Source of the DNA: Desulforamulus ferrireducens
Lineage (GTDB): Bacteria > Bacillota > Desulfotomaculia > Desulfotomaculales > Desulfotomaculaceae
NCBI RefSeq assembly: GCF_002005145.1
Contig: NZ_CP019698.1
Location: 2,232,001 to 2,296,000, forward strand
Length of the DNA stretch: 64,000 nucleotides
Reading direction: 5' to 3'
Shown here piece after piece: positions 1-64,000 of this stretch (position 1 is the stretch's first letter; each line of letters starts with the position of its first letter). A program made the translations under genes and the position numbers. The notes below the pieces were generated by a model that was not told where the DNA came from, did not search any database, and saw nothing but the letters and a program-made list of their open reading frames with translations.

Positions 1-38
1 TTACATTTTGTCATGAAATAGCGATATCGGCCACTCTA

Positions 39-851
39 TTAACCAACAAATAATGCCAATTCCCTATTGAATTTATCCTTCTCATCATAGAATAAGCCGT
101 GGCCGCTGTATTCAAAGGGTATAAGTATAGAGTTTTTAATTCCTTCTTTTTGTACCTCAGCCAGTGGGAAAGGGACAACCTGATCATGAATACCGTGCAT
201 AATTAAAGTGGGAACATTTATTCTACCAAGATCAGAAAATAGCCCCTCTTCGCCTAACCAAGTATTAGCTACAGCAGCGGTGGACCAACCGGCTGCCTGT
301 AGCCCTAATTGAAAGAACCATTCTGCAAAGGGCTGCGTTACATACTGGAAGAAAAACATATCCCCAAACTCCCGCAACATTTTCGGTCGATCGTCATATG
401 TCCCTCTAATGATGCTAAGTACAACTTCTTTGTCTAAGCCGTAAGGGAAATAGGGGCGTTTGATGAGACTGGGAGCTGCTGCGGCAAAGAGAGCTAATTT
501 AGCTACCCCATAGCCTTTATGACGAGCCATATAGCGTATGGCTACCGCCCCACCGGTGGAGTGTCCGCCGAGAGTGATATTCTGTAGCTTCAGCGCCTCA
601 ACAACACTTCTTACATCATCCGCTAAACGATCGTAACTGTAACCGGTCCAAGGCTTATCAGAATTACCAAATCCCCGCATATCCATGCCAATACATCTAT
701 AACCTAATTGGGGAAGCTGGTTAAATTGATATTCAAACATTTTATGATTTGCCGGCCAACCGTGTAAAAAAAAGATCGTCTTACCACCAGTGGGGTTAAT
801 ATCTTCCACATAAACATTTACCCCTGGTTCCACGTTAATATAGTATCCCAT
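39..851 (-). CDS. alpha/beta hydrolase
   Basis: A 270-residue single-domain alpha/beta-hydrolase. The oxyanion motif HGWPA is near residue 30, the nucleophile elbow GHSTGG puts the catalytic Ser at about 98, the acid lies in HGIHDQ (about 223) and the His in YSGHG near the C-terminus. The triad is complete, so it should be an active esterase or haloperoxidase-like hydrolase; the substrate cannot be told. There is no signal peptide, so it is cytoplasmic. The ATG at 849-851 follows a good AGGGAGG ribosome-binding site. It stands alone, divergent from the His-rich gene on the other side. Confidence 0.9.
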   Translation of the reverse strand: MGYYINVEPGVNVYVEDINPTGGKTIFFLHGWPANHKMFEYQFNQLPQLGYRCIGMDMRGFGNSDKPWTGYSYDRLADDVRSVVEALKLQNITLGGHSTGGAVAIRYMARHKGYGVAKLALFAAAAPSLIKRPYFPYGLDKEVVLSIIRGTYDDRPKMLREFGDMFFFQYVTQPFAEWFFQLGLQAAGWSTAAVANTWLGEEGLFSDLGRINVPTLIMHGIHDQVVPFPLAEVQKEGIKNSILIPFEYSGHGLFYDEKDKFNRELALFVG

Positions 852-1067
852 CTAGATTCCTCCCTAACCATTTATTGGTAATATATTATTTTTTTGTAAG
901 AAATTGTGTGCTTACGGCTAGGGAAAGAAGACACGCTAAAAAAGGTTAGAAACGTTCAAAGAGTATATTTTTCTCTATCCCAACCCAGGAAACTCACGGT
1001 TTAACAGTAACCTATAGCAATACCAATCCATATTATGGGACCAAACAATACAAGGAGGTCTCTTAAT

Positions 1068-1412
1068 ATGGGATTCGGATTTCGTCCAGGGGGACAAAGA
1101 CCGCCGATTAAAACTCATGTGCATAATTATCGTACACTAACCAGTTTCGATGTCTGGCATACCCACGGTATGGCAGGTGTTACCAGCCCAACCATTAATC
1201 CTGGACCACGACATGTTCATAGTATGGAAGGAAAAACTACCCTAGTTAATGGCCACGTTCATAGTTACAAAAATATAACCGGCCCGGCTATCCCAACCAG
1301 ACCAGGTTTTCATATTCACAGGTATTACGGTACAGTAGCTATCGCCGGCCGTCTCCCCCACATCCATAGATATATGGGTTTTACTTCCGAAGCTCCGGAT
1401 GATAATTCTTAA
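1068..1412 (+). CDS. His-rich YmaF-like protein
   Basis: A 114-residue protein rich in histidine, with repeated H-x-H elements (THVHNY, HTHG, RHVHS, GHVHSY, HIHRYY, HIHRY) spaced about 20-25 residues apart. This resembles the YmaF family of Firmicutes, whose function is unknown; metal binding is an inference from the histidines. An in-frame ATG lies upstream at 1035, but an AAGGAGG site at about 1052 points to the ATG at 1068. No membrane segment or signal peptide is visible. Confidence 0.7.
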   Translation: MGFGFRPGGQRPPIKTHVHNYRTLTSFDVWHTHGMAGVTSPTINPGPRHVHSMEGKTTLVNGHVHSYKNITGPAIPTRPGFHIHRYYGTVAIAGRLPHIHRYMGFTSEAPDDNS

Positions 1413-1588
1413 CAAGCTATAACTACTGATATTGTCATGACATGAAAATTACCACGAAAAAATAGCTGTTATGAAATAATGTTAATATATCAGAAGGCTT
1501 GACATAAGATATTGGTAACTAACACCTTTTGCTTTTAATTCTGCATAAAAACTGCTGAGAAATCTCACTCTATCATCGAGGTGATTAA

Positions 1589-1723
1589 ATGTCTAAGAGC
1601 AATAACCCCAAGGAGTTAGTTATCCCCAAGTCTGACACCCAAGCTGGACCTGGCTTGCTTAACTTAGAAGAGGCGGTAAGGGAAGAAACTGATCCCCTTG
1701 CTTCATTTAATGAGGCGGATTAG
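1589..1723 (+). CDS. small acidic protein, 44 aa
   Basis: A short gene read by hand: ATG at 1589 after a GAGGTG ribosome-binding site, 44 codons, TAG at 1721-1723. The product starts MSKSNNPKEL and is acidic towards its C-terminus, with no cysteine or membrane segment. It precedes another small gene in the same direction, so the two may be co-transcribed. I do not recognise the family. A small spore or stress protein would fit the size, but nothing in the sequence proves it. Confidence 0.5.
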   Translation: MSKSNNPKELVIPKSDTQAGPGLLNLEEAVREETDPLASFNEAD

Positions 1724-1776
1724 TATTTAGCGCTGCAAGTTTTGACTAAACTACTTTTATATGCGAGGTGTGTTCC

Positions 1777-2031
1777 ATGACGGAACCAATAACAGCTCTT
1801 TTTGCTTCAGTAAACCAGGCCAGTCAGGCATATAAGGAGCTAAAGGAAGCCGGCTTTACCGGGCTCACATCCAATATTGACGATTTTAATGAATCCATCC
1901 ATCCAGACAATAGCGGCGGTACTTTATCTGATTTAGAGTATAAATACAACGTTAGTTTTAATGAACCCACAACACAGGAACAATTTGATCAAGCAGTATC
2001 CATTGTGGAAAAACACGCAGGAAAAATTTAA
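1777..2031 (+). CDS. small YflT/general-stress-like protein
   Basis: An 84-residue soluble protein. The N-terminal pattern (ITALFASVNQASQAYKEL, then GFTGL) resembles the repeat of general stress protein 17M/YflT-type domains, which begin with a strand followed by an alpha-helix that sorts residues for dimer packing. The function of that family is unclear. GAGGTG at 1765-1770 sits six bases before the ATG at 1777, so I prefer it to the in-frame GTG at 1768. A rho-independent terminator follows at 2110. Confidence 0.55.
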   Translation: MTEPITALFASVNQASQAYKELKEAGFTGLTSNIDDFNESIHPDNSGGTLSDLEYKYNVSFNEPTTQEQFDQAVSIVEKHAGKI

Positions 2032-2109
2032 TCGAAAGTGGTAACATTTTCCTGGAAGTGCCATACTATAAAATAACTAAAAGCAAATCTTTTAGTTTCC
2101 CCCTTCCTT

Positions 2110-2137
2110 CCCTGGCAATCTAGCCAGGGATTTTTTT
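2110..2137 (+). terminator. rho-independent terminator
   Basis: The perfect stem CCCTGGC / GCCAGGG (2110-2116 and 2123-2129) with a six-base loop is followed by seven T. It ends the small-gene unit 1589-2031. Confidence 0.8.
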
Positions 2138-2147
2138 ATAATAATTT

Positions 2148-2169
2148 GACCCGGTCAAAAGACCGGGTC
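2148..2169. repeat. perfect 9-bp inverted repeat
   Basis: GACCCGGTC and GACCGGGTC are separated by AAAA. No T-run follows on either strand, so this is not a normal terminator. It lies between two convergent units and may act as an mRNA 3' hairpin. Confidence 0.45.
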
Positions 2170-2260
2170 TGTACGGAGAGTTTTTTATTACCCCTCTTTG
2201 GGGCAATAATTATTTTGTCCAGAAATAGGGCAATTATTATTTCTTTTTTAGCCTAGATAA

Positions 2261-3121
2261 TTACTGGTTATTAAAGGTTGCCGCCAGTTCTTCGGCAACA
2301 CTGTTGAGTTCCTCCACCTGTCTAACCATTTCCTGTAAAGCCTGGGACATTTTATCTGTACTTTCCGCGATAACTCCAGCCTGTTTTTCCGTTTCAGTAT
2401 TGGAATTTTGTATTTCTTTAATGACATCCTTTACTTTATTGACAGATTGGGCACTACTATCCGCCAGTTTTCTTACTTCGTTGGCCACCACATTAAAACC
2501 TTTGCCATGATCGCCTGCCCTGGCGGCCTCAATGGCAGCATTTAAACCCAGTAACTTAGTAGACTCTGCTATATTCCGAATAAAGCCCAAAATTTCTTCG
2601 GTGTTGGTTGCTTTCACCACAGCTTGCTGGGCTGTCTGAGTCAAAATCAAAGTGGTGCCCGCCTGCTCCTCAGCTGCTGCAGCCAGTTCCTGAATAAAGC
2701 CGGTGAGGTTCTCTAAGCCGGATTTTAAATCAACTGTAATCTTTTTCGCCAGAGTTTGGGCATCCTCACGCTGCAAGTGTAATTGAATAACCTGGGCAGC
2801 TATGGAGGCGATGGGTTTTACCACTTCCGGGTCGCCGGTAATACCGATAACCCCCACCCTTTCATTCTGGTGGGTTATCAGTACATTTGAGCCAGCACGG
2901 ACATTATTTAATTTTGCCGCTTCCTCTTTGGTTACACCATAGTAATCCATTTCCCCTTGCATCATTCTTCTGGCAATATCATGAACGGAACCTTCTCTGC
3001 CAGCAATTGTACTGGCAATCACTACACCACCATGGCCGAAAATAGTGATGTTTTCATTCAGCTCTTGGGCGATCATGTGTACCATTTTTCTGGCAAAATC
3101 TTGGTTAATTTCCCTCGTCAT
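2261..3121 (-). CDS. soluble methyl-accepting protein with diacid-recognition domain
   Basis: A 286-residue cytoplasmic chemotaxis-type signalling protein. Residues about 5-115 match the sugar-diacid recognition domain (as in CdaR), with [13 protein letters not shown] and [12 protein letters not shown]. Residues about 150-280 form a short methyl-accepting signalling hairpin containing the conserved tip [20 protein letters not shown]. There is no transmembrane segment or HAMP domain, so it senses an internal ligand, probably a small carboxylate by analogy with CdaR; the ligand is an inference. Two small coiled-coil genes lie upstream in the same direction. Confidence 0.88.
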
Positions 3122-3158
3122 TTAGTTAGTTCCTTTCATATAAAAGATAAAAGAGATA

Positions 3159-3332
3159 TTAAATATCCGGCCAACCCAATTCCTTGGTTAATTCTTTAAT
3201 GTGGGCCTTTAATTGGCACTCTTCCAGCTTTAGCCTACCAATTTCTGCACGTATGGCCATTAATTCCTTGACCAATTCATTAATGTGTTCCAGTTTTTGT
3301 TTGTTCCTATAGCTATTGATATCGGTAATCAT
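3159..3332 (-). CDS. small coiled-coil protein, 57 aa, paralogue of upstream gene
   Basis: Read by hand: ATG at 3332, 57 codons, TAA at 3159. It begins MITDINSYRNKQKLEHINEL and aligns with the N-terminus of its upstream neighbour (MVTNLTDYRKRRYLEKLNTL), sharing M-x-T-x-x-x-x-YR, LE and LVKE. It starts four bases after the neighbour's stop, so the pair is translationally coupled. It is mostly charged helix. I do not recognise a family; the pair looks like a tandem duplication with the shorter copy truncated. Confidence 0.6.
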   Translation of the reverse strand: MITDINSYRNKQKLEHINELVKELMAIRAEIGRLKLEECQLKAHIKELTKELGWPDI

Positions 3333-3336
3333 AGGC

Positions 3337-3645
3337 CTAGTTTTCCCCGTTTGCTAATAAATTATCCAACTCCTCTGTAATTTTTTGAATGGATTTCTTT
3401 AATTCGGCCTCTTTTTCCACCAGTTGATAATAACCATAATAGTCTAAGCCCTGCTGCTGTTGCAGCCGCAGTAATAACTCAATCTTAACATTGTCAGGCA
3501 TATTATTAATCATTTCCTGATAATTAGGAAGCTCCAAACTCTCAAAGATATGAAGGTACTGCCTTATTTCAATAATCTCTTTAACCAAGGTATTTAATTT
3601 TTCCAAATACCTTCGTTTGCGATAATCGGTAAGATTCGTTACCAT
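3337..3645 (-). CDS. hypothetical helical protein, 102 aa
   Basis: A 102-residue charged protein predicted to be two or three helices, with a coiled-coil-like tail ending ELDNLLANGEN. No cysteine cluster, signal peptide or membrane segment is visible. It forms a two-gene unit with its shorter paralogue downstream and lies behind the YkgJ-type gene, separated from it by a terminator. Its function is unknown; adaptor-like helices next to a chemotaxis-type protein are suggestive at most. Confidence 0.65.
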   Translation of the reverse strand: MVTNLTDYRKRRYLEKLNTLVKEIIEIRQYLHIFESLELPNYQEMINNMPDNVKIELLLRLQQQQGLDYYGYYQLVEKEAELKKSIQKITEELDNLLANGEN

Positions 3646-3708
3646 AGGCGATCACCCTAAAAGTAATTTCGACATTTAGCTAGTGCTTCCTGCAGTATCT
3701 TTTTATTA

Positions 3709-3740
3709 AAAAAATCGGATCAGTGCCTTCTACTGATCCG
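3709..3740 (-). terminator. terminator overlapping the stop codon
   Basis: On the minus strand CGGATCAG and CTGATCCG pair over a nine-base loop, followed by A and seven T. The TAG stop of the YkgJ-type gene sits at the start of the loop, so the stem includes its last codons. Confidence 0.75.
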
Positions 3741-4392
3741 AAGCTCTAAATATTTGGCCCCATAATTCCGGGGTGCAAACATCCTTTAGCAATACCTGGC
3801 CATAACCGACTTTGCCGGTAAAGGCGTTAACGGGGTAATCTTCTAGGCAAGGGGCTGCCTGGTGCTGCTCATGCATAAAAGGTTTTTGTCCCGCCTGCTG
3901 ACTTTGTATTAACCAAAGGCGAACCAATTCGTCCATGCCTGCATTGACTAACTGAGATCTTAGTTCCTGGGCCTGTTCACTGCTTTCCAGGCAAACAAAG
4001 CTTTGACAGACTAAAGAGCGGGCCATATAGTTAGAACAAATTCTCTCCTCCTGGTTCAGAAAACCACAGGCACCTTCCAGTGTATATCCCAAACTAATAT
4101 CTACCACTGGGCCTTCCACATAAATATAGCAGTAATCTTTGAGAAAAGATAATAATGGCCAATTTTTTTCTAAATCAAGCTGCTCTGCCAGCTTTTCAAC
4201 ATAAGTAAGCGCATCAATGCTGGTAAGGGGAATCCTTTCCCAGCAACATTCATCACAGCCTCGACAGGGCGGCTCCATAGTAGTTTCAATAAAATAATTG
4301 ATGGCATCTAAGTAATCTTGAATTGTTGCCTGCGGATCCAATACCTCAATGTCGTATGATTTGTCAGGTTTTTGAAATACTCTAAGCTTCAT
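3730..4392 (-). CDS. YkgJ-family cysteine-cluster protein
   Basis: A 220-residue protein with the cysteine pattern of the YkgJ/putative zinc- or iron-chelating family. CRGCDECC is at residues 43-50, and later cysteines lie in GACGFL, ICSNYMARSLVCQSFVC and a PCLEDYP segment. The family is thought to bind a metal or Fe-S cluster, but its reaction is unknown. There is no membrane segment. The start ATG at 4392 has only a weak ribosome-binding site. Transcription ends in the hairpin overlapping its stop codon. Confidence 0.8.
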   Translation of the reverse strand: MKLRVFQKPDKSYDIEVLDPQATIQDYLDAINYFIETTMEPPCRGCDECCWERIPLTSIDALTYVEKLAEQLDLEKNWPLLSFLKDYCYIYVEGPVVDISLGYTLEGACGFLNQEERICSNYMARSLVCQSFVCLESSEQAQELRSQLVNAGMDELVRLWLIQSQQAGQKPFMHEQHQAAPCLEDYPVNAFTGKVGYGQVLLKDVCTPELWGQIFRASDQ

Positions 4393-4545
4393 ATAAAACT
4401 CCTATCTTTCTGGCAAACTAGAAATATTAATAAATTAGGCTCTGCCCTAGCTAATCCTGTAATTAGTATACCTTATTAAGCGTATCCTAAGTAAGTATGG
4501 TCTGTGTTTTAGATTAATCTATATGTAGAGGAGCTCCTACGACCG

Positions 4546-5946
4546 ATGCAACTAAAACTAAAGGGTATGCTATCCCTTGCATTGGCCTCCATCTTAGTGG
4601 CGTTAGTCTTCTTCCATTTATTCGGATCCTATCGGTTTACCTTTGAAGGCATAGAATTAAGTGTTAGTACCACCCTATCACACAGGGGCGTAACTCAAAT
4701 CGAAATACCTCCCTTGGGTCTGGTTAGGGCCTCTACCCACCATACCCCTGTGAAGCTCACCATACGAGTGGAAAATATAGATTTAGAAGAAGTTCAGAGT
4801 GCCTTAGAAAATAAGTACAATAAGGAAGAGCTTTCAGAAAAACTTGCCATAACTTTACAAAGGGAAGTCTATGGTTTTGTTACTAAGATTATTTTCATCG
4901 CAGGGCTGGCAGGATTATTTGCGGCATTGATCTTACGCCCGCCACACAGCACTGCCTATTTAAAGAGTGTTTTGATTGCTGTTTCCTTTACCGGCTTACT
5001 TCTTTTGGCCACCTACCAGGACTATAAGCCCCAGGAATTCTCTCACCCGGAATATGAAGGAGCTTTAAAAGCTGCTCCTTGGATGATTGCCATTGCTGAA
5101 GATACCCTGGCCAAAATAGATACATTAAGTAATAAACTGCAACTGGTGGCTGAGAACTTTAACCTGCTGTATAACCAAATTGATAACCTTGAGCCGGTTC
5201 AGACCAGTGAAGGTAACATTAAAGTGCTCCATGTATCGGATATTCATAATAATCCGGCCGCCCTCCAATTTATCGGCAAAATGGCCGAATTATTTGAGGT
5301 TAATTTTATTATCGATACTGGCGACATAAGTGATTTTGGTACTCCCTTAGAGGGCATCTTGCTGGATAAGATTAGCGAACTAAACATCCCCTATTTTTTT
5401 GTGGCGGGAAACCATGACTCCCCCACCATTATTAACAAAATGCGGCAGTTGAAAAAAAATGTCATTATTGCCGAGGAGCCGGTGCAAATTGCTGGTCTGA
5501 ATATTATAGGTTTCCCTGACCCGGCTTCGCAAACCAATCAAATTCAATCCCTTTCCTCCGAACTTGAGGCTGAATATGTACAAAAATATATAGAAAAGCT
5601 GAACAATTATACTAAGGATGATAACAGCTTACCCATTGATATTATAGCTGTACACAGTCCCTACATTGCAGAACCCCTGGCCGGTTATGCACCGGTACTG
5701 GTCTTTGGGCACAACCATCAATATAATGTTAAGGAAATTAATGGTAGTGTTTTAGTAAATGCAGGTACCAGCGGAGCATCGGGTTTAGGAACCTTACAGG
5801 AAAAAACTCAACGTCCCTATTCACTTATGTTATTGCACTTTTACCGGGAAGGCGATAAAAACCGCCTCTTGGCCGTGGATGCCATTCAAATAGACAGTCT
5901 GACAACCGAATTCAGCATGCAGCGTCATCTGTTTACAGACAAATAA
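4546..5946 (+). CDS. membrane-anchored metallophosphoesterase
   Basis: A 466-residue protein with an N-terminal membrane segment (about 7-25), an extracytoplasmic stretch, two more hydrophobic segments (about 113-130 and 140-156) and a calcineurin-like phosphoesterase domain from residue 226 onward. The metal-binding motifs are in order: SDIHNN (Asp 232, His 234), DTGD, AGNHDS, AVHSP and FGHNHQ. The catalytic set is complete, so it should hydrolyse a phosphoester; the substrate is unknown. The start ATG follows GAGGAGC. Its own terminator follows at once, so it is monocistronic. Confidence 0.88.
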   Translation: MQLKLKGMLSLALASILVALVFFHLFGSYRFTFEGIELSVSTTLSHRGVTQIEIPPLGLVRASTHHTPVKLTIRVENIDLEEVQSALENKYNKEELSEKLAITLQREVYGFVTKIIFIAGLAGLFAALILRPPHSTAYLKSVLIAVSFTGLLLLATYQDYKPQEFSHPEYEGALKAAPWMIAIAEDTLAKIDTLSNKLQLVAENFNLLYNQIDNLEPVQTSEGNIKVLHVSDIHNNPAALQFIGKMAELFEVNFIIDTGDISDFGTPLEGILLDKISELNIPYFFVAGNHDSPTIINKMRQLKKNVIIAEEPVQIAGLNIIGFPDPASQTNQIQSLSSELEAEYVQKYIEKLNNYTKDDNSLPIDIIAVHSPYIAEPLAGYAPVLVFGHNHQYNVKEINGSVLVNAGTSGASGLGTLQEKTQRPYSLMLLHFYREGDKNRLLAVDAIQIDSLTTEFSMQRHLFTDK

Positions 5947-5970
5947 AATGCAGGGATTACCCTGCATTTT
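5945..5970 (+). terminator. rho-independent terminator
   Basis: AAAATGCAGGG and CCCTGCATTTT pair perfectly over a four-base loop directly after the phosphoesterase stop codon; the tail is T-rich. Confidence 0.85.
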
Positions 5971-5986
5971 GCTTCTAAAAATAAAA

Positions 5987-6230
5987 ATGGAAGACGGGGA
6001 GGGGCTTCGAACCCATCGACCCGAGCCTTGATTTATAGCCAAGGCTTTTTTCCCTATAAAAAAAATGGAGCGGAAGACGGGGAGGGGCTTCGAACCCATC
6101 GACCCGAGCCTTGATTTATAGCCAAGGCTTTTTTCCCTATAAAAAAAATGGAGCGGAAGACGGGGAGGGGCTTCGAACCCATCGACCCGAGCCTTGATTT
6201 ATAGCCAAGGCTTTTTTCCCTATAAAAAAA
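5987..6230 (-). repeat. three tandem 83-bp repeats derived from tRNA-Gly 3' half
   Basis: Units begin at 6148 and 6065, and a 5-bp-shortened one at about 5987; each is spaced exactly 83 bp from the next and from the 3' end of the real tRNA at 6231. Read on the tRNA strand, each unit has eight T, an A-run, an anticodon-arm-like hairpin (GCCTTG...CAAGGC), a T-arm-like GGGTTCGAA segment and the acceptor strand CTTCCGCTCCA. The 5' acceptor strand and D-arm are missing, so these cannot be working tRNAs. On the plus strand each unit also reads as a terminator (AGCCTTG, loop, CAAGGCT, T6). Open reading frames called here are artefacts. Confidence 0.85.
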
Positions 6231-6231
6231 A

Positions 6232-6306
6232 TGGAGCGGAAGACGGGATTCGAACCCGCGACCCTCGCCTTGGCAAGGCGATGCTCTACCACTGAGCCAC
6301 TTCCGC
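6232..6306 (-). tRNA. tRNA-Gly (anticodon GCC)
   Basis: Read on the minus strand, the acceptor stem is GCGGAAG / CTTCCGC, followed by T and an encoded CCA. The D-arm is GCTC...GAGC, the anticodon arm TCGCC-TTGCCAA-GGCGA gives anticodon GCC, and the T-arm is GCGGG-TTCGAAT-CCCGT. All stems pair. The length is 75 nt including CCA. A near-consensus sigma-A promoter lies just upstream. Three partial copies of its 3' half follow downstream. Confidence 0.96.
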
Positions 6307-6318
6307 ATTTACAAGATA

Positions 6319-6347
6319 AATATACCATATAACAGAAGGCTTGTCAA
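6319..6347 (-). promoter_or_regulatory. sigma-A promoter of tRNA-Gly
   Basis: On the minus strand TTGACA (6347-6342), a 17-bp spacer and TATATT (6324-6319) lie 13 bases before the tRNA 5' end, an almost ideal housekeeping promoter. Confidence 0.85.
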
Positions 6348-6564
6348 AAAAAATTGTGCTAAATTTAGTCATTTAGTTACCTTGTTTTAACCTGAAATAT
6401 TCATATAAAAAATCTGTTGAGCTTTAAAACCTTAGTGCAATAAGAATTAATAAGCCTTTAGCATATCACCCATTAAGTGAAATGAAAGCATGGAAAAAGA
6501 GCCCAAACTTTGGTATTGTAATGGTGTTGTGCAAACCAACCTTTACCAAAGGAGGACTCTTCTT

Positions 6565-7881
6565 ATGAAAAGTGTACAGGAATATAGCATGAACTTCAAC
6601 TCCCGAATAAAAGTTAATTTTAATGGTGGCGACCTAACTTCAGATGCAGGGTTGTTATTGTATAAGGAATTTGATTATAAACTCGGCCTTTCAGAAACTG
6701 TTGAAAAAATGCTGGTAGTTGATGACCCTGTTATGCACCGAGATCATCCTAATAGTGATGTGGTTATCCAAAAGCTTTATCAACATCTTGCTGGTTATCA
6801 CGCTGATGATCATGCGGATGACTTAAGCGAAGAACCCCTACTCACCGCTATACTGGGAAAAAAGCGCTTGGCCTCGCAGCCAACAATCTCCCGGTTCAAT
6901 GAAAAAGCAAATATTGCAACTGCAAAATCATTGGAACATATTAATGAGATCTTACAAAAGCGAGTATATATGCTTAAACCCCAAGACCAGTTTGTTATGG
7001 ATCTTGATTCTTCCGGCTTTACTGCTTACGGTAATCAATATGGAGCAAACTTCAATTCTCATTATCAAGAGCGGGGGTTTCACCCTCTATTTTGTTTTGA
7101 CGGACTGACAGGTGATTGCCTTAAAGCCGAGCTTCGTGCTGGCAACGTATATACTTCTCGTCAGGTGGTGCGATTTGTCGGTCCACTCCTTAAAAGGTAT
7201 GAGACTTGGGTTAGCAATCCTTTAATTGTTTTGCGCGCAGATAGTGGTTTTGCCGTTCCGGAACTCTTTAAACTAGTAGAAAACAAGGGTCATAAATATG
7301 TAATTCGCTTAAAAGCCAATGCTCGTCTTCAATCTGTTGCACATTCCATGGCGGACCAAGTATTAAACCCTGAAAGACTACATGAAAGGCAAGTCCACTA
7401 CCGGGAATTTCTGTATCAAGCCAGTAGTTGGGATCGTGCCCGCCGCGTTGTTGTCAAAATGGAACGGCCTGCTGGACAATTGTTCTTTGAATTCACGTTT
7501 ATCGTGACAAACATGGAACTACAACCGCGTAATATCGTTCGTTTTTACTGTCAACGTGGGCATATGGAAAACTTTATTAAGGAAGCCAAAAATGGATTCG
7601 CTTGTCACAAAATGAGCAGCACTAACTTTGAATCCAATGCAGTAAAACTGCAGTTATCCATGTTGGCATACAACTTTAACAACTGGTTTCGCAGGTTGTG
7701 CTTGCCTGAACCAATGAAACCAAACCGAATGGAGACACTGCGGTTGAAATTAATCAAAATTGCAGGGAAACTGGTACGTTCCGCTCGCTACTGGACCTGG
7801 AAGTTATGCAGCTCTTATATATACCAAAATTCATTTATACAAACCTTGCAAAATATAAGCAGCTTGCCTTGTTTTTCGTAA
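6565..7881 (+). CDS. IS1380-family transposase
   Basis: A 438-residue DDE transposase of the IS1380 family: N-terminal GGDLTSDAGLLL, first catalytic Asp in MDLDSSGFTAYG, second in VLRADSGFAVPEL, and a C-terminal region with the ENFIKEAKNGF helix that carries the Glu. All three acidic residues are present and the frame is intact, so it may be active. The in-frame ATG at 6490 is less likely than the ATG at 6565, which has a strong AAAGGAGG ribosome-binding site. The stop codon abuts the terminal repeat of the next IS. Confidence 0.9.
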   Translation: MKSVQEYSMNFNSRIKVNFNGGDLTSDAGLLLYKEFDYKLGLSETVEKMLVVDDPVMHRDHPNSDVVIQKLYQHLAGYHADDHADDLSEEPLLTAILGKKRLASQPTISRFNEKANIATAKSLEHINEILQKRVYMLKPQDQFVMDLDSSGFTAYGNQYGANFNSHYQERGFHPLFCFDGLTGDCLKAELRAGNVYTSRQVVRFVGPLLKRYETWVSNPLIVLRADSGFAVPELFKLVENKGHKYVIRLKANARLQSVAHSMADQVLNPERLHERQVHYREFLYQASSWDRARRVVVKMERPAGQLFFEFTFIVTNMELQPRNIVRFYCQRGHMENFIKEAKNGFACHKMSSTNFESNAVKLQLSMLAYNFNNWFRRLCLPEPMKPNRMETLRLKLIKIAGKLVRSARYWTWKLCSSYIYQNSFIQTLQNISSLPCFS

Positions 7882-7882
7882 A

Positions 7883-9393
7883 TGAGCCTTTTGCATAATT
7901 GGCTTTTTTTTAAAAAAACAAGGCAATCTAAAGACACTTTTGTTTGGTTTTTATTAAAAAATGACCTGTCCCTAACCCTATTTACATTTTATTCCAAATG
8001 AATGGTTAGACGTACAGAATTTTTGGATCGACCCGATTTTTTAAGTGCTTTAAGCTACTTTTTGTTGGGGTGAGCAGTTTATTTTTTTGGATGCTAAAGC
8101 CGTTGCTAATAGCACTATGGCATTAAGGTAAATATATGCCGTAACCTTTTTAATTCCCCTTATATGGAGGTCATTCGCAGTAAGATTCTCCTTAAGCCTA
8201 GAATTGCAACGTTCCACAGAAGTTCTTTTGTCATATAGCTCTTCCCATCGCTTAGTTCCTCTATGGGGCAGGGAAAAACGCCTTAGATCGTCCTTTACGT
8301 TTATCTTTACAACCATCCCATAGTTTGAAGAGGAGCACCAAGCCATTCCATTGGGACAATCCACTTTACCCAGTGCATGTGGACATCGAAACTTAAGGAA
8401 GTTTTTATCGCAACCCCAATATACCATTTCATAACCCATAGAGCACTTGGGAGTTCCATTAAATGAAAACCCTTCCGGTGGTTCCTGGGCATTCCTTAAG
8501 TTTAAAGGGATAATTGCCTGCGCTCTCTGGGCTTTCGCAGCTTCATAGTTCTTTTGTTGATCGTAGCCTGAATCCTCAATGACATATTTTAACCTTCCTT
8601 CAGGGATTTGTGCCGCTACTTTCTCAATCAGCGTAGGCCCCATATCGCCGTCATTAATATTTGCAGGCGTAACCTCAAGGGCTATAGGTAATTCGCTTGA
8701 TGTATCAACAGCTAAATGAATCTTGTAGCCAAACCAGGTAATTTTGTTTCTAAACGTATCGTATTTGGCTCCCCAAGTTGCATTACCTGTTTCTTGGCTT
8801 TTAGACTTGGGTTGCTTTTTCTCATAAGCATCAATTGCCGTACTGTCAATTGCAATGGTATCAGCCACTATAATCTTTTCGTCTAAACACTGTTGTACTA
8901 AGTCATTAAATAACTTTTGGGCTATTTCTTTTTCCATAATCTGACCAAATACCCGACTGAATGTAGAGATTGAAGGAACCCGCTTAGCGAGTTCGAAACC
9001 ACACTGATACCGAAAACGAATATCGCTGACCAGGCGATCTCGAAGGGCGGTGAATTCTGAGATATTTTCGAAAGGTGCTACGAGGAGCGCTCTAAGAATA
9101 GCCTCTCGGTTCTCGGGCTTTCTTCCCCGTTTCGTATCAGAGCAAAGCGCTTGAGAATACGGACGTAAGTCCAATACACTAAAAAAAGGTTCTAGCCGGT
9201 ATTCTGATTCAATTTCCAACCATTGTTCAAAGGAAAATAGGTTTTGTTGGAGAATATACAAAGTGACTTCACTTCCTTTTATGGATTTTTCGGGTTTGGT
9301 CACTTGGAAAATTCTCCGTATTTGGGGTGAAGTCCTTTTTTATGCTCCTAGAAACCTTGGTATTTACGGGATTACAAAATTGCAAAAGGCTCA
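7883..9393 (-). mobile_element. insertion sequence, 1511 bp, copy 1
   Basis: Perfect 13-bp terminal inverted repeats TGAGCCTTTTGCA (7883-7895) and TGCAAAAGGCTCA (9381-9393) enclose one transposase gene on the minus strand. A related element with repeats differing at one base lies at 26960-28461, which fixes both ends by comparison. Conserved leader sequence before the gene (GGACTTCACCCCAA) is shared by the two copies. No convincing target-site duplication is seen. Confidence 0.85.
8050..9261 (-). CDS. DDE transposase (IS4/IS1182-like)
   Basis: A DDE-type transposase with an N-terminal helical domain (RYQCGFELAKRVPSIST), catalytic Asp residues in IAIDSTAIDAYE and EDSGYDQQ, and the Glu in KRTSVERCNSRLKE. 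It is intact and clearly homologous along its length to the transposase at 27090-28289. I place the start at the TTG at 9261 after AAAGGAAG because that is the only start conserved between the two copies; an in-frame GTG at 9303 would add 14 residues. The exact IS family is not certain. Confidence 0.88.
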   Translation of the reverse strand: MYILQQNLFSFEQWLEIESEYRLEPFFSVLDLRPYSQALCSDTKRGRKPENREAILRALLVAPFENISEFTALRDRLVSDIRFRYQCGFELAKRVPSISTFSRVFGQIMEKEIAQKLFNDLVQQCLDEKIIVADTIAIDSTAIDAYEKKQPKSKSQETGNATWGAKYDTFRNKITWFGYKIHLAVDTSSELPIALEVTPANINDGDMGPTLIEKVAAQIPEGRLKYVIEDSGYDQQKNYEAAKAQRAQAIIPLNLRNAQEPPEGFSFNGTPKCSMGYEMVYWGCDKNFLKFRCPHALGKVDCPNGMAWCSSSNYGMVVKINVKDDLRRFSLPHRGTKRWEELYDKRTSVERCNSRLKENLTANDLHIRGIKKVTAYIYLNAIVLLATALASKKINCSPQQKVA

Positions 9394-9844
9394 AATAAAT
9401 AAATTACTAAAAAAACTAGTTTTAAGCCGTAATTAAGAAACAAGGGGCAGCTATAGCTTCAAATCATCCAGTTTTATGCATCTCTTACATCGTATACCAT
9501 GTCAATGCCTTGTGCGTGTTTTTTACAACAGGTTACAGGGCCAACATGAGAAAGCAAGATATATCTTAACACCATTTTGTTACAAAATTTCCATGGCCTA
9601 TTATGGCTATGAATATTTCAGGTTTAACTTTCTGCACATAATTTCCCTCTTTGTTTCACTTCTATTTCTCATCATTTATACATAAAAATTAAATAGCTTA
9701 ACAAGAAGGAGGCGATATATGAGATAGCTTAATTTAGTCTAATTATCGAACGATCCGGCCAATACAGCACGGTTTTCTGCCAAGTTTTAGAAGGAATTTG
9801 TAAAAATAAACAGAATAAATGTAAAAAGTCGAGGAGGGTTTGCC
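9394..9844. other. 450-bp stretch without a convincing gene
   Basis: It contains the presumed right end of the IS1380 element (to about 9445) and AT-rich sequence. A 69-codon frame at 9476-9685 has no ribosome-binding site. A strong orphan site AAGGAGG at 9707-9713 precedes the three-codon frame ATG-AGA-TAG at 9719-9727, which may be a minigene or the remains of a lost start. No RNA gene is seen. Confidence 0.5.
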
Positions 9845-10282
9845 ATGTATAAAAAAATTTTAGTACCTCTGGACGGTTCGGATCGTTCCAACAAAGCCCT
9901 GGCTCACACTGTGGAGCTGGCTTCCAAGTTAAATGCCAAAATAACTTTAATGCACGTGGTACCCAGTTTACCACCCTATGTCAACACCGCAGTGGATAGA
10001 TTAGGTCAGGCACAGCAATCTATTATTGAAGAATTAATGAGAAATGGCAAAGAAATGCTGCAGCAGTATGCCTCTTCTATTTCAGATAAAGGTATTGAAG
10101 TTGATTCTTTCACTGTAATGGGTCAACCAGCAGATGAAATTATCGAAAAGGCAAAACGTGAGGACTATGATTTAATCGTGATTGGTAGCCGTGGCTTAGG
10201 GGAAATAAAGGGTTACCTGATGGGAAGTGTTAGTAACCGTGTCTCCCGACACGCCCCCTGCCCAGTACTAATTATACGCTAA
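9845..10282 (+). CDS. universal stress protein, UspA family
   Basis: A 145-residue UspA-fold protein. It starts with the typical KKILVPLDGS strand-loop and ends with the nucleotide-binding motif IGSRGLGEIKGYLMGSVSNRV, matching G-2x-G-9x-G(S/T), so it belongs to the ATP-binding subgroup. It is cytoplasmic and usually dimeric, with a role in stress survival. The ATG follows GAGGAGG. It is a single-gene unit ended by a 15-bp perfect hairpin shared with the convergent gene. Confidence 0.93.
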   Translation: MYKKILVPLDGSDRSNKALAHTVELASKLNAKITLMHVVPSLPPYVNTAVDRLGQAQQSIIEELMRNGKEMLQQYASSISDKGIEVDSFTVMGQPADEIIEKAKREDYDLIVIGSRGLGEIKGYLMGSVSNRVSRHAPCPVLIIR

Positions 10283-10310
10283 CAAATTCATAAGGAAATG
10301 CCAAGATCGA

Positions 10311-10347
10311 AAAGGGGATTGTCGCGTGGCTTGCGACAATCCCCTTT
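10311..10347. terminator. bidirectional terminator
   Basis: A perfect 15-bp stem AAAGGGGATTGTCGC / GCGACAATCCCCTTT with a seven-base loop lies between the convergent uspA-type gene and the SLH-domain gene. The stem's own A/T ends supply short T-tracts in both directions. Confidence 0.8.
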
Positions 10348-10358
10348 ATAACTTGGTA

Positions 10359-11294
10359 TTAAACTTCGACTAATTGTAAATTTAGCTGGGCTGGGTAACT
10401 TTCTGGAATTGGTTTGTTATCCTTAGGTTCAGTTATCACTGTTGAATTGTAGGAACCAGGTGTGGGCTCCTCGGTAGTATATTTAATAATAAGTGTGTCT
10501 TTGTCTAACTCCAGATCTACTATAAAGATTTTATAACCACTGGAAGGTTTTTCACCCCAGGATATTTCCACTTCCCGCCCACCATCTTGATTGGTAATGA
10601 TCTGGGCAGTAACACCTGTATCATTAACACCCAATTGATTTTCCATCTCTTTGAGAATATTTTGCAGTTCTCTAGGTGTTACTCCTTGCTTAGGTAAAAA
10701 ATTTCCGTCCTGGTTAAGCTTCATAATGTTCATTGCCACTGCCAGCTTAATGTCTTCAGCAGCCTTAGCATTGGCTTTAGCCAAATCCTTTACCACTGGT
10801 TCATCGACAGATTCAACCAAGCCCTCCTCCGCATGGTGACGGAGTAAGTTGCCTATTATCTGAGCTAATTCTTCTCTCAAAACAGGCTCAGAGGGACGGA
10901 ATATTCTCTCGGAGGAATTTACCACCTGGTTATATACCAGTATCATCACATCGTCGGCGTAAGATGCTTCTGTTTGCACATCATCAAAAAGCTCAGTAAC
11001 TGCCGGCGGCTTTAAAAATCGGAAATTATCCAGGTTTAAATTCAATGATTGTACCAGTTTCTCGGCCAACTCACCCCTGGTCACATACTGTTTTACTTGA
11101 TTCTCTTTACCTGTCTTAGCGGTGTCAGTTGCCACAGGGGTAACAGGAGTTACTTCTGTATTGATCACGGCCTGTTGGGGGATTGGCTGTTGTTTTTTAT
11201 TGTTTTCATCCGCCTGGCTCTTCCCTATGGGAGACAGCACAGAAGCAGTTAGCAGCAGTGCCCCTGCCATTACACAAACTAAAAATAATCTCAT
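10359..11294 (-). CDS. secreted SLH-domain protein with PrcB-like C-terminus
   Basis: A 311-residue exported protein. A signal peptide occupies about residues 1-28, ending before SQADENNKK. Residues about 75-150 resemble S-layer homology repeats (TRGELAEKLVQSL, FDDV, VLREELAQIIG), and a further partial repeat follows. The last 75 residues resemble the PrcB C-terminal domain (GEKPSSGYKIFIVDLE, then TPGSYNSTVITEP). It probably sits at the cell wall. The start is the ATG at 11294 after AGGAGGTAA rather than the GTG-type extension at 11312. The domain pairing is an inference from motif-level similarity. Confidence 0.75.
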   Translation of the reverse strand: MRLFLVCVMAGALLLTASVLSPIGKSQADENNKKQQPIPQQAVINTEVTPVTPVATDTAKTGKENQVKQYVTRGELAEKLVQSLNLNLDNFRFLKPPAVTELFDDVQTEASYADDVMILVYNQVVNSSERIFRPSEPVLREELAQIIGNLLRHHAEEGLVESVDEPVVKDLAKANAKAAEDIKLAVAMNIMKLNQDGNFLPKQGVTPRELQNILKEMENQLGVNDTGVTAQIITNQDGGREVEISWGEKPSSGYKIFIVDLELDKDTLIIKYTTEEPTPGSYNSTVITEPKDNKPIPESYPAQLNLQLVEV

Positions 11295-11363
11295 AGTATT
11301 ACCTCCTGTCAATAAGTTTGACGTTGTGGAGGGGCAACAAGTTCCATAATGTGGGTTATAACC

Positions 11364-11393
11364 AAAAAAAATTACGGATCGGTTTCCCGATCC
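11364..11393 (-). terminator. terminator of the nup-xpt operon
   Basis: On the minus strand GGATCGG and CCGATCC pair over GAAA, followed within a few bases by eight T, directly after xpt. Confidence 0.85.
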
Positions 11394-11401
11394 TAATTAT
11401 A

Positions 11402-11971
11402 TTATTCAAAGTGAAGTTTACCACCCTCAAGGCTATTCACTTTAATTAAGGACTCGATACGGACACCAGACTCCCGTAACAACTTGCCACCACCTTGAAA
11501 GGCCTTCTCAATCACAATACCTACCCCCACCAGATGTGCCCCTGCTTGTTCAACTAAATTTGCTAAACCTTTCAGGGCTTCTCCCCGGGCTAAGAAATCA
11601 TCCACAATGAGCACTCGATCAGATGCTGTTAGATATTCCTTAGCCACAAAAATATCCACCGATTCATTTTTGGTGAAGGAATAAATATGGGATTGATAAC
11701 ACTGCTGGTCAAGGGTGGTGGGTTTTCTTTTCTTGGCAAATAGCAAGGGTACATCAAGGGCCATAGCCGTGGTTAGACCCACCGCAATACCAGACGCCTC
11801 TACGGTTAAAACCTTGTTAATCTGGGCACCCCGAAACCGTTGAGCAAACTCACGACCTATTTCTACCATAACTTCGGGATCAATTATATGATTAAGAAAG
11901 GAATCTACCCTGAGGATTTGCTCAGAGACAACAATACTTTCATTTTTTATTTTCTCCAAAAGTAATTGCAT
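11402..11971 (-). CDS. xpt: xanthine phosphoribosyltransferase
   Basis: A 189-residue type I phosphoribosyltransferase that converts xanthine and PRPP to XMP in purine salvage. The PRPP-binding loop is [14 protein letters not shown] at about residues 127-140, and the hood region [10 protein letters not shown] matches Xpt of Bacillus. It is the last gene of the nucleoside-transport operon, 15 bases after nupQ, and is followed by a terminator. The tandem guanine-PRPP leader upstream of the operon fits its role, since its substrate PRPP and a purine are the two sensed ligands. Confidence 0.94.
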
Positions 11972-11986
11972 TAGGACCCCCCTCTT

Positions 11987-12919
11987 TTAGCGTTCTTCTC
12001 GGTCATAGGGCAAACCTAAAGCTGCCGGGGCACCAATCCGGTTGGCCATTGCTTTGCGCGTCACCACAATCAAAACTAAGATGGTGAAGATATAGGGGAG
12101 CATTTTTAAGAAGAAAGAAGGTATGACAATCCCCATGGCCTGTGCGCGGAAGCCAAAGGCATCTATACCACCAAAGATATAACTACCTATCATAGCCCGC
12201 AAAGGATTCCAGGTGGCAAAAATAACCAGAGCCACCGCAATCCAGCCACGACCTGCTGTCATATTTTCCAACCAAGTGGGGGCATAAGCCAGAGAAAGAT
12301 ACGCCCCGCCTAATCCGGCAAACATACCACCTAAGGTAACATATAAATACCGCACTTTATAAACACTAACTCCTAAAGAATCCGCAGAAGCGGGGTTCTC
12401 CCCCACTGCCCGCAAATTTAAGCCTGGGCGGGTGCGATAGATTAAGAACCAAAGCAACGGCACAATTACATAGGATAAATAGACCAGTTGATCCTGTTGA
12501 AAGAAAATTGGTCCAATAAAGGGTATTTCACTTAGGATACCCAGCTCCATAGGTTTAAAAGCATTCTCAACGGGTATGCCAATGTAAGGCTTGCCAAGAA
12601 AGCCAGATAAGCCTGTACCAAAGATAGTCAGAGCCAGACCGGTGACCACTTGATTAGCCTGCAAGGTTACAGTAAGGAAGGCGTGAATTAATGCCATCAG
12701 GCCGCCTCCAATGAGAGCTGCCAAAACTCCTAGCCAGGGGTCGCCAGTTTTGACGGCAAAAATAAAACCACAAACCGCACCCACTAGCATCATACCCTCA
12801 ACCCCGAGGTTGATAATTCCCGACCTTTCTGCTAACAGTTCGCCTAAGGCGGCAAAAAGTATGGGGGTACCTGCAGTTATGGCAGTAGCCAAAATTGTTA
12901 TGATGAATTCCTGGGTCAC
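11987..12919 (-). CDS. nupQ: nucleoside ABC transporter permease (NupQ/YufQ-like)
   Basis: A 310-residue integral membrane protein with about nine hydrophobic segments. It belongs to the branched-chain/ribose-type permease family used in BMP-type nucleoside importers; LAERSGIINLGVEGMMLVGA near the N-terminus is the typical signature. It follows nupP with only three intervening bases and precedes xpt. It forms the channel with NupP, driven by the NupO ATPase. The symbol follows the Bacillus nomenclature by homology. Confidence 0.9.
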   Translation of the reverse strand: MTQEFIITILATAITAGTPILFAALGELLAERSGIINLGVEGMMLVGAVCGFIFAVKTGDPWLGVLAALIGGGLMALIHAFLTVTLQANQVVTGLALTIFGTGLSGFLGKPYIGIPVENAFKPMELGILSEIPFIGPIFFQQDQLVYLSYVIVPLLWFLIYRTRPGLNLRAVGENPASADSLGVSVYKVRYLYVTLGGMFAGLGGAYLSLAYAPTWLENMTAGRGWIAVALVIFATWNPLRAMIGSYIFGGIDAFGFRAQAMGIVIPSFFLKMLPYIFTILVLIVVTRKAMANRIGAPAALGLPYDREER

Positions 12920-12922
12920 TGG

Positions 12923-14017
12923 CTACACCTCCACCTTTTTCTGGTTCTTTAAGACAATGCGATAACGGTTAAAAAATTCGCCGCCTAAGACAAAGAACAA
13001 TAGAGCTCCTTGAATCATCGATACAATGGCAGCCGGCACACCGCTGGTCTGTACACTATAGCCACCAACCTGAAGGGCACCCAAAAGGATCGAAACAAGA
13101 ATTATTGTAAATGGATTAAGTTTGGCCAACCAAGCCACGATGATGGCTGTGTAACCATAACCAGGACTTATACCCTGCTGCATTCTTTGGGTAATGGCCG
13201 AAACCTCTGCCATACCTGCCAAACCAGCTATGGCACCACTAATAAACATAACCAACATAATATTCTTTTTAATGTTCATACCTGCATAGCTGGCCGCCCG
13301 GGGACTTTGACCAATTACTGTTACTTCATAACCCCAGCGGGAATGCCTGAGGGCAAACCAGATGATAATGGCAATAACTATTGCAAAAACTAAACCAAAA
13401 TGAACCCTGCTATCACCCAGTGTCGGCAAAATAGCAGAGGGTTCAAAGGGCTTACTCAAAGGAAAATTCATCCCCTGGGGATCCTTCCAGGGGCCAAAGA
13501 CAAAATAGTTTACCCAGAGGATAGCCACATAGTTTAACATCAGGGTGGTTATGGTTTCGTTAACACCCAGATAGGCCCGGGGAATACCGGGCAGTAAACC
13601 CCATAAGCCGCCAAATAACAGGCCAAGCAAAACCATACCCGGCAACATAATGTAAACAGGCAGTTCCGGATAAGTCAGTGCCAGCCAGGATGCACCAAAG
13701 GCACCCATATAGAATTGTCCCTCGGCACCGATGTTCCATAACTGCATACGAAAGGCGATGGAAACCCCCAGGCCACAGAGCATCAGTGGGATAGCCTTAA
13801 CAATGGTTTCAGAAATACCATAGGTTGAGCCAAAGGCTCCATCCAGCATACCACCATATACTGCCAACACCTTTTTCCAAGTGATGCCCTGGGGAGAACC
13901 CAAGCCATTAATGTAGAGAAAAATTGCTCCGGTCAACAGGGCTAAAAAGATTGCCGTCACCGGGATAAGAACTAGCCCCACAGAGGAGGGTGCTGCCCTA
14001 CGTTCCAACTTTATCAC
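12923..14017 (-). CDS. nupP: nucleoside ABC transporter permease (NupP/YufP-like)
   Basis: A 364-residue membrane protein with about eight to ten hydrophobic segments. It carries the permease signature IPLMLCGLGVSIAFRMQLWNIG followed by EGQFYMGAFGA (split here for brevity). Its GTG start at 14017 overlaps the TGA that would end nupO in its original frame (GTGA), a classic coupling arrangement. That overlap supports the view that nupO once read to this point. It pairs with NupQ. Confidence 0.9.
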   Translation of the reverse strand: MIKLERRAAPSSVGLVLIPVTAIFLALLTGAIFLYINGLGSPQGITWKKVLAVYGGMLDGAFGSTYGISETIVKAIPLMLCGLGVSIAFRMQLWNIGAEGQFYMGAFGASWLALTYPELPVYIMLPGMVLLGLLFGGLWGLLPGIPRAYLGVNETITTLMLNYVAILWVNYFVFGPWKDPQGMNFPLSKPFEPSAILPTLGDSRVHFGLVFAIVIAIIIWFALRHSRWGYEVTVIGQSPRAASYAGMNIKKNIMLVMFISGAIAGLAGMAEVSAITQRMQQGISPGYGYTAIIVAWLAKLNPFTIILVSILLGALQVGGYSVQTSGVPAAIVSMIQGALLFFVLGGEFFNRYRIVLKNQKKVEV

Positions 14018-14136
14018 GATGCCTTAACCTCCTCGGGTTGAGCGCCTAACATCATTAAACCTATTTTTTCTGGTTCTGCTTCTGTTACAGGTAGAACTCC
14101 CATTAAAGTTCCCTTGTAAAGTACGCCAATGTTATG
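14014..14136 (-). pseudogene. nupO: displaced C-terminal tail of nupO
   Basis: In the frame shifted by one base from the upstream ORF, the minus strand continues HNIGVLYKGTLMGVLPVTEA and then PEKIGLMMLGAQPEEVKAS, ending in TGA at 14016-14014. This is the normal C-terminus of this ATPase family. It joins the upstream frame at a TTTCC run near 14136-14140 if one base is restored, giving about 509 residues. It is either a recent 1-bp deletion or a sequencing error. Confidence 0.8.
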
Positions 14137-15542
14137 GAAAGTTTTAATAGCTCTTCCAGATCCTCAGAAATTAGGACAATGGCTGCACCTTTACTTCTCT
14201 GTTCCAAAAGCATTTGGTGAACTGCCTCCGCAGCAGCAATATCCAAGCCACGTACCGGATACACCGCCACAATAACCTTTGGTTGGGAGGCCAGTTCCCT
14301 GGCCAGTAGAATTCTTTGTAAATTACCTCCAGACAGCATCTTAACCGGTGCTGTGAGGCCTGTAAGTTTTACTCCTACACTCTCTATAAGTTTTATGGCA
14401 TATTCCTTTGCCATTTTACGATTAATAAAGGGCCCCTTACTCAGGGTAGGTCGACGATATTCTTTCAGTATTAGGTTATCTATGGCGCCAAGGTTGGGCA
14501 CCAAGCCGGAGCCCAAGCGATCTTCCGGAATATAACTGACACCTTCATCGATAATCTCTCGCGGTGAAAAATTACTGACATTTCTATCACCAATGGTAAT
14601 GCTGCCTCCCTGCAGGGGACGCAAACCTACGATCACTTCTGCCAGTTCCCGTCGTCCATTACCGGCTATACCGGCAATGCCCAATATCTCTCCCTGACGT
14701 ACGGTTAGGGAAACATTACTCAATCCAGGTCTGTCACTATCACTGGCAGCGGAAACATGCTTTAGTTGAAGAACCGGTTGACCAAAATTACTGTGCTTTC
14801 TTTTAGTAGGGGCGATAATATCCTGACCCATCATTAAACGTGCCAATTCACGTTCATTCACTTGTTCTCTAGACCGGGTGGCCACAGATCTGCCATTTCT
14901 TAGAATGGTCACCCTATCGGCCACTTCCATCACTTCATTTAGTTTGTGTGTAATTAAAATAACCGATTGACCCCTGGTGGTCATTTGTCTAATCACCTGA
15001 AATAATTCACGCGCCTCTTGGGGAGTCAGTACAGCGGTAGGTTCATCTAAAATCAACAGTTTTGAACCCCGATACAGCATTTTAACAATTTCCACCCTTT
15101 GTCTCTCTGCCACGGATAACTGCCATATCTTGGCGGTGGGGTTAACCTGCAGACCATAACCCTGGGACAGTTCGGCAATTTCCTTTTCCACCTGTTTAAG
15201 ATTCATGGTAAGTCCGGCATCTTTGCTGCCCAGAATAATGTTTTCCGCCACAGTAAAGGTTTCCACCTGTTTAAAGTGCTGATGCACCATACCAATGCCG
15301 GCCTTAATAGAGTCGCGAGGTGATTTAAAGTTAACCAGTTGTCCTGATACGTAGATTTCCCCGGCATCAGGACGGTAAAGGCCAGATAAAATAGACATCA
15401 AGGTGCTCTTACCGGAACCATTCTCCCCCAGCAGTGCTAAGATCTCTCCCTGTTTTACCTGTAAATCCACACGATCATTGGCAAGCACGCCCGGAAATCT
15501 CTTGGTGATTTGCCTCATGTCCACCAGTAAGCCTTCAGTCAT
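14103..15542 (-). CDS. nupO: nucleoside ABC transporter ATPase, frameshifted C-terminus
   Basis: A 479-residue ATPase with two ABC cassettes. The first has Walker A GENGSGKST (about 37-45), signature LSVAERQRVEI and Walker B LLILDEPTAVLT; the second has a degenerate Walker A GIAGNGRRE, signature LSGGNLQRILLARE and VIVAVYPVRGLD. This is the double-cassette type of BMP-linked nucleoside importers. The final 11 residues are abnormal because of a one-base deletion; the true tail lies in another frame to 14014. All nucleotide-binding motifs precede the shift, so the protein may still work. It follows nupN after a 12-bp hairpin. Confidence 0.9.
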   Translation of the reverse strand: MTEGLLVDMRQITKRFPGVLANDRVDLQVKQGEILALLGENGSGKSTLMSILSGLYRPDAGEIYVSGQLVNFKSPRDSIKAGIGMVHQHFKQVETFTVAENIILGSKDAGLTMNLKQVEKEIAELSQGYGLQVNPTAKIWQLSVAERQRVEIVKMLYRGSKLLILDEPTAVLTPQEARELFQVIRQMTTRGQSVILITHKLNEVMEVADRVTILRNGRSVATRSREQVNERELARLMMGQDIIAPTKRKHSNFGQPVLQLKHVSAASDSDRPGLSNVSLTVRQGEILGIAGIAGNGRRELAEVIVGLRPLQGGSITIGDRNVSNFSPREIIDEGVSYIPEDRLGSGLVPNLGAIDNLILKEYRRPTLSKGPFINRKMAKEYAIKLIESVGVKLTGLTAPVKMLSGGNLQRILLARELASQPKVIVAVYPVRGLDIAAAEAVHQMLLEQRSKGAAIVLISEDLEELLKLSITLAYFTREL

Positions 15543-15565
15543 TTTTTATTCTCCCCCTAAATTTG

Positions 15566-15593
15566 TCTGCTGGCAGGATAACCTGCCAGCAGA
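15566..15593 (-). promoter_or_regulatory. intercistronic hairpin between nupN and nupO
   Basis: A perfect 12-bp stem TCTGCTGGCAGG / CCTGCCAGCAGA has a four-base loop and no T-run. Such hairpins behind binding-protein genes usually stabilise the upstream message and lower expression of the ATPase genes; that role is inferred here. Confidence 0.7.
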
Positions 15594-15604
15594 TAAATTA
15601 GATT

Positions 15605-16726
15605 TTATTTAGGAATAGTGCCGTCTACACCTTCCACAAACCAATCTAAGGACAGCATCTCAGCATCGGTCATTGTTTGACCGGCAGCAACTCTCTCTTG
15701 TCCGGTTTGATCCTTGATGGGGCCAGTGAAGACATCAAACTTGCCATCAATTAATTCTTGCTTTTTGGTTTCTACCAGTTGTTTAACATCTTCAGGTACC
15801 ATGGGGCCAAAGGGAGCCAGACCTACCACACCGTCAGAGATGGGACCCCAGTATTCTTCGCTCTTCCAGGTACCTTCCTTAACAGCTTTCACAGTATTTA
15901 CATAATAGGGACCCCAGTTCCATACAGCGGAGGTTAATACAGCCTTAGGAGCCATGGCGCTCATATCGCTGTTGTAGCCAATACCAAATTTACCCTTTTC
16001 TTCAGCAGCCTGTTGGGGACCAGGAGTGTCCTGGTGTTGGGCGATTACATCAGCGCCAGCTTCTAACAAGCTCTTACCGGCTTCTTTTTCTGCAGCGGGA
16101 TCATACCAGGTGTTAGTCCAAACCACTTTAACCTTGGCATCGGGATTTACGGATCTTACACCCAAAGTAAAGGCGTTAATACCACGGATTACTTCAGGAA
16201 TGGGGAAAGCAGCTACATAACCGATAATATTGCTTTGAGTGGTTTTACCAGCAACAATACCAGTTAAATAACGGGCTTGATACATACGACCAAAATAGGT
16301 ACCTACATTCTCAGCGGTATTATAACCGGAGCAATGGAGGAATGTTACATCGGGATACTTTTGGGCTACTTTAATTACAGGATCCATATAACCAAAGCTG
16401 GTGGCAAAAATAATTTTGTTGCCCTTTTCTGCCAGCTCGGTTATAACACGTTCGGAGTCTGCTCCTTCGGGCACAGATTCAACAATGGTTGTTTCAATGT
16501 CCGGCATTTCATTAACCAGGTACTGACGTCCTTGGTCGTGGGCGTAGCTATAACCACCATCTCCCACAGGACCCACATAAACAAAAGCAACTTTTAATTT
16601 TTCAGATTCTGCGGCATCCTTATTACCTTCTTCCGCTTTGGGCTTCTCTTCGCCGCCACAACCAGCCAGGGCTACGGTTAATACCAAAGCAAAAAGCAGA
16701 GTTAAGATTTTTTTGCTCAGTTTCAC
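15605..16726 (-). CDS. nupN: nucleoside-binding lipoprotein (BMP family)
   Basis: A 373-residue BMP/Med-family substrate-binding lipoprotein. The signal peptide ends at the lipobox LAGC with Cys 23 as the lipidated residue, then a charged linker EEKPKAEEG leads into the binding domain (KVAFVYVGPVGDGGYSYAHD). It captures nucleosides outside the cell for the NupOPQ transporter. It is the first gene of the operon nupN-O-P-Q-xpt. The ATG at 16726 is preceded by AGGGAGGT. A guanine-PRPP riboswitch lies 430 bases upstream on the same strand beyond an antisense csp gene. Confidence 0.92.
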   Translation of the reverse strand: MKLSKKILTLLFALVLTVALAGCGGEEKPKAEEGNKDAAESEKLKVAFVYVGPVGDGGYSYAHDQGRQYLVNEMPDIETTIVESVPEGADSERVITELAEKGNKIIFATSFGYMDPVIKVAQKYPDVTFLHCSGYNTAENVGTYFGRMYQARYLTGIVAGKTTQSNIIGYVAAFPIPEVIRGINAFTLGVRSVNPDAKVKVVWTNTWYDPAAEKEAGKSLLEAGADVIAQHQDTPGPQQAAEEKGKFGIGYNSDMSAMAPKAVLTSAVWNWGPYYVNTVKAVKEGTWKSEEYWGPISDGVVGLAPFGPMVPEDVKQLVETKKQELIDGKFDVFTGPIKDQTGQERVAAGQTMTDAEMLSLDWFVEGVDGTIPK

Positions 16727-16953
16727 CTAATGTACCTCCCTAAATTTTTTGGGCAAACGCAATTTTTCATTAACTAGATATTTTAATTAGGTATTTAAAG
16801 CCATCCCTCCCTCAACCCCCATCAATTATAGGAGTGCCTATGTAATATAAAACATCTTATGTAAAAAACTTCTGTTCACAGGAATAGATATGTAATTTAT
16901 TGCCAATACTTAGGATGAAGCTGTTGCTTTATTAATTTTGAGGAGGAAATATA

Positions 16954-17151
16954 TTGCAAGGAAAGGTTAAATGGTTTAATGCCAATAAAGGCTACGGTTT
17001 CATAGAAGCCGAGTCTGGCACAGATGTATTTGTCCATTACTCAGCAATCCAATCCGATGGCTACCGCACCTTAGAGGAAGGTCAACCGGTTGAGTTTGAT
17101 GTAGTAGAGGGAAATCGTGGCCCCCAGGCCGCTAATGTGAATAAGTTATAA
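16954..17151 (+). CDS. cold-shock domain protein
   Basis: A 65-residue cold-shock protein with both RNA-binding motifs: KGYGFIE (RNP1) and VFVHYSAI (RNP2). It binds single-stranded RNA or DNA as a chaperone. The start is TTG at 16954 behind GAGGAGG. It lies on the plus strand between the minus-strand riboswitch leader and the nup operon, and shares its terminator hairpin with that leader. Read-through transcripts from the leader would be fully antisense to it. Confidence 0.95.
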
Positions 17152-17153
17152 AT

Positions 17154-17214
17154 AAAAAAGCCCAGCACGATAGGTTTCAGTACTCATCAGAGTGAAACCT
17201 ACCGCCTGGGCTTT
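17154..17214 (-). terminator. riboswitch terminator, shared with csp on the other strand
   Basis: On the minus strand AAAGCCCAG (17213-17205) pairs with CTGGGCTTT (17165-17157), with an inner GGTAGGTTTCA / TGAAACCTATC stem, ending in six T (17159-17154). The left arm is also the conserved 3' part of the PRPP aptamer, so aptamer and terminator compete. On the plus strand the same hairpin follows the csp stop by a few bases and ends in four T. Confidence 0.85.
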
Positions 17215-17303
17215 TATCCCTTTCGGTGTAACGTCTGTAGACGCCTGTACCGCTTGGACCAAACCAACCTCTTTAGGTTGTGGAACCCTAGGTACACTTT
17301 CCC
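17194..17303 (-). ncRNA. PRPP riboswitch aptamer (ykkC class)
   Basis: On the minus strand the conserved blocks of PRPP-type ykkC RNAs appear in order: GGGAAAGTG, CCTAGGGTTCC, a variable hairpin, GGTCCAAG, a second variable hairpin, TTACACCG and GGGATAAAAGCCCAGGCGG. The GGTCCAAG form and the CCCAGGCGGTAGG ending favour PRPP over the guanidine subtype (GGTCCGAGAG). It directly follows a guanine aptamer and overlaps the terminator stem, so PRPP would be expected to prevent termination. Confidence 0.88.
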
Positions 17304-17368
17304 TCCGTAGTTAGGCAATTACGGTTGCCTTGTAGAAACGCCTGAGCCAATCCCCAAGCATATACGGA
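17304..17368 (-). ncRNA. guanine riboswitch aptamer
   Basis: On the minus strand P1 is TCCGTA / TACGGA, P2 CTTGGG / CTCAGG, J2/3 GTTTCTAC, P3 AGGCA / TTGCCT with loop ACCGTAA, and J3/1 ACTAC. The pyrimidine that sets specificity is C, as in guanine rather than adenine riboswitches. It lies immediately 5' of the PRPP aptamer; only one terminator follows the pair, the known tandem arrangement in which guanine and PRPP have opposing effects. Confidence 0.88.
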
Positions 17369-17388
17369 ATAATACATTGTACAAGATT

Positions 17389-17417
17389 ATACTACCAAGA
17401 CTGCACGGAATTGTCAA
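17389..17417 (-). promoter_or_regulatory. sigma-A promoter of the tandem riboswitch
   Basis: On the minus strand TTGACA (17417-17412) is followed after 17 bp by TAGTAT, with TATAAT three bases further on (17391-17386). The start site would fall about 10 bases before the guanine aptamer. Confidence 0.75.
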
Positions 17418-17567
17418 CGAGCAATTAAACTTTTAGACAAAAAGTGATAAGTTTTGAGGAATTCCGGAGCTATTTGATTTTATCTGCATACTATAAAATA
17501 TCTTATCAGCAAAGGCTAGTTGGAATATGGTTATCAACCACATTTAGTCTAACACGGAGGAACACCT

Positions 17568-17747
17568 ATGGTTATTTGCCCCTATTGCCAAAAGGAAGTT
17601 ACCGGTGAGTTTGACACTTGCCCTCACTGCGGCGTAACAATGATTTATTTTCATCACTGCCACCGTTGTAACCAGGAAATTGCTACAACCGGCATCTTAA
17701 AATTCTGCCCTCTCTGTGACGCAGATTTTTCCGACCAAATGAATTAG
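17568..17747 (+). CDS. zinc-ribbon protein, 59 aa
   Basis: Read by hand: ATG at 17568 after CGGAGG, 59 codons, TAG at 17745-17747. It contains four C-x-x-C pairs (CPYC, CPHC, CHRC, CPLC), the pattern of a double zinc ribbon. It overlaps the 3' end of the convergent phosphatase gene by four bases. Function is unknown; such small proteins are often RNA- or protein-binding. There is no obvious promoter or operon partner. Confidence 0.7.
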   Translation: MVICPYCQKEVTGEFDTCPHCGVTMIYFHHCHRCNQEIATTGILKFCPLCDADFSDQMN

Positions 17748-18493
17748 TGTCGAACATAATAGACCGCTTTGGCCGCTACCTGCAGAATTTCCCGTTCCGG
17801 ATAGCGCAAGGCCGTTAAATGACCTCCCATGGCACAACCGGTATCAATATCAATGGTATTATTCTTGAACTGCGGTTTTTCCACCGGGGTGTGTCCATAT
17901 ACAATTAAAGCCTTACCCCGGTAATGCTCTGCCCAGTCAAGTCGGACAGGCAATCCATCCGGGGTTACTTCCCCCGTTGTGTCTCCGTAAAGACAAAAGC
18001 TCTCAATCCTTTTATTAATCTTACCAATCATATGTTCTTTAATACCGGCATGGGCCACCACCAAATTTCCCTGATCAAGAATCAAATAGGGAGCAGCGGA
18101 CTGATAAAAGCTGGTAAATTCTTCAGTAAAAGCAGCTTTTTCTGTAGCATTAAGCTGTAAAAATTCCTCCACGGTTTTTTCCAAGCCATATTTTATCTGC
18201 ACATTTCGTCCAGTCAAATAGCCGTTTAATTTTTTGCAATGATTCCCCGGTACATATAAAGCGTCGCCCTGTTGCACCATCTTCATGGCTGTTTTAATGC
18301 TGTCTAGACAATGGGGCCCTCGATCTCCCAGATCCCCCAAATAGACAGCTTTTCTTCCCTCAGGATGATGAAAACTCCCTTGCTTTTGCCGATAGCCTAA
18401 TAAAGCAAGCAGTTCTTGCAATTCTTCCAAACAACCATGAACATCGCCAATGATGTCAAAGGGCCCCTTTTCCTGACTAAGATTAAATCTCAA
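17744..18493 (-). CDS. Ser/Thr phosphatase / diadenosine-tetraphosphatase-like metallophosphoesterase
   Basis: A protein of about 250 residues of the PPP-type calcineurin-like family, related to PrpE/ApaH. Motifs in order are IIGDVHGCLEE, YLGDLGDRGP, VPGNHCKK, VVAHAGI and VYGHTPV; all metal ligands are present. It probably removes phosphate from a phosphoprotein or from dinucleoside polyphosphates; the sequence does not decide. I choose the TTG at 18493 because an AGGGGGAG site lies just before it. The GTG at 18532 is within the preceding terminator hairpin. Confidence 0.85.
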   Translation of the reverse strand: MRFNLSQEKGPFDIIGDVHGCLEELQELLALLGYRQKQGSFHHPEGRKAVYLGDLGDRGPHCLDSIKTAMKMVQQGDALYVPGNHCKKLNGYLTGRNVQIKYGLEKTVEEFLQLNATEKAAFTEEFTSFYQSAAPYLILDQGNLVVAHAGIKEHMIGKINKRIESFCLYGDTTGEVTPDGLPVRLDWAEHYRGKALIVYGHTPVEKPQFKNNTIDIDTGCAMGGHLTALRYPEREILQVAAKAVYYVRH

Positions 18494-18513
18494 AGATACT
18501 CCCCCTAACAGGC

Positions 18514-18541
18514 CAAAACGCCCGGTACCCACCGGACGTTC
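18514..18541 (-). terminator. terminator-like hairpin
   Basis: AACGTCCGGT and ACCGGGCGTT pair with one mismatch, followed by a short T-tract on the minus strand; it lies right after the small membrane-protein gene. Confidence 0.55.
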
Positions 18542-18547
18542 CCCAAA

Positions 18548-18760
18548 CTAAAAGAAATCCTCCTCATCTTCCTCTGAATTCACCCAATCGATCAGGGGAT
18601 TATAACCGAGCAATCCCACGGCGGTAGTTTTTAAACCCAGCAAGGTCATACCCTTGCCTAAATAGGAGTTCTTAATACTTTCAGAGCGACCCAGACCGGT
18701 AAAGGCCAGACCACCAATTACACTAAGAAGGCGTTCTGTGGAATTCATGTTTTGCCGCAT
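18548..18760 (-). CDS. small DUF2892-like protein
   Basis: A 70-residue protein whose N-terminal part (STERLLSVIGGLAFTGLGR) and hydrophobic middle resemble DUF2892-type small inner-membrane proteins; the C-terminus is very acidic (NSEEDEEDFF). It probably has one or two membrane-associated helices. The start is the ATG at 18760 behind GGAGGTG rather than the TTG at 18775, which lies on top of that site. Function unknown. Confidence 0.65.
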   Translation of the reverse strand: MRQNMNSTERLLSVIGGLAFTGLGRSESIKNSYLGKGMTLLGLKTTAVGLLGYNPLIDWVNSEEDEEDFF

Positions 18761-18834
18761 CTGCTTCACCTCCAATTTTAGTATGGACTGTGAAGCTTAT
18801 GTTTTAACCACCACAATATCTGGTGTTGTTGGCT

Positions 18835-19101
18835 TTAATTGATAACATCTTCAGGTAACCTGTGCAGGGCTTTGTACTCATACCAACCACACTTACCACA
18901 GGCTAATACATGGGTACAGCACTCTTCGGTATAACCCTGATAACCATCCTCATAGATTTTTTGATCTTCATAGGAACTGTATGGGTCAAAAAAATCCTGG
19001 ATTAGTCCCTGGTCAGCCAAAACATCGCCACAACGGGGGCACAAATAGTTTAAGGTATATAACCTATTGCAAAGCACACATACCGCAACCAAGCAGCTCA
19101 C
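18835..19101 (-). CDS. zinc-ribbon-like protein, 88 aa
   Basis: Cysteine pairs occur in CVLCNRL, CPRCGD, ECC and CGKCGW, suggesting two zinc-ribbon half-sites. The body is acidic and tyrosine-rich. The start may be GTG at 19101 or TTG at 19092, nine bases after GAGG; this cannot be decided. It lies downstream of the nucleoside-recognition pair. Family and function are not recognised. Confidence 0.6.
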   Translation of the reverse strand: MSCLVAVCVLCNRLYTLNYLCPRCGDVLADQGLIQDFFDPYSSYEDQKIYEDGYQGYTEECCTHVLACGKCGWYEYKALHRLPEDVIN

Positions 19102-19198
19102 CTCATAATAAATATTTTATTCATCAGTGGTGCCGCCAAGCGGCATGTTAGTCTGAAAAAAGTTTTCCCCAGGGAGCCTTTGAAAATGCGTTACCAAG

Positions 19199-19717
19199 TT
19201 ATCCTTTATCACAATGGGAACAATGGGGCACAATTACTTTGCCAGCCAGCACTTTCTCCAAGCGGTATATTCCTTGCCAGCGGGAAAGCAGGTAAGTTAC
19301 TGCCACCGCTAAAACAATTCGGCTGACTAAAATAAGAAAACCGTTGGCACCCACTGCCATAAACAGGGCTGTATCCTCCACAACCGAGTGACATAGAATT
19401 AAGAAGATATTAATGAGAAATAAATCCCGCCAAGTTAAGTCGCCATTTTTCACACTTTCAATAATAACACCGGCACCATAGGCTAAACCGAAGGTTAAAC
19501 CAACCAGTATTGGAAAGGCCCCTTTTTGTGGTAGACGAAAAAAGCGCATGAGGGGTGCCAACCAATGGGCAATTTTATCCAATATTCGGAGATCCTTGGC
19601 TATTTCTAAAAGCACCATGAGGGGAATAATAATGATGGCCATCTGCCAAACACTATTTATACTCCCCCATAGGGCCGTGTTAATAAATTCCCACCACTGA
19701 ATAGTATCCACAAGCAC
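19199..19717 (-). CDS. nucleoside-recognition (Gate) domain membrane protein, second of a pair
   Basis: A 172-residue membrane protein with about four hydrophobic segments and the Gate/nucleoside-recognition pattern (LPQKGAFPILVGLTFGLAYGAG; HSVVEDTALFMAVG). The C-terminus carries CSHC. It follows a related 139-residue gene by 15 bases, as in SpmA/SpmB-like pairs where two half-size proteins form one transporter-like unit. What passes the membrane is unknown. Confidence 0.78.
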   Translation of the reverse strand: MLVDTIQWWEFINTALWGSINSVWQMAIIIIPLMVLLEIAKDLRILDKIAHWLAPLMRFFRLPQKGAFPILVGLTFGLAYGAGVIIESVKNGDLTWRDLFLINIFLILCHSVVEDTALFMAVGANGFLILVSRIVLAVAVTYLLSRWQGIYRLEKVLAGKVIVPHCSHCDKG

Positions 19718-19732
19718 ACCTCCTGTTTAACC

Positions 19733-20152
19733 CTAGAGCAAAAGATTTAAAATAATCCCAGCCAAAATCGCCAATATAACGCGACATAACCCTATAAACC
19801 AGGGATTAATACCACATTTCCCTGCCACCGCACTTTCCACAATGATGGTATGAGATAACAGCAACATCAGAGCAATAATATTGATTTCCTTGACATTTAG
19901 TTGCAGTGAGGATATCACTCCCAAAGCCCCGTATATATTTAGTACGTTTCCCACCACCAGAGCCAGGGATGCTTCTCCCGGCAAACCCACATATTTCATC
20001 AAGGGAGAACAGAAGTCTGCGATATGGTTGAAAACAGGCGTAAAACTTAGGAAAGTAACCAGCACATAAATGGGTACCACCACCTTGGTCAATAGCCAGG
20101 TGGTGGATAAGCCCTTGTGAAGACCCCGCTTTAAAGTATCGATTGTAACCAT
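19733..20152 (-). CDS. nucleoside-recognition (Gate) domain membrane protein, first of a pair
   Basis: A 139-residue membrane protein with about four hydrophobic segments. Residues 73-95 (GLPGEASLALVVGNVLNIYG) and the HTIIVESAVAGKCG segment align with the Gate domain of its downstream partner. Together they make a SpmA/SpmB-like half-unit pair. A terminator behind selB separates them from the sel operon. Confidence 0.75.
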   Translation of the reverse strand: MVTIDTLKRGLHKGLSTTWLLTKVVVPIYVLVTFLSFTPVFNHIADFCSPLMKYVGLPGEASLALVVGNVLNIYGALGVISSLQLNVKEINIIALMLLLSHTIIVESAVAGKCGINPWFIGLCRVILAILAGIILNLLL

Positions 20153-20215
20153 GTAATAAAACCCCCAGATTAAGGATGAACAGGCTTAATCCAAAAAACT
20201 GATGGCTGAAAGCCA

Positions 20216-20257
20216 AAATAAAGATGTGTCGCATGACAGTAGTTTTGCGACACATCC
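20216..20257 (-). terminator. terminator of selAB
   Basis: On the minus strand the perfect 11-bp stem GATGTGTCGCA / TGCGACACATC is followed by TTTATTTT, directly after the selB stop codon. Confidence 0.8.
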
Positions 20258-20263
20258 TTTACA

Positions 20264-22171
20264 CTAGACCAGCACCCGGTTATCTCCCACCCTGCGGGTA
20301 ACCCTTTCACGGTCAAGGGTTTCCAACAGAGGTAAGATGTATTTCCGAGAAGTGTTCAATATATCCCTGGTTTGAGCTACTGAAATTTCTTTATTTTGTT
20401 TAAGATACTCAATAATCATTTCCTTGGCTTGCAGGTAAAGCTCAGCTGTAAAATATAATTGTTCGTCCGCTAATTTTACCAATTTTCCTGTGCGCATAAG
20501 ATATTGTAAATACTCCTGGGCTTCGGTGTCTTTTAATCTATGCTGCTTAACAATCTCCTGCCAGGAAGGAGGCTGATATTTACCCTGTTGAACACTGGCC
20601 AGCAGGGAATCTGCAATTTTTCGGTAATTGCCGGAGAGTTCCTGGTTAAAATCCGGATGAGCTAAGGTTTTCTCATGAACCCGCAAGAAACCATCGATTG
20701 ACATAGAGTTAAGTAAAAATTGAAAGTCCTTGCCGCTAACAAAGGGTAGCTTGCGAGAACGCATTTCTTCCTTGGGCAATCCTTCCCGCAAGGGATATTC
20801 TAAATGATATTTTTTTAACAATTCTTGCATATCCTTGGCCCAACCCTCATAGACCGGCCAGGCAACAAAGAGATCTTTCTTTTCCCCAACAATCCTTTTC
20901 ACTTGCTGGTTTGCCACCAGATTTGACAAAGCCGTATGTACATCACCGCTGACCAAACCGGTGGCTGTGACTATCTCCTCTTCCTGGAATAAACCCTGTT
21001 TACCTGCCAGAAACTGCTCAATTACTTCTTCCGGTGTACCCATTTCTTTAGTGGCCAGGCCTTCCAGTACTTCCGGACGATAGCGTTTGTGTTTAGGAGC
21101 GTTGGCATCAATAACCACTCCTCCCCCAATTGTCCGCATGGGGGAATAGGAGCGGATGACAAAGCGATCTCCTTTGCCAGCCACAGCCTGTTCTTCCAGT
21201 TCCAGCTGTGCGTAGCTTTCCACTCCGGGTTCCAACTTCTCCCGGTCCAGCAAGCGAACACGACCTAAAATTTCATCCGTACCCAAGTAAAGCCTTACCC
21301 GGGCCCTATTTCTTAAAGGTTTGGCAGCACTTTCCAGCAGTAACAGACGTACATCCATGCGGTGTGAAGGATCAACACTGTTGGGAGTTACCAAGACATT
21401 CCCTCGATGGATCTCTTCCACCTCCACACCTGTTAGGTTTACTGCTGTTCTTTGTCCGGCTCTGGCCTGCTCCACCTTCTGACCGTGTACTTGCAAGGAA
21501 CGAACCCGGGAAATTAGTCTCTGGGGCATAATTTCCACTGTATCTCCAATGGAAATACGGCCGGAATGTAAAGTGCCGGTTACTACTGTGCCAAAACCAG
21601 TAACCGAAAACACCCGATCTATGGGTAAACGCAGCTTACCAATACTTACCCTTTCCTCGGTGTCCTCCACGAACTGATCGATGGTCTTGAGTAACTCCTC
21701 AATGCCTTGTTTAGTAATGGATGAGACCGGAATAATGGGTGCTTCTTTAAGAATGGTGCCCTGGAGATAATCCCTGACTTCCTCAGTTACTAACCCTAAC
21801 CAGTCTTCATCCACTAAATCGACCTTGGTTAACACCACTATCCCTTTTTTTACCTGTAATAATTGAATGATATCCACGTGTTCCCGGGTCTGGGGCATAA
21901 CCCCTTCATCGGCAGCAATGACCAGCATGACTAAATCTATGCCGCCCACTCCCGCCAACATATTTTTAATAAACCTTTCATGGCCCGGTACATCAACAAT
22001 ACCCGCTTGTTTGCCACTGGGTAACTTCAACTGGGCAAATCCCAGCTCAATGGAGATACCCCTCTCCTTTTCTTCCTTTAAACGATCGGTATCCGTACCA
22101 GTTAAGGTTTTAATTAGCAAGGTCTTGCCATGGTCCACATGGCCGGCGGTGCCAATGATGATATGCTTCAT
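20264..22171 (-). CDS. selB: selenocysteine-specific elongation factor SelB
   Basis: A 635-residue SelB. The GTPase domain has G1 GHVDHGKT, G3 DVPGHERF and G4 TKVD, followed by two beta-barrel domains and a C-terminal winged-helix region of about 250 residues that binds the bacterial SECIS hairpin. It delivers Sec-tRNA to in-frame UGA codons. Its ATG overlaps the selA stop codon (ATGA), so the two are coupled. A likely client, the ArsC-like gene with a TGA codon, lies 34 kb away in this window. No selC or selD is seen here. Confidence 0.96.
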
Positions 22172-23595
22172 CTTCCGGTGCCCTCCCTGGAATTGATTAT
22201 ACGAGACATCACATCGGCCAAAGGTTCAATCTCCTCCGGTTGGACTGTTCGTAAATCCACCTGGTATTTGTTATCCTGCACTCTGCCAACCACTGCCGGC
22301 TCGGCTAATCTTAACCTGACGGACAGTTCTTCCACCGATAAATGTTCTGCCACACAGGTAACTAAATAGGTGGGTAATTCAGCGGTGGGCATAGAACCGC
22401 CACCTACCTGGGAAGTACCCGGAGCTAAGTCAATTTGAGCAGGGGAAGTTATCTTTTCTTTAAGCAGGGCAAGTAGTTTCTCTGCTCTGTCTTTTACAGC
22501 AGCGGGAGCTTCTGTGAGCATTCTTATGGTAGGAATATTTTTCAGTACATTGTCCTGATCAATATATTCTCTCAGGGTGGCTTCCAAAGCAGCCACCGTG
22601 AACTTATTAATACGTATGGCTCTGGTGAGGGGATTCTTCTTCATTTGGTCGATCCACTTACGTTTGCCTACAATAATACCCGCCTGGGGTCCACCCAACA
22701 GTTTGTCCCCGGAAAAGGTAACTACATCTGCCCCGGCTGCCACAACTTCCTGCACACTGGGTTCCTGGGGTAAACCATAGGGAGCCAGATCCACCAGGAA
22801 GCCACTACCAAGATCCGACATTACCGGTATTTGTCGTTCTGCCCCAATTTGCACCAATTCTTCAACGGTTGTTTCCCGGGTAAAACCAACAATGCGGTAA
22901 TTACTGGTATGAACATGCAGTAAAAGTGCTGTTTCTGCGGTGATGGCCTTTTGATAATCCTGCGGGTGGGTTTTATTGGTGGCTCCCACCTCCACTAACA
23001 GAGCACCGCTCTGCGCCATCACCTCAGGAATTCTAAAGGAACCGCCGATTTCCACTAACTGTCCCCGGGATACGATAACCTCTTTCCCCTTTGCCATAGT
23101 TCCTAAGGCTAACAATACAGCAGCAGCATTATTATTAACCACCAGGGCAGCTTCGGCGCCGGTAAGGCGGGTGATTAATTCTTCCACAGGTTCGTAACGG
23201 GAGCCTCGTTTACCTGAGTTGAGGTTGATCTCCAAATTACAATAGGAGGAGGCCACTGCCTCCACTGCCTCCTTGGCAGAACAAGACAGGAGGGCCCGTC
23301 CTAAATTGGTATGCAGCACCACACCGGTTGCATTGATTACCCGGCGTAAGTTAGGCTTAATTTCTTCTTTACTTAGTTCAATAGCTTTTTGAACTACCAG
23401 TTGTTCAAGATCTTCCGGGCCACCTGTGTAACTACCGGCTAAAATCTCCTGTCTCTTGACCTCGATGGCCCTGCGTACCGCGTCGACAATTACCGTTCTG
23501 GGTATCTTTGGCATCAACTCAAGAATGCTCGGGTTTTTCAGCAAATCGTCAACCTTTGGTAAGGATCTGAGCAATGATTTATTTAATGGTTCCAT
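22168..23595 (-). CDS. selA: L-seryl-tRNA(Sec) selenium transferase
   Basis: A 475-residue PLP enzyme that converts Ser-tRNA(Sec) to Sec-tRNA(Sec) using selenophosphate. An N-terminal tRNA-binding helical domain is followed by an aminotransferase-like core; the PLP lysine is in [13 protein letters not shown] (Lys 298), and [15 protein letters not shown] is the family signature. Length is typical. It is the first gene of selA-selB. The ATG has a GGAGG site. Confidence 0.96.
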
Positions 23596-23684
23596 GTGTT
23601 CCTCCGTACTTTCTTACTTTTTCCATTATAGGTTAGAATATGGCTAAAAATCAAGAAACCCAGCCTAAGCTGGGTATATAAGAA

Positions 23685-24401
23685 CTATTTTTGTCTTTGC
23701 ATAATCTGCATTAGTGTTTGTTCGGTATGAACTAGGTGATTCATCATAACCTGGTGCGCTTCCGTTTGATCACCCTTTTCTATGGCTCGATATATCTGTT
23801 CATGAAAATTATAGAGGATTTCAGAAGTTTCTGGACTTTTATAAAGCTCTTCTCTTACGGTTTTCATTTCATTCTGCATGGTTTCCGAAACTGAATTCAT
23901 CACTCTCATCAATAAGGAATTATGAGCGGCTTCGGTAACTGCGTAATGAAATTTTAAGTCATTAACCTCACCGGAGATTCCCTTAAGGATATCCTCATGC
24001 ATTCTATCCAGATAGTATTTAATCTTTTTCAGGTCTTCTTCGGTTCGGCGTACAGCAGCTAGGGCGGCGGCGGCAGTCTCAACAATTTTCCTTAATTCCA
24101 ATAACTCACAAAGAGTATCCTTGCCGGTTACCACTGCCAAGGACATAATATCTGTCATGGATTTTGTGCTCATCTCCCGCACAAAGGTCCCTTCACCCGG
24201 CCTAATCTCGATGATGCCAATGGCCTCTAAGGCCCGGTAGGCTTCCCTCACTGCCGATCTGCCGACTTGTAAACGCTCGGCCAATTCCCTTTCAGGGATC
24301 AGCTTACTACCAGGCGTGAGTTCACCTTGGGCAATCATCTCTTTGATTTGACTTACTATTTCTTCGTAGATTTTCTTTGGCTTAATAGGCTTGAACTCCA
24401 C
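23685..24401 (-). CDS. GntR/FadR-family transcriptional regulator, probably of lactate permease
   Basis: A protein of about 238 residues with an N-terminal winged helix (IPERELAERLQVGRSAVREAYRALEAIGI) and a C-terminal all-helical FCD ligand domain with the usual Arg/Asp/His residues. This is the LldR/PdhR type, which senses carboxylates such as lactate or pyruvate. It lies beside the lactate permease in the same direction, and a matching operator TGGTCTGACCA sits at the permease promoter, so it probably controls that gene. The GTG at 24401 is preferred over the ATG at 24422, which lacks a ribosome-binding site. Confidence 0.85.
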   Translation of the reverse strand: MEFKPIKPKKIYEEIVSQIKEMIAQGELTPGSKLIPERELAERLQVGRSAVREAYRALEAIGIIEIRPGEGTFVREMSTKSMTDIMSLAVVTGKDTLCELLELRKIVETAAAALAAVRRTEEDLKKIKYYLDRMHEDILKGISGEVNDLKFHYAVTEAAHNSLLMRVMNSVSETMQNEMKTVREELYKSPETSEILYNFHEQIYRAIEKGDQTEAHQVMMNHLVHTEQTLMQIMQRQK

Positions 24402-24440
24402 AATAAGTATCACCTCTGACATATTACGCCATAATTATCT

Positions 24441-24456
24441 GTTATAATATTATAAC
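24441..24456. promoter_or_regulatory. 16-bp palindrome upstream of the gntR-type gene
   Basis: GTTATAATATTATAAC is a perfect palindrome 40 bases upstream of the regulator start. It contains a -10-like TATAAT and could be an autoregulatory operator or simply the promoter core. Confidence 0.4.
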
Positions 24457-24502
24457 ATAATATCCAATCAGTTGACGGAATATTAAGTTATTATTGCTTA
24501 AA

Positions 24503-24637
24503 TAACCCAGCTCACCAGCTGGGTTGTTATGTATAGTTTTTGTTTAGGAAAAACACTGCTATACTTATTGGTTTATGTTTTCTCTTTTTTTATTAAGAGA
24601 GTTATGGGATCCTTAGATCCCATAACTCTCTGTTTTT
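24503..24637. repeat. two perfect hairpins between lactate permease and its regulator
   Basis: AACCCAGCT / AGCTGGGTT (24503-24524) and a 16-bp stem AGAGAGTTATGGGATC / GATCCCATAACTCTCT (24596-24631) followed by GTTTTTT on the plus strand. The T-run is on the strand opposite to the permease. The larger hairpin nevertheless lies right behind the permease stop and probably protects or ends its message. Confidence 0.6.
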
Positions 24638-26436
24638 TAGTGAACGCTTATTTTAGCACCATCTTTGGTAAATTTGCCGTCGCCTTTTTGCTTGTAAGCA
24701 TAAACGGCTATGATTACCACTACCACAGCGGTAGCCAGCATGATCATGGTACCCTTGTATTGCAGTGCCAAGGCAGCTGCCTTAGCAGCTTCCGGAGACA
24801 GGGCAGCTGCGGCTTCTTTGGCAGCTTCGTAAGCAGGAATCATCCAGGTAAATACGTATGCTTGTAAATATGTCATCACGCAGATGATGGCAGTAAAGAA
24901 CAAGCTGTGCAGTACGGTGAAGCGGAATAAATCGCCTTCTTTACCTACCAGGTTACAAGCAGCGGTGGCCACAGCAATGGATTGAGGAGAAATCATCTTG
25001 GCAGCCACACCGCCGGAGCTGTTGGCAGCAACGGTCAGAACAGGGTCTACGCCAATTTCAGTGGCAGTAACTGCCTGCATTTTACCAAACAGAGCGTTAG
25101 CAGAGGTGTCAGAACCGGTTACAAATACACCCAGCCAACCAAGGATGGGGGAAACCAGCGGGAACAGGGCACCGGTTACAGTGAAAGCTTTACCCAGGGT
25201 AGGAGTCATACCGGACCAGTTAGCCACATAGGCAAAGCCCAGTACGCAAGCAATGGTAGTTAGCGGGAAAATTAAGCTCTTGACGGTTTCAACAAAGGTC
25301 TTGATAAAGTCGCTAACGCTAATCTTCAGGATAACTGCTGTAATTGCAGCGGAGATCAGAATTGCGGTACCGGCAGCAGACAGATAGTTGAAGCTATAAA
25401 CCACAGCAACCGGGCTGCCATTGGCAATAATCATGTTGTTAATGGCATCAAAGGGAATTTTAATGGTAACTACATCCAAAACTGCTTTTACGGACTTCAG
25501 GCCCCAGTCACCGATGAGAATAGTCAGAATGATGAAGGGGGACCAAGCTTTAGCAATCACACCAAATGAGTGCTTTCTTACTTCCAAAGTGGCAGGGGGC
25601 TCATCCTTAAAGCGCCAAATGTTCTTAGGCTTCCAGCTTCTCAGGAAGAAGACCATGGCTAAGATAGAAACCAGAGAGGAAATAATATCTGGCAGCATGG
25701 GGCTCAAGTAGTTAGCTGAGAACCACTGAGCAACGGCAAAGGAAATACCGCAGACCAGGATAGCGGGCATAACTTCTTTGGCACCCTTCCAACCAGCCAT
25801 CATAAATACCAGCCAGAAAGGAACGAATACGGATAAGAAGGGTAATTGGCGACCGACCATTTGAGAGATGGCCATGGCATCAATACCGGAAACAGCACCG
25901 GCAGTAATAATGGGAATACCAATACCACCGAATGCAACAGGGGCTGTGTTAGCAATCAAGCATAAACCAGCAGCATACAAGGGGTTAAAGCCTAAGCCCA
26001 CCAGCATACCGGCGGTAATTGCTACCGGGGTACCGAAACCAGCAGCCCCTTCTAAGAAGGCCCCGAAACAGAAGGCAATTAGCAGTGCTTGCAAACGGCG
26101 GTCATCAGTGATGGCTGCGATGGAATCTTTAATAATTTCAAACTGACCGCTTTTAACAGTTAACTGGTAAAGAAATACTGCCGTCAAAACGATCCAGCCG
26201 ATGGGGAACAAACCATATAAAGCGCCATAAATGGCGGACCAAACGGCTAGTCCGGCAGGCATTTGATGTACAAATATAGCTATACCAATGGCTAGAAGTA
26301 AAGTAATACCCCCGGCAATATGTCCCTTCATTCTGGCAACGGCCAAGGCGTAGAACATGAAGATGATGGGAATGGCAGCCACTAAAGCAGAAAGGAACAA
26401 ATTATCCAGTGGGTTAATCACTTGAGTCCATTGCAT
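24637..26436 (-). CDS. lldP: L-lactate permease
   Basis: A 599-residue LctP-family permease with about 14 hydrophobic segments and the family signatures CFGAFLEGAAGFGTPVAI and FVTGSDTSANALFG. It imports L-lactate with protons, a main electron donor for sulfate-reducing Firmicutes. Length is slightly above the 550 usual for the family. Promoter and FadR-type operator lie 370-425 bases upstream, leaving a long untranslated leader. The regulator gene follows. Confidence 0.95.
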   Translation of the reverse strand: MQWTQVINPLDNLFLSALVAAIPIIFMFYALAVARMKGHIAGGITLLLAIGIAIFVHQMPAGLAVWSAIYGALYGLFPIGWIVLTAVFLYQLTVKSGQFEIIKDSIAAITDDRRLQALLIAFCFGAFLEGAAGFGTPVAITAGMLVGLGFNPLYAAGLCLIANTAPVAFGGIGIPIITAGAVSGIDAMAISQMVGRQLPFLSVFVPFWLVFMMAGWKGAKEVMPAILVCGISFAVAQWFSANYLSPMLPDIISSLVSILAMVFFLRSWKPKNIWRFKDEPPATLEVRKHSFGVIAKAWSPFIILTILIGDWGLKSVKAVLDVVTIKIPFDAINNMIIANGSPVAVVYSFNYLSAAGTAILISAAITAVILKISVSDFIKTFVETVKSLIFPLTTIACVLGFAYVANWSGMTPTLGKAFTVTGALFPLVSPILGWLGVFVTGSDTSANALFGKMQAVTATEIGVDPVLTVAANSSGGVAAKMISPQSIAVATAACNLVGKEGDLFRFTVLHSLFFTAIICVMTYLQAYVFTWMIPAYEAAKEAAAALSPEAAKAAALALQYKGTMIMLATAVVVVIIAVYAYKQKGDGKFTKDGAKISVH

Positions 26437-26812
26437 AAGATCTTGTCTCCTTTACTAAATTGTGTGGATAGACTGCAAGTTTTAATCATGGCATAAAATA
26501 ATGACGAAAACAAAGATGACATAAAATTAGAAAAATTGCGATAATATGGAGCATTTAACTAATTTTTTTCTAACCATCACCACCCCTATTATGTTTTTTA
26601 ATAGCTCACTCACCCTTGGTAAATGGCGTGCCCTTGCACACCATTTATATTTTCACTCCCCTAAACCCAGTACAGAAAATTTAATAAATTTTAAACAGTA
26701 CAGGCTCTAGAGAGTTAAAACCTTGCGGGAGGCTTGACCCTAAACTTCTCTCATTTAGCTTCCTTGCCACTTTTTAATATTATTAATTATTTATTAATTT
26801 CTGTTAATTCAT
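26437..26812 (-). other. long 5' leader of lldP
   Basis: About 370 bases lie between the predicted start site and the ATG. A hairpin AAATGGTGTGC / GCACGCCATTT (around 26622-26650) without a T-run is the only clear structure, and no known riboswitch pattern was recognised. Confidence 0.4.
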
Positions 26813-26841
26813 ATTATATTGATTAATGGTTCACTAGTCAA
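26813..26841 (-). promoter_or_regulatory. sigma-A promoter of lldP
   Basis: On the minus strand TTGACT (26841-26836), a 17-bp spacer and TATAAT (26818-26813). It is overlapped by an inverted repeat and flanked by a FadR-type operator. Confidence 0.78.
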
Positions 26842-26861
26842 CCATTAAGATGGTCTGACCA
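26825..26861. promoter_or_regulatory. FadR-family operators at the lldP promoter
   Basis: TGGTCTGACCA (26851-26861) is a perfect palindrome matching the TNGTNNNACNA operator of FadR-family regulators. AATGGTT...AACCATT (26825-26846) is a second inverted repeat covering the -35 box. The neighbouring GntR/FadR-type protein is the obvious binder, which would repress lldP. Confidence 0.6.
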
Positions 26862-26959
26862 ATTCTATATTTTCTATTTTTCGACAACTTTTTAGGAAAA
26901 CCTGCTAATTTTCTCGATTAAATAAAATATTTTTACTTTTAAGATTAATCTTTTTTATC

Positions 26960-28461
26960 TGAGCATTTTGCATAATGAACACATCCAGAATTCTCAAGGG
27001 TTTATTTTAGGATAAAAAAGGACTTCACCCCAACATTGGAGAAAAATTCAAGTGACTAAACAAGAATTTCCCAAAGGAGTGAAGTCACTTTGTATATTCT
27101 CCAACAAACCCTATTTTCCTTCGAAGAATTGATGGAACTTGAATTAAAAGAACGATTGCATCTATTTTTTTCAAACTTATCCCTGGAACCATATACTGTC
27201 AAACTAAGAAGTCGATTACCCCAAGGAGCTAAAGGTTTTAGAAGAGATGCCATCTTGAGGGCATTGCTGGCAGCTCCCCTTGTTGGTATTAGCACATTTA
27301 CCGGCTTGGTAGACCGTTTGAAATCTGATATACGGTTTCGTTATCAATGCGGATTTGGCGTAGGCAGTGTACCTTCCATAGCCACATTCAGCCGGGTATT
27401 TCAGAAGATAACAACCTTAAATTTGGCAGAAGAACTTTTCCTGGCCTTGGTGAAAGAGTGCCGCGAAAAAGGCGTTATCAGCGGCGAAGTGATTGCTATA
27501 GATAGTACGGCTATTAACGCTTACGAACAAAAACAAGCACGCCATAAAAGCAAGAATACAGGCAATGGCGATTGGGGAGCTAAAAAAGACTCCTTTGGCA
27601 ATACCGTAACCTGGTTTGGCTACAAACTTCATCTGGCTGTGGATACCGAAAGCGAATTGCCTATAGCATTTGAAGTTACTCCTGCTAATGTGAATGATGG
27701 TGATCTTGGCCCGGTATTAATAGAAAAAGTTAGTTCATCTGTTCCTGAGAATGAAAAACCCAAGTTTTATGTTATGGACGCAGGCTATGACCAACTAAAG
27801 AACTATGAAGCAGCTCACAAAAATTCAGCCCAGGCCATTATTCCCTTAAACCTTCGTAACGAGAAAGAACCCCCTGCTGGAATGACATCCAATGGCACTC
27901 CGGTTTGCTCCATGGGTTATGAGATGGTCTACTGGGGAGCAGATAAGAACATTTTAAAATTTCGTTGCCCCCACATTCTCGGCAAGGTAGACTGTCCATT
28001 TGGTTCTGCCTGGTGTTCCGCTTCAAATTACGGGCTGGTCAAAAAAGTCAATATTAAAGAAGATCTGCGTCGTTACTCCAGTCCTCATCGAAACACCAGA
28101 AAATGGGAAGAGTTGTATGACCAGAGAACAGCCGTCGAGAGAGTAAATTCAAGACTAAAAGTTCATCTTACAGCCAATCGGTTGCATGTTTGGGGAATCA
28201 AAAAAGTTAAAACTCATCTGTTGCTAAACATGATTGTTTTATTGGTCGGCGCTTTGGCTTGTAAGCAATCACTACAAAAAGCAGCATAAGGTCTCTTGCT
28301 TTTAAGCACTATCGTATTTTTTAGGCAACGCTAAAAATTCTGCCCTTGTCTTCTTTTTTAGTAATTAAGCTGTCAAAAGTGTGGTTTTTTTAAAATTTAC
28401 CAATTGGATGCTTTGAGTAATCTGTTGATCTTTCAAAAAAACTTATTTTGCAAAATGCTCA
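26960..28461 (+). mobile_element. insertion sequence, 1502 bp, copy 2
   Basis: 13-bp perfect terminal inverted repeats TGAGCATTTTGCA (26960-26972) and TGCAAAATGCTCA (28449-28461) differ from those of copy 1 at one base. It encloses one intact transposase. The right terminal repeat overlaps the 3' end of the nitrilase gene. The two copies are clearly diverged, so they are not recent duplicates. Confidence 0.85.
27090..28289 (+). CDS. DDE transposase (IS4/IS1182-like), second copy
   Basis: A 399-residue transposase homologous over its full length to the one at 8050-9261. Catalytic residues are in IAIDSTAINAYE, MDAGYDQL and RTAVERVNSRLK. The start is TTG at 27090 after AAAGGAG; an upstream GTG at 27052 is out of frame, which is why I use the TTG in both copies. 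A cysteine-containing insert (RCPHILGKVDCPFGSAWC) between the second Asp and the Glu is conserved in both. Confidence 0.9.
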   Translation: MYILQQTLFSFEELMELELKERLHLFFSNLSLEPYTVKLRSRLPQGAKGFRRDAILRALLAAPLVGISTFTGLVDRLKSDIRFRYQCGFGVGSVPSIATFSRVFQKITTLNLAEELFLALVKECREKGVISGEVIAIDSTAINAYEQKQARHKSKNTGNGDWGAKKDSFGNTVTWFGYKLHLAVDTESELPIAFEVTPANVNDGDLGPVLIEKVSSSVPENEKPKFYVMDAGYDQLKNYEAAHKNSAQAIIPLNLRNEKEPPAGMTSNGTPVCSMGYEMVYWGADKNILKFRCPHILGKVDCPFGSAWCSASNYGLVKKVNIKEDLRRYSSPHRNTRKWEELYDQRTAVERVNSRLKVHLTANRLHVWGIKKVKTHLLLNMIVLLVGALACKQSLQKAA

Positions 28462-29291
28462 TCTTTTAACAGTGCACCATATAATTCAGGTCTTCTGTCA
28501 TTTAAATAAAAGCTATTTGCCATTGAACAACTTTCTTGCCCTCTAATTAGATTAATTTTGCTAGCATCTAATTTTGCCACCAGCATCCCTTCTGTACCGT
28601 TAAAATCCTCAGCAATAACTTGTCCCTTAGGGTCAATCACCATAGCACCGCCACAGTAACTGTGTCCCTCTCCATCATCACCCACCAAGTTACAGGCTGC
28701 AACAAAAACACAATTATCATAAGCCCTGGCAATAAGATACTTCAGCCAAATATCCCTGCGATCACCCACAATAGATGGTGATGCATGGGGTGCTAAAATA
28801 AGTTCTGCGCCTTGCAAGGACAGAATGGTGGTCATTTCAGGAAAATGCAGATCATAGCAAATCTGAATACCAAAGTTTATTTTAGGTGTCTTAATTACTT
28901 TAATATCATTACCTGGGGAATAGAAGGGTTGTTCACTTCTGCCCAAATGAGTTTTGCGGTATTTGACAATGTTGCCATCTGCCAGAGCCACCACTTGAGT
29001 AATATAAGGTTTGCCATGATCGTTTTTTTCGGCCAATCCAACAATCACTGTAATACTTTTTTCCTTGGCCAGCTGACTCAACTGATCAATAATAACGCTG
29101 TTCTCCAGATCAAGGGCCAGATTTGTCATAGGTTGTCTGCTGTAACCCTGCAGGCACATCTCAGGAAAACAAATAATATCTACCTGCTTGGAGGATGCCT
29201 CCTGTACATAGTGGGCTATCTTATTTAAATTTTCTTGGATCAGACCTAATCTAGCTTGCATTTGCACCAGGGCAATGGTGATATCTTGCAA
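28443..29291 (-). CDS. carbon-nitrogen hydrolase (nitrilase superfamily), 3' end altered by IS
   Basis: A hydrolase of about 282 residues with the nitrilase-superfamily triad: Glu in CFPEMC, Lys in KYRKTH and Cys in IQICYDLHFPE. It cleaves amide or nitrile C-N bonds; the substrate is unknown. The last codons (DEHFAK and stop) lie within the terminal repeat of the adjacent IS, so the natural C-terminus has been replaced. The catalytic core is intact. The start is TTG at 29291, nine bases after GGAGG; the TTG at 29300 touches that site. Confidence 0.88.
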   Translation of the reverse strand: MQDITIALVQMQARLGLIQENLNKIAHYVQEASSKQVDIICFPEMCLQGYSRQPMTNLALDLENSVIIDQLSQLAKEKSITVIVGLAEKNDHGKPYITQVVALADGNIVKYRKTHLGRSEQPFYSPGNDIKVIKTPKINFGIQICYDLHFPEMTTILSLQGAELILAPHASPSIVGDRRDIWLKYLIARAYDNCVFVAACNLVGDDGEGHSYCGGAMVIDPKGQVIAEDFNGTEGMLVAKLDASKINLIRGQESCSMANSFYLNDRRPELYGALLKDEHFAK

Positions 29292-29325
29292 AACAAACAA
29301 CCTCCAAATTTATGCCTGGCATAAT

Positions 29326-29350
29326 TTTACCGCGCTTGCTGCGCGGTAAA
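29326..29350. repeat. 10-bp hairpin between metF and nitrilase gene
   Basis: TTTACCGCGC and GCGCGGTAAA pair perfectly over a five-base loop. No T-run follows on the minus strand beyond the stem's own bases; it could attenuate or protect the metF message. Confidence 0.5.
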
Positions 29351-29354
29351 TGAC

Positions 29355-30221
29355 TTATGCTTTTCCAACGTTTCTTAGTATTTCAGTAATTTGCTGGTAT
29401 TTATTCATGGTATAAAGGTGAATGCCATCTACGCCGTTGTCCAGTAAATCCTGAACCTGCCGGCTGGCATACTCTATACCTGCCTTCTCCATATCTTCCG
29501 GGCTGTCACCATACTTGTCAACCAAAATTAATAACTTAGCAGGCATGGAAGCACCGCAGAGGGTAATCATTCGTTTAATTTGTTTGGCATTGAGTACCGG
29601 CATAATACCAGGAGACACCGGGCAATTAATACCGATTCTCCGTGCATTCTCGATAAAGTTATAAAAGATACGATTGTCAAAGTAAATTTGGGTTACCAGA
29701 AAATCTACGCCCTGATCTACTTTGTACTTTAACCAATGCATATCTTCACTCAGGCGTTTACAATGAACATGCCCCTCCGGGTAGGCGGCAGCTCCCACAG
29801 ACATGTTACTACAGTTTTTTATATGCCTGACCAGATCAGAGGCATATTGGAAGTCACAAGCAGAAAAATCGTAGTCCGGTTGATCAGCCGGTGGGTCTCC
29901 CCTGAGAGCCAGGACATTCTCAATATTCTCACTCTCCAGATCTTTGAGAATCTTGTCTATCTCAGCGGTGGTGTGACCCACACAGGTTAAATGTGCCAGA
30001 GCTTCAACTTTATATTGATTTTTAATACGAGAGGCAATCTCCCTTGTTCTGTCTCTACTACTGCCACCTGCACCATAGGTAACACTAATGAAGTCAGGCT
30101 TTAATTTAACCATTTCTTCTAAGGTATTAAATATGGTTTCAATAGGTGTTGTAGTTTTGGGAGGAAATATTTCAAAGGATATAACTGGTTTTTTTTCTTT
30201 AAACAATGCAGATATTTTCAC
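29355..30221 (-). CDS. metF: 5,10-methylenetetrahydrofolate reductase
   Basis: A 288-residue MetF: TIM barrel starting VISFEIFPPKT, with the FAD and folate-site segments TYGAGGSSRDRT, LALRGDPP and YPEGH. It makes 5-methyl-THF, the methyl donor for methionine synthase (split metH genes 12 kb away) or for the acetyl-CoA pathway. There is no C-terminal zinc or MetV-like extension. The start is GTG at 30221 with AGGTGA upstream. Confidence 0.94.
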   Translation of the reverse strand: MKISALFKEKKPVISFEIFPPKTTTPIETIFNTLEEMVKLKPDFISVTYGAGGSSRDRTREIASRIKNQYKVEALAHLTCVGHTTAEIDKILKDLESENIENVLALRGDPPADQPDYDFSACDFQYASDLVRHIKNCSNMSVGAAAYPEGHVHCKRLSEDMHWLKYKVDQGVDFLVTQIYFDNRIFYNFIENARRIGINCPVSPGIMPVLNAKQIKRMITLCGASMPAKLLILVDKYGDSPEDMEKAGIEYASRQVQDLLDNGVDGIHLYTMNKYQQITEILRNVGKA

Positions 30222-30393
30222 GTAATGATCACCTAGCCTTTATTTTCCTGAATGGTTGCCTTTTTATTATTATAGCTTGGTAATTCATGTTGCGAAATAA
30301 CAAATATGTCATACTTTTCATTGTATATTGTATTTTCTATTTTAGATGGATGAGAATATTTCTTACAACATTCTAAACTCTTACTAAACTTGC

Positions 30394-30422
30394 TTGTTTA
30401 ATTTTTGATGTAATATTATACT
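30394..30422 (+). promoter_or_regulatory. sigma-A promoter of rubrerythrin
   Basis: TTGTTT, a 17-bp spacer and TATACT, ending 49 bases before the ATG. The partial palindrome TGTAATATTATAC overlaps the -10 region and weakly resembles a PerR box. Confidence 0.6.
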
Positions 30423-30471
30423 GGAAAATGGTAAGAATAGGATTTAGTTAACTTTACTAAGGAGGTTACCG

Positions 30472-30963
30472 ATGTCCACTGAAAAAAATCTGAAAGCTGC
30501 CTTTGCTGGGGAATCCCAGGCAAACCGCAAATATTTGGCCTTTGCTGCTAAAGCTGATCAGGAAGGTTATCCAGCAGTTGCCAAGTTATTTAGGGCTGCA
30601 GCTGAAGCGGAAGCACTTCATGCGTTAAGTGAATTAAAGGCTTTAGGGGGCATTAAGTCCACAGCAGAGAATTTACAAGAGGCCATTAATGGTGAAACCT
30701 ATGAGTTTACCGAAATGTATCCTGGCTTTATTGAAACCGCAGAGGCTGAGGGCAATAATCTGGCCAAGAGAGCTTTCCACTTTGCCAACGAAGCGGAAAA
30801 GGTACACGCCGAACTCTATAAAAAAGCCCTGGCAGCCTTAGAAAGCAAAGAAGATTTTGATTACTACCTCTGCCCTGTCTGTGGCTATATTCATGAACGC
30901 ACTGCCCCGGAAAAATGTCCCATTTGTGGCGCCAATGGAAGTGCATTCAAAAATCTAGGTTAA
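30472..30963 (+). CDS. rbr: rubrerythrin
   Basis: A 163-residue protein with an N-terminal four-helix di-iron domain (E-x-x-H ligands in FAGESQANRKY, EAEALHA and EAEKVHAE) and a C-terminal rubredoxin-like site CPVCGY...CPICGA. It reduces hydrogen peroxide in anaerobes. The ATG follows AAGGAGG. It is a single-gene unit with promoter and a strong bidirectional terminator. Confidence 0.95.
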   Translation: MSTEKNLKAAFAGESQANRKYLAFAAKADQEGYPAVAKLFRAAAEAEALHALSELKALGGIKSTAENLQEAINGETYEFTEMYPGFIETAEAEGNNLAKRAFHFANEAEKVHAELYKKALAALESKEDFDYYLCPVCGYIHERTAPEKCPICGANGSAFKNLG

Positions 30964-30967
30964 TATG

Positions 30968-31003
30968 TAACAAACCCATGTTCACTGAAACATGGGTTTG
31001 TTT
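30968..31003. terminator. bidirectional terminator
   Basis: AACAAACCCATGTT pairs with AACATGGGTTTGTT over a short loop between the convergent rubrerythrin and PfkB-family genes; T-tracts are present in both directions. Confidence 0.8.
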
Positions 31004-31005
31004 AT

Positions 31006-31977
31006 TTAGCCAGCTGCCTTATTTAACAGTTTTAACATAGCCTTAAAATGTTCATCCTTACGCATCATATCAGGAATAACAGAGCAGGTGTTTTCATCAA
31101 CCTGGATTGTCCAAGAGGCTACCTTTGTACCATATATCACCGCTTCGCACAGGGGACGTTCATAAGTTAAACCCCAAACCGTTCCCGAGAAAAAGGCATC
31201 ACCGGCACCACTGGAATCCACCACCCGGGTGGGCAAGGCCGGTTGATAACCACTTTCCTCCCTTTGGCGATCATAGAAGACAGCTCCCCTATCCCCCAAG
31301 GTTACTACCATGGCTTTCATTTTAGCATTACTGACAAAGGTTTTTAATTCATTTTGGATGACAGCAATCTCCTGACCAAGGATATTCTGGCCAAAAAGCT
31401 TGGCCGCCTCAATTTCGTTACATATAAAACAATCTGTAAAAAGCAGCAGTTCCTGATGATTTAATACTACCTCTAAATTACCAGGTAGGCCATAGACAGG
31501 CTTGCCAAAGGTTTGGGCAAGCTTAACCACTTGATAAGAGATATTTTTATTCAGATCCAACTCCAGCACCACGTGACTACAGGTTTCCATCATTTGGTGC
31601 CCATGTTCATGGATATGTTTTTCCAAGAGACTCAAATCAGGCATTTGTGATATAGACCCGGCCAAGTCACCCTTTTGATCTAATATAGCCAACCACATGC
31701 CCATGCCCTTTTCTTCCACTGTGGTTAAAAACTCTGTATTGACCTTGGTTCTCTTCAGCCTGTTAATAACCTCTTGCCCCAAGGCAGAGTTATCCACGGT
31801 GGAAACAAAATAGGTGGATAGCCCCAGGTAGGCAAGATTTTCTACCACATTGCGACCCACACCACCATGGAAAAAGCGGATATGACCGAGATTTCGACCC
31901 AAGGGGTCGTATTGTTGTTTGGCAAACCCTTTACAGTCCATAAAGGTGGTACCAATAACAGCTACTTTTGGTTTCAT
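31006..31977 (-). CDS. PfkB-family carbohydrate/nucleoside kinase
   Basis: A 323-residue ribokinase-like sugar kinase: glycine-rich GGVGRNVVENLAYLG near residue 38 and the catalytic anion-hole motif DSSGAGDAFFSG. Phosphorylates a sugar or nucleoside such as ribose or pseudouridine; the substrate is not evident. There is no sugar transporter beside it. Length is typical. It stands alone between convergent rubrerythrin and a divergent secreted protein. Confidence 0.85.
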   Translation of the reverse strand: MKPKVAVIGTTFMDCKGFAKQQYDPLGRNLGHIRFFHGGVGRNVVENLAYLGLSTYFVSTVDNSALGQEVINRLKRTKVNTEFLTTVEEKGMGMWLAILDQKGDLAGSISQMPDLSLLEKHIHEHGHQMMETCSHVVLELDLNKNISYQVVKLAQTFGKPVYGLPGNLEVVLNHQELLLFTDCFICNEIEAAKLFGQNILGQEIAVIQNELKTFVSNAKMKAMVVTLGDRGAVFYDRQREESGYQPALPTRVVDSSGAGDAFFSGTVWGLTYERPLCEAVIYGTKVASWTIQVDENTCSVIPDMMRKDEHFKAMLKLLNKAAG

Positions 31978-32151
31978 AGTTACCTCGCTTGTTCTCTAAA
32001 CAGTATTTACGATCGAATTCGCTGGTAACACACATATTCCTTCTTTATGACCAAAATACGTCTGACTTATACATTTTTTAACAGAGAACTCTGGCTTCTG
32101 ACTGGCGTCTATTCATATAGAAATAACATTCTGACCATAAGGAGATTAGTT

Positions 32152-32616
32152 ATGAAAAAATTACTTTCCTTACTAAGCACGGCGGTTCTGGTCTTCTGTC
32201 TTGCCGGCAGTGCCCTGGCTGCGCCAGTAAAACAAGCAATCTTTTATTTAAACCAAAGTTATTACCAGATAGATACTGTCCATCATACCATGGATGCAGC
32301 ACCATTTATTGAAAACAACCGAACCTACGTACCCATCCGCTATCTTTCCTATGCCTGTGGCTTAACCGATCAAGATGTAGTATGGGATGAGGTTTTCCAA
32401 ACGATTAAATTATCCCAGGGTGACAAGGTTTTACAACTACAAGTAAATATCGACCAAGCCATTGTCAATGATTTGGTTTATGATCTGGATGTGGCACCTG
32501 TCGTGAAAAATGGACGCACCTATTTGCCTGCGCGTTTTATAGCCGAATCCCTCGGTTTTGAGGTAACCTGGGATGAAAAAAGGAGAACCGTTTTAATTAC
32601 ACCAACCAGTAAATAG
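32152..32616 (+). CDS. secreted copper-amine-oxidase-N-like domain protein
   Basis: A 154-residue exported protein. A signal peptide (MKKLLSLLSTAVLVF...ALAAP) is followed by one copper-amine-oxidase N-terminal-like domain, recognisable from RTYVPIRYLSYACGL and RTYLPARFIAESLGFEVTWD. Such domains are common cell-surface modules in Peptococcaceae and are not enzymes by themselves. AAGGAGA before the ATG at 32152 rules out the in-frame ATG at 32047. A terminator follows. Confidence 0.85.
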   Translation: MKKLLSLLSTAVLVFCLAGSALAAPVKQAIFYLNQSYYQIDTVHHTMDAAPFIENNRTYVPIRYLSYACGLTDQDVVWDEVFQTIKLSQGDKVLQLQVNIDQAIVNDLVYDLDVAPVVKNGRTYLPARFIAESLGFEVTWDEKRRTVLITPTSK

Positions 32617-32621
32617 CAATG

Positions 32622-32679
32622 AAAAACTAAGGCTTCCGCGCGCCAAGTCCATTAGGACGCAAGCGGAGCCTTAGTTTTT
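32622..32679 (+). terminator. terminator containing a repeated element
   Basis: AAAACTAAGGCT-(T)-CCGC pairs with GCGG-AGCCTTAGTTTT, then T5. The right half (32643-32679) is nearly repeated at 44737-44775. Confidence 0.75.
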
Positions 32680-32795
32680 CTATTCTGAAAGGGTTTTCTT
32701 TCATTTACTTACTGGTGCTGCGTAGCGACATGCAAACCTCATACTTTCATCAATAGAAAAACAGGCTTTGCAGCCCGTTTAGCATTTAAAAAAAA

Positions 32796-33644
32796 CTATA
32801 TATTTTCATCGCCCCAAACTGACAAACGAACACGTTCATCAATTAAACCACTCTTATAGCAATAATCGTAGTAGGTTAATAACGCATGGCGATGGTCTTC
32901 GGCAAAATCATTATTAATGGTTTGGAAATATTGTTCTAGTATTTCTAACGACAGACCGGTGCGGCGTCTACATTTTTCCAAAATGAAAGGCAGATTGGCC
33001 GGGAAATGTTGTTTAGCTTCCTGTATGGCCAGACAAAGGGAATTTACCAGTTCAGGATTATCTTGGGCAAAATCCTTGCGCACTACCCAGAGGTCATAAA
33101 TCATCCTTTCACCGGTAAACTGCTTCCATACCTCACCAAGGTCAGTTACCTGATAGGGCAACCCCTCCTGCTTCACCTGTACATAGGCACGCAGGGCCTC
33201 CTCACCCACCAGTAAAGCCCCATCTCCTTGGGCCATCATTCTCTCTAAGTTAGGTGGCATGGTGCATAGCTTGGCTTCCACATGGTAGTAGTGATCAAAA
33301 AGCACCTTTAATAAAGCCCCCGAGGAACCTGAAAAACCCGAGACATTGACCACCTTTCTATCCAGTTCGGTAACGGGTAAATGGCTGAACAACAGAATAC
33401 TATGTATCTGTCCGTCGGCATTTACAGAAACATTGGGTAGTATTAGGCAATTATTTATATTACCAGGATAATCAATGGAAGAGATTGTTGATACCTCTAA
33501 CTGCCCAGCTAAAAATAATTCCTTTAGCTTATCTGCAGCCCCTTTAATAAGCTCACCCTCGAAGGACACTAAACCTTCCTCAAAGGCATAATAAACCGGC
33601 ATTGTGTTCAGATTATCAACCTGGCCAAACCTAATTCTGGCCAA
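32796..33644 (-). CDS. MqnA-like chorismate dehydratase / periplasmic-binding-like protein
   Basis: A protein of about 282 residues with the fold of MqnA/MqnD (two-lobed binding-protein fold): RFGQVDNLNTMPVYYAFEEG, then STISSIDYPG and a GALLVGEEALR segment. MqnA makes 3-enolpyruvylbenzoate from chorismate in the futalosine menaquinone route. The neighbouring prenyl-synthase-like gene supports a menaquinone role, but other mqn genes are not here. The start may be TTG at 33644 behind a G-rich site; the ATG at 33659 has no ribosome-binding site. Confidence 0.72.
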   Translation of the reverse strand: MARIRFGQVDNLNTMPVYYAFEEGLVSFEGELIKGAADKLKELFLAGQLEVSTISSIDYPGNINNCLILPNVSVNADGQIHSILLFSHLPVTELDRKVVNVSGFSGSSGALLKVLFDHYYHVEAKLCTMPPNLERMMAQGDGALLVGEEALRAYVQVKQEGLPYQVTDLGEVWKQFTGERMIYDLWVVRKDFAQDNPELVNSLCLAIQEAKQHFPANLPFILEKCRRRTGLSLEILEQYFQTINNDFAEDHRHALLTYYDYCYKSGLIDERVRLSVWGDENI

Positions 33645-33764
33645 TAAAAACCCCCCCATCTATACAGGGTTACATATTTCGAACGCCATTGGGCCTGCAG
33701 TTCTCAGTACAGGCCACCTTAGAAGCTCTCAACACAGGCTCATCAACACTATAACCGGTTAGGA

Positions 33765-34520
33765 TTAGACAACCATGCGAATATCGTTTATTTGCAACAC
33801 TCTTACCAGGTTTTCCAGCATCACTTTATCAGGACAATTGGGAAGTTTTTCCAATATCATTAAGGCTTGTTGAAAATATTTAACACTTAAACCGGTTTTT
33901 TCCTTTAAGCCATAGCCCATTCCTATGTTAAGGCCAAATTCATAAAGCAATTGCAAATCTTCTTCCGGCGCCTCGGCCAGTTCTCCTGCCAAACGTGCGG
34001 CGCCAGCAAATAACTCAGCAGTTTCCAATTTAATTATTTCAGCAGCTAGTTGGTGATTATCTTCTTTGCGATGGAGGTTGGTACGGTCTAAGATACCGCC
34101 CTCGTGAATACGCCCAATAATTTCGGCTAAGGGGCGTAAAAGATGTAGTATTTCTGCATCACAAAGGGTTGTGAAAAATTTACCATAAAGGTAGTCGCCA
34201 ATCAACACAGGAAACTGGGTGCCATCCCGGGGATCTACTTCTTGTGTCTGCCGGGTTTCCGGAATGTTTTGGTGAATACGAGAGGCCATAAAAATATACT
34301 GGATAATAGCGCCCAAAGAAAGTAACTTAGGGGACTTACAGTTATATAGCCTACCTACCAAGAGAACTACCGCCGGCCGTAAGCATTTATCCAGAGAGGA
34401 TAGCTCCAAATGGGCATAATCACCAATTTGTCCGGCTTTAATCGATAAATTGCTGTTAATATTACTATATATATAATTTAGGTCTTCTTTAATTTCTTCT
34501 AAAACATCGCCCAACATCAT
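33765..34520 (-). CDS. polyprenyl synthetase-like protein lacking the first DDxxD
   Basis: A protein of about 252 residues, all helical. CLRPAVVLLVGRLY and LIGDYLYGKFFTTL match conserved parts of trans-prenyltransferases. However, the catalytic DDxxD is absent: the corresponding segment reads HQNIPETRQTQ, and no second Asp-rich motif is clear. It may be a non-catalytic or regulatory subunit, or be inactive. The start is ATG at 34520 after GAGGGG. It reads into the MqnA-like gene, so a quinone-tail role is an inference from context. Confidence 0.7.
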   Translation of the reverse strand: MMLGDVLEEIKEDLNYIYSNINSNLSIKAGQIGDYAHLELSSLDKCLRPAVVLLVGRLYNCKSPKLLSLGAIIQYIFMASRIHQNIPETRQTQEVDPRDGTQFPVLIGDYLYGKFFTTLCDAEILHLLRPLAEIIGRIHEGGILDRTNLHRKEDNHQLAAEIIKLETAELFAGAARLAGELAEAPEEDLQLLYEFGLNIGMGYGLKEKTGLSVKYFQQALMILEKLPNCPDKVMLENLVRVLQINDIRMVV

Positions 34521-34605
34521 AAGCACCCCTCTATTGGCGGTCAATTTTTTATTATTTCGTTAATTATAACAAATTTCCTCCCTTGAAAAACTGGAAAAAA
34601 TGCAC

Positions 34606-34657
34606 AAAAAAACTGACGAGCCTCGCTCCATCCTATAAGATGTGCCAGGCTCGTCAG
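34606..34657 (-). terminator. terminator of speD
   Basis: The perfect 11-bp stem CTGACGAGCCT / AGGCTCGTCAG is followed on the minus strand by seven T. Confidence 0.85.
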
Positions 34658-34691
34658 CTGGTACTACTGTGGGTACTAATAAAAATCCCTC

Positions 34692-35075
34692 CTATGAATT
34701 TACGGCCACCAAAGTTGGCACCATACCAGGCAGGATTCCTCTCTTAGTCTCTTGAGCAGCCATATCCTTCGCACCAAATTCTCTGGTTAAGAAATTGCAT
34801 GCATCCCAGGGGTTCACTGAATCACCACAGGTAAAGACATCAACCGCTGCATAGCCTAATTCAGGCCAGGTATGAATGGCTAGGTGGCTTTCACTGATTA
34901 CAACTACGCCACTAACGCCCTGAGGACTAAATTTATGAAAGACATACTCGCGGACCTCAGCCCCCGATTCCAGTGCTGCGTTCACCATAATTTCCTCAAC
35001 CTTTTTCACATCGTTGAGGATGTCAAAGTCACAGCCATAGATTTCAGCCAAGACATGGCGGCCCAAGTGTTTCAT
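34692..35075 (-). CDS. speD: S-adenosylmethionine decarboxylase proenzyme
   Basis: A 127-residue SpeD of the short bacterial class. Self-cleavage occurs between Glu 62 and Ser 63 in [14 protein letters not shown], generating the pyruvoyl group; His 68 and Cys 83 (FTCGD) are the conserved catalytic residues. It makes decarboxylated SAM for spermidine synthesis. Good GGAGGA site. Promoter, a 5' hairpin and a terminator make it a self-contained unit; no speE is adjacent. Confidence 0.95.
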
Positions 35076-35109
35076 TCTAGTTATCCTCCTCCATTTCTTT
35101 TAATGAAAT

Positions 35110-35159
35110 GTTGGAACTAACAAGCCCATTTACCAAATTTCGGGCTGGCTAATTCCAAC
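35110..35159 (-). promoter_or_regulatory. 18-bp hairpin at the 5' end of the speD message
   Basis: On the minus strand GTTGGAA-TTAGCC-AGCCC pairs with GGGCT-TGTTAG-TTCCAAC with one mismatch and some G-U pairs, over a 14-base loop. Given the promoter just upstream, the transcript would begin within a few bases of this hairpin. Confidence 0.65.
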
Positions 35160-35167
35160 CAAAATCA

Positions 35168-35195
35168 ATTTTAGCATAAACTTTTCCCTTGTCAA
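35168..35195 (-). promoter_or_regulatory. sigma-A promoter of speD
   Basis: On the minus strand TTGACA (35195-35190), a 16-bp spacer and TAAAAT (35173-35168). Confidence 0.75.
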
Positions 35196-35348
35196 TAAAA
35201 TTTTACGCAAAAATTCCCTTTATATGGCGAATATATTTGTTAGCACCATTATTCACGAGTTTAATAGATTTTCCTGATTATTCTGCCACTGTTTTAAGGT
35301 TTTACTCTCACTTAGTAGTCATTTCGTTTTAATTTTGCTTTTTAAACA

Positions 35349-37586
35349 CTATATTATTTTATGTTGTTGATCATGCTTTTGTTCGGAGAGAACAAGATAG
35401 ACAAGGGGTGGTGCACCAAAAATCATGGCGGTAGCCGCTGCCACAACCCCCGAGTCATTAACGGCAAAAGCCACCAAGGCACCGGTAACTACCCCAATAA
35501 ACCCTTTAAAAAGGTAGGGGTTAGTAGTTCTAATTTTTTCCATAATACCCCGTGGGCGGTAAAACAGCAAGGCCAAAACAGCCAAACTGGCCAACAATAT
35601 CCGGCTCCACACTGTATAGCGCAAGAGTTTCATATTCATGGCCCATTTTCTTTGTATAATATCCAAAGCCTGACTCGAACCGGAATTCAGGATTAAAGAA
35701 GCGGTTGTTCCCATATGGGAGCGTAATTCCGCCGGACGGGAAAGATCAAAGGCAATAAAGCCAGTCACAGCAATTAAGACGATGGCTGCTACCACTAGCA
35801 CAGTACGCAATCGGAATTTTACGTTTAACAGCAGCAAAAAGGTTACCAGGAGTGCTGCTGTGATGGCTATGGTACCACCAACATTGGTACCTAAATAGGG
35901 GGCGGCCATAGCATAAATAGCAAAAAGATAGACTAAGCCAGTCACGACCAGGAGAGGTTTGCGGTACCTAACCCAGGATTGCAGAGCGGCGGTGGTACCG
36001 ATAATGAGTGAACCAATTAAGACCCCCATATATTCATTACCAATTCCATAAAACCTCGCCCCAACTATGGGATCATAACCTAACAGGGACTGTTTTTGTA
36101 AGTAGGAATTATTTACCACATCTATAAGAATAGTCCCTGCTGTGGCCAGACAAATAAAGATAAAGGGATCTACCTTTAGCTTTCGTTGCATCAGGATAGC
36201 CAAACCGGCAATCAGCAAAGTAGTAATAATTAGCTGGATGGCCAGCATAGGCACGGATTTGACAGGCAGCAACGGCATTAATAGTTCAGCCAGGGGAACT
36301 GCCATAACAACTAACAAAAATGGCTTGATGTGTTCGGCCATATGCCGTTTAAGGAAAATACCAAAAAGAGCCATCACTAACACTATTATTTGTACGAAAA
36401 CATAGGCTGATTGCAAAGGCGCTCTACCCTGATAGGTGGATATTAAGCGCTGGTTGACGTTTGCCAGGTACTCTAAAGTATTACCTTCCGGTACCATTGA
36501 GGACGACATAAAGGGGCGACCGGACATTTCCAGCACAGACGGTAACCCCAGGGCCTTTAAGATAGTAGGGGCAATATCCGTATTCATAATAATGCCGTCA
36601 CGTTTTGTCGTACTTGAAGTAAGTAGTGTTCCCGGTGTATAGCCAGGCCCCACGGCAAAGATAGGAGTTAAGTTTTTGGTCTCTTTTATGGCCTCACTGG
36701 GGGGAGTGGGAGTAACCACCAGTAGTAACTCCTGTTTAAAATCCATGCTCTCGGCTAATTCCCCCACAAAACGGTCAATCTCTGCCAGGGCCTTTTCCCG
36801 CTGCTGCTGGTAGGCCGTATCCAAAGCAATGTTCCTGGACTCATAAATTCTGGTCATATCCCCTGTCTCTATCACAACCAGGGCTACCCCAGCCTTTTTA
36901 TAGTGCTCCACCCTTTGTAAAACTTTAGTGAAATCAGTACGGAAGGAGCCTAATAAGGTTTTATTTTCAATTAAAATACTCCGGTCGATATCACTAAAAT
37001 ATGTAATCCCCCGTTGATTCATGGTGATGGTGGTGACCAGTCTCCGATGTTTTTCCCTGGTGTCGGCATTACCAATCACTGCCGTTTTATAACCGCCATC
37101 TTCTATGGCCTGTCCCAGGGCACCAGGAACTGCAGGGTAACGTAATTCGCTATTCAGACGCTGTAACCTGCCAATACCCAGTTGAACTGCCGCACCCTCT
37201 GGAGACTGCCAACCGGTACGACTTTGGTATTCCTCCCAACCAAAGGCATCAGCTACCCTTTCATGTTCTGCAAAGGCATAATTTCCTTCATCGGTGCCGA
37301 TAAGGTGTGCTCCTCCACCGATGGTAGGATAGGTATGTTCAGAGTAAATACCTGCTCCGGTATTGTTATTTAAAAGGCCAACACTACCCTTTTGGGTCAG
37401 TGCCTTAATGTTTCTTAAATGGTCACCCGCATAGTCATCTATGGTTATTTTATCCACCACAACCATCACTACTCTGCTGGCCGTCTGATCGGTTTCTGCT
37501 GCATAGGAAAACTTACCACAGGACACCATAACAATAAACAACAATATAAAACTGGCAAGTAATTTCTGCCAGAAAGAATTACTCAA
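35349..37586 (-). CDS. alkaline-phosphatase-fold membrane protein
   Basis: A 745-residue protein with a signal peptide or anchor (about 1-29) and an extracytoplasmic alkaline-phosphatase-like domain to about residue 370 (VVMVVVDKITIDDY, SEHTYPTIGGG, NTDIAPTILKALGLP). A C-terminal half with about ten hydrophobic segments follows. The phosphatase-type active residue may be the Thr of the HTYPT segment; whether it is catalytic is uncertain. Its stop is two bases before... the upstream glycosyltransferase gene ends at 37589, so the two are co-transcribed. A role in a cell-surface polymer is an inference. Confidence 0.75.
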   Translation of the reverse strand: MSNSFWQKLLASFILLFIVMVSCGKFSYAAETDQTASRVVMVVVDKITIDDYAGDHLRNIKALTQKGSVGLLNNNTGAGIYSEHTYPTIGGGAHLIGTDEGNYAFAEHERVADAFGWEEYQSRTGWQSPEGAAVQLGIGRLQRLNSELRYPAVPGALGQAIEDGGYKTAVIGNADTREKHRRLVTTITMNQRGITYFSDIDRSILIENKTLLGSFRTDFTKVLQRVEHYKKAGVALVVIETGDMTRIYESRNIALDTAYQQQREKALAEIDRFVGELAESMDFKQELLLVVTPTPPSEAIKETKNLTPIFAVGPGYTPGTLLTSSTTKRDGIIMNTDIAPTILKALGLPSVLEMSGRPFMSSSMVPEGNTLEYLANVNQRLISTYQGRAPLQSAYVFVQIIVLVMALFGIFLKRHMAEHIKPFLLVVMAVPLAELLMPLLPVKSVPMLAIQLIITTLLIAGLAILMQRKLKVDPFIFICLATAGTILIDVVNNSYLQKQSLLGYDPIVGARFYGIGNEYMGVLIGSLIIGTTAALQSWVRYRKPLLVVTGLVYLFAIYAMAAPYLGTNVGGTIAITAALLVTFLLLLNVKFRLRTVLVVAAIVLIAVTGFIAFDLSRPAELRSHMGTTASLILNSGSSQALDIIQRKWAMNMKLLRYTVWSRILLASLAVLALLFYRPRGIMEKIRTTNPYLFKGFIGVVTGALVAFAVNDSGVVAAATAMIFGAPPLVYLVLSEQKHDQQHKII

Positions 37587-37588
37587 GC

Positions 37589-38791
37589 TTATCCCTCCAT
37601 GCCATGTCTGTCTGTTTCTTGTTGACCTTGCACACCGTCAGCTGAGAGTTTCTTATTAGCTAATAATTGAGTATAAAGTTCTGTGGTTCTATCGACCATA
37701 TGCTGAATGGTAAACTTCTCTACCACATGTTTTTGACCATTAAGGCCCATTCTGATTAATTTATCTCTCTCAGACAACATACCTGCCAAAGCCACGGCCA
37801 GGGCTTCCGGATCCCTGGGTGCTACCACCAAGCCTGTTTTACCTTCCACAATGGCCTCAGGTACTCCCCCTACTCTGGTAGCCACTACCGGTTTCCCTGC
37901 CGCCATGGCTTCCAAAATGGTTAATGGCAAACCTTCGGTAACAGATGGTAAAACAAAGATATCCATCATGGATAGGATATCGGCTATGTTCTCTCGATTC
38001 CCGGTAAAAACCACTCTTTTTTGCAAACCTAATTCAATAACTTCCTGTTCCAAGGATTCCCTCAGGGGGCCGTCTCCCACCACCAAAAAATTGACCTGGT
38101 ACTCCTTCAGCAGGGAAGCAGCCTTTAAAAAATAAGTGACTCCCTTCTGGGGGGCCAAACGGGCAATGGTACCGATAACCGGCCCCAGTTCAGGAATGTT
38201 AAGTTCCTTTCTAATGCTGAGCATATCCACTTTGGCAGTAAACTTATCAACTTCTATACCATTATAAATAGTAGAAATCTGTTTAGCCGGGATTTTTTCA
38301 TTCTCTATTAATTCTTGCTTAAGCGCCTCCGAAACAGTGATAATTCTATCTGTAAAGCGGGCCAGCAAACGCTCTACATAGGCAAACAAACTCTTTTTCC
38401 ATTGAGGCCATTCCTCGTAAAAGATACTATTGTGGACTGTAAATAGTACCACCGGTGTTCTGGCTATAATGGCGGCTATACGTCCCACCAGAGCGCCCTT
38501 GGAACTATGAGCATGCAGTATAGTGGTGCCCGATTGGTGCAGATATTTGACTAAGGTACGCACCACTGCATAATCCTTGGTTGGCGAAAGTTCTCCCAAT
38601 AGGGGAATAGGCAAGGTTTTTATGCCCAGGCTGGTTAGTTCTTCAAATAAAGGACAATTGGGAGGGCAGGCCACAGTAACATCAAACTTATTTTTATCTG
38701 TATACCGCACTAGGTTAATCAGGTGGTTTTTCAAACCTCCCGCGGCGGGTCTTACCACGTGCAATATTTTTATTTTGGACAATGGTTTCAC
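37589..38791 (-). CDS. glycosyltransferase family 4
   Basis: A 400-residue GT-B glycosyltransferase. The N-terminal glycine motif is RPAAGGLKNHLINLVR; the C-terminal donor-binding part has EGLPLTILEAMAAGKPVVATRVGG, the E-x7-E signature of family 4. It transfers a sugar from a nucleotide donor to a lipid or polysaccharide acceptor; which one is unknown. It is cytoplasmic and membrane-associated. It is first in a two-gene unit with the phosphatase-fold membrane protein. Confidence 0.9.
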   Translation of the reverse strand: MKPLSKIKILHVVRPAAGGLKNHLINLVRYTDKNKFDVTVACPPNCPLFEELTSLGIKTLPIPLLGELSPTKDYAVVRTLVKYLHQSGTTILHAHSSKGALVGRIAAIIARTPVVLFTVHNSIFYEEWPQWKKSLFAYVERLLARFTDRIITVSEALKQELIENEKIPAKQISTIYNGIEVDKFTAKVDMLSIRKELNIPELGPVIGTIARLAPQKGVTYFLKAASLLKEYQVNFLVVGDGPLRESLEQEVIELGLQKRVVFTGNRENIADILSMMDIFVLPSVTEGLPLTILEAMAAGKPVVATRVGGVPEAIVEGKTGLVVAPRDPEALAVALAGMLSERDKLIRMGLNGQKHVVEKFTIQHMVDRTTELYTQLLANKKLSADGVQGQQETDRHGMEG

Positions 38792-38917
38792 CCCTGCAAC
38801 TGTATATCTTTACCAAAGGTAGCCAATGTATACATCCCACCTGTATTCGCCACTTTACAGGCTTTCACCTGCCCCAGTCGGAAAAAACAACTTTAGAAGG
38901 TTGCAGGAAAGGAGAAT

Positions 38918-38936
38918 GGCCGCCCAGTGGGCGGCC
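38918..38936. terminator. GC-rich hairpin after the ferredoxin gene
   Basis: GGCCGCCC and GGGCGGCC pair perfectly over three bases. A T-rich tail (TCTTTCTT) follows only on the plus strand, so for the ferredoxin gene it is a weak terminator. Confidence 0.5.
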
Positions 38937-38946
38937 TCTTTCTTCA

Positions 38947-39135
38947 TTAACTTATCTTGATAGCATCAGTGGGGCAGCCTTCAGCCGCTTCCTTGGCCTG
39001 TTCTTCCTGCCCATCGGGTACCTCATCAACAATAGCATGCGCCTTTTCTTCGTCATTCCAATCAAAAACTTCCGGACAAACATCAATACAGGCACCACAG
39101 CTAATGCAAAGGTCCTGATCTACCACCGCTTTCAT
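38947..39135 (-). CDS. [4Fe-4S] ferredoxin
   Basis: A 62-residue ferredoxin with one complete cluster motif C-I-S-C-G-A-C-I-D-V-C-P and a distant cysteine in EGCPTDAI. The usual second cluster is lost, as in Bacillus-type single-cluster ferredoxins. It is a very acidic, low-potential electron carrier. The ATG follows a GGAGGTG site. Its partner is not evident from the neighbours. Confidence 0.93.
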   Translation of the reverse strand: MKAVVDQDLCISCGACIDVCPEVFDWNDEEKAHAIVDEVPDGQEEQAKEAAEGCPTDAIKIS

Positions 39136-39210
39136 GGTAACACCTCCATTTAGTTTTACAACCCTAGTTTGGCTGCCAGTACCGGGAATTATGCCCTATT
39201 TTAGCATTCT

Positions 39211-39345
39211 TTAACCATGAATTAGGGCAGGTAAACAGCGGGTGCATGTCCAAATATTTTCTCCCTTTAGACGGGTGGGTAACAATGCCCGCTCCTGGTC
39301 TTCAGTACCACAACGATGGCATTTAACCTTTTCATTGTTTGCCAA
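39211..39345 (-). CDS. zinc-ribbon protein, 44 aa
   Basis: Read by hand: TTG at 39345 preceded by GGCGGTG, 44 codons, TAA at 39211. It carries CHRCG and CTRC pairs 25 residues apart, one complete zinc ribbon, with a central ALLPTRLKGENIW segment. It resembles small zinc-ribbon proteins common in Peptococcaceae; function unknown. The TTG start is the least certain point. Confidence 0.55.
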   Translation of the reverse strand: MANNEKVKCHRCGTEDQERALLPTRLKGENIWTCTRCLPALIHG

Positions 39346-39444
39346 CTATTACACCGCCTTTGTTTTTAAGCATTTTTTCGTAGTCTTGACCATTTAGGCG
39401 GTTTACATGTAGGAAATATTTTTTTCAGCCTGCTGGTTTATTGG

Positions 39445-39663
39445 CTAATAATTATTTCTGCCGGTATCTATTCTTTTTTCATCATCCAGACCAACGGTGG
39501 CAAACAGCTCTTGAAATATTAAAAAATCCTCCACACTCATAACTTCAGTATTGGAATAAAAGACCCGACCGGCATTGTTTACCGCACCCCAGGTTACTTT
39601 GACCACATCTTTATCAAAACCTCTGGTCGTCTTGGTCTTAACAAACAATTTAACGCCCATCAT
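39445..39663 (-). CDS. hypothetical protein, 72 aa
   Basis: A small basic protein beginning MMGVKLFVKTKTTRG with two or three predicted strands followed by a helix (EDFLIFQELFATVG). The ATG pair at 39663/39660 follows GGGGGATGG, so the longer frame starting at 39807 is not used. No recognised family, cysteine motif or membrane segment. Confidence 0.6.
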   Translation of the reverse strand: MMGVKLFVKTKTTRGFDKDVVKVTWGAVNNAGRVFYSNTEVMSVEDFLIFQELFATVGLDDEKRIDTGRNNY

Positions 39664-39737
39664 CCATCCCCCATTTTCCCTCACTGATAGGTAGATTATA
39701 ACATTAAAATACAATAGAATTATTAAACTTGTTGCAT

Positions 39738-39767
39738 AAAAAAAGAAAGAGCGGTCACCGCTCTTTC
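39738..39767 (-). terminator. terminator of the methionine-synthase operon
   Basis: The perfect stem GAAAGAGCGG / CCGCTCTTTC with a three-base loop is followed on the minus strand by seven T. It is placed right after the small Cys/Ser-rich gene. Confidence 0.85.
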
Positions 39768-39778
39768 CCAGAGTGTTA

Positions 39779-39910
39779 CTATTGGCAATCGGAGGAAATG
39801 CTGCCACAGCTGTCAGAAGAGGAACTGCAGCTATCGGGGCAGTCGCTGGAACTGGAAGTCAATTGTTCCATTTCTTCTTGAACCTTAGTGGTACGTTTCT
39901 CTTTAGCCAT
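39779..39910 (-). CDS. Cys/Ser-rich small peptide, 43 aa
   Basis: Read by hand: ATG at 39910 behind a strong GGGAGG site, 43 codons, TAG at 39779. A basic and acidic helical N-terminus (MAKEKRTTKVQEEMEQ) leads into a tail with four cysteines among serines and aspartates (DCPDSC, DSCGS, SDCQ). This leader-plus-core layout resembles a modified-peptide precursor or a small metal-binding protein; no modifying enzyme is adjacent. It is 57 bases after the RACo-like gene and before the operon terminator, so it is probably transcribed with the methionine synthase genes. Confidence 0.6.
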   Translation of the reverse strand: MAKEKRTTKVQEEMEQLTSSSSDCPDSCSSSSDSCGSISSDCQ

Positions 39911-39967
39911 TAATTGTAACACCTCCCGTACTATAGTGTCCCAAAACAGCTAAGAGAATACAGGTTG

Positions 39968-41590
39968 TTAGCGGTTGGCAGGAAAAGCCATTTGTTCTAA
40001 AAAAACAGTTTGAAAATGGGCGTTAGTTGCCAATTCGTAATGGCTAAACTTTTGACTAAGCTGCTCCGCCCTCTGCCTGGCGGGATAGGAAAGCAGCAGC
40101 AGCACAGCTCCCACCCCGGCTGCATTACCTACCTGTTGCAGTTTTGTTGTGTTCGCTGTTTTCCCCAGCAAACCAATTCTCAGGGCGTTGTTTGGGTTAA
40201 GATACGTGCCAAAACCACCTGCTAAGAGAATCTGTGACAAAGCTTGCTTGCTTAATCCCGCTTCCTTTAATAATAGCTTGATACCGGCAGCCACCGCTGC
40301 TTTGGCCAGTTGGACTGCCCGAATATCCCTTTGGCTAATATAAACCTGCTCAGTCAAGAAAAAGCTTATGTTATCTCCCACCTGCTGCAGACGTTGTTTG
40401 ACTTTAAAACTAACCACCGGTGGCACCTGCGAAGGGGGAAGCAGTTGACCTGCCCTATCAATTATTCCTAAGCGCAGCATTTCAGCTAAGGCATCCACCA
40501 GTCCCGAACCACAAATCCCGGTAGCCCGTCCGCCACCTATAACCTCGGTATGAACATCAAAATCAATGGTAACTTTACTGATAGCTCCCGCCGCTGCAAC
40601 CATACCACATTCTATACCAGCCCCCTCCAAAGCGGGCCCGGCAGGTACCGAGGCAGCCAGCAGTCTTTCTCCGGCCTGCAGCAGTATTTCTCCGTTGGTA
40701 CCAATATCCACTAACAAAGCCGTCCCCTGACGGCCAAAATCTTGGGCCAAAGCCGCTGCCAGAGCGTCAGAACCCACGAAGCTGCCAATAATGGGAGGTA
40801 CATAGCAGACAGCCCGGGGCAACGCCGTTAGTCCCAATTCAACAGCTGACCGATAACAGGAACCCCTTTGCCGGGGCTTAAAGGGAGCAACCGCCAAGCC
40901 TTCTATGGGTAGATCTAAGAAAAAATGCATCATGGCAGTATTGCCAACCAAAACCATCTCTCTGACTAAGCCTGTCCTGGTCTCTGCCGCACGGCAGCAA
41001 CTCTCAGCTAAATGGTTAATATCGTCCAACAGCCTTTGCCTGAGCTGCCGGTATTTATCTGCCCCTTGCAGGGCATAACCCAGCCGGGAAATAACATCCG
41101 CGCCAAATATTTGTTGGCCGTTCACCAGTGAATGCACTGCCAACAAACGACCATCCAGTAAATTATAGAGGTAAGCCACCAGGGTAGTTGTGCCCACATC
41201 CACTGCCAGCCCCAGAACATCCTCCCCTGGCTGTTCCTGGGGCAACAAAGGAAGGTTCCGCCTGTGTTTCAGCTCACCCCTGACATCGTATGTAATGGCC
41301 GGTTCCAGGGCTACCTCTGTTCCCTCTCCTGTGGCCAAAATGATGGGTGGCTGTGTATTAAGCTCCACCAGCAGCTCCTCTACCACCACTGTTCTGCAGG
41401 CTAAGAGCCAGTTCTCCTTTTGTTGGCTGTATACCTTAACCAAACACCTGCCACAGCCTTTGTTGCCGCCACAGGGAGCGGTTAGGTTCACACCTGCCAG
41501 CCTGGCAGCTGCCAAAATGGTGGTACCCACCGGCACCTCGATACACTGCCCCCCCGGGTGGAAGGACACTTTTACCCTCTTCTCATGCAA
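39968..41590 (-). CDS. RACo-like corrinoid protein reactivase
   Basis: A 540-residue protein with an N-terminal [2Fe-2S] ferredoxin domain (Cys 40, 46, 49 in CGGNKGCGRC and Cys 65) and an ASKHA-type ATPase region (LAVDVGTTTLVAYL, VDIGTNGEI, GSGLVDALAEM) as in reductive activators of corrinoid proteins. It would use ATP to re-reduce inactive Co(II) cobalamin to Co(I). It directly follows the metH catalytic gene, so methionine synthase is the likely client. The start is TTG at 41590. Confidence 0.88.
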   Translation of the reverse strand: MHEKRVKVSFHPGGQCIEVPVGTTILAAARLAGVNLTAPCGGNKGCGRCLVKVYSQQKENWLLACRTVVVEELLVELNTQPPIILATGEGTEVALEPAITYDVRGELKHRRNLPLLPQEQPGEDVLGLAVDVGTTTLVAYLYNLLDGRLLAVHSLVNGQQIFGADVISRLGYALQGADKYRQLRQRLLDDINHLAESCCRAAETRTGLVREMVLVGNTAMMHFFLDLPIEGLAVAPFKPRQRGSCYRSAVELGLTALPRAVCYVPPIIGSFVGSDALAAALAQDFGRQGTALLVDIGTNGEILLQAGERLLAASVPAGPALEGAGIECGMVAAAGAISKVTIDFDVHTEVIGGGRATGICGSGLVDALAEMLRLGIIDRAGQLLPPSQVPPVVSFKVKQRLQQVGDNISFFLTEQVYISQRDIRAVQLAKAAVAAGIKLLLKEAGLSKQALSQILLAGGFGTYLNPNNALRIGLLGKTANTTKLQQVGNAAGVGAVLLLLSYPARQRAEQLSQKFSHYELATNAHFQTVFLEQMAFPANR

Positions 41591-41609
41591 CCTGCATCAG
41601 CTCCGTAGT

Positions 41610-44054
41610 CTAGCTTACCAGCTTTTTAGCCAAAGCCACAGCCTCTACCGCATCTACGGCATAACCATCGGCACCTATTTCCCGGGCATACTGTTCAGTT
41701 ACCGCGGCGCCCCCCACCATAACCTTGCAGGTTAAGCCAGCTTCCTTAACCTTAGCTATGCAATCGGGCATATGAACCATGGTGGTAGTCATCAAAGCAC
41801 TTAAGGCTATAATATCCGCCCGGTGCTCCACCGCAGTTTGCAGAATAACCTGGTTGTCAACATTTTTACCTAAGTCAATAACTTCGAAGCCATGGTTTGC
41901 CAGCATTACCCCGAGAATGTTCTTGCCAATATCATGAATATCACCCTTGACCGTGGCTAATACCACTGTCCCTAGCTTCCTGGCCGTCCCTTGGGCCAAC
42001 TCCGGCTTTAGCCGTTCAAAGCTCTTAGTCATGGTTTCCCCGGCCATCATTAACTGTGGCAGGAAATAGATGCCCGCCCCGTACCTGCGTCCTACCTCTT
42101 CAATACCGGGAATCAAGGCTTTATCCAGCAGTTCCATGGGACTTAACCCACTGTCCAGGGCTTTATTAATATAATCCACCACATTATCCTTATCCCCGGA
42201 AAGCACGGCCTGATAAAGAACTTCCAAAGGTGTGTTAGCCTTTACTTCCTGCACCTGCGGGGTATAGCCACCTCCCTGGTTGGCCTGTTCTTGGGCAATA
42301 TAGTGCTCGGCCCGTACATCCCGGCCGGTGAGTACCGCGCCTGCCCGTAAGGTTTCCATCATCCGCTGATCCTGTGGGTTTAAAATAGCGGCATCCAGTC
42401 CTGCTTCCAAGGCCATGGCCAAGAAGGCTGTATTAATCAGACCTCGGTTAGGCAGTCCGAAGGAAACATTGCTTACTCCTAAACTGGTGGTTAAACCCAG
42501 CTCCTGCTTAATATACCTGATGGCTTTTAAGGTCTCCGGTACCCCCTCCGGCTGAGCACTGACGGTGAGCACCAAAGTATCGATCATTAAGTCATGCTTG
42601 GGAATACCTGTTTCCTCTACCTGTTGTAGCATTTTACGAGCCACAGCCAGCCGTTCCTCTGCCGTGGGGGGGATACCTTGATCATCCAAGGTTAAGCCAA
42701 TAAGGGCTGCACCATAGCGCTTGGCCAAGGGCAAAATAGTTTTTAAGCTGTTGGCTTCACCGTTGACTGAATTAATCAGGGCCTTGCCATGATAATTTTT
42801 CAGAGCCTGCTCAATTACCAAGGGGTCGGTACTATCGATACAAAGGGGGGCATCTACCAACACTTGTACGGCATTGACCGCCCGCTCCATGGCAGCCACT
42901 TGATCAACCCCGCCCACACCCACATTGACATCCAAAATGGCTGCCCCTGCTTCCACCTGAGCCAGGGCATCCCGGCGGGTAATCTCTGTTTTACCTTCCC
43001 GAATCTCTGCCTGGAGAGCTTTTTTGCCCGTAGGGTTCAACCGTTCACCTATGGCCACGGGCAAACCCGCGGGATGAATGGCTACGGTTTTTACCCGACT
43101 GGCCACACGCAAGCCAAAGAACTTGTTTCTAGGTTTGATGGTTAGTCCCTTGACAGCCTGCCCAATGGCTTTAATATGTTCCGGCGTGGTACCACAGCAA
43201 CCTCCCAGGATAGATGCCCCATATGCCACAAATTGTTTGGCATAGTCGGCCATTAGTTCAGGGGTTTCCCGGAAAATGGTGCGCCCCTCCACCATTTCAG
43301 GCATACCGGCATTGGGAGATACCAGGATAGGCAGGTTAGTACTCTGGGTTAATTTCTGCACCACCCCCGTAAGTTGACGGGGGCCCACCGAACAATTGAC
43401 CCCGATGGCTGACACTCCCAGCCGTTCTACCACCACTGCGGCGGTTTCCGGATCGGTGCCTGTGAAGGTACGACCGGATTCATCAAAGGTAAAACTGGCC
43501 ACCACCGGCACATTCCCAGCGTCCGCTGCCGCAATTAAAGCCGCTCGCATTTCCCCAATATCCCCAAAGGTCTCAAAGAGGATTAGGTCTACTTCGGCCT
43601 CCACCATAGCCCGACACTGCTCAAAAAACAATTGATAAGCCTCATCAAAGGACATTTCACCCAAGGGTCGCAGGAATTTGCCCAGGGGTCCGATGGACCC
43701 AGCCACCAAAGCCCCATAGGGCTTTGCTGCTTCTTTTGCCAAAGTTACAGCAGCATGGTTTAACTCCTTTACCCGCTCCTGCAGACCGTAGTCGGCCAGC
43801 TTACTGCCAATGGCACCAAAGGTGTTAGTGGTAATGATATCTGCTCCCGCCTTAAGGTAGAGCTTATGTACTTCTTTAATTACCTCAGGATGACTAACGT
43901 TCCACTCTTCGGGGCACCACCCCGCAGGTAATCCCCTTTGCTGCAGCAGGGTACCCATAGCTCCATCAATCACTAAAATCTCTTCTTTAACTCTCGCCCG
44001 AAAGGACAAACATGACCCTCTCCTTCCCTGTATGGATTTACTTTTTTCACCCAC
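41610..44054 (-). CDS. metH: cobalamin-dependent methionine synthase, catalytic modules
   Basis: An 814-residue protein with three of the four MetH modules. They are a homocysteine-binding domain (zinc cysteines in GVNCS and GGCCGTTPEH), a pterin/methyl-THF domain (from PVAIGERLNPTGKKA), and the cap plus B12-binding domain with the Co-ligand motif GDIHDIGKN. The C-terminal activation domain is missing and is encoded separately by the preceding gene. It transfers methyl from methyl-THF to homocysteine. The GTG start at 44054 follows TAGGAG, nine bases after the upstream stop. It is controlled by the SAM-I riboswitch upstream. Confidence 0.92.
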   Translation of the reverse strand: MGEKSKSIQGRRGSCLSFRARVKEEILVIDGAMGTLLQQRGLPAGWCPEEWNVSHPEVIKEVHKLYLKAGADIITTNTFGAIGSKLADYGLQERVKELNHAAVTLAKEAAKPYGALVAGSIGPLGKFLRPLGEMSFDEAYQLFFEQCRAMVEAEVDLILFETFGDIGEMRAALIAAADAGNVPVVASFTFDESGRTFTGTDPETAAVVVERLGVSAIGVNCSVGPRQLTGVVQKLTQSTNLPILVSPNAGMPEMVEGRTIFRETPELMADYAKQFVAYGASILGGCCGTTPEHIKAIGQAVKGLTIKPRNKFFGLRVASRVKTVAIHPAGLPVAIGERLNPTGKKALQAEIREGKTEITRRDALAQVEAGAAILDVNVGVGGVDQVAAMERAVNAVQVLVDAPLCIDSTDPLVIEQALKNYHGKALINSVNGEANSLKTILPLAKRYGAALIGLTLDDQGIPPTAEERLAVARKMLQQVEETGIPKHDLMIDTLVLTVSAQPEGVPETLKAIRYIKQELGLTTSLGVSNVSFGLPNRGLINTAFLAMALEAGLDAAILNPQDQRMMETLRAGAVLTGRDVRAEHYIAQEQANQGGGYTPQVQEVKANTPLEVLYQAVLSGDKDNVVDYINKALDSGLSPMELLDKALIPGIEEVGRRYGAGIYFLPQLMMAGETMTKSFERLKPELAQGTARKLGTVVLATVKGDIHDIGKNILGVMLANHGFEVIDLGKNVDNQVILQTAVEHRADIIALSALMTTTMVHMPDCIAKVKEAGLTCKVMVGGAAVTEQYAREIGADGYAVDAVEAVALAKKLVS

Positions 44055-44062
44055 TTAGTCTC

Positions 44063-44710
44063 CTAGGTAATTTCTCGAAATTGGCAATTAAGATTGGGAC
44101 ATCCACTGCATTTATGCTTAACCAGGGTAGGTTGTTGCCGGCTCCAACCCACAAGAAAAACTAAAGATTTTTGGGGCATCATTTGACCATATTCATTACA
44201 GCACAGACCAATTTGCTCTGCCCCTGCCCAGTTTAAAAATTGGGCAGTTTGTAAAATTTCCACCCCAGGGTAGCCCGGCCCGGTTCTTGCAGTGGCATAG
44301 AGCCCTCTTTGCCGCTGCTGTTTGCCCTTTAACGCCAAGACCCACTGGGCGGCCTCCTCCACTGCCACAGAACCCACGGCGTCAGCAGTTAATGCAGCGG
44401 TGGGTTCATTTAGTTTAAACAGGCGATCAATTTCATCCTCTATAGCCTTTCCCACCGTTACCGCTATCACACTTAGGGCAACGGAACAATGTAGGACCTT
44501 GCCTAAGGTAGGTTGTCTAATAAATTCATGATGCAGGGGATAATCCCGACAAACAGCCCGGGGGTAAAGTAAATGTTTAACCTCCTTGGCCATTTTCTCG
44601 ACTTTTTCCAGTATTCTGGGACTTTGTTGATTTAGCGGCTGTCCCATATACCTTAATACCTGCTGTATATTGAGGGAAACCGGAATTTCGGTGAAGAGCA
44701 ACTCTCCCAC
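44063..44710 (-). CDS. methionine synthase activation-domain protein
   Basis: A 215-residue stand-alone version of the MetH activation domain, which binds SAM for reductive methylation of cobalamin. The core segment RTGPGYPGVEILQTAQFL carries the R-x-x-x-GYP signature. A C-terminal CSGCPNLNCQF motif adds three cysteines that may hold a metal or cluster. It is the first gene behind the SAM-I riboswitch and immediately precedes the catalytic gene, so this is a split methionine synthase. Confidence 0.85.
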   Translation of the reverse strand: MGELLFTEIPVSLNIQQVLRYMGQPLNQQSPRILEKVEKMAKEVKHLLYPRAVCRDYPLHHEFIRQPTLGKVLHCSVALSVIAVTVGKAIEDEIDRLFKLNEPTAALTADAVGSVAVEEAAQWVLALKGKQQRQRGLYATARTGPGYPGVEILQTAQFLNWAGAEQIGLCCNEYGQMMPQKSLVFLVGWSRQQPTLVKHKCSGCPNLNCQFREIT

Positions 44711-44736
44711 CCCTTATATTTGAAAACTTGGCTTAT

Positions 44737-44775
44737 CCAAGTCTTTTAGGACGCAGGCGGCACCCTTAGTTTTTA
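44737..44775. repeat. second copy of the TTAGGACGCA element
   Basis: CCAAGTC-N2-TTAGGACGCA-N-GCGG-...-CCTTAGTTTTT matches 32643-32679 at about 32 of 37 positions. Here it lies between the SAM-riboswitch terminator and the first gene and does not form the full terminator hairpin. Confidence 0.55.
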
Positions 44776-44779
44776 GGTA

Positions 44780-44805
44780 TAAAAAAAACACCCACTTAGG
44801 GTGTT
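44780..44805 (-). terminator. expression-platform terminator of the SAM-I riboswitch
   Basis: On the minus strand AACACCC and GGGTGTT pair over five bases, then eight T. It would form when SAM is bound, stopping transcription before the methionine synthase genes. Confidence 0.88.
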
Positions 44806-44838
44806 CTCGGTATTAATCCACATTAAACCTGCAGCACC

Positions 44839-44943
44839 CTCATCTCTCAGAACCTACTCGGTTCCGCAGGAGTTGGCACCGTCGCCAAATTTTGGCCGGT
44901 TGCCGGGTTTCATTGGGCCAGTCCCTCCACCACTCTAGATAAG
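44839..44943 (-). ncRNA. SAM-I (S-box) riboswitch aptamer
   Basis: On the minus strand the canonical S-box appears: CTTATC-TAGAG-GGTGGAGGGACTGGCCC, then GATGAAACCCGGCAACC-like core (AATGAAACCCGGCAACC), GGTGCCAA-CTCCTGC and GAGAGATGAG closing P1. All conserved blocks are in order. It controls the split methionine synthase operon 44710-39779 by transcription termination. Confidence 0.96.
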
Positions 44944-45002
44944 ATCGCTTAATCTGCCATATTTTATACTAATGGTAATTTACACTAAGAACCTGCCTGT
45001 CG

Positions 45003-46280
45003 TCAAGAACTTTCCTGGGTCAGTGAAGCCGCCGCTTCCCCGGCCAGATAACCGGTACTAAAGGCCACCTGCATGTTAAAACCACCGGTGTGGGCATCCA
45101 CATCAATAATTTCTCCGGCAAAGAACAGACCATGGATAAGCTTCGAGGCCATGGTACGGGGATTAATTTCCTTTATATGTACTCCGCCGCCGGTTACCGT
45201 AGCCTCTGCTAAAGGCCTGGTTCCCGTAACTTTCAGAGGCAGAGCTTTCAACAAACGAACCAGAACCTCTAACGAATCAGAGGCTAGTTTGTCAAAGGGA
45301 GTTTCCGGGTTGAGTCCGGACAGGGTTATGGCTACTTTACTTAACCGTTCTGGCAAGAGGGTGGAAATAATATTCTTTAAGGAACGTTTGCTACCAGTAG
45401 CCGCCTTTTCTATAATCAGCTGCTCCAGGCTTTGCCAGGTATGTTGGGGAAATAAATCCAACTCACCCCTAAGTGGCCCCTGTCCCTGGGCACAGGCCAG
45501 GGCCACCACCCGTCCCACACGCAGCGCCCCGGGGCCGGACAAACCCCAATGGGTAAATATAATATCCCCTATCTCAGAAGCCAAGAGCTTGCCCTTTTCA
45601 TTATAAAGGGTGATCATTACCTGGGGTAAGGAGACTCCTTGTACCTCCCTTTGCACAATCCAGGGATCATGGCAGGTAATGGCCACAGCCGCAGGATATA
45701 GTGGCGTAATGGTATGACCTGCCCTTTGGGCCATTTTGTGTCCCTCACCTGTGCTGCCGGTTTGCGGATAGGAAAGCCCTCCTGTGGCCAGTACCACGGC
45801 ATTGGCCGCTAACATCTTCTCTCCTAGCCAAACCCCTTGGCAGCAGCCATCTTTAATCTGTAAAGCATCCACCTTGCTTTGATAACGAATACTAACTCCC
45901 AGTCGCTGTAAATACTTTAACAGCGTATTTAACACATCTGCCGCCCGATCGGTAACAGGGAAAACTCGTCCCTGCTCCTCCACCTTGGTGCGCAAACCCA
46001 ACTTTTTCAGCAAGTCCCGTAAATCTTGTCCAGAAAAGCGATGCAGGGCGCTATAAACAAACTTACCATTGCCGGGAATATTGGCGATGGTTTCTTCCAG
46101 ATTAGCATTATTGGTTAAGTTACAACGCCCGCCACCGGTGATGAGCATTTTTCTGCCCAGGGTATCGTTCTTTTCTATGATAAGCACCCTGGCTCCCAAT
46201 TCTGCGGCTCGGGCAGCTGCCAGCATACCCGCCGGTCCGCCACCCACTACGATTACATCATAGGCTTTGGTCAATACCAT
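45003..46280 (-). CDS. HI0933-family flavoprotein (FAD-dependent oxidoreductase)
   Basis: A flavoprotein of about 425 residues of the HI0933/BaiN-like family. The N-terminal FAD-binding motif is VVGGGPAGMLAAARAAELGA, followed by MLITGGGRCNLTN; the C-terminal GEIIDVDAHTGGFNMQ closes the FAD site. The physiological substrate is unknown. I start at the ATG at 46280 with AGGAG close upstream; the 36-residue extension to 46388 would run through a heptamer repeat and is not credible. Confidence 0.88.
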   Translation of the reverse strand: MVLTKAYDVIVVGGGPAGMLAAARAAELGARVLIIEKNDTLGRKMLITGGGRCNLTNNANLEETIANIPGNGKFVYSALHRFSGQDLRDLLKKLGLRTKVEEQGRVFPVTDRAADVLNTLLKYLQRLGVSIRYQSKVDALQIKDGCCQGVWLGEKMLAANAVVLATGGLSYPQTGSTGEGHKMAQRAGHTITPLYPAAVAITCHDPWIVQREVQGVSLPQVMITLYNEKGKLLASEIGDIIFTHWGLSGPGALRVGRVVALACAQGQGPLRGELDLFPQHTWQSLEQLIIEKAATGSKRSLKNIISTLLPERLSKVAITLSGLNPETPFDKLASDSLEVLVRLLKALPLKVTGTRPLAEATVTGGGVHIKEINPRTMASKLIHGLFFAGEIIDVDAHTGGFNMQVAFSTGYLAGEAAASLTQESS

Positions 46281-46325
46281 CGACTCCTGTATAAAGGGGC
46301 TTTGGGGCCTTAGGCCGTAAGCTTT

Positions 46326-46357
46326 CGGCCATCGGCCATCAGCCATCGGCCGTCGGC
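46326..46357. repeat. tandem heptamer repeat
   Basis: About 4.6 copies of CGGCCAT (CGGCCAT, CGGCCAT, CAGCCAT, CGGCCGT, CGGC) lie just upstream of the flavoprotein start. Related GGCCGACGGCC-type sequence recurs at about 46470-46482, and TTGCACAACA is repeated at 46484 and 46502. Confidence 0.7.
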
Positions 46358-46521
46358 TTGGTTGGATTAAACATGGTACTTGTAGCACATTTCTCTGAAG
46401 AGGGGATTTATAAGAGGTTCTCCAAAAGGCTTATGGTTTAGGGCCTACGGCTAAAATCTCTATAGTCGGTGGCCGACGGCCAGTTGCACAACATCCCTCA
46501 ATTGCACAACAACCTTTTCCC

Positions 46522-47622
46522 TTAAACATTAAATCTAAAGTTTATAATATCGCCATCTTGAACAATATATTCTTTACCTTCCAGGCGGAATAGACCCTTT
46601 TCTTTCACTTTGGCCATTGAGCCAGCTTCCACCAGATCATCAAAAGCCACTACCTCCGCCCGGATAAAACCCCGCTCAATATCGGAGTGAATCTTACCCG
46701 CTGCTTTTTTCGCATCGGTGCCTTTCTTGATGGTCCAAGCCCTTACTTCATCTTCCCCGGCGGTGAGGAAGGAGATCAGACCCAGGTAATCGTAGACAGT
46801 CCTGGCCAGCCTGTCGATACCAGGCTCAGAAATGCCCAGATCCTCCATAAAGAGGGCTCGATCCTCTTCGGGCAGTTGACTAATTTCCATTTCCATGCGT
46901 CCACAGATTTCCAAAACGGCAATACCCTTGGAGGCAGCATACTTTTCTACCTCCTCTTTACCGGGGTAGGTGCCTGCCTTGAACTGATCTTCATCAATAT
47001 TAATTACCAGCATCATAGGTTTCTCGGTTAAGAAAGCGTAATTGCGCAGTGTATGTTTTTCCTCCTCGCTGAGGCCCAGCTGACTAATGGGTGATTCCTC
47101 TTCCAAGGCCGCCAAACACTTTTTGAGAACTTCCAATTCAAAGGCATTTTCCTTGGTTATTTTCTTACCAGACTGGATTCTCTCAATACGCTTTTCCACT
47201 AAATCCATATCTGCCAGTAAAATTTCCACAGCGATGGTTTCAATATCCCGCAGGGGGTTAATATCATCCTCTACATGGGGTACATCTTGGTTCTTAAAGG
47301 CCCTTACCACATGCACCAATAAATCGGCATTGCGAATGGCACTGAGAAATTGGTTGCCCACACCTTTGCCTTCACTGGCTCCACGTACCAGGCCGGGAAC
47401 TTCACTAAATTGTATTTGGGCATAGGTAGTTTTGCGAGGCTTATACATGTTAGCCAAGAAATCAATGCGCTTGTCCGGTACCTTGGCAGAAGCAGTAATG
47501 GTCTCTGTTTTACCACTAAGAAAATTAGATATTTCCTGTTCGGAGTTGGTTAATAAATTAAAAATAGTTGTTTTACCCACCAGTGGGAGGCCAATAATGC
47601 CACTAATCAAATTGGTTGACAC
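46522..47622 (-). CDS. ychF: YchF-family GTP/ATP-binding protein
   Basis: A 366-residue P-loop protein of the OBG/YchF group: G1 GLPLVGKTT, G3 FSEVPGLVRGASEG, a long coiled hairpin and a C-terminal TGS domain (GLFRLEGKEYIVQDGD). YchF proteins bind ATP or GTP and associate with ribosomes. G4 reads NIDEDQF, not the canonical NKxD, in keeping with relaxed base specificity. Length is typical. It is monocistronic. Confidence 0.9.
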   Translation of the reverse strand: MSTNLISGIIGLPLVGKTTIFNLLTNSEQEISNFLSGKTETITASAKVPDKRIDFLANMYKPRKTTYAQIQFSEVPGLVRGASEGKGVGNQFLSAIRNADLLVHVVRAFKNQDVPHVEDDINPLRDIETIAVEILLADMDLVEKRIERIQSGKKITKENAFELEVLKKCLAALEEESPISQLGLSEEEKHTLRNYAFLTEKPMMLVINIDEDQFKAGTYPGKEEVEKYAASKGIAVLEICGRMEMEISQLPEEDRALFMEDLGISEPGIDRLARTVYDYLGLISFLTAGEDEVRAWTIKKGTDAKKAAGKIHSDIERGFIRAEVVAFDDLVEAGSMAKVKEKGLFRLEGKEYIVQDGDIINFRFNV

Positions 47623-47716
47623 GTTATTATCACCTCAATTATTTACTACCAGAGGATTGTATCATATATTACCGTTCTTTGCCAATCTGTTAAAGTAACA
47701 GTATTCCGAAGGCAAA

Positions 47717-47748
47717 CAGGGAGTGGCACAAATTGGCAACACTCCCTG
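47717..47748 (-). terminator. hairpin ending the tnaA operon
   Basis: CAGGGAGTG and CACTCCCTG pair perfectly, extended by CAAA/TTTG, behind the small 41-aa gene. The T-tract is short. Confidence 0.55.
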
Positions 47749-47777
47749 ATTTGCTTCACCCATATGCTGTTGTTCCT

Positions 47778-47903
47778 TTATGGCACCATACCATCGGACA
47801 TCTTAGCATATTCTTCATTGTGGTACCTGCTGGATTGTAATTTTCCTTGCTGCACCTGACTTTCCTTTTCCTCAGGAGCATTCATACTTTCTTTTTTGTC
47901 CAT
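47778..47903 (-). CDS. small hydrophilic protein, 41 aa
   Basis: Read by hand: ATG at 47903 behind GGAGGGA, 41 codons, TAA at 47778. Highly charged and glutamine-rich (MDKKESMNAPEEKESQ), with a Tyr/Met-rich end and no hydrophobic segment, so it is not a MetS-type transporter subunit. It lies 38 bases after the NSS-family transporter and is probably the last gene of the tnaA operon. Unrecognised. Confidence 0.55.
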   Translation of the reverse strand: MDKKESMNAPEEKESQVQQGKLQSSRYHNEEYAKMSDGMVP

Positions 47904-47941
47904 GTTTTTCCCTCCTAATTTAATATTTAATGTATCAGTTG

Positions 47942-49255
47942 CTAGATGCCACCCAAAACAACACCCATGATGAGGATAAAGAGGGCAACCCCTGTAAAGA
48001 CATACTTAGCCAGGTAACCCCACCACTCACCCATGGGCTTGGCTGCACCCTGGTTTACCTGGGCCACGGCTCTTTTGACACCATAAACCCAGAAGAAAAC
48101 AAAGGCCGCCAGTACAGCCCCAAAGGGGACAATATAAATGGTTACTATGTCAGAGAATTTACCAAAAAAGTCCATATTAAGATCCAGGGGAATACCAATA
48201 AGAAAACCTAAGGTAGCTACAATAATGGACGCCTTCAGTCGACTCATCTTAAAACGATCCATGACAGCCTCCACAGGTACCTCCATTAAATTGATGGCCG
48301 AGGAAAGGGCTGCAAAAACAACAGCTAAGAAAAACAGTACACCAAAGAGATAACCCCCGGGCATATGACTAAAAACAGAGGGAATGGTGATAAACAGCAG
48401 CGGTGGACCTGCCTGGGGATCCTGACCGAAGGCAAAGGCGGCCGGAATGACCACAAAGGCTGCCAACAGCGAAGCAATGGTCGTCCAAAAAGCTGTATGG
48501 ATGGCAGAGGAGGGAATATCTTCCTTCTCCTTCAGATAACTGCCATAGACCAGCATGGCCGCCCCACCTAAGGAAACTGTAAAAAAGGCTTGTCCCAGGG
48601 CGTTTACCCAGGTTAAGGGGTCTTGCAGCTTGGACCAGTCCGGTACAGTTAAAAACTTAATACCCTCTGCTGCCCCCTCCAGGGTTAAGGTGCGGATCAA
48701 GAGGATTAGCAAAATAATAAACAATCCCGGCATCATGATCTTATTGGCTTTTTCAATACCACCGGCTACCCCTTTGGCGATAATGGCCAGGGTTAATAAC
48801 AGGGCCAAAGCATGCCAGAAAATACTTTCCGGTTGTCCGGCAAACCCACCAAAGTAGGGCCCCGGTTCAATCTTGGTAAAGGTATTGGTCAAAGCTAACC
48901 AAAAATACTTAATAATCCAACCACAGACAATCAAATAAAAGGTGAATACTCCTGTTACCCCCAGTACAGGGATAACCCCTAGGGCTGCCCCCAGGCCGCC
49001 GTTACCCTTTTCCTTAAAGACGCTTTCAAAGGCACTGATGGCTCCCTTTTGTTGACTTCGCCCAAAGGCAAATTCACCCATCAGCCCGGTAACTCCCAGA
49101 ACAAAGGTAAAAACTAAATAGGGCACCATAAAGGCGGCACCACCATAGGCCCCAATACGAAAGGGGAACATCCAAATGGAACCCAGCCCCATGGCGGCAC
49201 CTACCGCGGCTAAGATAAATCCCGTCTTACCAGACCAAGATTCACGTTCTGCCAT
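47942..49255 (-). CDS. sodium-dependent amino acid transporter (NSS family)
   Basis: A 437-residue membrane protein with about 11 hydrophobic segments and the NSS signature KTGFILAAVGAAMGLGSIWMFPF in the first helix (sodium and substrate site). It imports an amino acid with sodium. It follows tryptophanase by 30 bases in the same direction, so tryptophan is the likely substrate; this is inference from context. Confidence 0.9.
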   Translation of the reverse strand: MAERESWSGKTGFILAAVGAAMGLGSIWMFPFRIGAYGGAAFMVPYLVFTFVLGVTGLMGEFAFGRSQQKGAISAFESVFKEKGNGGLGAALGVIPVLGVTGVFTFYLIVCGWIIKYFWLALTNTFTKIEPGPYFGGFAGQPESIFWHALALLLTLAIIAKGVAGGIEKANKIMMPGLFIILLILLIRTLTLEGAAEGIKFLTVPDWSKLQDPLTWVNALGQAFFTVSLGGAAMLVYGSYLKEKEDIPSSAIHTAFWTTIASLLAAFVVIPAAFAFGQDPQAGPPLLFITIPSVFSHMPGGYLFGVLFFLAVVFAALSSAINLMEVPVEAVMDRFKMSRLKASIIVATLGFLIGIPLDLNMDFFGKFSDIVTIYIVPFGAVLAAFVFFWVYGVKRAVAQVNQGAAKPMGEWWGYLAKYVFTGVALFILIMGVVLGGI

Positions 49256-49285
49256 GCTGTCATCTCCAATCTCATGCCGGACTCT

Positions 49286-50674
49286 TTATTGCACCGGTTT
49301 TAGTCTGGCCAGAAAATGTCTTAACACCGGTGGTTCGTAGGTAAATTCCAACCCCTTAAGTGTTTTGGCTTGTTCCTTGGTGCTGAATAGTCCCTCGGCT
49401 ATCACATCCATATGGGTGTTGGTATAGGTTCTGCGAGGAATGGTCAGACGTAATAATTCCATGGGAGACTCCAGATTTTCTCCTGTATCCGGGTCTCTGC
49501 CCAACAGAAAAGAGCCAATCTCCACAGCCCGTACACCGGAATTAACATATAGGGCGTTAGCTAAGGACTGGGCTGGGAATTGATAATAAGGTATATGGGG
49601 CAACATTTTCTTGGCATCCACAAACACCGCATGCCCACCGGTGGGGTACTGAATGGGTATACCGCCCTCCCGTAGTTTTTCACCCAGGTAGGCCACCTGT
49701 CCGATGCGATAATCCAAATAATCATAATCCATACCTTCATAAAGGCCTCGGGTCAGGGCTTCCATATCCCGTCCGGCTAAACCACCATAGGTAATAAAAC
49801 CTTCCATGGGTACCGTCCGTGCCGCACATTTCTTATATAGCTCTTCATCATCCTTGATGGCCAGGACGCCACCAATATTAACGATAGCATCCTTTTTAGC
49901 ACTCATGGTAAAGCCCTCGGCGTAACTGAACATTTCTTTAACAATTTCCTTAATGGATTTGTGAGCGTAGCCTTCCTCCCTGTTTTTAATGAAGTAAGCA
50001 TTTTCATAAGCCCTGGCAGCATCAATAAATACTCTGATGCCATATTTTTTGGCCAATTCACTGGTCTTGCGCATATTTTCCATGGATACCGGCTGACCAC
50101 CACAGCTATTACATGTTATGGTAATAATAACCATGGCAATATTCTCTGGCCCTTTTTCCTTAATCAGAGCTTCCAGCCTGTCAAGATCAAAATTGCCTTT
50201 AAAAGGGTGATATTTCTCAGTATCAAAGGCATCTTCAATAACACAATTTATCGCACGCCCACCGGCCATTTCAACATGACCCTTGGTGGTATCAAAGTGC
50301 ATGTTACTGATAAAAATTTGACCTGGTTTTTTAATTATGCTAGGGAATAGTACCTGTTCGGCACCCCGTCCCTGGTGGGTGGGAATGGTATATTTATAGC
50401 CAAAGATATCCTCCACAGCATTCCTCAGGTTATTATAATTTCTACTGCCTGAGTAGGCTTCATCCCCCATCATTAAACCTGCCCACTGATAATCACTCAT
50501 AGCCCCGGTCCCACTGTCAGTTAACAAATCGATATAGACTTCTTCACTTTGCAAGAGAAAGAGATTGTACCCTGCCCGCTCTAAAGCTGCCTCCCTCTCT
50601 TCCCGGGATATTTTCTTAATTGGTTCTACCATTTTAATTCTAAAAGGCTCCGGAATAGGTTTTACTGGACACAT
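49286..50674 (-). CDS. tnaA: tryptophanase
   Basis: A 462-residue beta-eliminating PLP lyase. The PLP lysine lies in [14 protein letters not shown] (Lys 261). [13 protein letters not shown] and [20 protein letters not shown] match tryptophanase rather than tyrosine phenol-lyase, which has Arg-Ser-Met-Glu at the latter site. It splits tryptophan into indole, pyruvate and ammonia. The ATG follows AGGAGG. It is transcribed with an NSS transporter and lies divergent from a tyrosine phenol-lyase gene. No tna-like leader peptide was seen. Confidence 0.93.
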
Positions 50675-50753
50675 TGGAAAAACCTCCTATTTTTACTTTG
50701 CAGTTATCATCTCCATCATTGGATTAAATATACACACCTGGATTTTTAGATAT

Positions 50754-50789
50754 AAAAAAGTGTCGCAAGCCTAGCTCACGACACTTTTT
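50754..50789 (-). terminator. bidirectional-type terminator upstream of tnaA
   Basis: AAAAAGTGTCG and CGACACTTTTT pair perfectly, with additional G-C pairs around a small loop; a T-run follows on the minus strand. It ends the small gene 50806-50961. Confidence 0.75.
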
Positions 50790-50805
50790 AATCTTCTCTC
50801 AGTTT

Positions 50806-50961
50806 TTAAGGTATAACATTGCCATCAATTTCAAAGGATAAGGCACTGGCATCGGTTTTTACCTTACTATAGGAAGCTTCAGATTGATTGGTAAAAGCAT
50901 CATTTAGGGTAGGGTTGGAGGCTTTGTGATTTTCTGACGCGGTTTTAGTTGTTTTTGGCAT
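50806..50961 (-). CDS. small protein, 51 aa
   Basis: Read by hand: ATG at 50961 behind GGGGG, 51 codons, TAA at 50806. Hydrophilic and Ser/Thr/Asn-rich (MPKTTKTASENHKAS), with a C-terminal SFEIDGNVIP. It lies alone between the divergent tnaA and tpl genes and has its own terminator. Unrecognised; a spore-associated small protein would fit the composition, but this is a guess. Confidence 0.5.
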   Translation of the reverse strand: MPKTTKTASENHKASNPTLNDAFTNQSEASYSKVKTDASALSFEIDGNVIP

Positions 50962-51017
50962 TGGCTTACCCCCTATTTTCAATAGATTTCATAAGTAATT
51001 ATCCGATGTTGCCTCTC

Positions 51018-51038
51018 AAAAAATACCTGGTATTTTTT
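51018..51038. promoter_or_regulatory. 21-bp perfect palindrome upstream of tpl
   Basis: AAAAAATACC-T-GGTATTTTTT, 130 bases before the tpl start. The one-base centre makes it a poor RNA hairpin, so a dimeric regulator operator is more likely. Confidence 0.5.
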
Positions 51039-51165
51039 GCTTGGTAAAGTTTCCAGCTTTTTTTGGATAAAAAACAACAACAGTTACAAACTATTGTCGT
51101 CAGCTTCAAAATATTTCGCCAATATGTTTGAAGGCGGTTAACAAAACAATGAAGGAGGTAGATAA

Positions 51166-52545
<1,380 letters not shown>

Positions 52546-52558
52546 GTATTTTCTAGCA

Positions 52559-52591
52559 CTGAGGGCCGGGGAAAACCCTTCGGCCCTTCAG
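52559..52591 (+). promoter_or_regulatory. intercistronic hairpin between tpl and permease
   Basis: CTGA-GGGCCG pairs with CGGCCC-TTCAG over a 12-base loop. No T-run follows, so transcription probably continues into the permease. Confidence 0.5.
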
Positions 52592-52620
52592 GTAGTATTA
52601 TAAATTAAAGGAGTACGCCT

Positions 52621-54021
52621 ATGAGTGTCTTTCGAACTAAAGATGTAGAATTGATGATTAAGGAGTCTAAAAGGCATGGCTTAATCAAGTCTTTAGGCGC
52701 CCTTGACATTACTCTAATCGGTGTAGGTGTTATCATTGGTACCGGTATTTTTGTCCTCACCGGCGTAGCTGCCGCTCAATATGCCGGACCTGGCCTAATG
52801 TTATCCTTTGTTCTGGCCGGTTTAACAGTGGCCTTTGTGTCTTTGGCCTTTTCGGAACTGGCTGCCATGATTCCTATTGCCGGTAGTGCCTATACCTATG
52901 CCTATACAGCACTGGGAGAAGTGGTAGCTTTTATGGTTGGCTGGGGTCTGGTGCTGGAATATACGGTAGGTGCCAGCGCGGTGGCGGGCGGTTGGTCTGC
53001 CTATTTCACAGGTATCTTGGCATCCGGCGGCTTTCATTTACCGGAGTCATTAACCAAGGTGCCCGCTGATGGCGGTATCATTAATCTACCCGCTGTGCTC
53101 ATTGCTTTATTTCTCATGCTCTTACTTGTTCGGGGCACTAAAGAAAGTGCCAATCTTAATAAAATTCTAGTTTTTGTGAAGTTAGGCGCCATATTTATTT
53201 TCTTATTCTTGGCAGGTCCCAAAATAAATCCAGCTAACTGGAATCCCTTTCTGCCCTATGGCTGGCAGGGTGTGGCCACAGGGGCAGCGGTAATCTTCTT
53301 TGCCTACCTGGGTATTGACTCCATTGCTACCTCCGCGGAGGAAGCAAAAAATCCCAGAAAAGATATGCCCATTGGCATTCTTGCCTCACTGGCTATTTGT
53401 ACCATACTTTACATTGCAGTAACAGCAACCTTGACTGGCACCACCCCTTATCCCCAGTTAGACACTGCCGAGCCGGTAACCTATGTACTACGCAACCTTG
53501 GCTATAACCTGGGTTCTGCTCTGGTGGGAACCGGTGCCATAGCGGGCCTCACAACAGTTTTGATGGTCATGATGTACGCACAAACCCGGGCCTTTTTTGC
53601 CATGTCCCGTGACGGTCTAATTCCCCACTCTCTGTGCAAACTTCATCCTAAATATGGCTCACCCTATCTGGTGACCATTTTGGTGGGTATCGCTGTGGCA
53701 GTGATGAGTGGCTTTACACCCATTCACTTGGTGGCTGAAATGTGCAGTATCGGTACACTATTCGCCTTCTTTGCCTCCATTATTGGTGTAATGCGACTGC
53801 GTAAAAACAAACCCGATTGGGAACGTCCCTTTAAGTGCCCGGGACTTTATGTAATTGGTCCCATTGCACTGGTATTCTGTGCCTTTGTAATGGGTAACCT
53901 ACCAGCTCATACCTGGAGAAACTTTTTTGTCTGGATGACCATCGGGGCCATTGTCTATTTTGTCTATGGACGCAACCACAGTATTTTAGGTCAAAGAAAA
54001 GAACCTGAACCGGAGAAGTAA
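52621..54021 (+). CDS. APC-family amino acid permease
   Basis: A 466-residue permease with 12 hydrophobic segments and the APC/CAT signatures GVGVIIGTGIFVLTGVAA (helix 1) and the helix 6 segment FFAYLGIDSIATSAEEAKNPRKDMP (broken into conserved parts FFAYLGID and EEAKNP). It resembles Bacillus YfnA-type cationic/neutral amino acid transporters. Substrate inferred as tyrosine or another aromatic amino acid from its position 75 bases behind tpl; this is not proven by sequence. The ATG follows AAAGGAG. Confidence 0.88.
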   Translation: MSVFRTKDVELMIKESKRHGLIKSLGALDITLIGVGVIIGTGIFVLTGVAAAQYAGPGLMLSFVLAGLTVAFVSLAFSELAAMIPIAGSAYTYAYTALGEVVAFMVGWGLVLEYTVGASAVAGGWSAYFTGILASGGFHLPESLTKVPADGGIINLPAVLIALFLMLLLVRGTKESANLNKILVFVKLGAIFIFLFLAGPKINPANWNPFLPYGWQGVATGAAVIFFAYLGIDSIATSAEEAKNPRKDMPIGILASLAICTILYIAVTATLTGTTPYPQLDTAEPVTYVLRNLGYNLGSALVGTGAIAGLTTVLMVMMYAQTRAFFAMSRDGLIPHSLCKLHPKYGSPYLVTILVGIAVAVMSGFTPIHLVAEMCSIGTLFAFFASIIGVMRLRKNKPDWERPFKCPGLYVIGPIALVFCAFVMGNLPAHTWRNFFVWMTIGAIVYFVYGRNHSILGQRKEPEPEK

Positions 54022-54049
54022 CAATAGGCTTAACAAGGGAGGTAAGATC

Positions 54050-54205
54050 ATGTCCAAGGATTCCAGTAAAGGCGTTGGTTTTTTTGGTGCCACCTTCGCC
54101 GGAGTTACAAGTAATGATGATGATAAGGATAGAGAGTATAAGGAAGAGTATACCAATGATGTAACACCTAATAAAAAGGCAAAGGAAAATGTCCAAGAAG
54201 ATTAA
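54050..54205 (+). CDS. small acidic protein, 51 aa
   Basis: Read by hand: ATG at 54050 behind a strong GGGAGGT site, 51 codons, TAA at 54203-54205. A short hydrophobic Gly/Phe patch (GVGFFGATFAGV) is followed by a very acidic, lysine-rich tail. It is probably transcribed with the permease 28 bases upstream and is closed by a terminator. Unrecognised. Confidence 0.55.
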   Translation: MSKDSSKGVGFFGATFAGVTSNDDDKDREYKEEYTNDVTPNKKAKENVQED

Positions 54206-54213
54206 AAATCATA

Positions 54214-54257
54214 GACAAACGCCACTTTAAGTAGAAATGCTTAGAGTGGCGTTTGTC
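54214..54257 (+). terminator. terminator-like hairpin, element copy A
   Basis: GACAAACGCCACT pairs with AGTGGCGTTTGTC, extended by TTAAG/CTTA, and followed by TTC. The sequence is repeated beyond the GGDEF gene at 55252-55289. Confidence 0.7.
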
Positions 54258-54361
54258 TTCAGTGGGTAATCGCACAATATTGGCAGACATGCAATTTCTC
54301 TAATTAATATCTGTTATAATATGTTAAATAATATTAATAAGACGAGAAATTCGGAGGTAAT

Positions 54362-55207
54362 ATGATAAAAGATTTCCCAATTGAAATTATTGATCAGATA
54401 CTGGAGGATATCCATGTTGGCTTAACCCTGGTTGGTACCGACGGAAAAATCCTGTGGTTTAACAAGCTTGCCACAGAATTATTAGGTTGGGACGAGCAAC
54501 AGACCAATTCGGTTTTAAAATGTCATAAACAGGAAATGCATCAACAGATTATCCACAAGATTAATAATTGCAAACTTAAACGGGAATGGCACCGTACAAT
54601 TAAAATCAAGGGAAGAATCATTGAAAATACCTATTCTCCCATTTGTATACCCGAGCGAATTTCCGGCGTAATGATTATTACCCGTGATGTCACAGAACGA
54701 GAGCAAATGTACCAAGTTATTAAAAAGGCAGCAATTACAGATGCGCTAACCGGTCTATATAATAGAAAGTTTTTGGACCAAATATGCGCTGACTTTGCTT
54801 CCGAGGAAAAACCATTCGGAGTCATGATGCTGGATATTAATGGTTTAAAATACGTTAATGATCATTACGGACATGAAGCCGGTGATCAGTTAATTATTAA
54901 AGCGGCCAATATAATCCGTAGTAATGTAAGACAGTCTGATTATGTTTTTAGATTTGGTGGCGATGAATTCTTGGTTTTGTTACCCGAGATAAAAACAGAT
55001 GTCTTAAATAAAATTAAACAGCGAATTAAAGAACAAAATCAGCTTCCTTCCAATGAACAACCGACCAACCTGTATTTAAGTGTCGGTGTCTGCTCATCGT
55101 CGGAATTTAACAGAATACAAGATGTTATATCCTGTGCGGATAAAGAAATGTATGCAGATAAGCATAGGTTTTATGAAAACGAAGGAAAAGCATTATTAAG
55201 CAGGTAA
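54362..55207 (+). CDS. PAS-GGDEF diguanylate cyclase
   Basis: A 281-residue cytoplasmic signalling protein: PAS domain at about residues 8-115 (IHVGLTLVGTDGKILWFN) and GGDEF domain at about 125-278 with the active-site motif FRFGGDEF at 199-203. An inhibitory I-site RxxD (Arg 190, Asp 193) lies five residues before it, so it should make c-di-GMP under product feedback. An extended -10 sequence TGTTATAAT lies about 40 bases upstream of the ATG. Monocistronic. Confidence 0.92.
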   Translation: MIKDFPIEIIDQILEDIHVGLTLVGTDGKILWFNKLATELLGWDEQQTNSVLKCHKQEMHQQIIHKINNCKLKREWHRTIKIKGRIIENTYSPICIPERISGVMIITRDVTEREQMYQVIKKAAITDALTGLYNRKFLDQICADFASEEKPFGVMMLDINGLKYVNDHYGHEAGDQLIIKAANIIRSNVRQSDYVFRFGGDEFLVLLPEIKTDVLNKIKQRIKEQNQLPSNEQPTNLYLSVGVCSSSEFNRIQDVISCADKEMYADKHRFYENEGKALLSR

Positions 55208-55251
55208 TTTATCCGAATAGTTCTGTGAGCATTGGTGTTTAAATTAATTAG

Positions 55252-55289
55252 AAACGCCACTCTAAGCCTCTCAGCTTAAAATGGCGTTT
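55252..55289. terminator. terminator-like hairpin, element copy B
   Basis: AAACGCCA-CTC-TAAGC pairs with GCTTA-AAA-TGGCGTTT. It sits between the GGDEF gene and the convergent rubrerythrin and shares its arms and the following GTCTTCA with copy A at 54214. Confidence 0.65.
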
Positions 55290-55332
55290 GTCTTCAATCT
55301 GAAACCAGGGTATTAAATCCTAGCCCTTAAGT

Positions 55333-55866
55333 TTAGTAGTTTTCACATAACAGTTCATAATGGGCTTGAGGATGAGCACAGGCCGGGCAGATGTGGGGTG
55401 CTTCCTTGCCTTTATGCACATAACCACAGTTGCGGCACTTCCACTTAACCTCCTCATCTCTCTTGAACACTTTACCCTCTTCAATATTCTTTAAGAGGGC
55501 CAAGAACCGTTTTTCATGTTCTTCTTCCACTTCACCAATTTCCCGGAAGACATCGGCTATTTCATCAAAGCCCTCTTCTCTGGCAACTTTTTCAAACTCC
55601 ACATACATGTTGGTATACTCATAATTTTCCCCAGCAGCTGCTTCTTTCAGATGGGTTTTAGTATCAGTGATACCATTTAAAAACTTAAATAATCTTTTGG
55701 CGTGTTCCTTTTCGTTATCAGCAGTTTCTAGAAAAATAGCGGCAATTTGCTCATAGCCTTCCCTTTTGGCTACACTAGCCCAATAGGTATATTTATTGCG
55801 CGCTTGGCTTTCACCGGAAAAAGCTTCCTTTAAGTTTTGTTCTGTTCTAGTTCCTTTTAGATTCAT
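55333..55866 (-). CDS. rbr: rubrerythrin
   Basis: A 177-residue rubrerythrin of the shorter-linker type: di-iron helices with [23 protein letters not shown] and [11 protein letters not shown], then a rubredoxin-like site [10 protein letters not shown]...CPACAHP. It removes hydrogen peroxide. The ATG at 55866 has an AAGGAGG site, so the frame starting at 55902 is not used. A Fur/PerR-like box lies 50 bases upstream. It is the second rubrerythrin of the window, clearly different from the first. Confidence 0.94.
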
Positions 55867-55915
55867 AATTAACCTCCTTGGAATATTTTTCTTTATAACC
55901 ATATAATTCGTGAAC

Positions 55916-55928
55916 GATAATCATTCTC
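55916..55928 (-). promoter_or_regulatory. Fur/PerR-like box upstream of rubrerythrin
   Basis: GATAATCATTCTC is a 6-1-6 inverted repeat with one mismatch, like the core of Fur-family operators. The distance to the start codon fits peroxide-responsive control by a PerR-type repressor. Confidence 0.45.
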
Positions 55929-55991
55929 CTTTTACTTTATAATTAATTAACCATTTATTAATAAATTTGTTAGCATTGCCTGTAACAAGAA

Positions 55992-56109
55992 GTAACCGAC
56001 CTCTGGGATCGGTTACATATGTGTTGGCCCAAATTCCTCTTGAACCTTTATTGCTTTGCACGGCACTCGGGGTATTGCTGAGCATTTCAAAGAGCATGTT
56101 ACCCCTTTT
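55992..56109. repeat. two hairpins between rubrerythrin and the ArsC-like gene
   Basis: GTAACCGA / TCGGTTAC (55992-56016) probably ends the minus-strand hemerythrin operon weakly. GGGGTA...TACCCC with TTTT on the plus strand (56069-56109) looks like a terminator for an unidentified plus-strand transcript. Confidence 0.4.
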
Positions 56110-56145
56110 AGATTGGTGAAATTAGTATACCCTTGACCAGCCAAC

Positions 56146-56514
56146 TTAGCCTATATTACCTGAAAATGCTTCTTCCCAGGCAGCCTCTTGAAAGCCCACC
56201 AACACTCTCTGACCATCCGTTAAAATAGGCCGTTTTACCAACATCCCATCCGAGGCTAAAATTTCGTACAGTTCTTCCTCAGTGGCAGTTTTTATCTTAT
56301 CCTTAATACCTAATTCCTTGTATTTTACACCGCTGGTATTAAAAAACTTTTTCAATTCCAGCCCGCTATTCTGATGCAGCGCCCTAATTTCCTCTTTGGT
56401 GGGATTTTGTTCTACAATGTGGCGGGTTTCAAAGGGAATACCCTTTTGCTTAAGCCAATCCTTGGCTTTTTTAACGGTGGTTCATCTTGGGTAGTCAAAT
56501 AAAGTCCAGGTCAT
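56146..56514 (-). CDS. selenocysteine-containing ArsC/Spx-like protein (in-frame TGA)
   Basis: A 122-residue ArsC-family thioredoxin-fold protein (YusI-like) if the TGA at 56484-56482 is read as selenocysteine. The start ATG at 56514 has an AGAGGT site; codons 1-10 are MTWTLFDYPR, codon 11 is TGA, and TTVKKAKDWLKQKG follows. Cys homologues have YPKCGTCRKAK there, so TGA replaces the first redox Cys and the second is Val. The rest (LKKFFNTSGVKYKELG; LASDGMLVKRPILTDG) is intact and in the same frame. A SECIS-like hairpin follows the TGA, and selA-selB are in the window. A routine gene finder would start at 56355 and call a fragment. Confidence 0.85.
56452..56468 (-). promoter_or_regulatory. bacterial SECIS-like hairpin
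   Basis: The perfect 7-bp stem AAGCCAA / TTGGCTT with loop GGA begins 13 nt after the in-frame TGA. The loop lies 20 nt downstream and starts with G, within the 16-37 nt range expected of bacterial SECIS elements. Confidence 0.75.
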
Positions 56515-56533
56515 TATTTAAACCTCTTTTCTA

Positions 56534-56995
56534 TTATTCCTTTAAAAACAGAGCAATCTCAAACTCGCCAATGGGCGTAATTAAAGTCAACACGAGAATT
56601 TTTTCATTGGTCAAGGCTACGGATTTATAATCCCCAAGAAGTACCTGAGGGGTGGCAATATCACAGGTATAATTGTAGCCTGCCAGGATGGTCATGGCAT
56701 TGCCTCCGATGATATTGGCAACCTCGCCAACCGCCGAGGAGACAAAGCTATCTACCTCAGACACTTCCATGCCACTCATAATCCTAACCATTTCCAAAAC
56801 CATTTCTTTGGGAAAGTTAAAGAAAACCGAGCCTTTAAAATCACCAGTGACGCCAATGATGACACCGACATCCTTGCTAGGCAGCGAATCTTCCTGTAAT
56901 CTTAACGCTCCTCTTTCGGTTTGTACATCCAGCATCATCTCAAAGACACTGTTAGTTGCTTGGTAAAAGGAGTTTACATATTCCGCTTTCATCAA
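56534..56995 (-). CDS. cheX: CheX-like chemotaxis phosphatase
   Basis: A 153-residue CheC/CheX-family protein: EYVNSFYQATNSVFEMML at the N-terminus and the phosphatase helix motif SAVGEVANIIGGNAM (E-x2-N). It dephosphorylates CheY-P. Its ATG overlaps the hemerythrin stop by four bases, and the ArsC-like gene begins 19 bases after its end, so the three form an operon. Confidence 0.85.
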   Translation of the reverse strand: MMKAEYVNSFYQATNSVFEMMLDVQTERGALRLQEDSLPSKDVGVIIGVTGDFKGSVFFNFPKEMVLEMVRIMSGMEVSEVDSFVSSAVGEVANIIGGNAMTILAGYNYTCDIATPQVLLGDYKSVALTNEKILVLTLITPIGEFEIALFLKE

Positions 56996-57411
56996 ATTTT
57001 TCCCCCTTGGCCTTCTACATATTCGCCTATTTTCTGATCGGTGGCAGCCACATGCATAATTAGCCAGGCCATAAGTTTACCGCCAAATTCACTCATTAAT
57101 TCTTCTGTAAAGCCTTCCTCTTCCAATCTTTTCACATAACCATTGACAGCTTCTTTGAATTTAGCGTGGATAATCTTGTGATTTTCTAAATCAGGATAGT
57201 TAATTTGTGCTTGATAGGCTTCCTCATCGGCAAAGTGAACCACCACATATTCTTGCATGAAAGCCATGGTCTCTTTCACTTTCTCCAATTTTGATTCCCA
57301 GACACCCTCTTGACGTATGGTTTGAATAAAATCCGATACCCTTCTAAAAAGTTCCTCATGTTGCTGGTCAATAAGAGGTACACCGATTTTATACTTCTCT
57401 TTCCACATCAT
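56992..57411 (-). CDS. bacteriohemerythrin
   Basis: A 139-residue four-helix O2-binding di-iron protein: ligands in DQQHEEL, HFADEE, the H-x-x-x-H pair in LENHKIIHAKF and the final HVAATD. It starts with the typical WKEKYKIGVPLIDQQH. It could deliver or sense oxygen for aerotaxis in an anaerobe, which matches CheX in the same operon and the chemoreceptor upstream. Confidence 0.93.
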   Translation of the reverse strand: MMWKEKYKIGVPLIDQQHEELFRRVSDFIQTIRQEGVWESKLEKVKETMAFMQEYVVVHFADEEAYQAQINYPDLENHKIIHAKFKEAVNGYVKRLEEEGFTEELMSEFGGKLMAWLIMHVAATDQKIGEYVEGQGGKI

Positions 57412-57516
57412 CCAATATCCCGCCCTTCAATTTAACATAATCTCCTGAAACAACCTAATGGTTATGCGGTTATGCCCCAGGCTTAACATAAAAATCCTCT
57501 TGTTGTTATTAGACAA

Positions 57517-57553
57517 AATAAAACCGGCTCCTTTCAACAGAACTGGTTTTATT
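57517..57553 (-). terminator. terminator after the chemoreceptor gene
   Basis: AATAAAACC and GGTTTTATT pair over a 19-base loop that extends the stem partly; the minus strand continues TTTTG. It lies between the receptor and the hemerythrin operon. Confidence 0.6.
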
Positions 57554-57571
57554 AAAGATTTCAGAAATAGT

Positions 57572-59467
57572 TTAGGCTTTATTAAGAACTTTGTCAGATT
57601 CTTCCTGGCTTAGCTTAAATACACTAACCAATTGGTTAAGCTCGTTGGACAAATTGAGGAGTGCTTCGGCAGAGGCAGAAACCTCTTCCATGGAAGCAGT
57701 TTGTTCCTCGGTGGAAGCCACCACATTTTGTACACCACCGGACATTTGTTCCATGGCAGAAGTTACATCCTGAATTTGTGCCGTTAGTTCTTGTATGGAT
57801 GATATGATCTTACCAAAGAGAAGCCCCACTTCATTAACTACAATTTTACCTGCTTCCACTTCCCTATTACCCTTTTCCATGGTTTCTACAGCCTTCTTGA
57901 CTTCTACCTGCATGTTATTAATTAAACCAGTAATTTCCTTGGTGGCAATGGCCGATTGTTCTGCCAACTTCCGAACTTCTTCAGCCACCACCGCAAATCC
58001 CCTGCCCTGTTCTCCTGCCCTGGCAGCTTCTATGGCCGCATTGAGGGCCAGCAGGTTGGTTTGGTCAGCAATCTTAGAAATTAACTGCACTATCTGGGTA
58101 ATTTCTAACGATTTTTGATTAAGCTCATAAATTGAATTAGCTACTTCCTGGGTTGAAGTTGTTATATTTTGCATTTGGCTGTTGATGTTAACCAGGCCTT
58201 GGCTACCTGAGTTAGCATCATGATTAGTTCTTTGCGATAGTTCAGCAATGCTGTTTAAGTTCTGGGAAATATGCTCGATGGTGTTGGACATTTCGGACAT
58301 GGTTGATGCTGTTTCGGTGGCAGCGGCAGAGGTCTGCTGAGAACTGGAAGATAGCATTTGAGCCGAATGATTTACTATATCCGCTTTCTCTTTGATCTTA
58401 GAAATAACCTCTTTTAACATGCCGGTCATGGTATGAAAAGAATTTGCCAGTTGGCCTAATTCATCCTTTGTTTTTATATCTATGGCGCTCAAGGCCAGGT
58501 TGCCGGCGGCAATTTCCGCAGCTTGCTCGGCCAGGGTTTTAACCGGACCAACCATTTTTTTAGTAACAACATAGGTTACTCCCATGCTAAGGGCTATAAT
58601 CAGGATAGTTATTAGAATTACCGTACTTAAAATATTATTCACTAACTGATCTAATTTATCCCGTGGTTCCCCTGCAAATATAACCCCAATGGGTTTCCCA
58701 TCCGGCCCGTATAATGGCATATAGGCAGTGATAAAGGGTATACCCAGGATATCTGCTTCACCTATATAGTTTTGTTGTTGCTGCAGGACTATTTCCGCTA
58801 TTTTGGGATCTAACTGGGTTCCTACTAAGCGTTTCCCATCTTTTACAATGGTGGTATTAACCCTAACATCATTAAGGAATAAAGTCATTTCTGTCCCAAA
58901 AAGGTTTTTCACGTCATCCACCAGTTTCTCATTGGTTAAATCATAGCCCAGGGCCATGGCGCCAACTATGTGGCCTTGTTCATTCTTGACAGGTACCCCC
59001 GCTCTGGCAGAAAGCTTGACAACGGTACCAGGTTCAATAAAGGAACTGGTTTCTCCCTTCAGTGCCATTTGAACACTCATTTGGTTTAATACACTGTCCC
59101 CCTTCTTCTCTGGTTCGTGGGTTCTAATGATTACATTGCCTTCTGTATCAGCTACGGTAACAAAATCTAAACCGCTTGCTTTAACCAGGGGTGTTAATAT
59201 GGTTAAAAGTCTATCGGCATTTTTTTCTTCCATGGCTTGGGCAACTCCCGGGTACTCAGCCAGTAGTGAAGCTTGCAAAGTGGCTTGATTACGCCGATCT
59301 TCTATGGTTTTGGCTAGGCCTTCCATACCCTCTTTGGAATGGTCTAATAAAATATTTTTGGTGATATTACTACAAATATATGTGGTCGGTCCAACTGTTA
59401 AAGCAACTGCCAAAAGAACTATTAATATAATAAAAATAGTCAGCTTGTTTTTAATTGATTTTCCCAT
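57572..59467 (-). CDS. transmembrane methyl-accepting chemotaxis protein
   Basis: A chemoreceptor of about 631 residues with a membrane helix at about 8-30, an extracytoplasmic Cache-type sensor ([48 protein letters not shown]), a second membrane helix at about 283-305 and HAMP ([14 protein letters not shown]). The long signalling hairpin follows, with the tip [27 protein letters not shown]. It senses a small external ligand, probably a carboxylate or amino acid. The ATG at 59467 follows GAGAGG; an in-frame GTG lies at 59479. Confidence 0.92.
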
Positions 59468-59479
59468 GCCACATAACAC

Positions 59480-60013
59480 CTCTCTAAATTAATGGCCAAA
59501 TACCGCTTGTTTCTCAGCTGGCCTGCACCAATTACTTCATTAAATAATCTTGAGCACTGTCCTAAAAATAATTTCATATTATTAAATCCAATAACACCCC
59601 CTTTAGTCATTGCTTAAAGTTGTTATAAAGGTGGGCAACTTATTAAGCGGAGCCTAACAAAGACAAATTATTTGGTCAATGGTTTGGCTGATATTTTAAA
59701 AACTTGTTTATAATAATCTAAAAAACAATAAGAACTATTAACTTATCACAAACAAAAAGACCCACCTTACGGTGGGTCTTTTTTAATCATTTTGTCATCA
59801 TAATTTAAGGTTAAATACAAAACAAATCACTGCCTAATTAAATTAAATATAGGATAATTATTTGTCACCAATACCCATTTGCCTGATTTTTCCTGCATCT
59901 TAAACAACATTAATTATTTTCATAAAAATTTTATTCTTGATAAGTTTATAAGCCTAACAAACTGAGATGAATTGTAATTTTTCTGTCAAGATTTTTATTA
60001 AAAAATTTCCAAA
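59480..60013. other. 530-bp intergenic region
   Basis: AT-rich and without a convincing ORF on either strand. The only strong signal is the terminator at 59754-59783, which has no gene close enough on either strand to explain it. Confidence 0.5.
59754..59783. terminator. isolated bidirectional terminator
   Basis: AAAAAGACCCACC and GGTGGGTCTTTTT pair perfectly over four bases. The nearest minus-strand gene ends 230 bases upstream of it, and no plus-strand gene precedes it. Confidence 0.8.
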
Positions 60014-61207
60014 CTAAAATACCGGTATTAACCCGGGGTTATCCCCGGTGATACACCTGCCACCCTGGGGGGTAACAATAAAGGTGTTTTCAATGCCTAC
60101 CATACCAAAATTGGCAATCCCTTTTTTAGGCTCCAGGGCTAAAACCATTCCTTCTTGCAAAGGTTCATTAAACCCGGCAGCAATAACAGGTGATTCATCA
60201 ATTACTAAACCAATGCCGTGACCGAGAAATTTTACCGTGCGGTTGCCAAAACCCATAAAATTTTTCAAAAACTCGCTATCGAGGTTATTCATGATGGTAT
60301 TATAAATCTCGGCTGGTGTCACCCCAGGCCTTAACATTTCTGCCATACGATCCTGTATTTCCACACATTTTCTATGGATGGCCATTACTTCTTGGGGCAA
60401 TGGTTCACCAAACATATAGGTCATGGTCTTATCGGTGTGATAGCCGTCCACCCCACATCCTACATCTACAAAGACCAAGTCGCCTTTTTTCAATTTGCGC
60501 TCACGACTACCCAATAAGGGTACTGCCACACTCATTCCATGATTACCGCCAGGGCCGTTAAAATATGTTGGGTAGATGGAGCTGTCACCAAAGCCCAGTT
60601 GTCCGACAATCATTTCGGTATCAAACATACCAAAGCGTGCTATTCCTTGGTGCCCTTCCTTCACCATCAGGGTATATAATTCAAGCCCCAATTCCACTTC
60701 ACTCATGCCTTCCCTAAGTATGTTGGGAATAAGGTCTTCCAGCACCCTCCGGTGAATCTTACCGGACTGCTCCATAAGAGAAAGTTCATAGGGACTTTTG
60801 ATGGCCCTTACGGCAGCTATTTGTGCATCTACCGACTTAACATCGGTAAAAGGAAAATATTTACGCATCCGCTGATAAAAGGCCAAGGGCATAACCTCAG
60901 TTTCCAAATAAACTTCATTTGGTAACTGCTGATAGTATGCCGCAGCGTCACGGTAACTGTTCATTGGTTTGATCTGCCTAAATAAGGATTCATCTAAAGC
61001 CCTTTCATAGCTACGTCTAACCCAAAGAATAGCTTCATCCTGACGAGGAATAATTAACATGCCCTCCTGCATTGTCCCGGTCAGGTAAAATAGGTTAACT
61101 TTACTTACAATAACCACAACTTGCCAATCTGGACATGCTTCGTCCATTTTAGTTCTAAAACGATTCATCCTAGAATCCAGTTCACTTAACGGTACCTGTG
61201 CCTTCAT
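60014..61207 (-). CDS. M24-family Xaa-Pro peptidase
   Basis: A 397-residue metallopeptidase of the creatinase/prolidase type. The N-terminal domain is about residues 1-150. The C-terminal pita-bread domain has the five metal ligands: [15 protein letters not shown] (two Asp), FLGHGIGL (His), ALEPKKG (Glu) and GIENTF (Glu). It removes N-terminal residues before proline, or acts on a related peptide. The ATG at 61207 follows AGGAGAAG. Monocistronic. Confidence 0.9.
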
Positions 61208-61355
61208 ACTCTTCTCCTTTTTTATAATAAATTAACTTTACTTTTTTCCTGGCAATGTTCATTACCTGTATTGACTAACAATACCATATTTAGACTTAAT
61301 TCTTTGTAGCGTAAGTGTTATATTTATATTAATTGTTTTCGGAGGGGGTAGCAAT

Positions 61356-61727
61356 TTGAACAGACAGATATTGATCAATAATTGCTTATCTAAAACCGGG
61401 GCATATGAGGATTATCCCTTTGGTCCGGACGTGCTAGTGATTAAAGTTGGTACCAAAATGTTTGCTCTGATTTCTGAACGGGGTGGCAAGCTCAATATTT
61501 CATTAAAATGCGACCCCTTCCTAGCAGAGACATTAAGAAAGCAATATGCTGCGGTAACCCCGGGATACCACCTGAATAAAAAACATTGGAATACAATTGT
61601 GGTTAATGATTCTATACCTGATGAGGAGATCACTTGGATGATCCAACATTCTTACGATTTGGTGTTTAAAAGCCTCAGCAAGGCTGAAAAACAATTAATC
61701 TGTCAGGCAGGAGCAAAAACGTCATAA
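61356..61727 (+). CDS. MmcQ/YjbR-family protein
   Basis: A 123-residue small protein of the MmcQ/YjbR family (double-wing fold): YPFGPDVLVIKVGTKMFALI, PGYHLNKKHWNTI and the C-terminal SYDLVFKSLSK. Members are thought to bind DNA; no function is established. The start is TTG at 61356 behind GGAGGGGG. Monocistronic and convergent with ogt. Confidence 0.88.
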   Translation: MNRQILINNCLSKTGAYEDYPFGPDVLVIKVGTKMFALISERGGKLNISLKCDPFLAETLRKQYAAVTPGYHLNKKHWNTIVVNDSIPDEEITWMIQHSYDLVFKSLSKAEKQLICQAGAKTS

Positions 61728-61776
61728 ACTGTTCTGCCCCAACTTATGACTTCTTCAACTTAATAGCAAGAGTGTG

Positions 61777-62247
61777 TTATGATTTGTTTGCCTTTTCTAA
61801 ACTTAGTAAACGCGCTTTCAGTTCCAACCCTCCACCATAGCCCACCAGCGAACCATTGGCACCAATTACTCTATGACAGGGAACGATAATGGAAATGGGA
61901 TTGCGGTTATTGGCCATGCCTATGGCACGGCAAGCCTTTGGTCTGCCAATTTGTTCGGCAATTTGTTTATAACTCCTGGTTTCACCGTAGGGGATAGTTA
62001 AAAGGGCCTGCCAGGTAGCTTTTTGAAAATCAGTTCCCTTCATCTCCAGTGGCAAATCAAAACTGGTTCGTTTACCTGCCAAATATTCCTTAATCTCAGT
62101 AATTGCTTTTTTGATTAGCGGTGTTTCCTTTTCCACAAGCTCTTTAGGTGCAGCCTCTTGGCCGAAGAATACATCGGTAATAGCTGCCCCGTTATCAGCT
62201 ATGCCAATTACACCTAACTCTGTTTGATAATAAAACACATTTTTCAT
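61777..62247 (-). CDS. ogt: methylated-DNA-protein-cysteine methyltransferase
   Basis: A 156-residue suicide DNA-repair protein: DNA-binding helix RAIGMANNRNP, acceptor cysteine in IIVPCHRVIG and C-terminal GYGGGLELKARLLSLE. It removes methyl groups from O6-methylguanine. No Ada-type regulatory domain. The ATG at 62247 follows GGAGGG; the in-frame extension to 62325 is not credible. Confidence 0.94.
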   Translation of the reverse strand: MKNVFYYQTELGVIGIADNGAAITDVFFGQEAAPKELVEKETPLIKKAITEIKEYLAGKRTSFDLPLEMKGTDFQKATWQALLTIPYGETRSYKQIAEQIGRPKACRAIGMANNRNPISIIVPCHRVIGANGSLVGYGGGLELKARLLSLEKANKS

Positions 62248-62473
62248 TACAACCCTCCAACCTGCCAGTGACAGCCGTAATTTATCAGTGAGCAAAGAAA
62301 CCCGCTTTAACCCCGCCCACCACATGCTCCAGGTATAATGCCTGTGGTGCTGGCTGGCTATATCTCACAAAATTTTTTATTCGCTAAAACCTTAACGAAA
62401 CCTCTTATTAAATTCAAAAAGCACCATAGACTTGGAAATACCTTCGGCAATCACTTCCTCGTCCAACATAAAC

Positions 62474-62505
62474 AAAAAGACACCCGGCACTTGCACAGGT
62501 GTCTT
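62474..62505 (-). terminator. terminator of the TraB-family gene
   Basis: On the minus strand AAGACACC pairs with GGTGTCTT (with an inner GTGC/GC part), then TTTTGTTT, right behind the gene at 62521. Confidence 0.75.
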
Positions 62506-62520
62506 GGTCAGCAGCATATG

Positions 62521-63693
62521 TTAGAGATTTTCTATAAACATGCGGATAACATCCGCTCCGCCGATAAAGGTTCCTATGGAGCCTCCTATGTTAGCTAAAG
62601 ACACGATAAGCAGAATCCTGGTTACTTTATTATTCCAGAAACCCTTGAGGCTAAAAATATCCTCAGCTAAATTCTCGAAGTCCCGAACGCTGGGTCGGCG
62701 AATATAGGCCTGGGTTATTCCCGCAAACCAACCTGCAGCTAGTAAAGGGTGCAAGGCGGTGATGGGAGCTACCAAAAAGGCTGTTAAAATAGATAGAGGA
62801 TGTCCAAAGGCCAGTGCCGTTCCTAAAGCCGCAAAGGAGCCTGTCCATAATACCCAACTTAATGATTGTTGTAATCCTACTTCCGGATTATGGAATGCTG
62901 TAAAGGCAATAAGGGCAATAAAGATAATGGGAATAGCCCAGACTATGGTTTTTGCAAACTTGGATTTAGACGGTAATTGTACTAACTTAGCTAAATCATG
63001 CTCCTTTTTGATTTCCTCGGTAATGCCAGGCACGTGGGCTGCTCCGAGAACTGCTACAACCTTGTTGCCGGGAGCTTCCTTAATCTTTTGGGCCAGGTAT
63101 TGATCCCGTTCATCCACCAGGGGAGTCTTTAATTTGGGGAAAGTTTTGGTGAACTCACTGAGCATGGAGTTAAGCATATCCTGGGATTTCATTTTTTCCA
63201 AATCCTCTTCGGTTATGTTTTCATCATCAAAAATGCTCAGAATCAACTCCATAGCCAATCGAAGTTTGCCAAAGAACCCCACACTGTGCCAGATACGGGC
63301 AAAGGTAATTTGAATGTTCCTATCGGCCAGTACTAACTCTGCGCCAACCTCCTTGGCCGATTGAATGCCTTGAATCATTTCCTGGCCGGGATTAATGCCA
63401 AATTGCTTGGCCATACGCTTTTGAAAGGAGGAAGCCACCAGATTAATTAACAGCAAAGTGGCTTTGTTCTCTTTGATAATCTTAAAAATATCCGTCTCCT
63501 GCCACTTATTACCCTCTGTGACGGTTTGGTATCTTTGCTCATCCAACTCTACACACACAGAGTCTGGTTTTTCCCTTTCAATAACTTCCTTGACCAGTTC
63601 TACGCTGCGCTTGGAGATATGGGCAGTAGCAATTAGTATAAACTCCCTGCCATCCATATTTATCCTTGTAATGTTTTCATGTTCTATGGACAT
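62521..63693 (-). CDS. TraB/PrgY-family membrane protein
   Basis: A 390-residue protein with an N-terminal TraB domain (LIATAHISKRSVELV, VCVELDEQRYQ, VLADRNIQITFAR, VLGAAHVPGI, holding the conserved His/Glu/Arg). A C-terminal third has about four hydrophobic segments. PrgY relatives limit pheromone activity in enterococci, and the fold is metalloprotease-like; the role here is unknown. The ATG at 63693 lacks a strong ribosome-binding site. Confidence 0.85.
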   Translation of the reverse strand: MSIEHENITRINMDGREFILIATAHISKRSVELVKEVIEREKPDSVCVELDEQRYQTVTEGNKWQETDIFKIIKENKATLLLINLVASSFQKRMAKQFGINPGQEMIQGIQSAKEVGAELVLADRNIQITFARIWHSVGFFGKLRLAMELILSIFDDENITEEDLEKMKSQDMLNSMLSEFTKTFPKLKTPLVDERDQYLAQKIKEAPGNKVVAVLGAAHVPGITEEIKKEHDLAKLVQLPSKSKFAKTIVWAIPIIFIALIAFTAFHNPEVGLQQSLSWVLWTGSFAALGTALAFGHPLSILTAFLVAPITALHPLLAAGWFAGITQAYIRRPSVRDFENLAEDIFSLKGFWNNKVTRILLIVSLANIGGSIGTFIGGADVIRMFIENL

Positions 63694-63851
63694 TATATAC
63701 TTCCTTTACATAATTCCTAGGTTTTATTAGACTAACTATATGTCTTCTTAATATAGAACAGCTTGCCTTTATAGCTTATCACCTTTTATGGTGCAATGGC
63801 AATTGTTAATAAAAAATCAATAATGGTGAATATTGCCTGGTTTTCATCTAA

Positions 63852-63877
63852 AAAGAGCCATCAGCAGATGACTCTTT
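63852..63877 (-). terminator. terminator of the 2-hydroxyacid dehydrogenase gene
   Basis: AAAGAG-T-CATC pairs with GATG-G-CTCTTT on the minus strand (one mismatch), followed by TT; placed just behind the partial gene. Confidence 0.6.
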
Positions 63878-63883
63878 AAATAG

Positions 63884-64000
63884 CTACCTATCCAGCACAT
63901 CCCTATTCACGAGGTTAGGTGGTGTTTTACCCTCCAGGGCTGTCAGCAAGTTTTCCGCTGCCAGGTTGGCCATGGTCTTTCTGGTTTTCTCACTGGCACT
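63884..64000 (-). CDS. 2-hydroxyacid dehydrogenase, C-terminal fragment
   Basis: The last 38 codons of a gene cut by the window edge; TAG at 63886-63884. The sequence SEKTRKTMANLAAENLL, then ALEGKTPPNLVN, is the typical C-terminal helix and tail of D-isomer-specific 2-hydroxyacid dehydrogenases (glycerate/phosphoglycerate type). The NAD-binding and catalytic parts lie outside the window, so substrate class cannot be judged. Confidence 0.8.
   Translation of the reverse strand, partial: SASEKTRKTMANLAAENLLTALEGKTPPNLVNRDVLDR

What the first reader, a model, noticed from the sequence alone, without database searches (positions are those of the whole stretch)
56146..56514. Hidden selenoprotein: ArsC/Spx-like protein with TGA at the redox-cysteine position
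Seen: an ORF of 122 codons with one in-frame TGA at codon 11, flanked by full homology on both sides (YPR-TGA-TTVKKAK against YPKCGTCRKAK in YusI-like proteins). The start has a ribosome-binding site, and a perfect 7-bp hairpin with a GGA loop lies 13-30 nt after the TGA. Known: bacterial SECIS elements sit just downstream of the UGA, and selA-selB are in this window. Inference: Sec replaces the first catalytic Cys and the second Cys is lost, so the chemistry would resemble a one-Cys/Sec reductase. Its operon with hemerythrin and CheX is unexpected and suggests a redox or oxygen-linked chemotaxis function.
Basis: partly seen in the sequence, partly recalled or inferred. Interest (0 to 1): 0.88.

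Follow-up and report, generated by a model that had tools for sequence, protein, structure and literature searches.

The report
Cysteine-free selenoprotein of ArsC/Spx fold
An apparently broken gene in an anaerobic, Desulfotomaculum-like bacterium looks like an intact gene whose 'stop' codon inserts selenocysteine at the active site of a small redox protein with no cysteine at all, a variant that the published selenoprotein lists read here do not name.

Summary
The minus-strand frame 56514-56146 has one in-frame TGA at codon 11, where ArsC/Spx/YusI-like relatives carry the first Cys of CxxC. Of 147 deduplicated relatives, 42 have TGA there, 104 Cys, one is masked. The genome has selA, selB, selC and selD; its SelD and two FdhA also carry in-frame TGA. 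A hairpin with a GGA loop 20 nt after the UGA fits the bacterial SECIS model and is kept by codon choice far more in Sec than in Cys genes. The frame is under purifying selection. It is very probably a selenoprotein gene.

The main addition: the gene belongs to a clade (19 rows, SH-aLRT 97, quick tree) that also lost the second Cys. All 20 intact second-Cys-less Sec proteins found lack Cys entirely. One selenol is the only redox group, implying an external resolving thiol. ArsC-like UxxC and UxxS selenoproteins are known; this TIGR01617-type UxxV form is not in Table 1 of PMC13188914. Hemerythrin/CheX neighbours occur in 3 of 23 neighbourhoods, so chemotaxis is weakly supported.

The parts
56146..56514 (-). 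Sec-containing ArsC/Spx-like (TIGR01617-type) protein, 122 aa, motif YPR-U-TTV, no Cys
56482..56484 (-). in-frame TGA, codon 11, read as selenocysteine
   Evidence: same codon in 42 of 147 deduplicated relatives, Cys in 104, one masked
56452..56468 (-). putative bacterial SECIS hairpin AAGCCAA-GGA-UUGGCUU (7 bp, GGA loop, 20 nt between UGA and loop)
   Evidence: model criteria
56534..56995 (-). CheX-like gene directly upstream, likely co-transcribed (inferred from the 19-nt gap)
   Evidence: neighbour in 3 of 23 neighbourhoods
56992..57411 (-). bacteriohemerythrin, first gene of the likely operon
55992..56016 (-). terminator-like hairpin after the Sec gene (weak T tail)
   Evidence: the region's count (2) is no higher than in shuffles (mean 2.6)
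55333..55902 (-). rubrerythrin; a gene of the same cluster is the downstream neighbour in the 7 genus members examined
   Evidence: this gene; the others, by BLAST clustering only
20264..22171 (-). selB
   Evidence: 377 bits, cut-off 242
22168..23595 (-). selA
   Evidence: 624 bits, cut-off 268

Best explanation
The gene encodes a real selenoprotein. UGA at codon 11 is decoded as selenocysteine by SelB/tRNA-Sec with the help of the hairpin just downstream (inferred from sequence; not shown by experiment). The protein has the ArsC/Spx/YusI thioredoxin-like fold, with Sec where the nucleophilic Cys sits, at the N-terminus of helix 1. Its lineage lost the second Cys and every other Cys, so the enzyme has a single selenol. 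Most likely it works as a one-Sec reductase: the selenolate attacks an oxidised substrate (a disulfide or mixed disulfide, a peroxide, or an oxyanion), and the Se-bound intermediate is released by an outside thiol such as thioredoxin, glutaredoxin or a small thiol, or through a diselenide dimer. Substrate and partner are unknown; a protective role against oxidants in anaerobes is suggested only by neighbours.
For: TGA aligned with Cys: 42 of 147 deduplicated relatives TGA, 104 Cys, one N-masked. Sister pair within one genus: G072 TGA, G056 Cys. Sec machinery: selA and selB, selC 68.7 bits, selD itself with TGA, two FdhA over cut-off with U-H. selB over cut-off in 40 of 41 genomes with a TGA copy against 11 of 29 others (28 with a Cys copy, G185 masked; a part of the Cys-type genomes found) (Fisher p 2e-8, relatedness not corrected). 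Hairpin of at least 6 bp with G loop and 16-37 nt spacing: 18 of 18 UxxV, 15 of 20 UxxC, 2 of 3 UxxA, 1 of 1 UxxS, 11 of 103 CxxC, 0 of 1 CxxV. Ala17 codon GCC in 18 of 18 UxxV against 11 of 102 CxxC genes with Ala there. Median dN/dS 0.11 over the 32 of 91 pairs with finite dS. Cys-free: 20 of 20 intact second-Cys-less Sec proteins. Predicted structure pLDDT 92 (Cys in place of Sec); Z 20.8 to 3gkx over 117 residues.
Against: No experiment. The hairpin is conserved rather than covarying: 2 of 168 cells change on both sides, and pairing exceeds the shuffles only slightly, 95.2 against 94.2% (24 of the 42 Sec sequences, chosen for having the hairpin in one register). Rfam has no match. The published SECIS limits with a 4-bp stem discriminate poorly: 15 of 18 UxxV and 20 of 20 UxxC pass, but so do 43 of 103 CxxC genes. 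Whole-window energy beats synonymous shuffles in only 5 of 18 UxxV genes, and in 14 of 103 CxxC genes. One TGA-bearing genome, G070 (84% complete), shows no selB over cut-off. The gene is absent or truncated in 3 of 9 genus members, so it is dispensable. The mechanism is inferred from which residues are present.
Confidence: 0.7

Rival explanations
1. Pseudogene or sequencing error: the TGA is a nonsense mutation.
For: Decayed copies exist in G007, G109 and G099; two genus members have no match.
Against: Same TGA in many genomes with an otherwise open frame, strong purifying selection after the TGA, and a hairpin kept by codon choice.
Confidence: 0.02
2. The UGA is read as another residue (Trp, Cys or Gly), by a changed code or suppressor tRNA.
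For: None found; not searched for by a dedicated test.
Against: TGA ends 2 of 34 window frames of 250 aa or more; homologues have Cys there; full Sec machinery; TGA copies track selB.
Confidence: 0.01
3. A true arsenate reductase with Sec in place of Cys12 (one-Sec ArsC chemistry, as the marine UxxS arsenate reductases are presumed to work).
For: Same fold as E. coli ArsC (1i9d, Z 14.3). One nucleophile and no second Cys, as in ArsC CxxS. The arsenite exporter family Acr3 is over cut-off in 11 of 15 UxxV genomes searched.
Against: TIGR00014 only 45 bits against a cut-off of 106. The residue at ArsC Arg60 is Asn59, and Arg107 has no counterpart; only Arg94 is kept (one ArsC sequence; roles recalled). 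No arsenic gene among the 30 window proteins scanned with NCBIfam; the Acr3 copies over cut-off in G000 lie elsewhere, the nearer one about 45 kb away.
Confidence: 0.15
4. A Spx-like regulator that binds RNA polymerase, with the single Sec as a redox switch.
For: NCBIfam names the subfamily TIGR01617 'Spx/MgsR family RNA polymerase-binding'; Z 17.6 to Spx.
Against: Spx model far below cut-off: 60 against 123 bits. The Spx switch needs CxxC (recalled); the position of Spx Gly52 (role recalled) is Glu53.
Confidence: 0.08
5. A selenium-based peroxidase or sensor working with the di-iron proteins nearby in oxygen defence.
For: Rubrerythrin-cluster gene downstream in the 7 genus members examined, hemerythrin upstream in 3 of 23 neighbourhoods, flavodiiron protein downstream in G093 and, by clustering, G101.
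Against: Neighbours vary outside the genus; a terminator-like hairpin separates rubrerythrin; such genes are common in anaerobes (general knowledge).
Confidence: 0.15

Closest known systems
Arsenate reductase-like selenoprotein NF041106 (COG1393, UxxC; PMC13188914 Table 1, PMC9312934 passages)
   Same: ArsC superfamily, Sec at the first Cys position
   Different: keeps the second Cys; our protein scores 28.6 bits against a cut-off of 85
Marine Sec arsenate reductase (TIGR00014, UxxS; PMC1088965, passages seen)
   Same: ArsC superfamily, Sec without a second Cys in the motif
   Different: different subfamily; TIGR00014 cut-off not met by our protein
YusI-like 'arsenate reductase family protein' (CxxC; PDB 3gkx, 2m46, 3fz4; the name YusI is recalled)
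   Same: closest solved structures, 40-49% identity in the structure alignment, Z 17-21
   Different: two active-site Cys, no Sec
Clostridium oremlandii Sec-MsrA, 1-Cys type (PMC4479559, abstract seen)
   Same: single catalytic Sec; intermolecular dimer resolved by glutaredoxin
   Different: methionine sulfoxide reductase A, a different family with a known substrate
UXX-star glutaredoxin-like selenoproteins (NF041114, NF041211, NF041212)
   Same: Sec in a small glutaredoxin-like protein
   Different: other families; NF041212 29 bits against a cut-off of 66, NF041211 21 against 100

Membership tests
bacterial selenoprotein | in-frame UGA aligned with Cys in homologues | tested here: met
bacterial selenoprotein | genome encodes selA, selB, selC, selD | tested here: met
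bacterial selenoprotein | bSECIS: 3-9 nt loop, 4-16 bp stem, G in first two loop positions, 16-37 nt from UGA, MFE -7.5 or lower | tested here: met
   7 bp, GGA, 20 nt, -9.8 kcal/mol for 45 nt; the 17-nt hairpin alone is -6.3. Criteria in PMC13188914; 43 of 103 CxxC genes also pass, so it is a weak test
bacterial selenoprotein | Sec present in the protein | not testable with these tools
   needs 75Se labelling or mass spectrometry
NCBIfam TIGR01617 (ArsC-related, Spx/MgsR subfamily) | score over curated cut-off | tested here: met
   104.2 against 75.05 bits
arsenate reductase (glutaredoxin), TIGR00014 | score over curated cut-off | tested here: not met
   45.1 against 106.05 bits
arsenate reductase (glutaredoxin), TIGR00014 | the three active-site Arg of E. 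coli ArsC (60, 94, 107; roles recalled) | tested here: not met
   only Arg94 kept, as Arg95; Asn59 at Arg60 (one ArsC sequence)
Spx regulator | score over cut-off NF002459 and CxxC switch | tested here: not met
   60.4 against 123 bits; UxxV
ArsC family (seleno)protein NF041106 | score over cut-off | tested here: not met
   28.6 against 85 bits; 7 other Sec relatives scanned 22-40 bits

The most novel reading that the evidence does not exclude
A separate, unlisted class of selenoenzyme: a cysteine-free thioredoxin-fold protein of anaerobic Bacillota that has shed all thiols and relies on one selenol, perhaps because a nearby Cys would trap the Sec as a selenenylsulfide. Its cycle would go through an external thiol or a Se-Se dimer.
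Probability: 0.35. Interest if true: 0.72.

Novelty: new variant of a known kind. Interest (0 to 1): 0.56.

Why it matters
It offers a clean natural test of whether Sec alone can do what a Cys pair does. Related proteins with CxxC, UxxC and UxxV motifs are available, so the role of the resolving thiol can be measured directly. It also shows how plain ORF calling loses such genes: the frame is missing from the six-frame list of ORFs of 80 aa or more, and no NCBIfam 20.0 selenoprotein model reached its cut-off for this protein or for the seven Sec relatives scanned, so members risk being annotated as pseudogenes or fragments.

Tried and rejected
Rfam gave no match for 55900-57000. RNAalifold and pair counting gave little covariation; support rests on codon-choice conservation instead. 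Independent-pairs test of Sec against loss of the second Cys: only 2 supported pairs, no power; the Fisher value for that link ignores ancestry and is not used as proof. Chemotaxis and arsenic contexts were considered and found weak. Literature: the listings showed no paper whose title or abstract names this protein or a Spx-like selenoprotein. Of PMC13188914, Table 1 was read in full and the rest only as passages; PMC1794560, PMC1088965 and PMC9312934 only as passages; PMC4479559 as abstract and outline. The library lacks most subscription journals, so absence is limited to it. The 2006 list for Desulfotomaculum reducens (PMC1794560, passage) has no ArsC; G007, whose size fits that species (recalled), holds only a C-terminal remnant.

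Script errors: one search read minus-strand loci on the wrong strand (redone); one search stopped on a print error (redone). Two rows were mistyped by the motif search: L038 (really UxxC; corrected, not) and L037 (N-masked, left out of the tree and).

Rows dropped: 4 duplicates of 151 before the 147; L164, L165 and L037 from the tree; L163 (remnant without the site); L122-L124 and L137, copies of loci fetched again; L159 gave no tblastn match. The named-genome scan kept the best 80 of 584. Not fetched: the TGA rows of G136, G171, G172, G174, G196, G256, G261, G390, G408, G429 and G431.

Full report
Observation. Window 56514-56146 on the minus strand encodes MTWTLFDYPR-U-TTVKKAKDWL..., 122 residues, one in-frame TGA at codon 11, ending in TAA. 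The start has AAGAGG upstream. The read-through product is an ArsC-family protein: Pfam ArsC 70.2 bits, NCBIfam TIGR01617 104.2 bits against a cut-off of 75.05. TIGR00014 (arsenate reductase), NF002459 (Spx) and NF041106 (ArsC selenoprotein) stay below their cut-offs.

Host and Sec machinery. The nearest named relatives by this protein are Desulforamulus aeronauticus and a Desulfotomaculum MAG; their loci are identical with those of G006 and G002, which are of the window's genus. selA and selB are in the window. selC lies 19 kb outside it (68.7 bits against a gathering score of 47). selD has its own in-frame TGA (SAGUAAK), and two formate dehydrogenases over cut-off have TGA at the RLUHS site. 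TGA is an ordinary stop for 2 of 34 window frames of 250 aa or more. So Sec is most likely decoded here by the normal route, not by a changed code.

Relatives. Searches of 200 close genomes, the 113 genomes held of the order, and 398 of the phylum, overlapping sets, with 80 loci from named genomes, gave 147 deduplicated sequences in which the site could be placed. Corrected for two mistyped rows, they are UxxV 18, UxxA 3, UxxS 1, UxxC 20, CxxC 103, CxxV 1, and one N-masked. In G000 and 13 other UxxV genes compared in detail, TGA is the only in-frame stop, while third codon positions average 2.9 different bases. Sisters G072 (TGA) and G056 (Cys) form a close Sec/Cys pair. The best tree needs at least 8 changes between Sec and Cys, but well supported branches force only 2, and many forks are unresolved.

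Selection. After the TGA, dN/dS among 14 genes has a median of 0.11 and a maximum of 0.23 over the 32 of 91 pairs with finite dS; the other pairs are saturated at synonymous sites. Decay does happen: G007 keeps only the last 50 or so codons, G109 has an internal deletion and G099 a changed end. Two further genus members have no match. Both decayed copies that keep the N-terminus still carry TGA at the same codon.

SECIS. In UxxV genes a 6-8 bp hairpin with a GGA, GGC, GAA or similar loop starts about 13 nt after the UGA. For the window gene the loop is 20 nt from the UGA and the 45-nt MFE is -9.8 kcal/mol, within the published bSECIS limits. Against 300 synonymous-codon versions of each gene, the hairpin is better than chance at p<0.05 in 12 of 18 UxxV, 9 of 19 UxxC, 1 of 3 UxxA and 0 of 1 UxxS genes, against 1 of 103 CxxC and 0 of 1 CxxV genes. 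The Ala17 codon is GCC in 18 of 18 UxxV genes and in 11 of 102 CxxC genes with Ala there; in UxxC genes it is GCC in 4 of 19, many of which have their hairpin in another register. A stem of 6 bp or more with a G loop and right spacing is met by 18 of 18 UxxV, 15 of 20 UxxC, 2 of 3 UxxA, 1 of 1 UxxS and 11 of 103 CxxC genes. Against this: with the published minimum of 4 bp, 43 of 103 CxxC genes pass as well, and 3 of 18 UxxV genes fail the MFE limit. Total window energy alone separates poorly (below p 0.05 in 5 of 18 UxxV and 14 of 103 CxxC genes). True covariation is slight, with compensatory changes in 2 of 24 sequences at the outermost pair (24 of the 42 Sec sequences were given).

A lone selenol. 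The second active-site Cys is Val, Ala or Ser in 22 Sec proteins. All 20 intact ones have no Cys between nine residues before the Sec and the stop, whereas 19 of the 20 UxxC proteins, those counted, have 1-3 and the 103 CxxC relatives 2-5. Nineteen of the 20 form one clade (SH-aLRT 97, quick tree of 116 columns with some long branches, so not final); the other, L158, is a long branch elsewhere. One Cys protein with Val at the second site (L112) branches just outside the group that holds this clade and 56 other rows. The predicted structure (33 sequences, pLDDT 92, Cys in place of Sec) has residue 11 just before helix 12-23 and matches 3gkx at Z 20.8, rmsd 1.2 over 117 residues, Spx at 17.6 and E. 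coli ArsC at 14.3. With no internal resolving thiol, a catalytic cycle must use an outside thiol or a Se-Se dimer; the Sec-MsrA of Clostridium oremlandii, whose dimer is resolved by glutaredoxin, is a precedent (abstract). This step is inference.

Which substrate. Canonical arsenate reduction is disfavoured: the position of ArsC Arg60 is Asn59, and Arg107 has no counterpart (roles recalled). Spx-like control of RNA polymerase is disfavoured for lack of CxxC and of the Gly52 position (roles recalled). Neighbours hint at oxidant defence: a gene of the rubrerythrin cluster is downstream in the 7 genus members examined, including G007 with its remnant; hemerythrin-CheX is upstream in 3 of 23 neighbourhoods; a flavodiiron protein is downstream in G093 and, by clustering, in G101. 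A terminator-like hairpin lies between the gene and rubrerythrin. Outside the genus no partner is shared widely (the largest such set is three genomes of one family), so chemotaxis is not supported.

Novelty. ArsC-type selenoproteins are known: UxxS (PMC1088965, passages), UxxC (NF041106; PMC13188914 Table 1; PMC9312934, passages), and 'ArsC-like' in Desulfotalea with a distant homologue in Desulfuromonas (PMC1794560, passages), whose motifs I did not see. Table 1 of PMC13188914 has one UxxV entry, TsoY (NF047643), under another family model, and no TIGR01617 entry. I therefore call this a new variant of a known kind. Whether some database already annotates members could not be checked.

Noticed in passing
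L157 (G460 contig 145): Two UxxC copies of the gene lie about 2.7 kb apart on one contig, both with TGA at the site.
   Followed up: partly
L112 (Clostridium sp. MAG SUG825): A Cys homologue with CSTV: one Cys at the active site and Val at the second position, a natural Cys counterpart of the lone-Sec form.
   Followed up: partly
G070 (L038): A TGA-bearing UxxC copy in a genome without a selB match over cut-off (84% complete): missing contig or orphan gene.
   Followed up: no
window 47942-54021: A tryptophanase-like gene (49286-50674 -) and a tyrosine phenol-lyase gene (51169-52545 +) lie divergently side by side, each with a transporter gene behind it.
   Followed up: no
window 39968-44054: A methionine-synthase-like corrinoid protein without the C-terminal part, next to an AcsV/RamA-like corrinoid activase (below those models' cut-offs).
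   Followed up: no
G000:C1:27885-28205: A distant ArsC-like paralogue (29% identity) in the same genome with a single Cys in the matched stretch (IKKCFDTKKAE) and no TGA.
   Followed up: partly
G000:C1:1046551-1047315: A third, weaker formate-dehydrogenase-like match with an in-frame TGA (131 bits, below cut-off).
   Followed up: no
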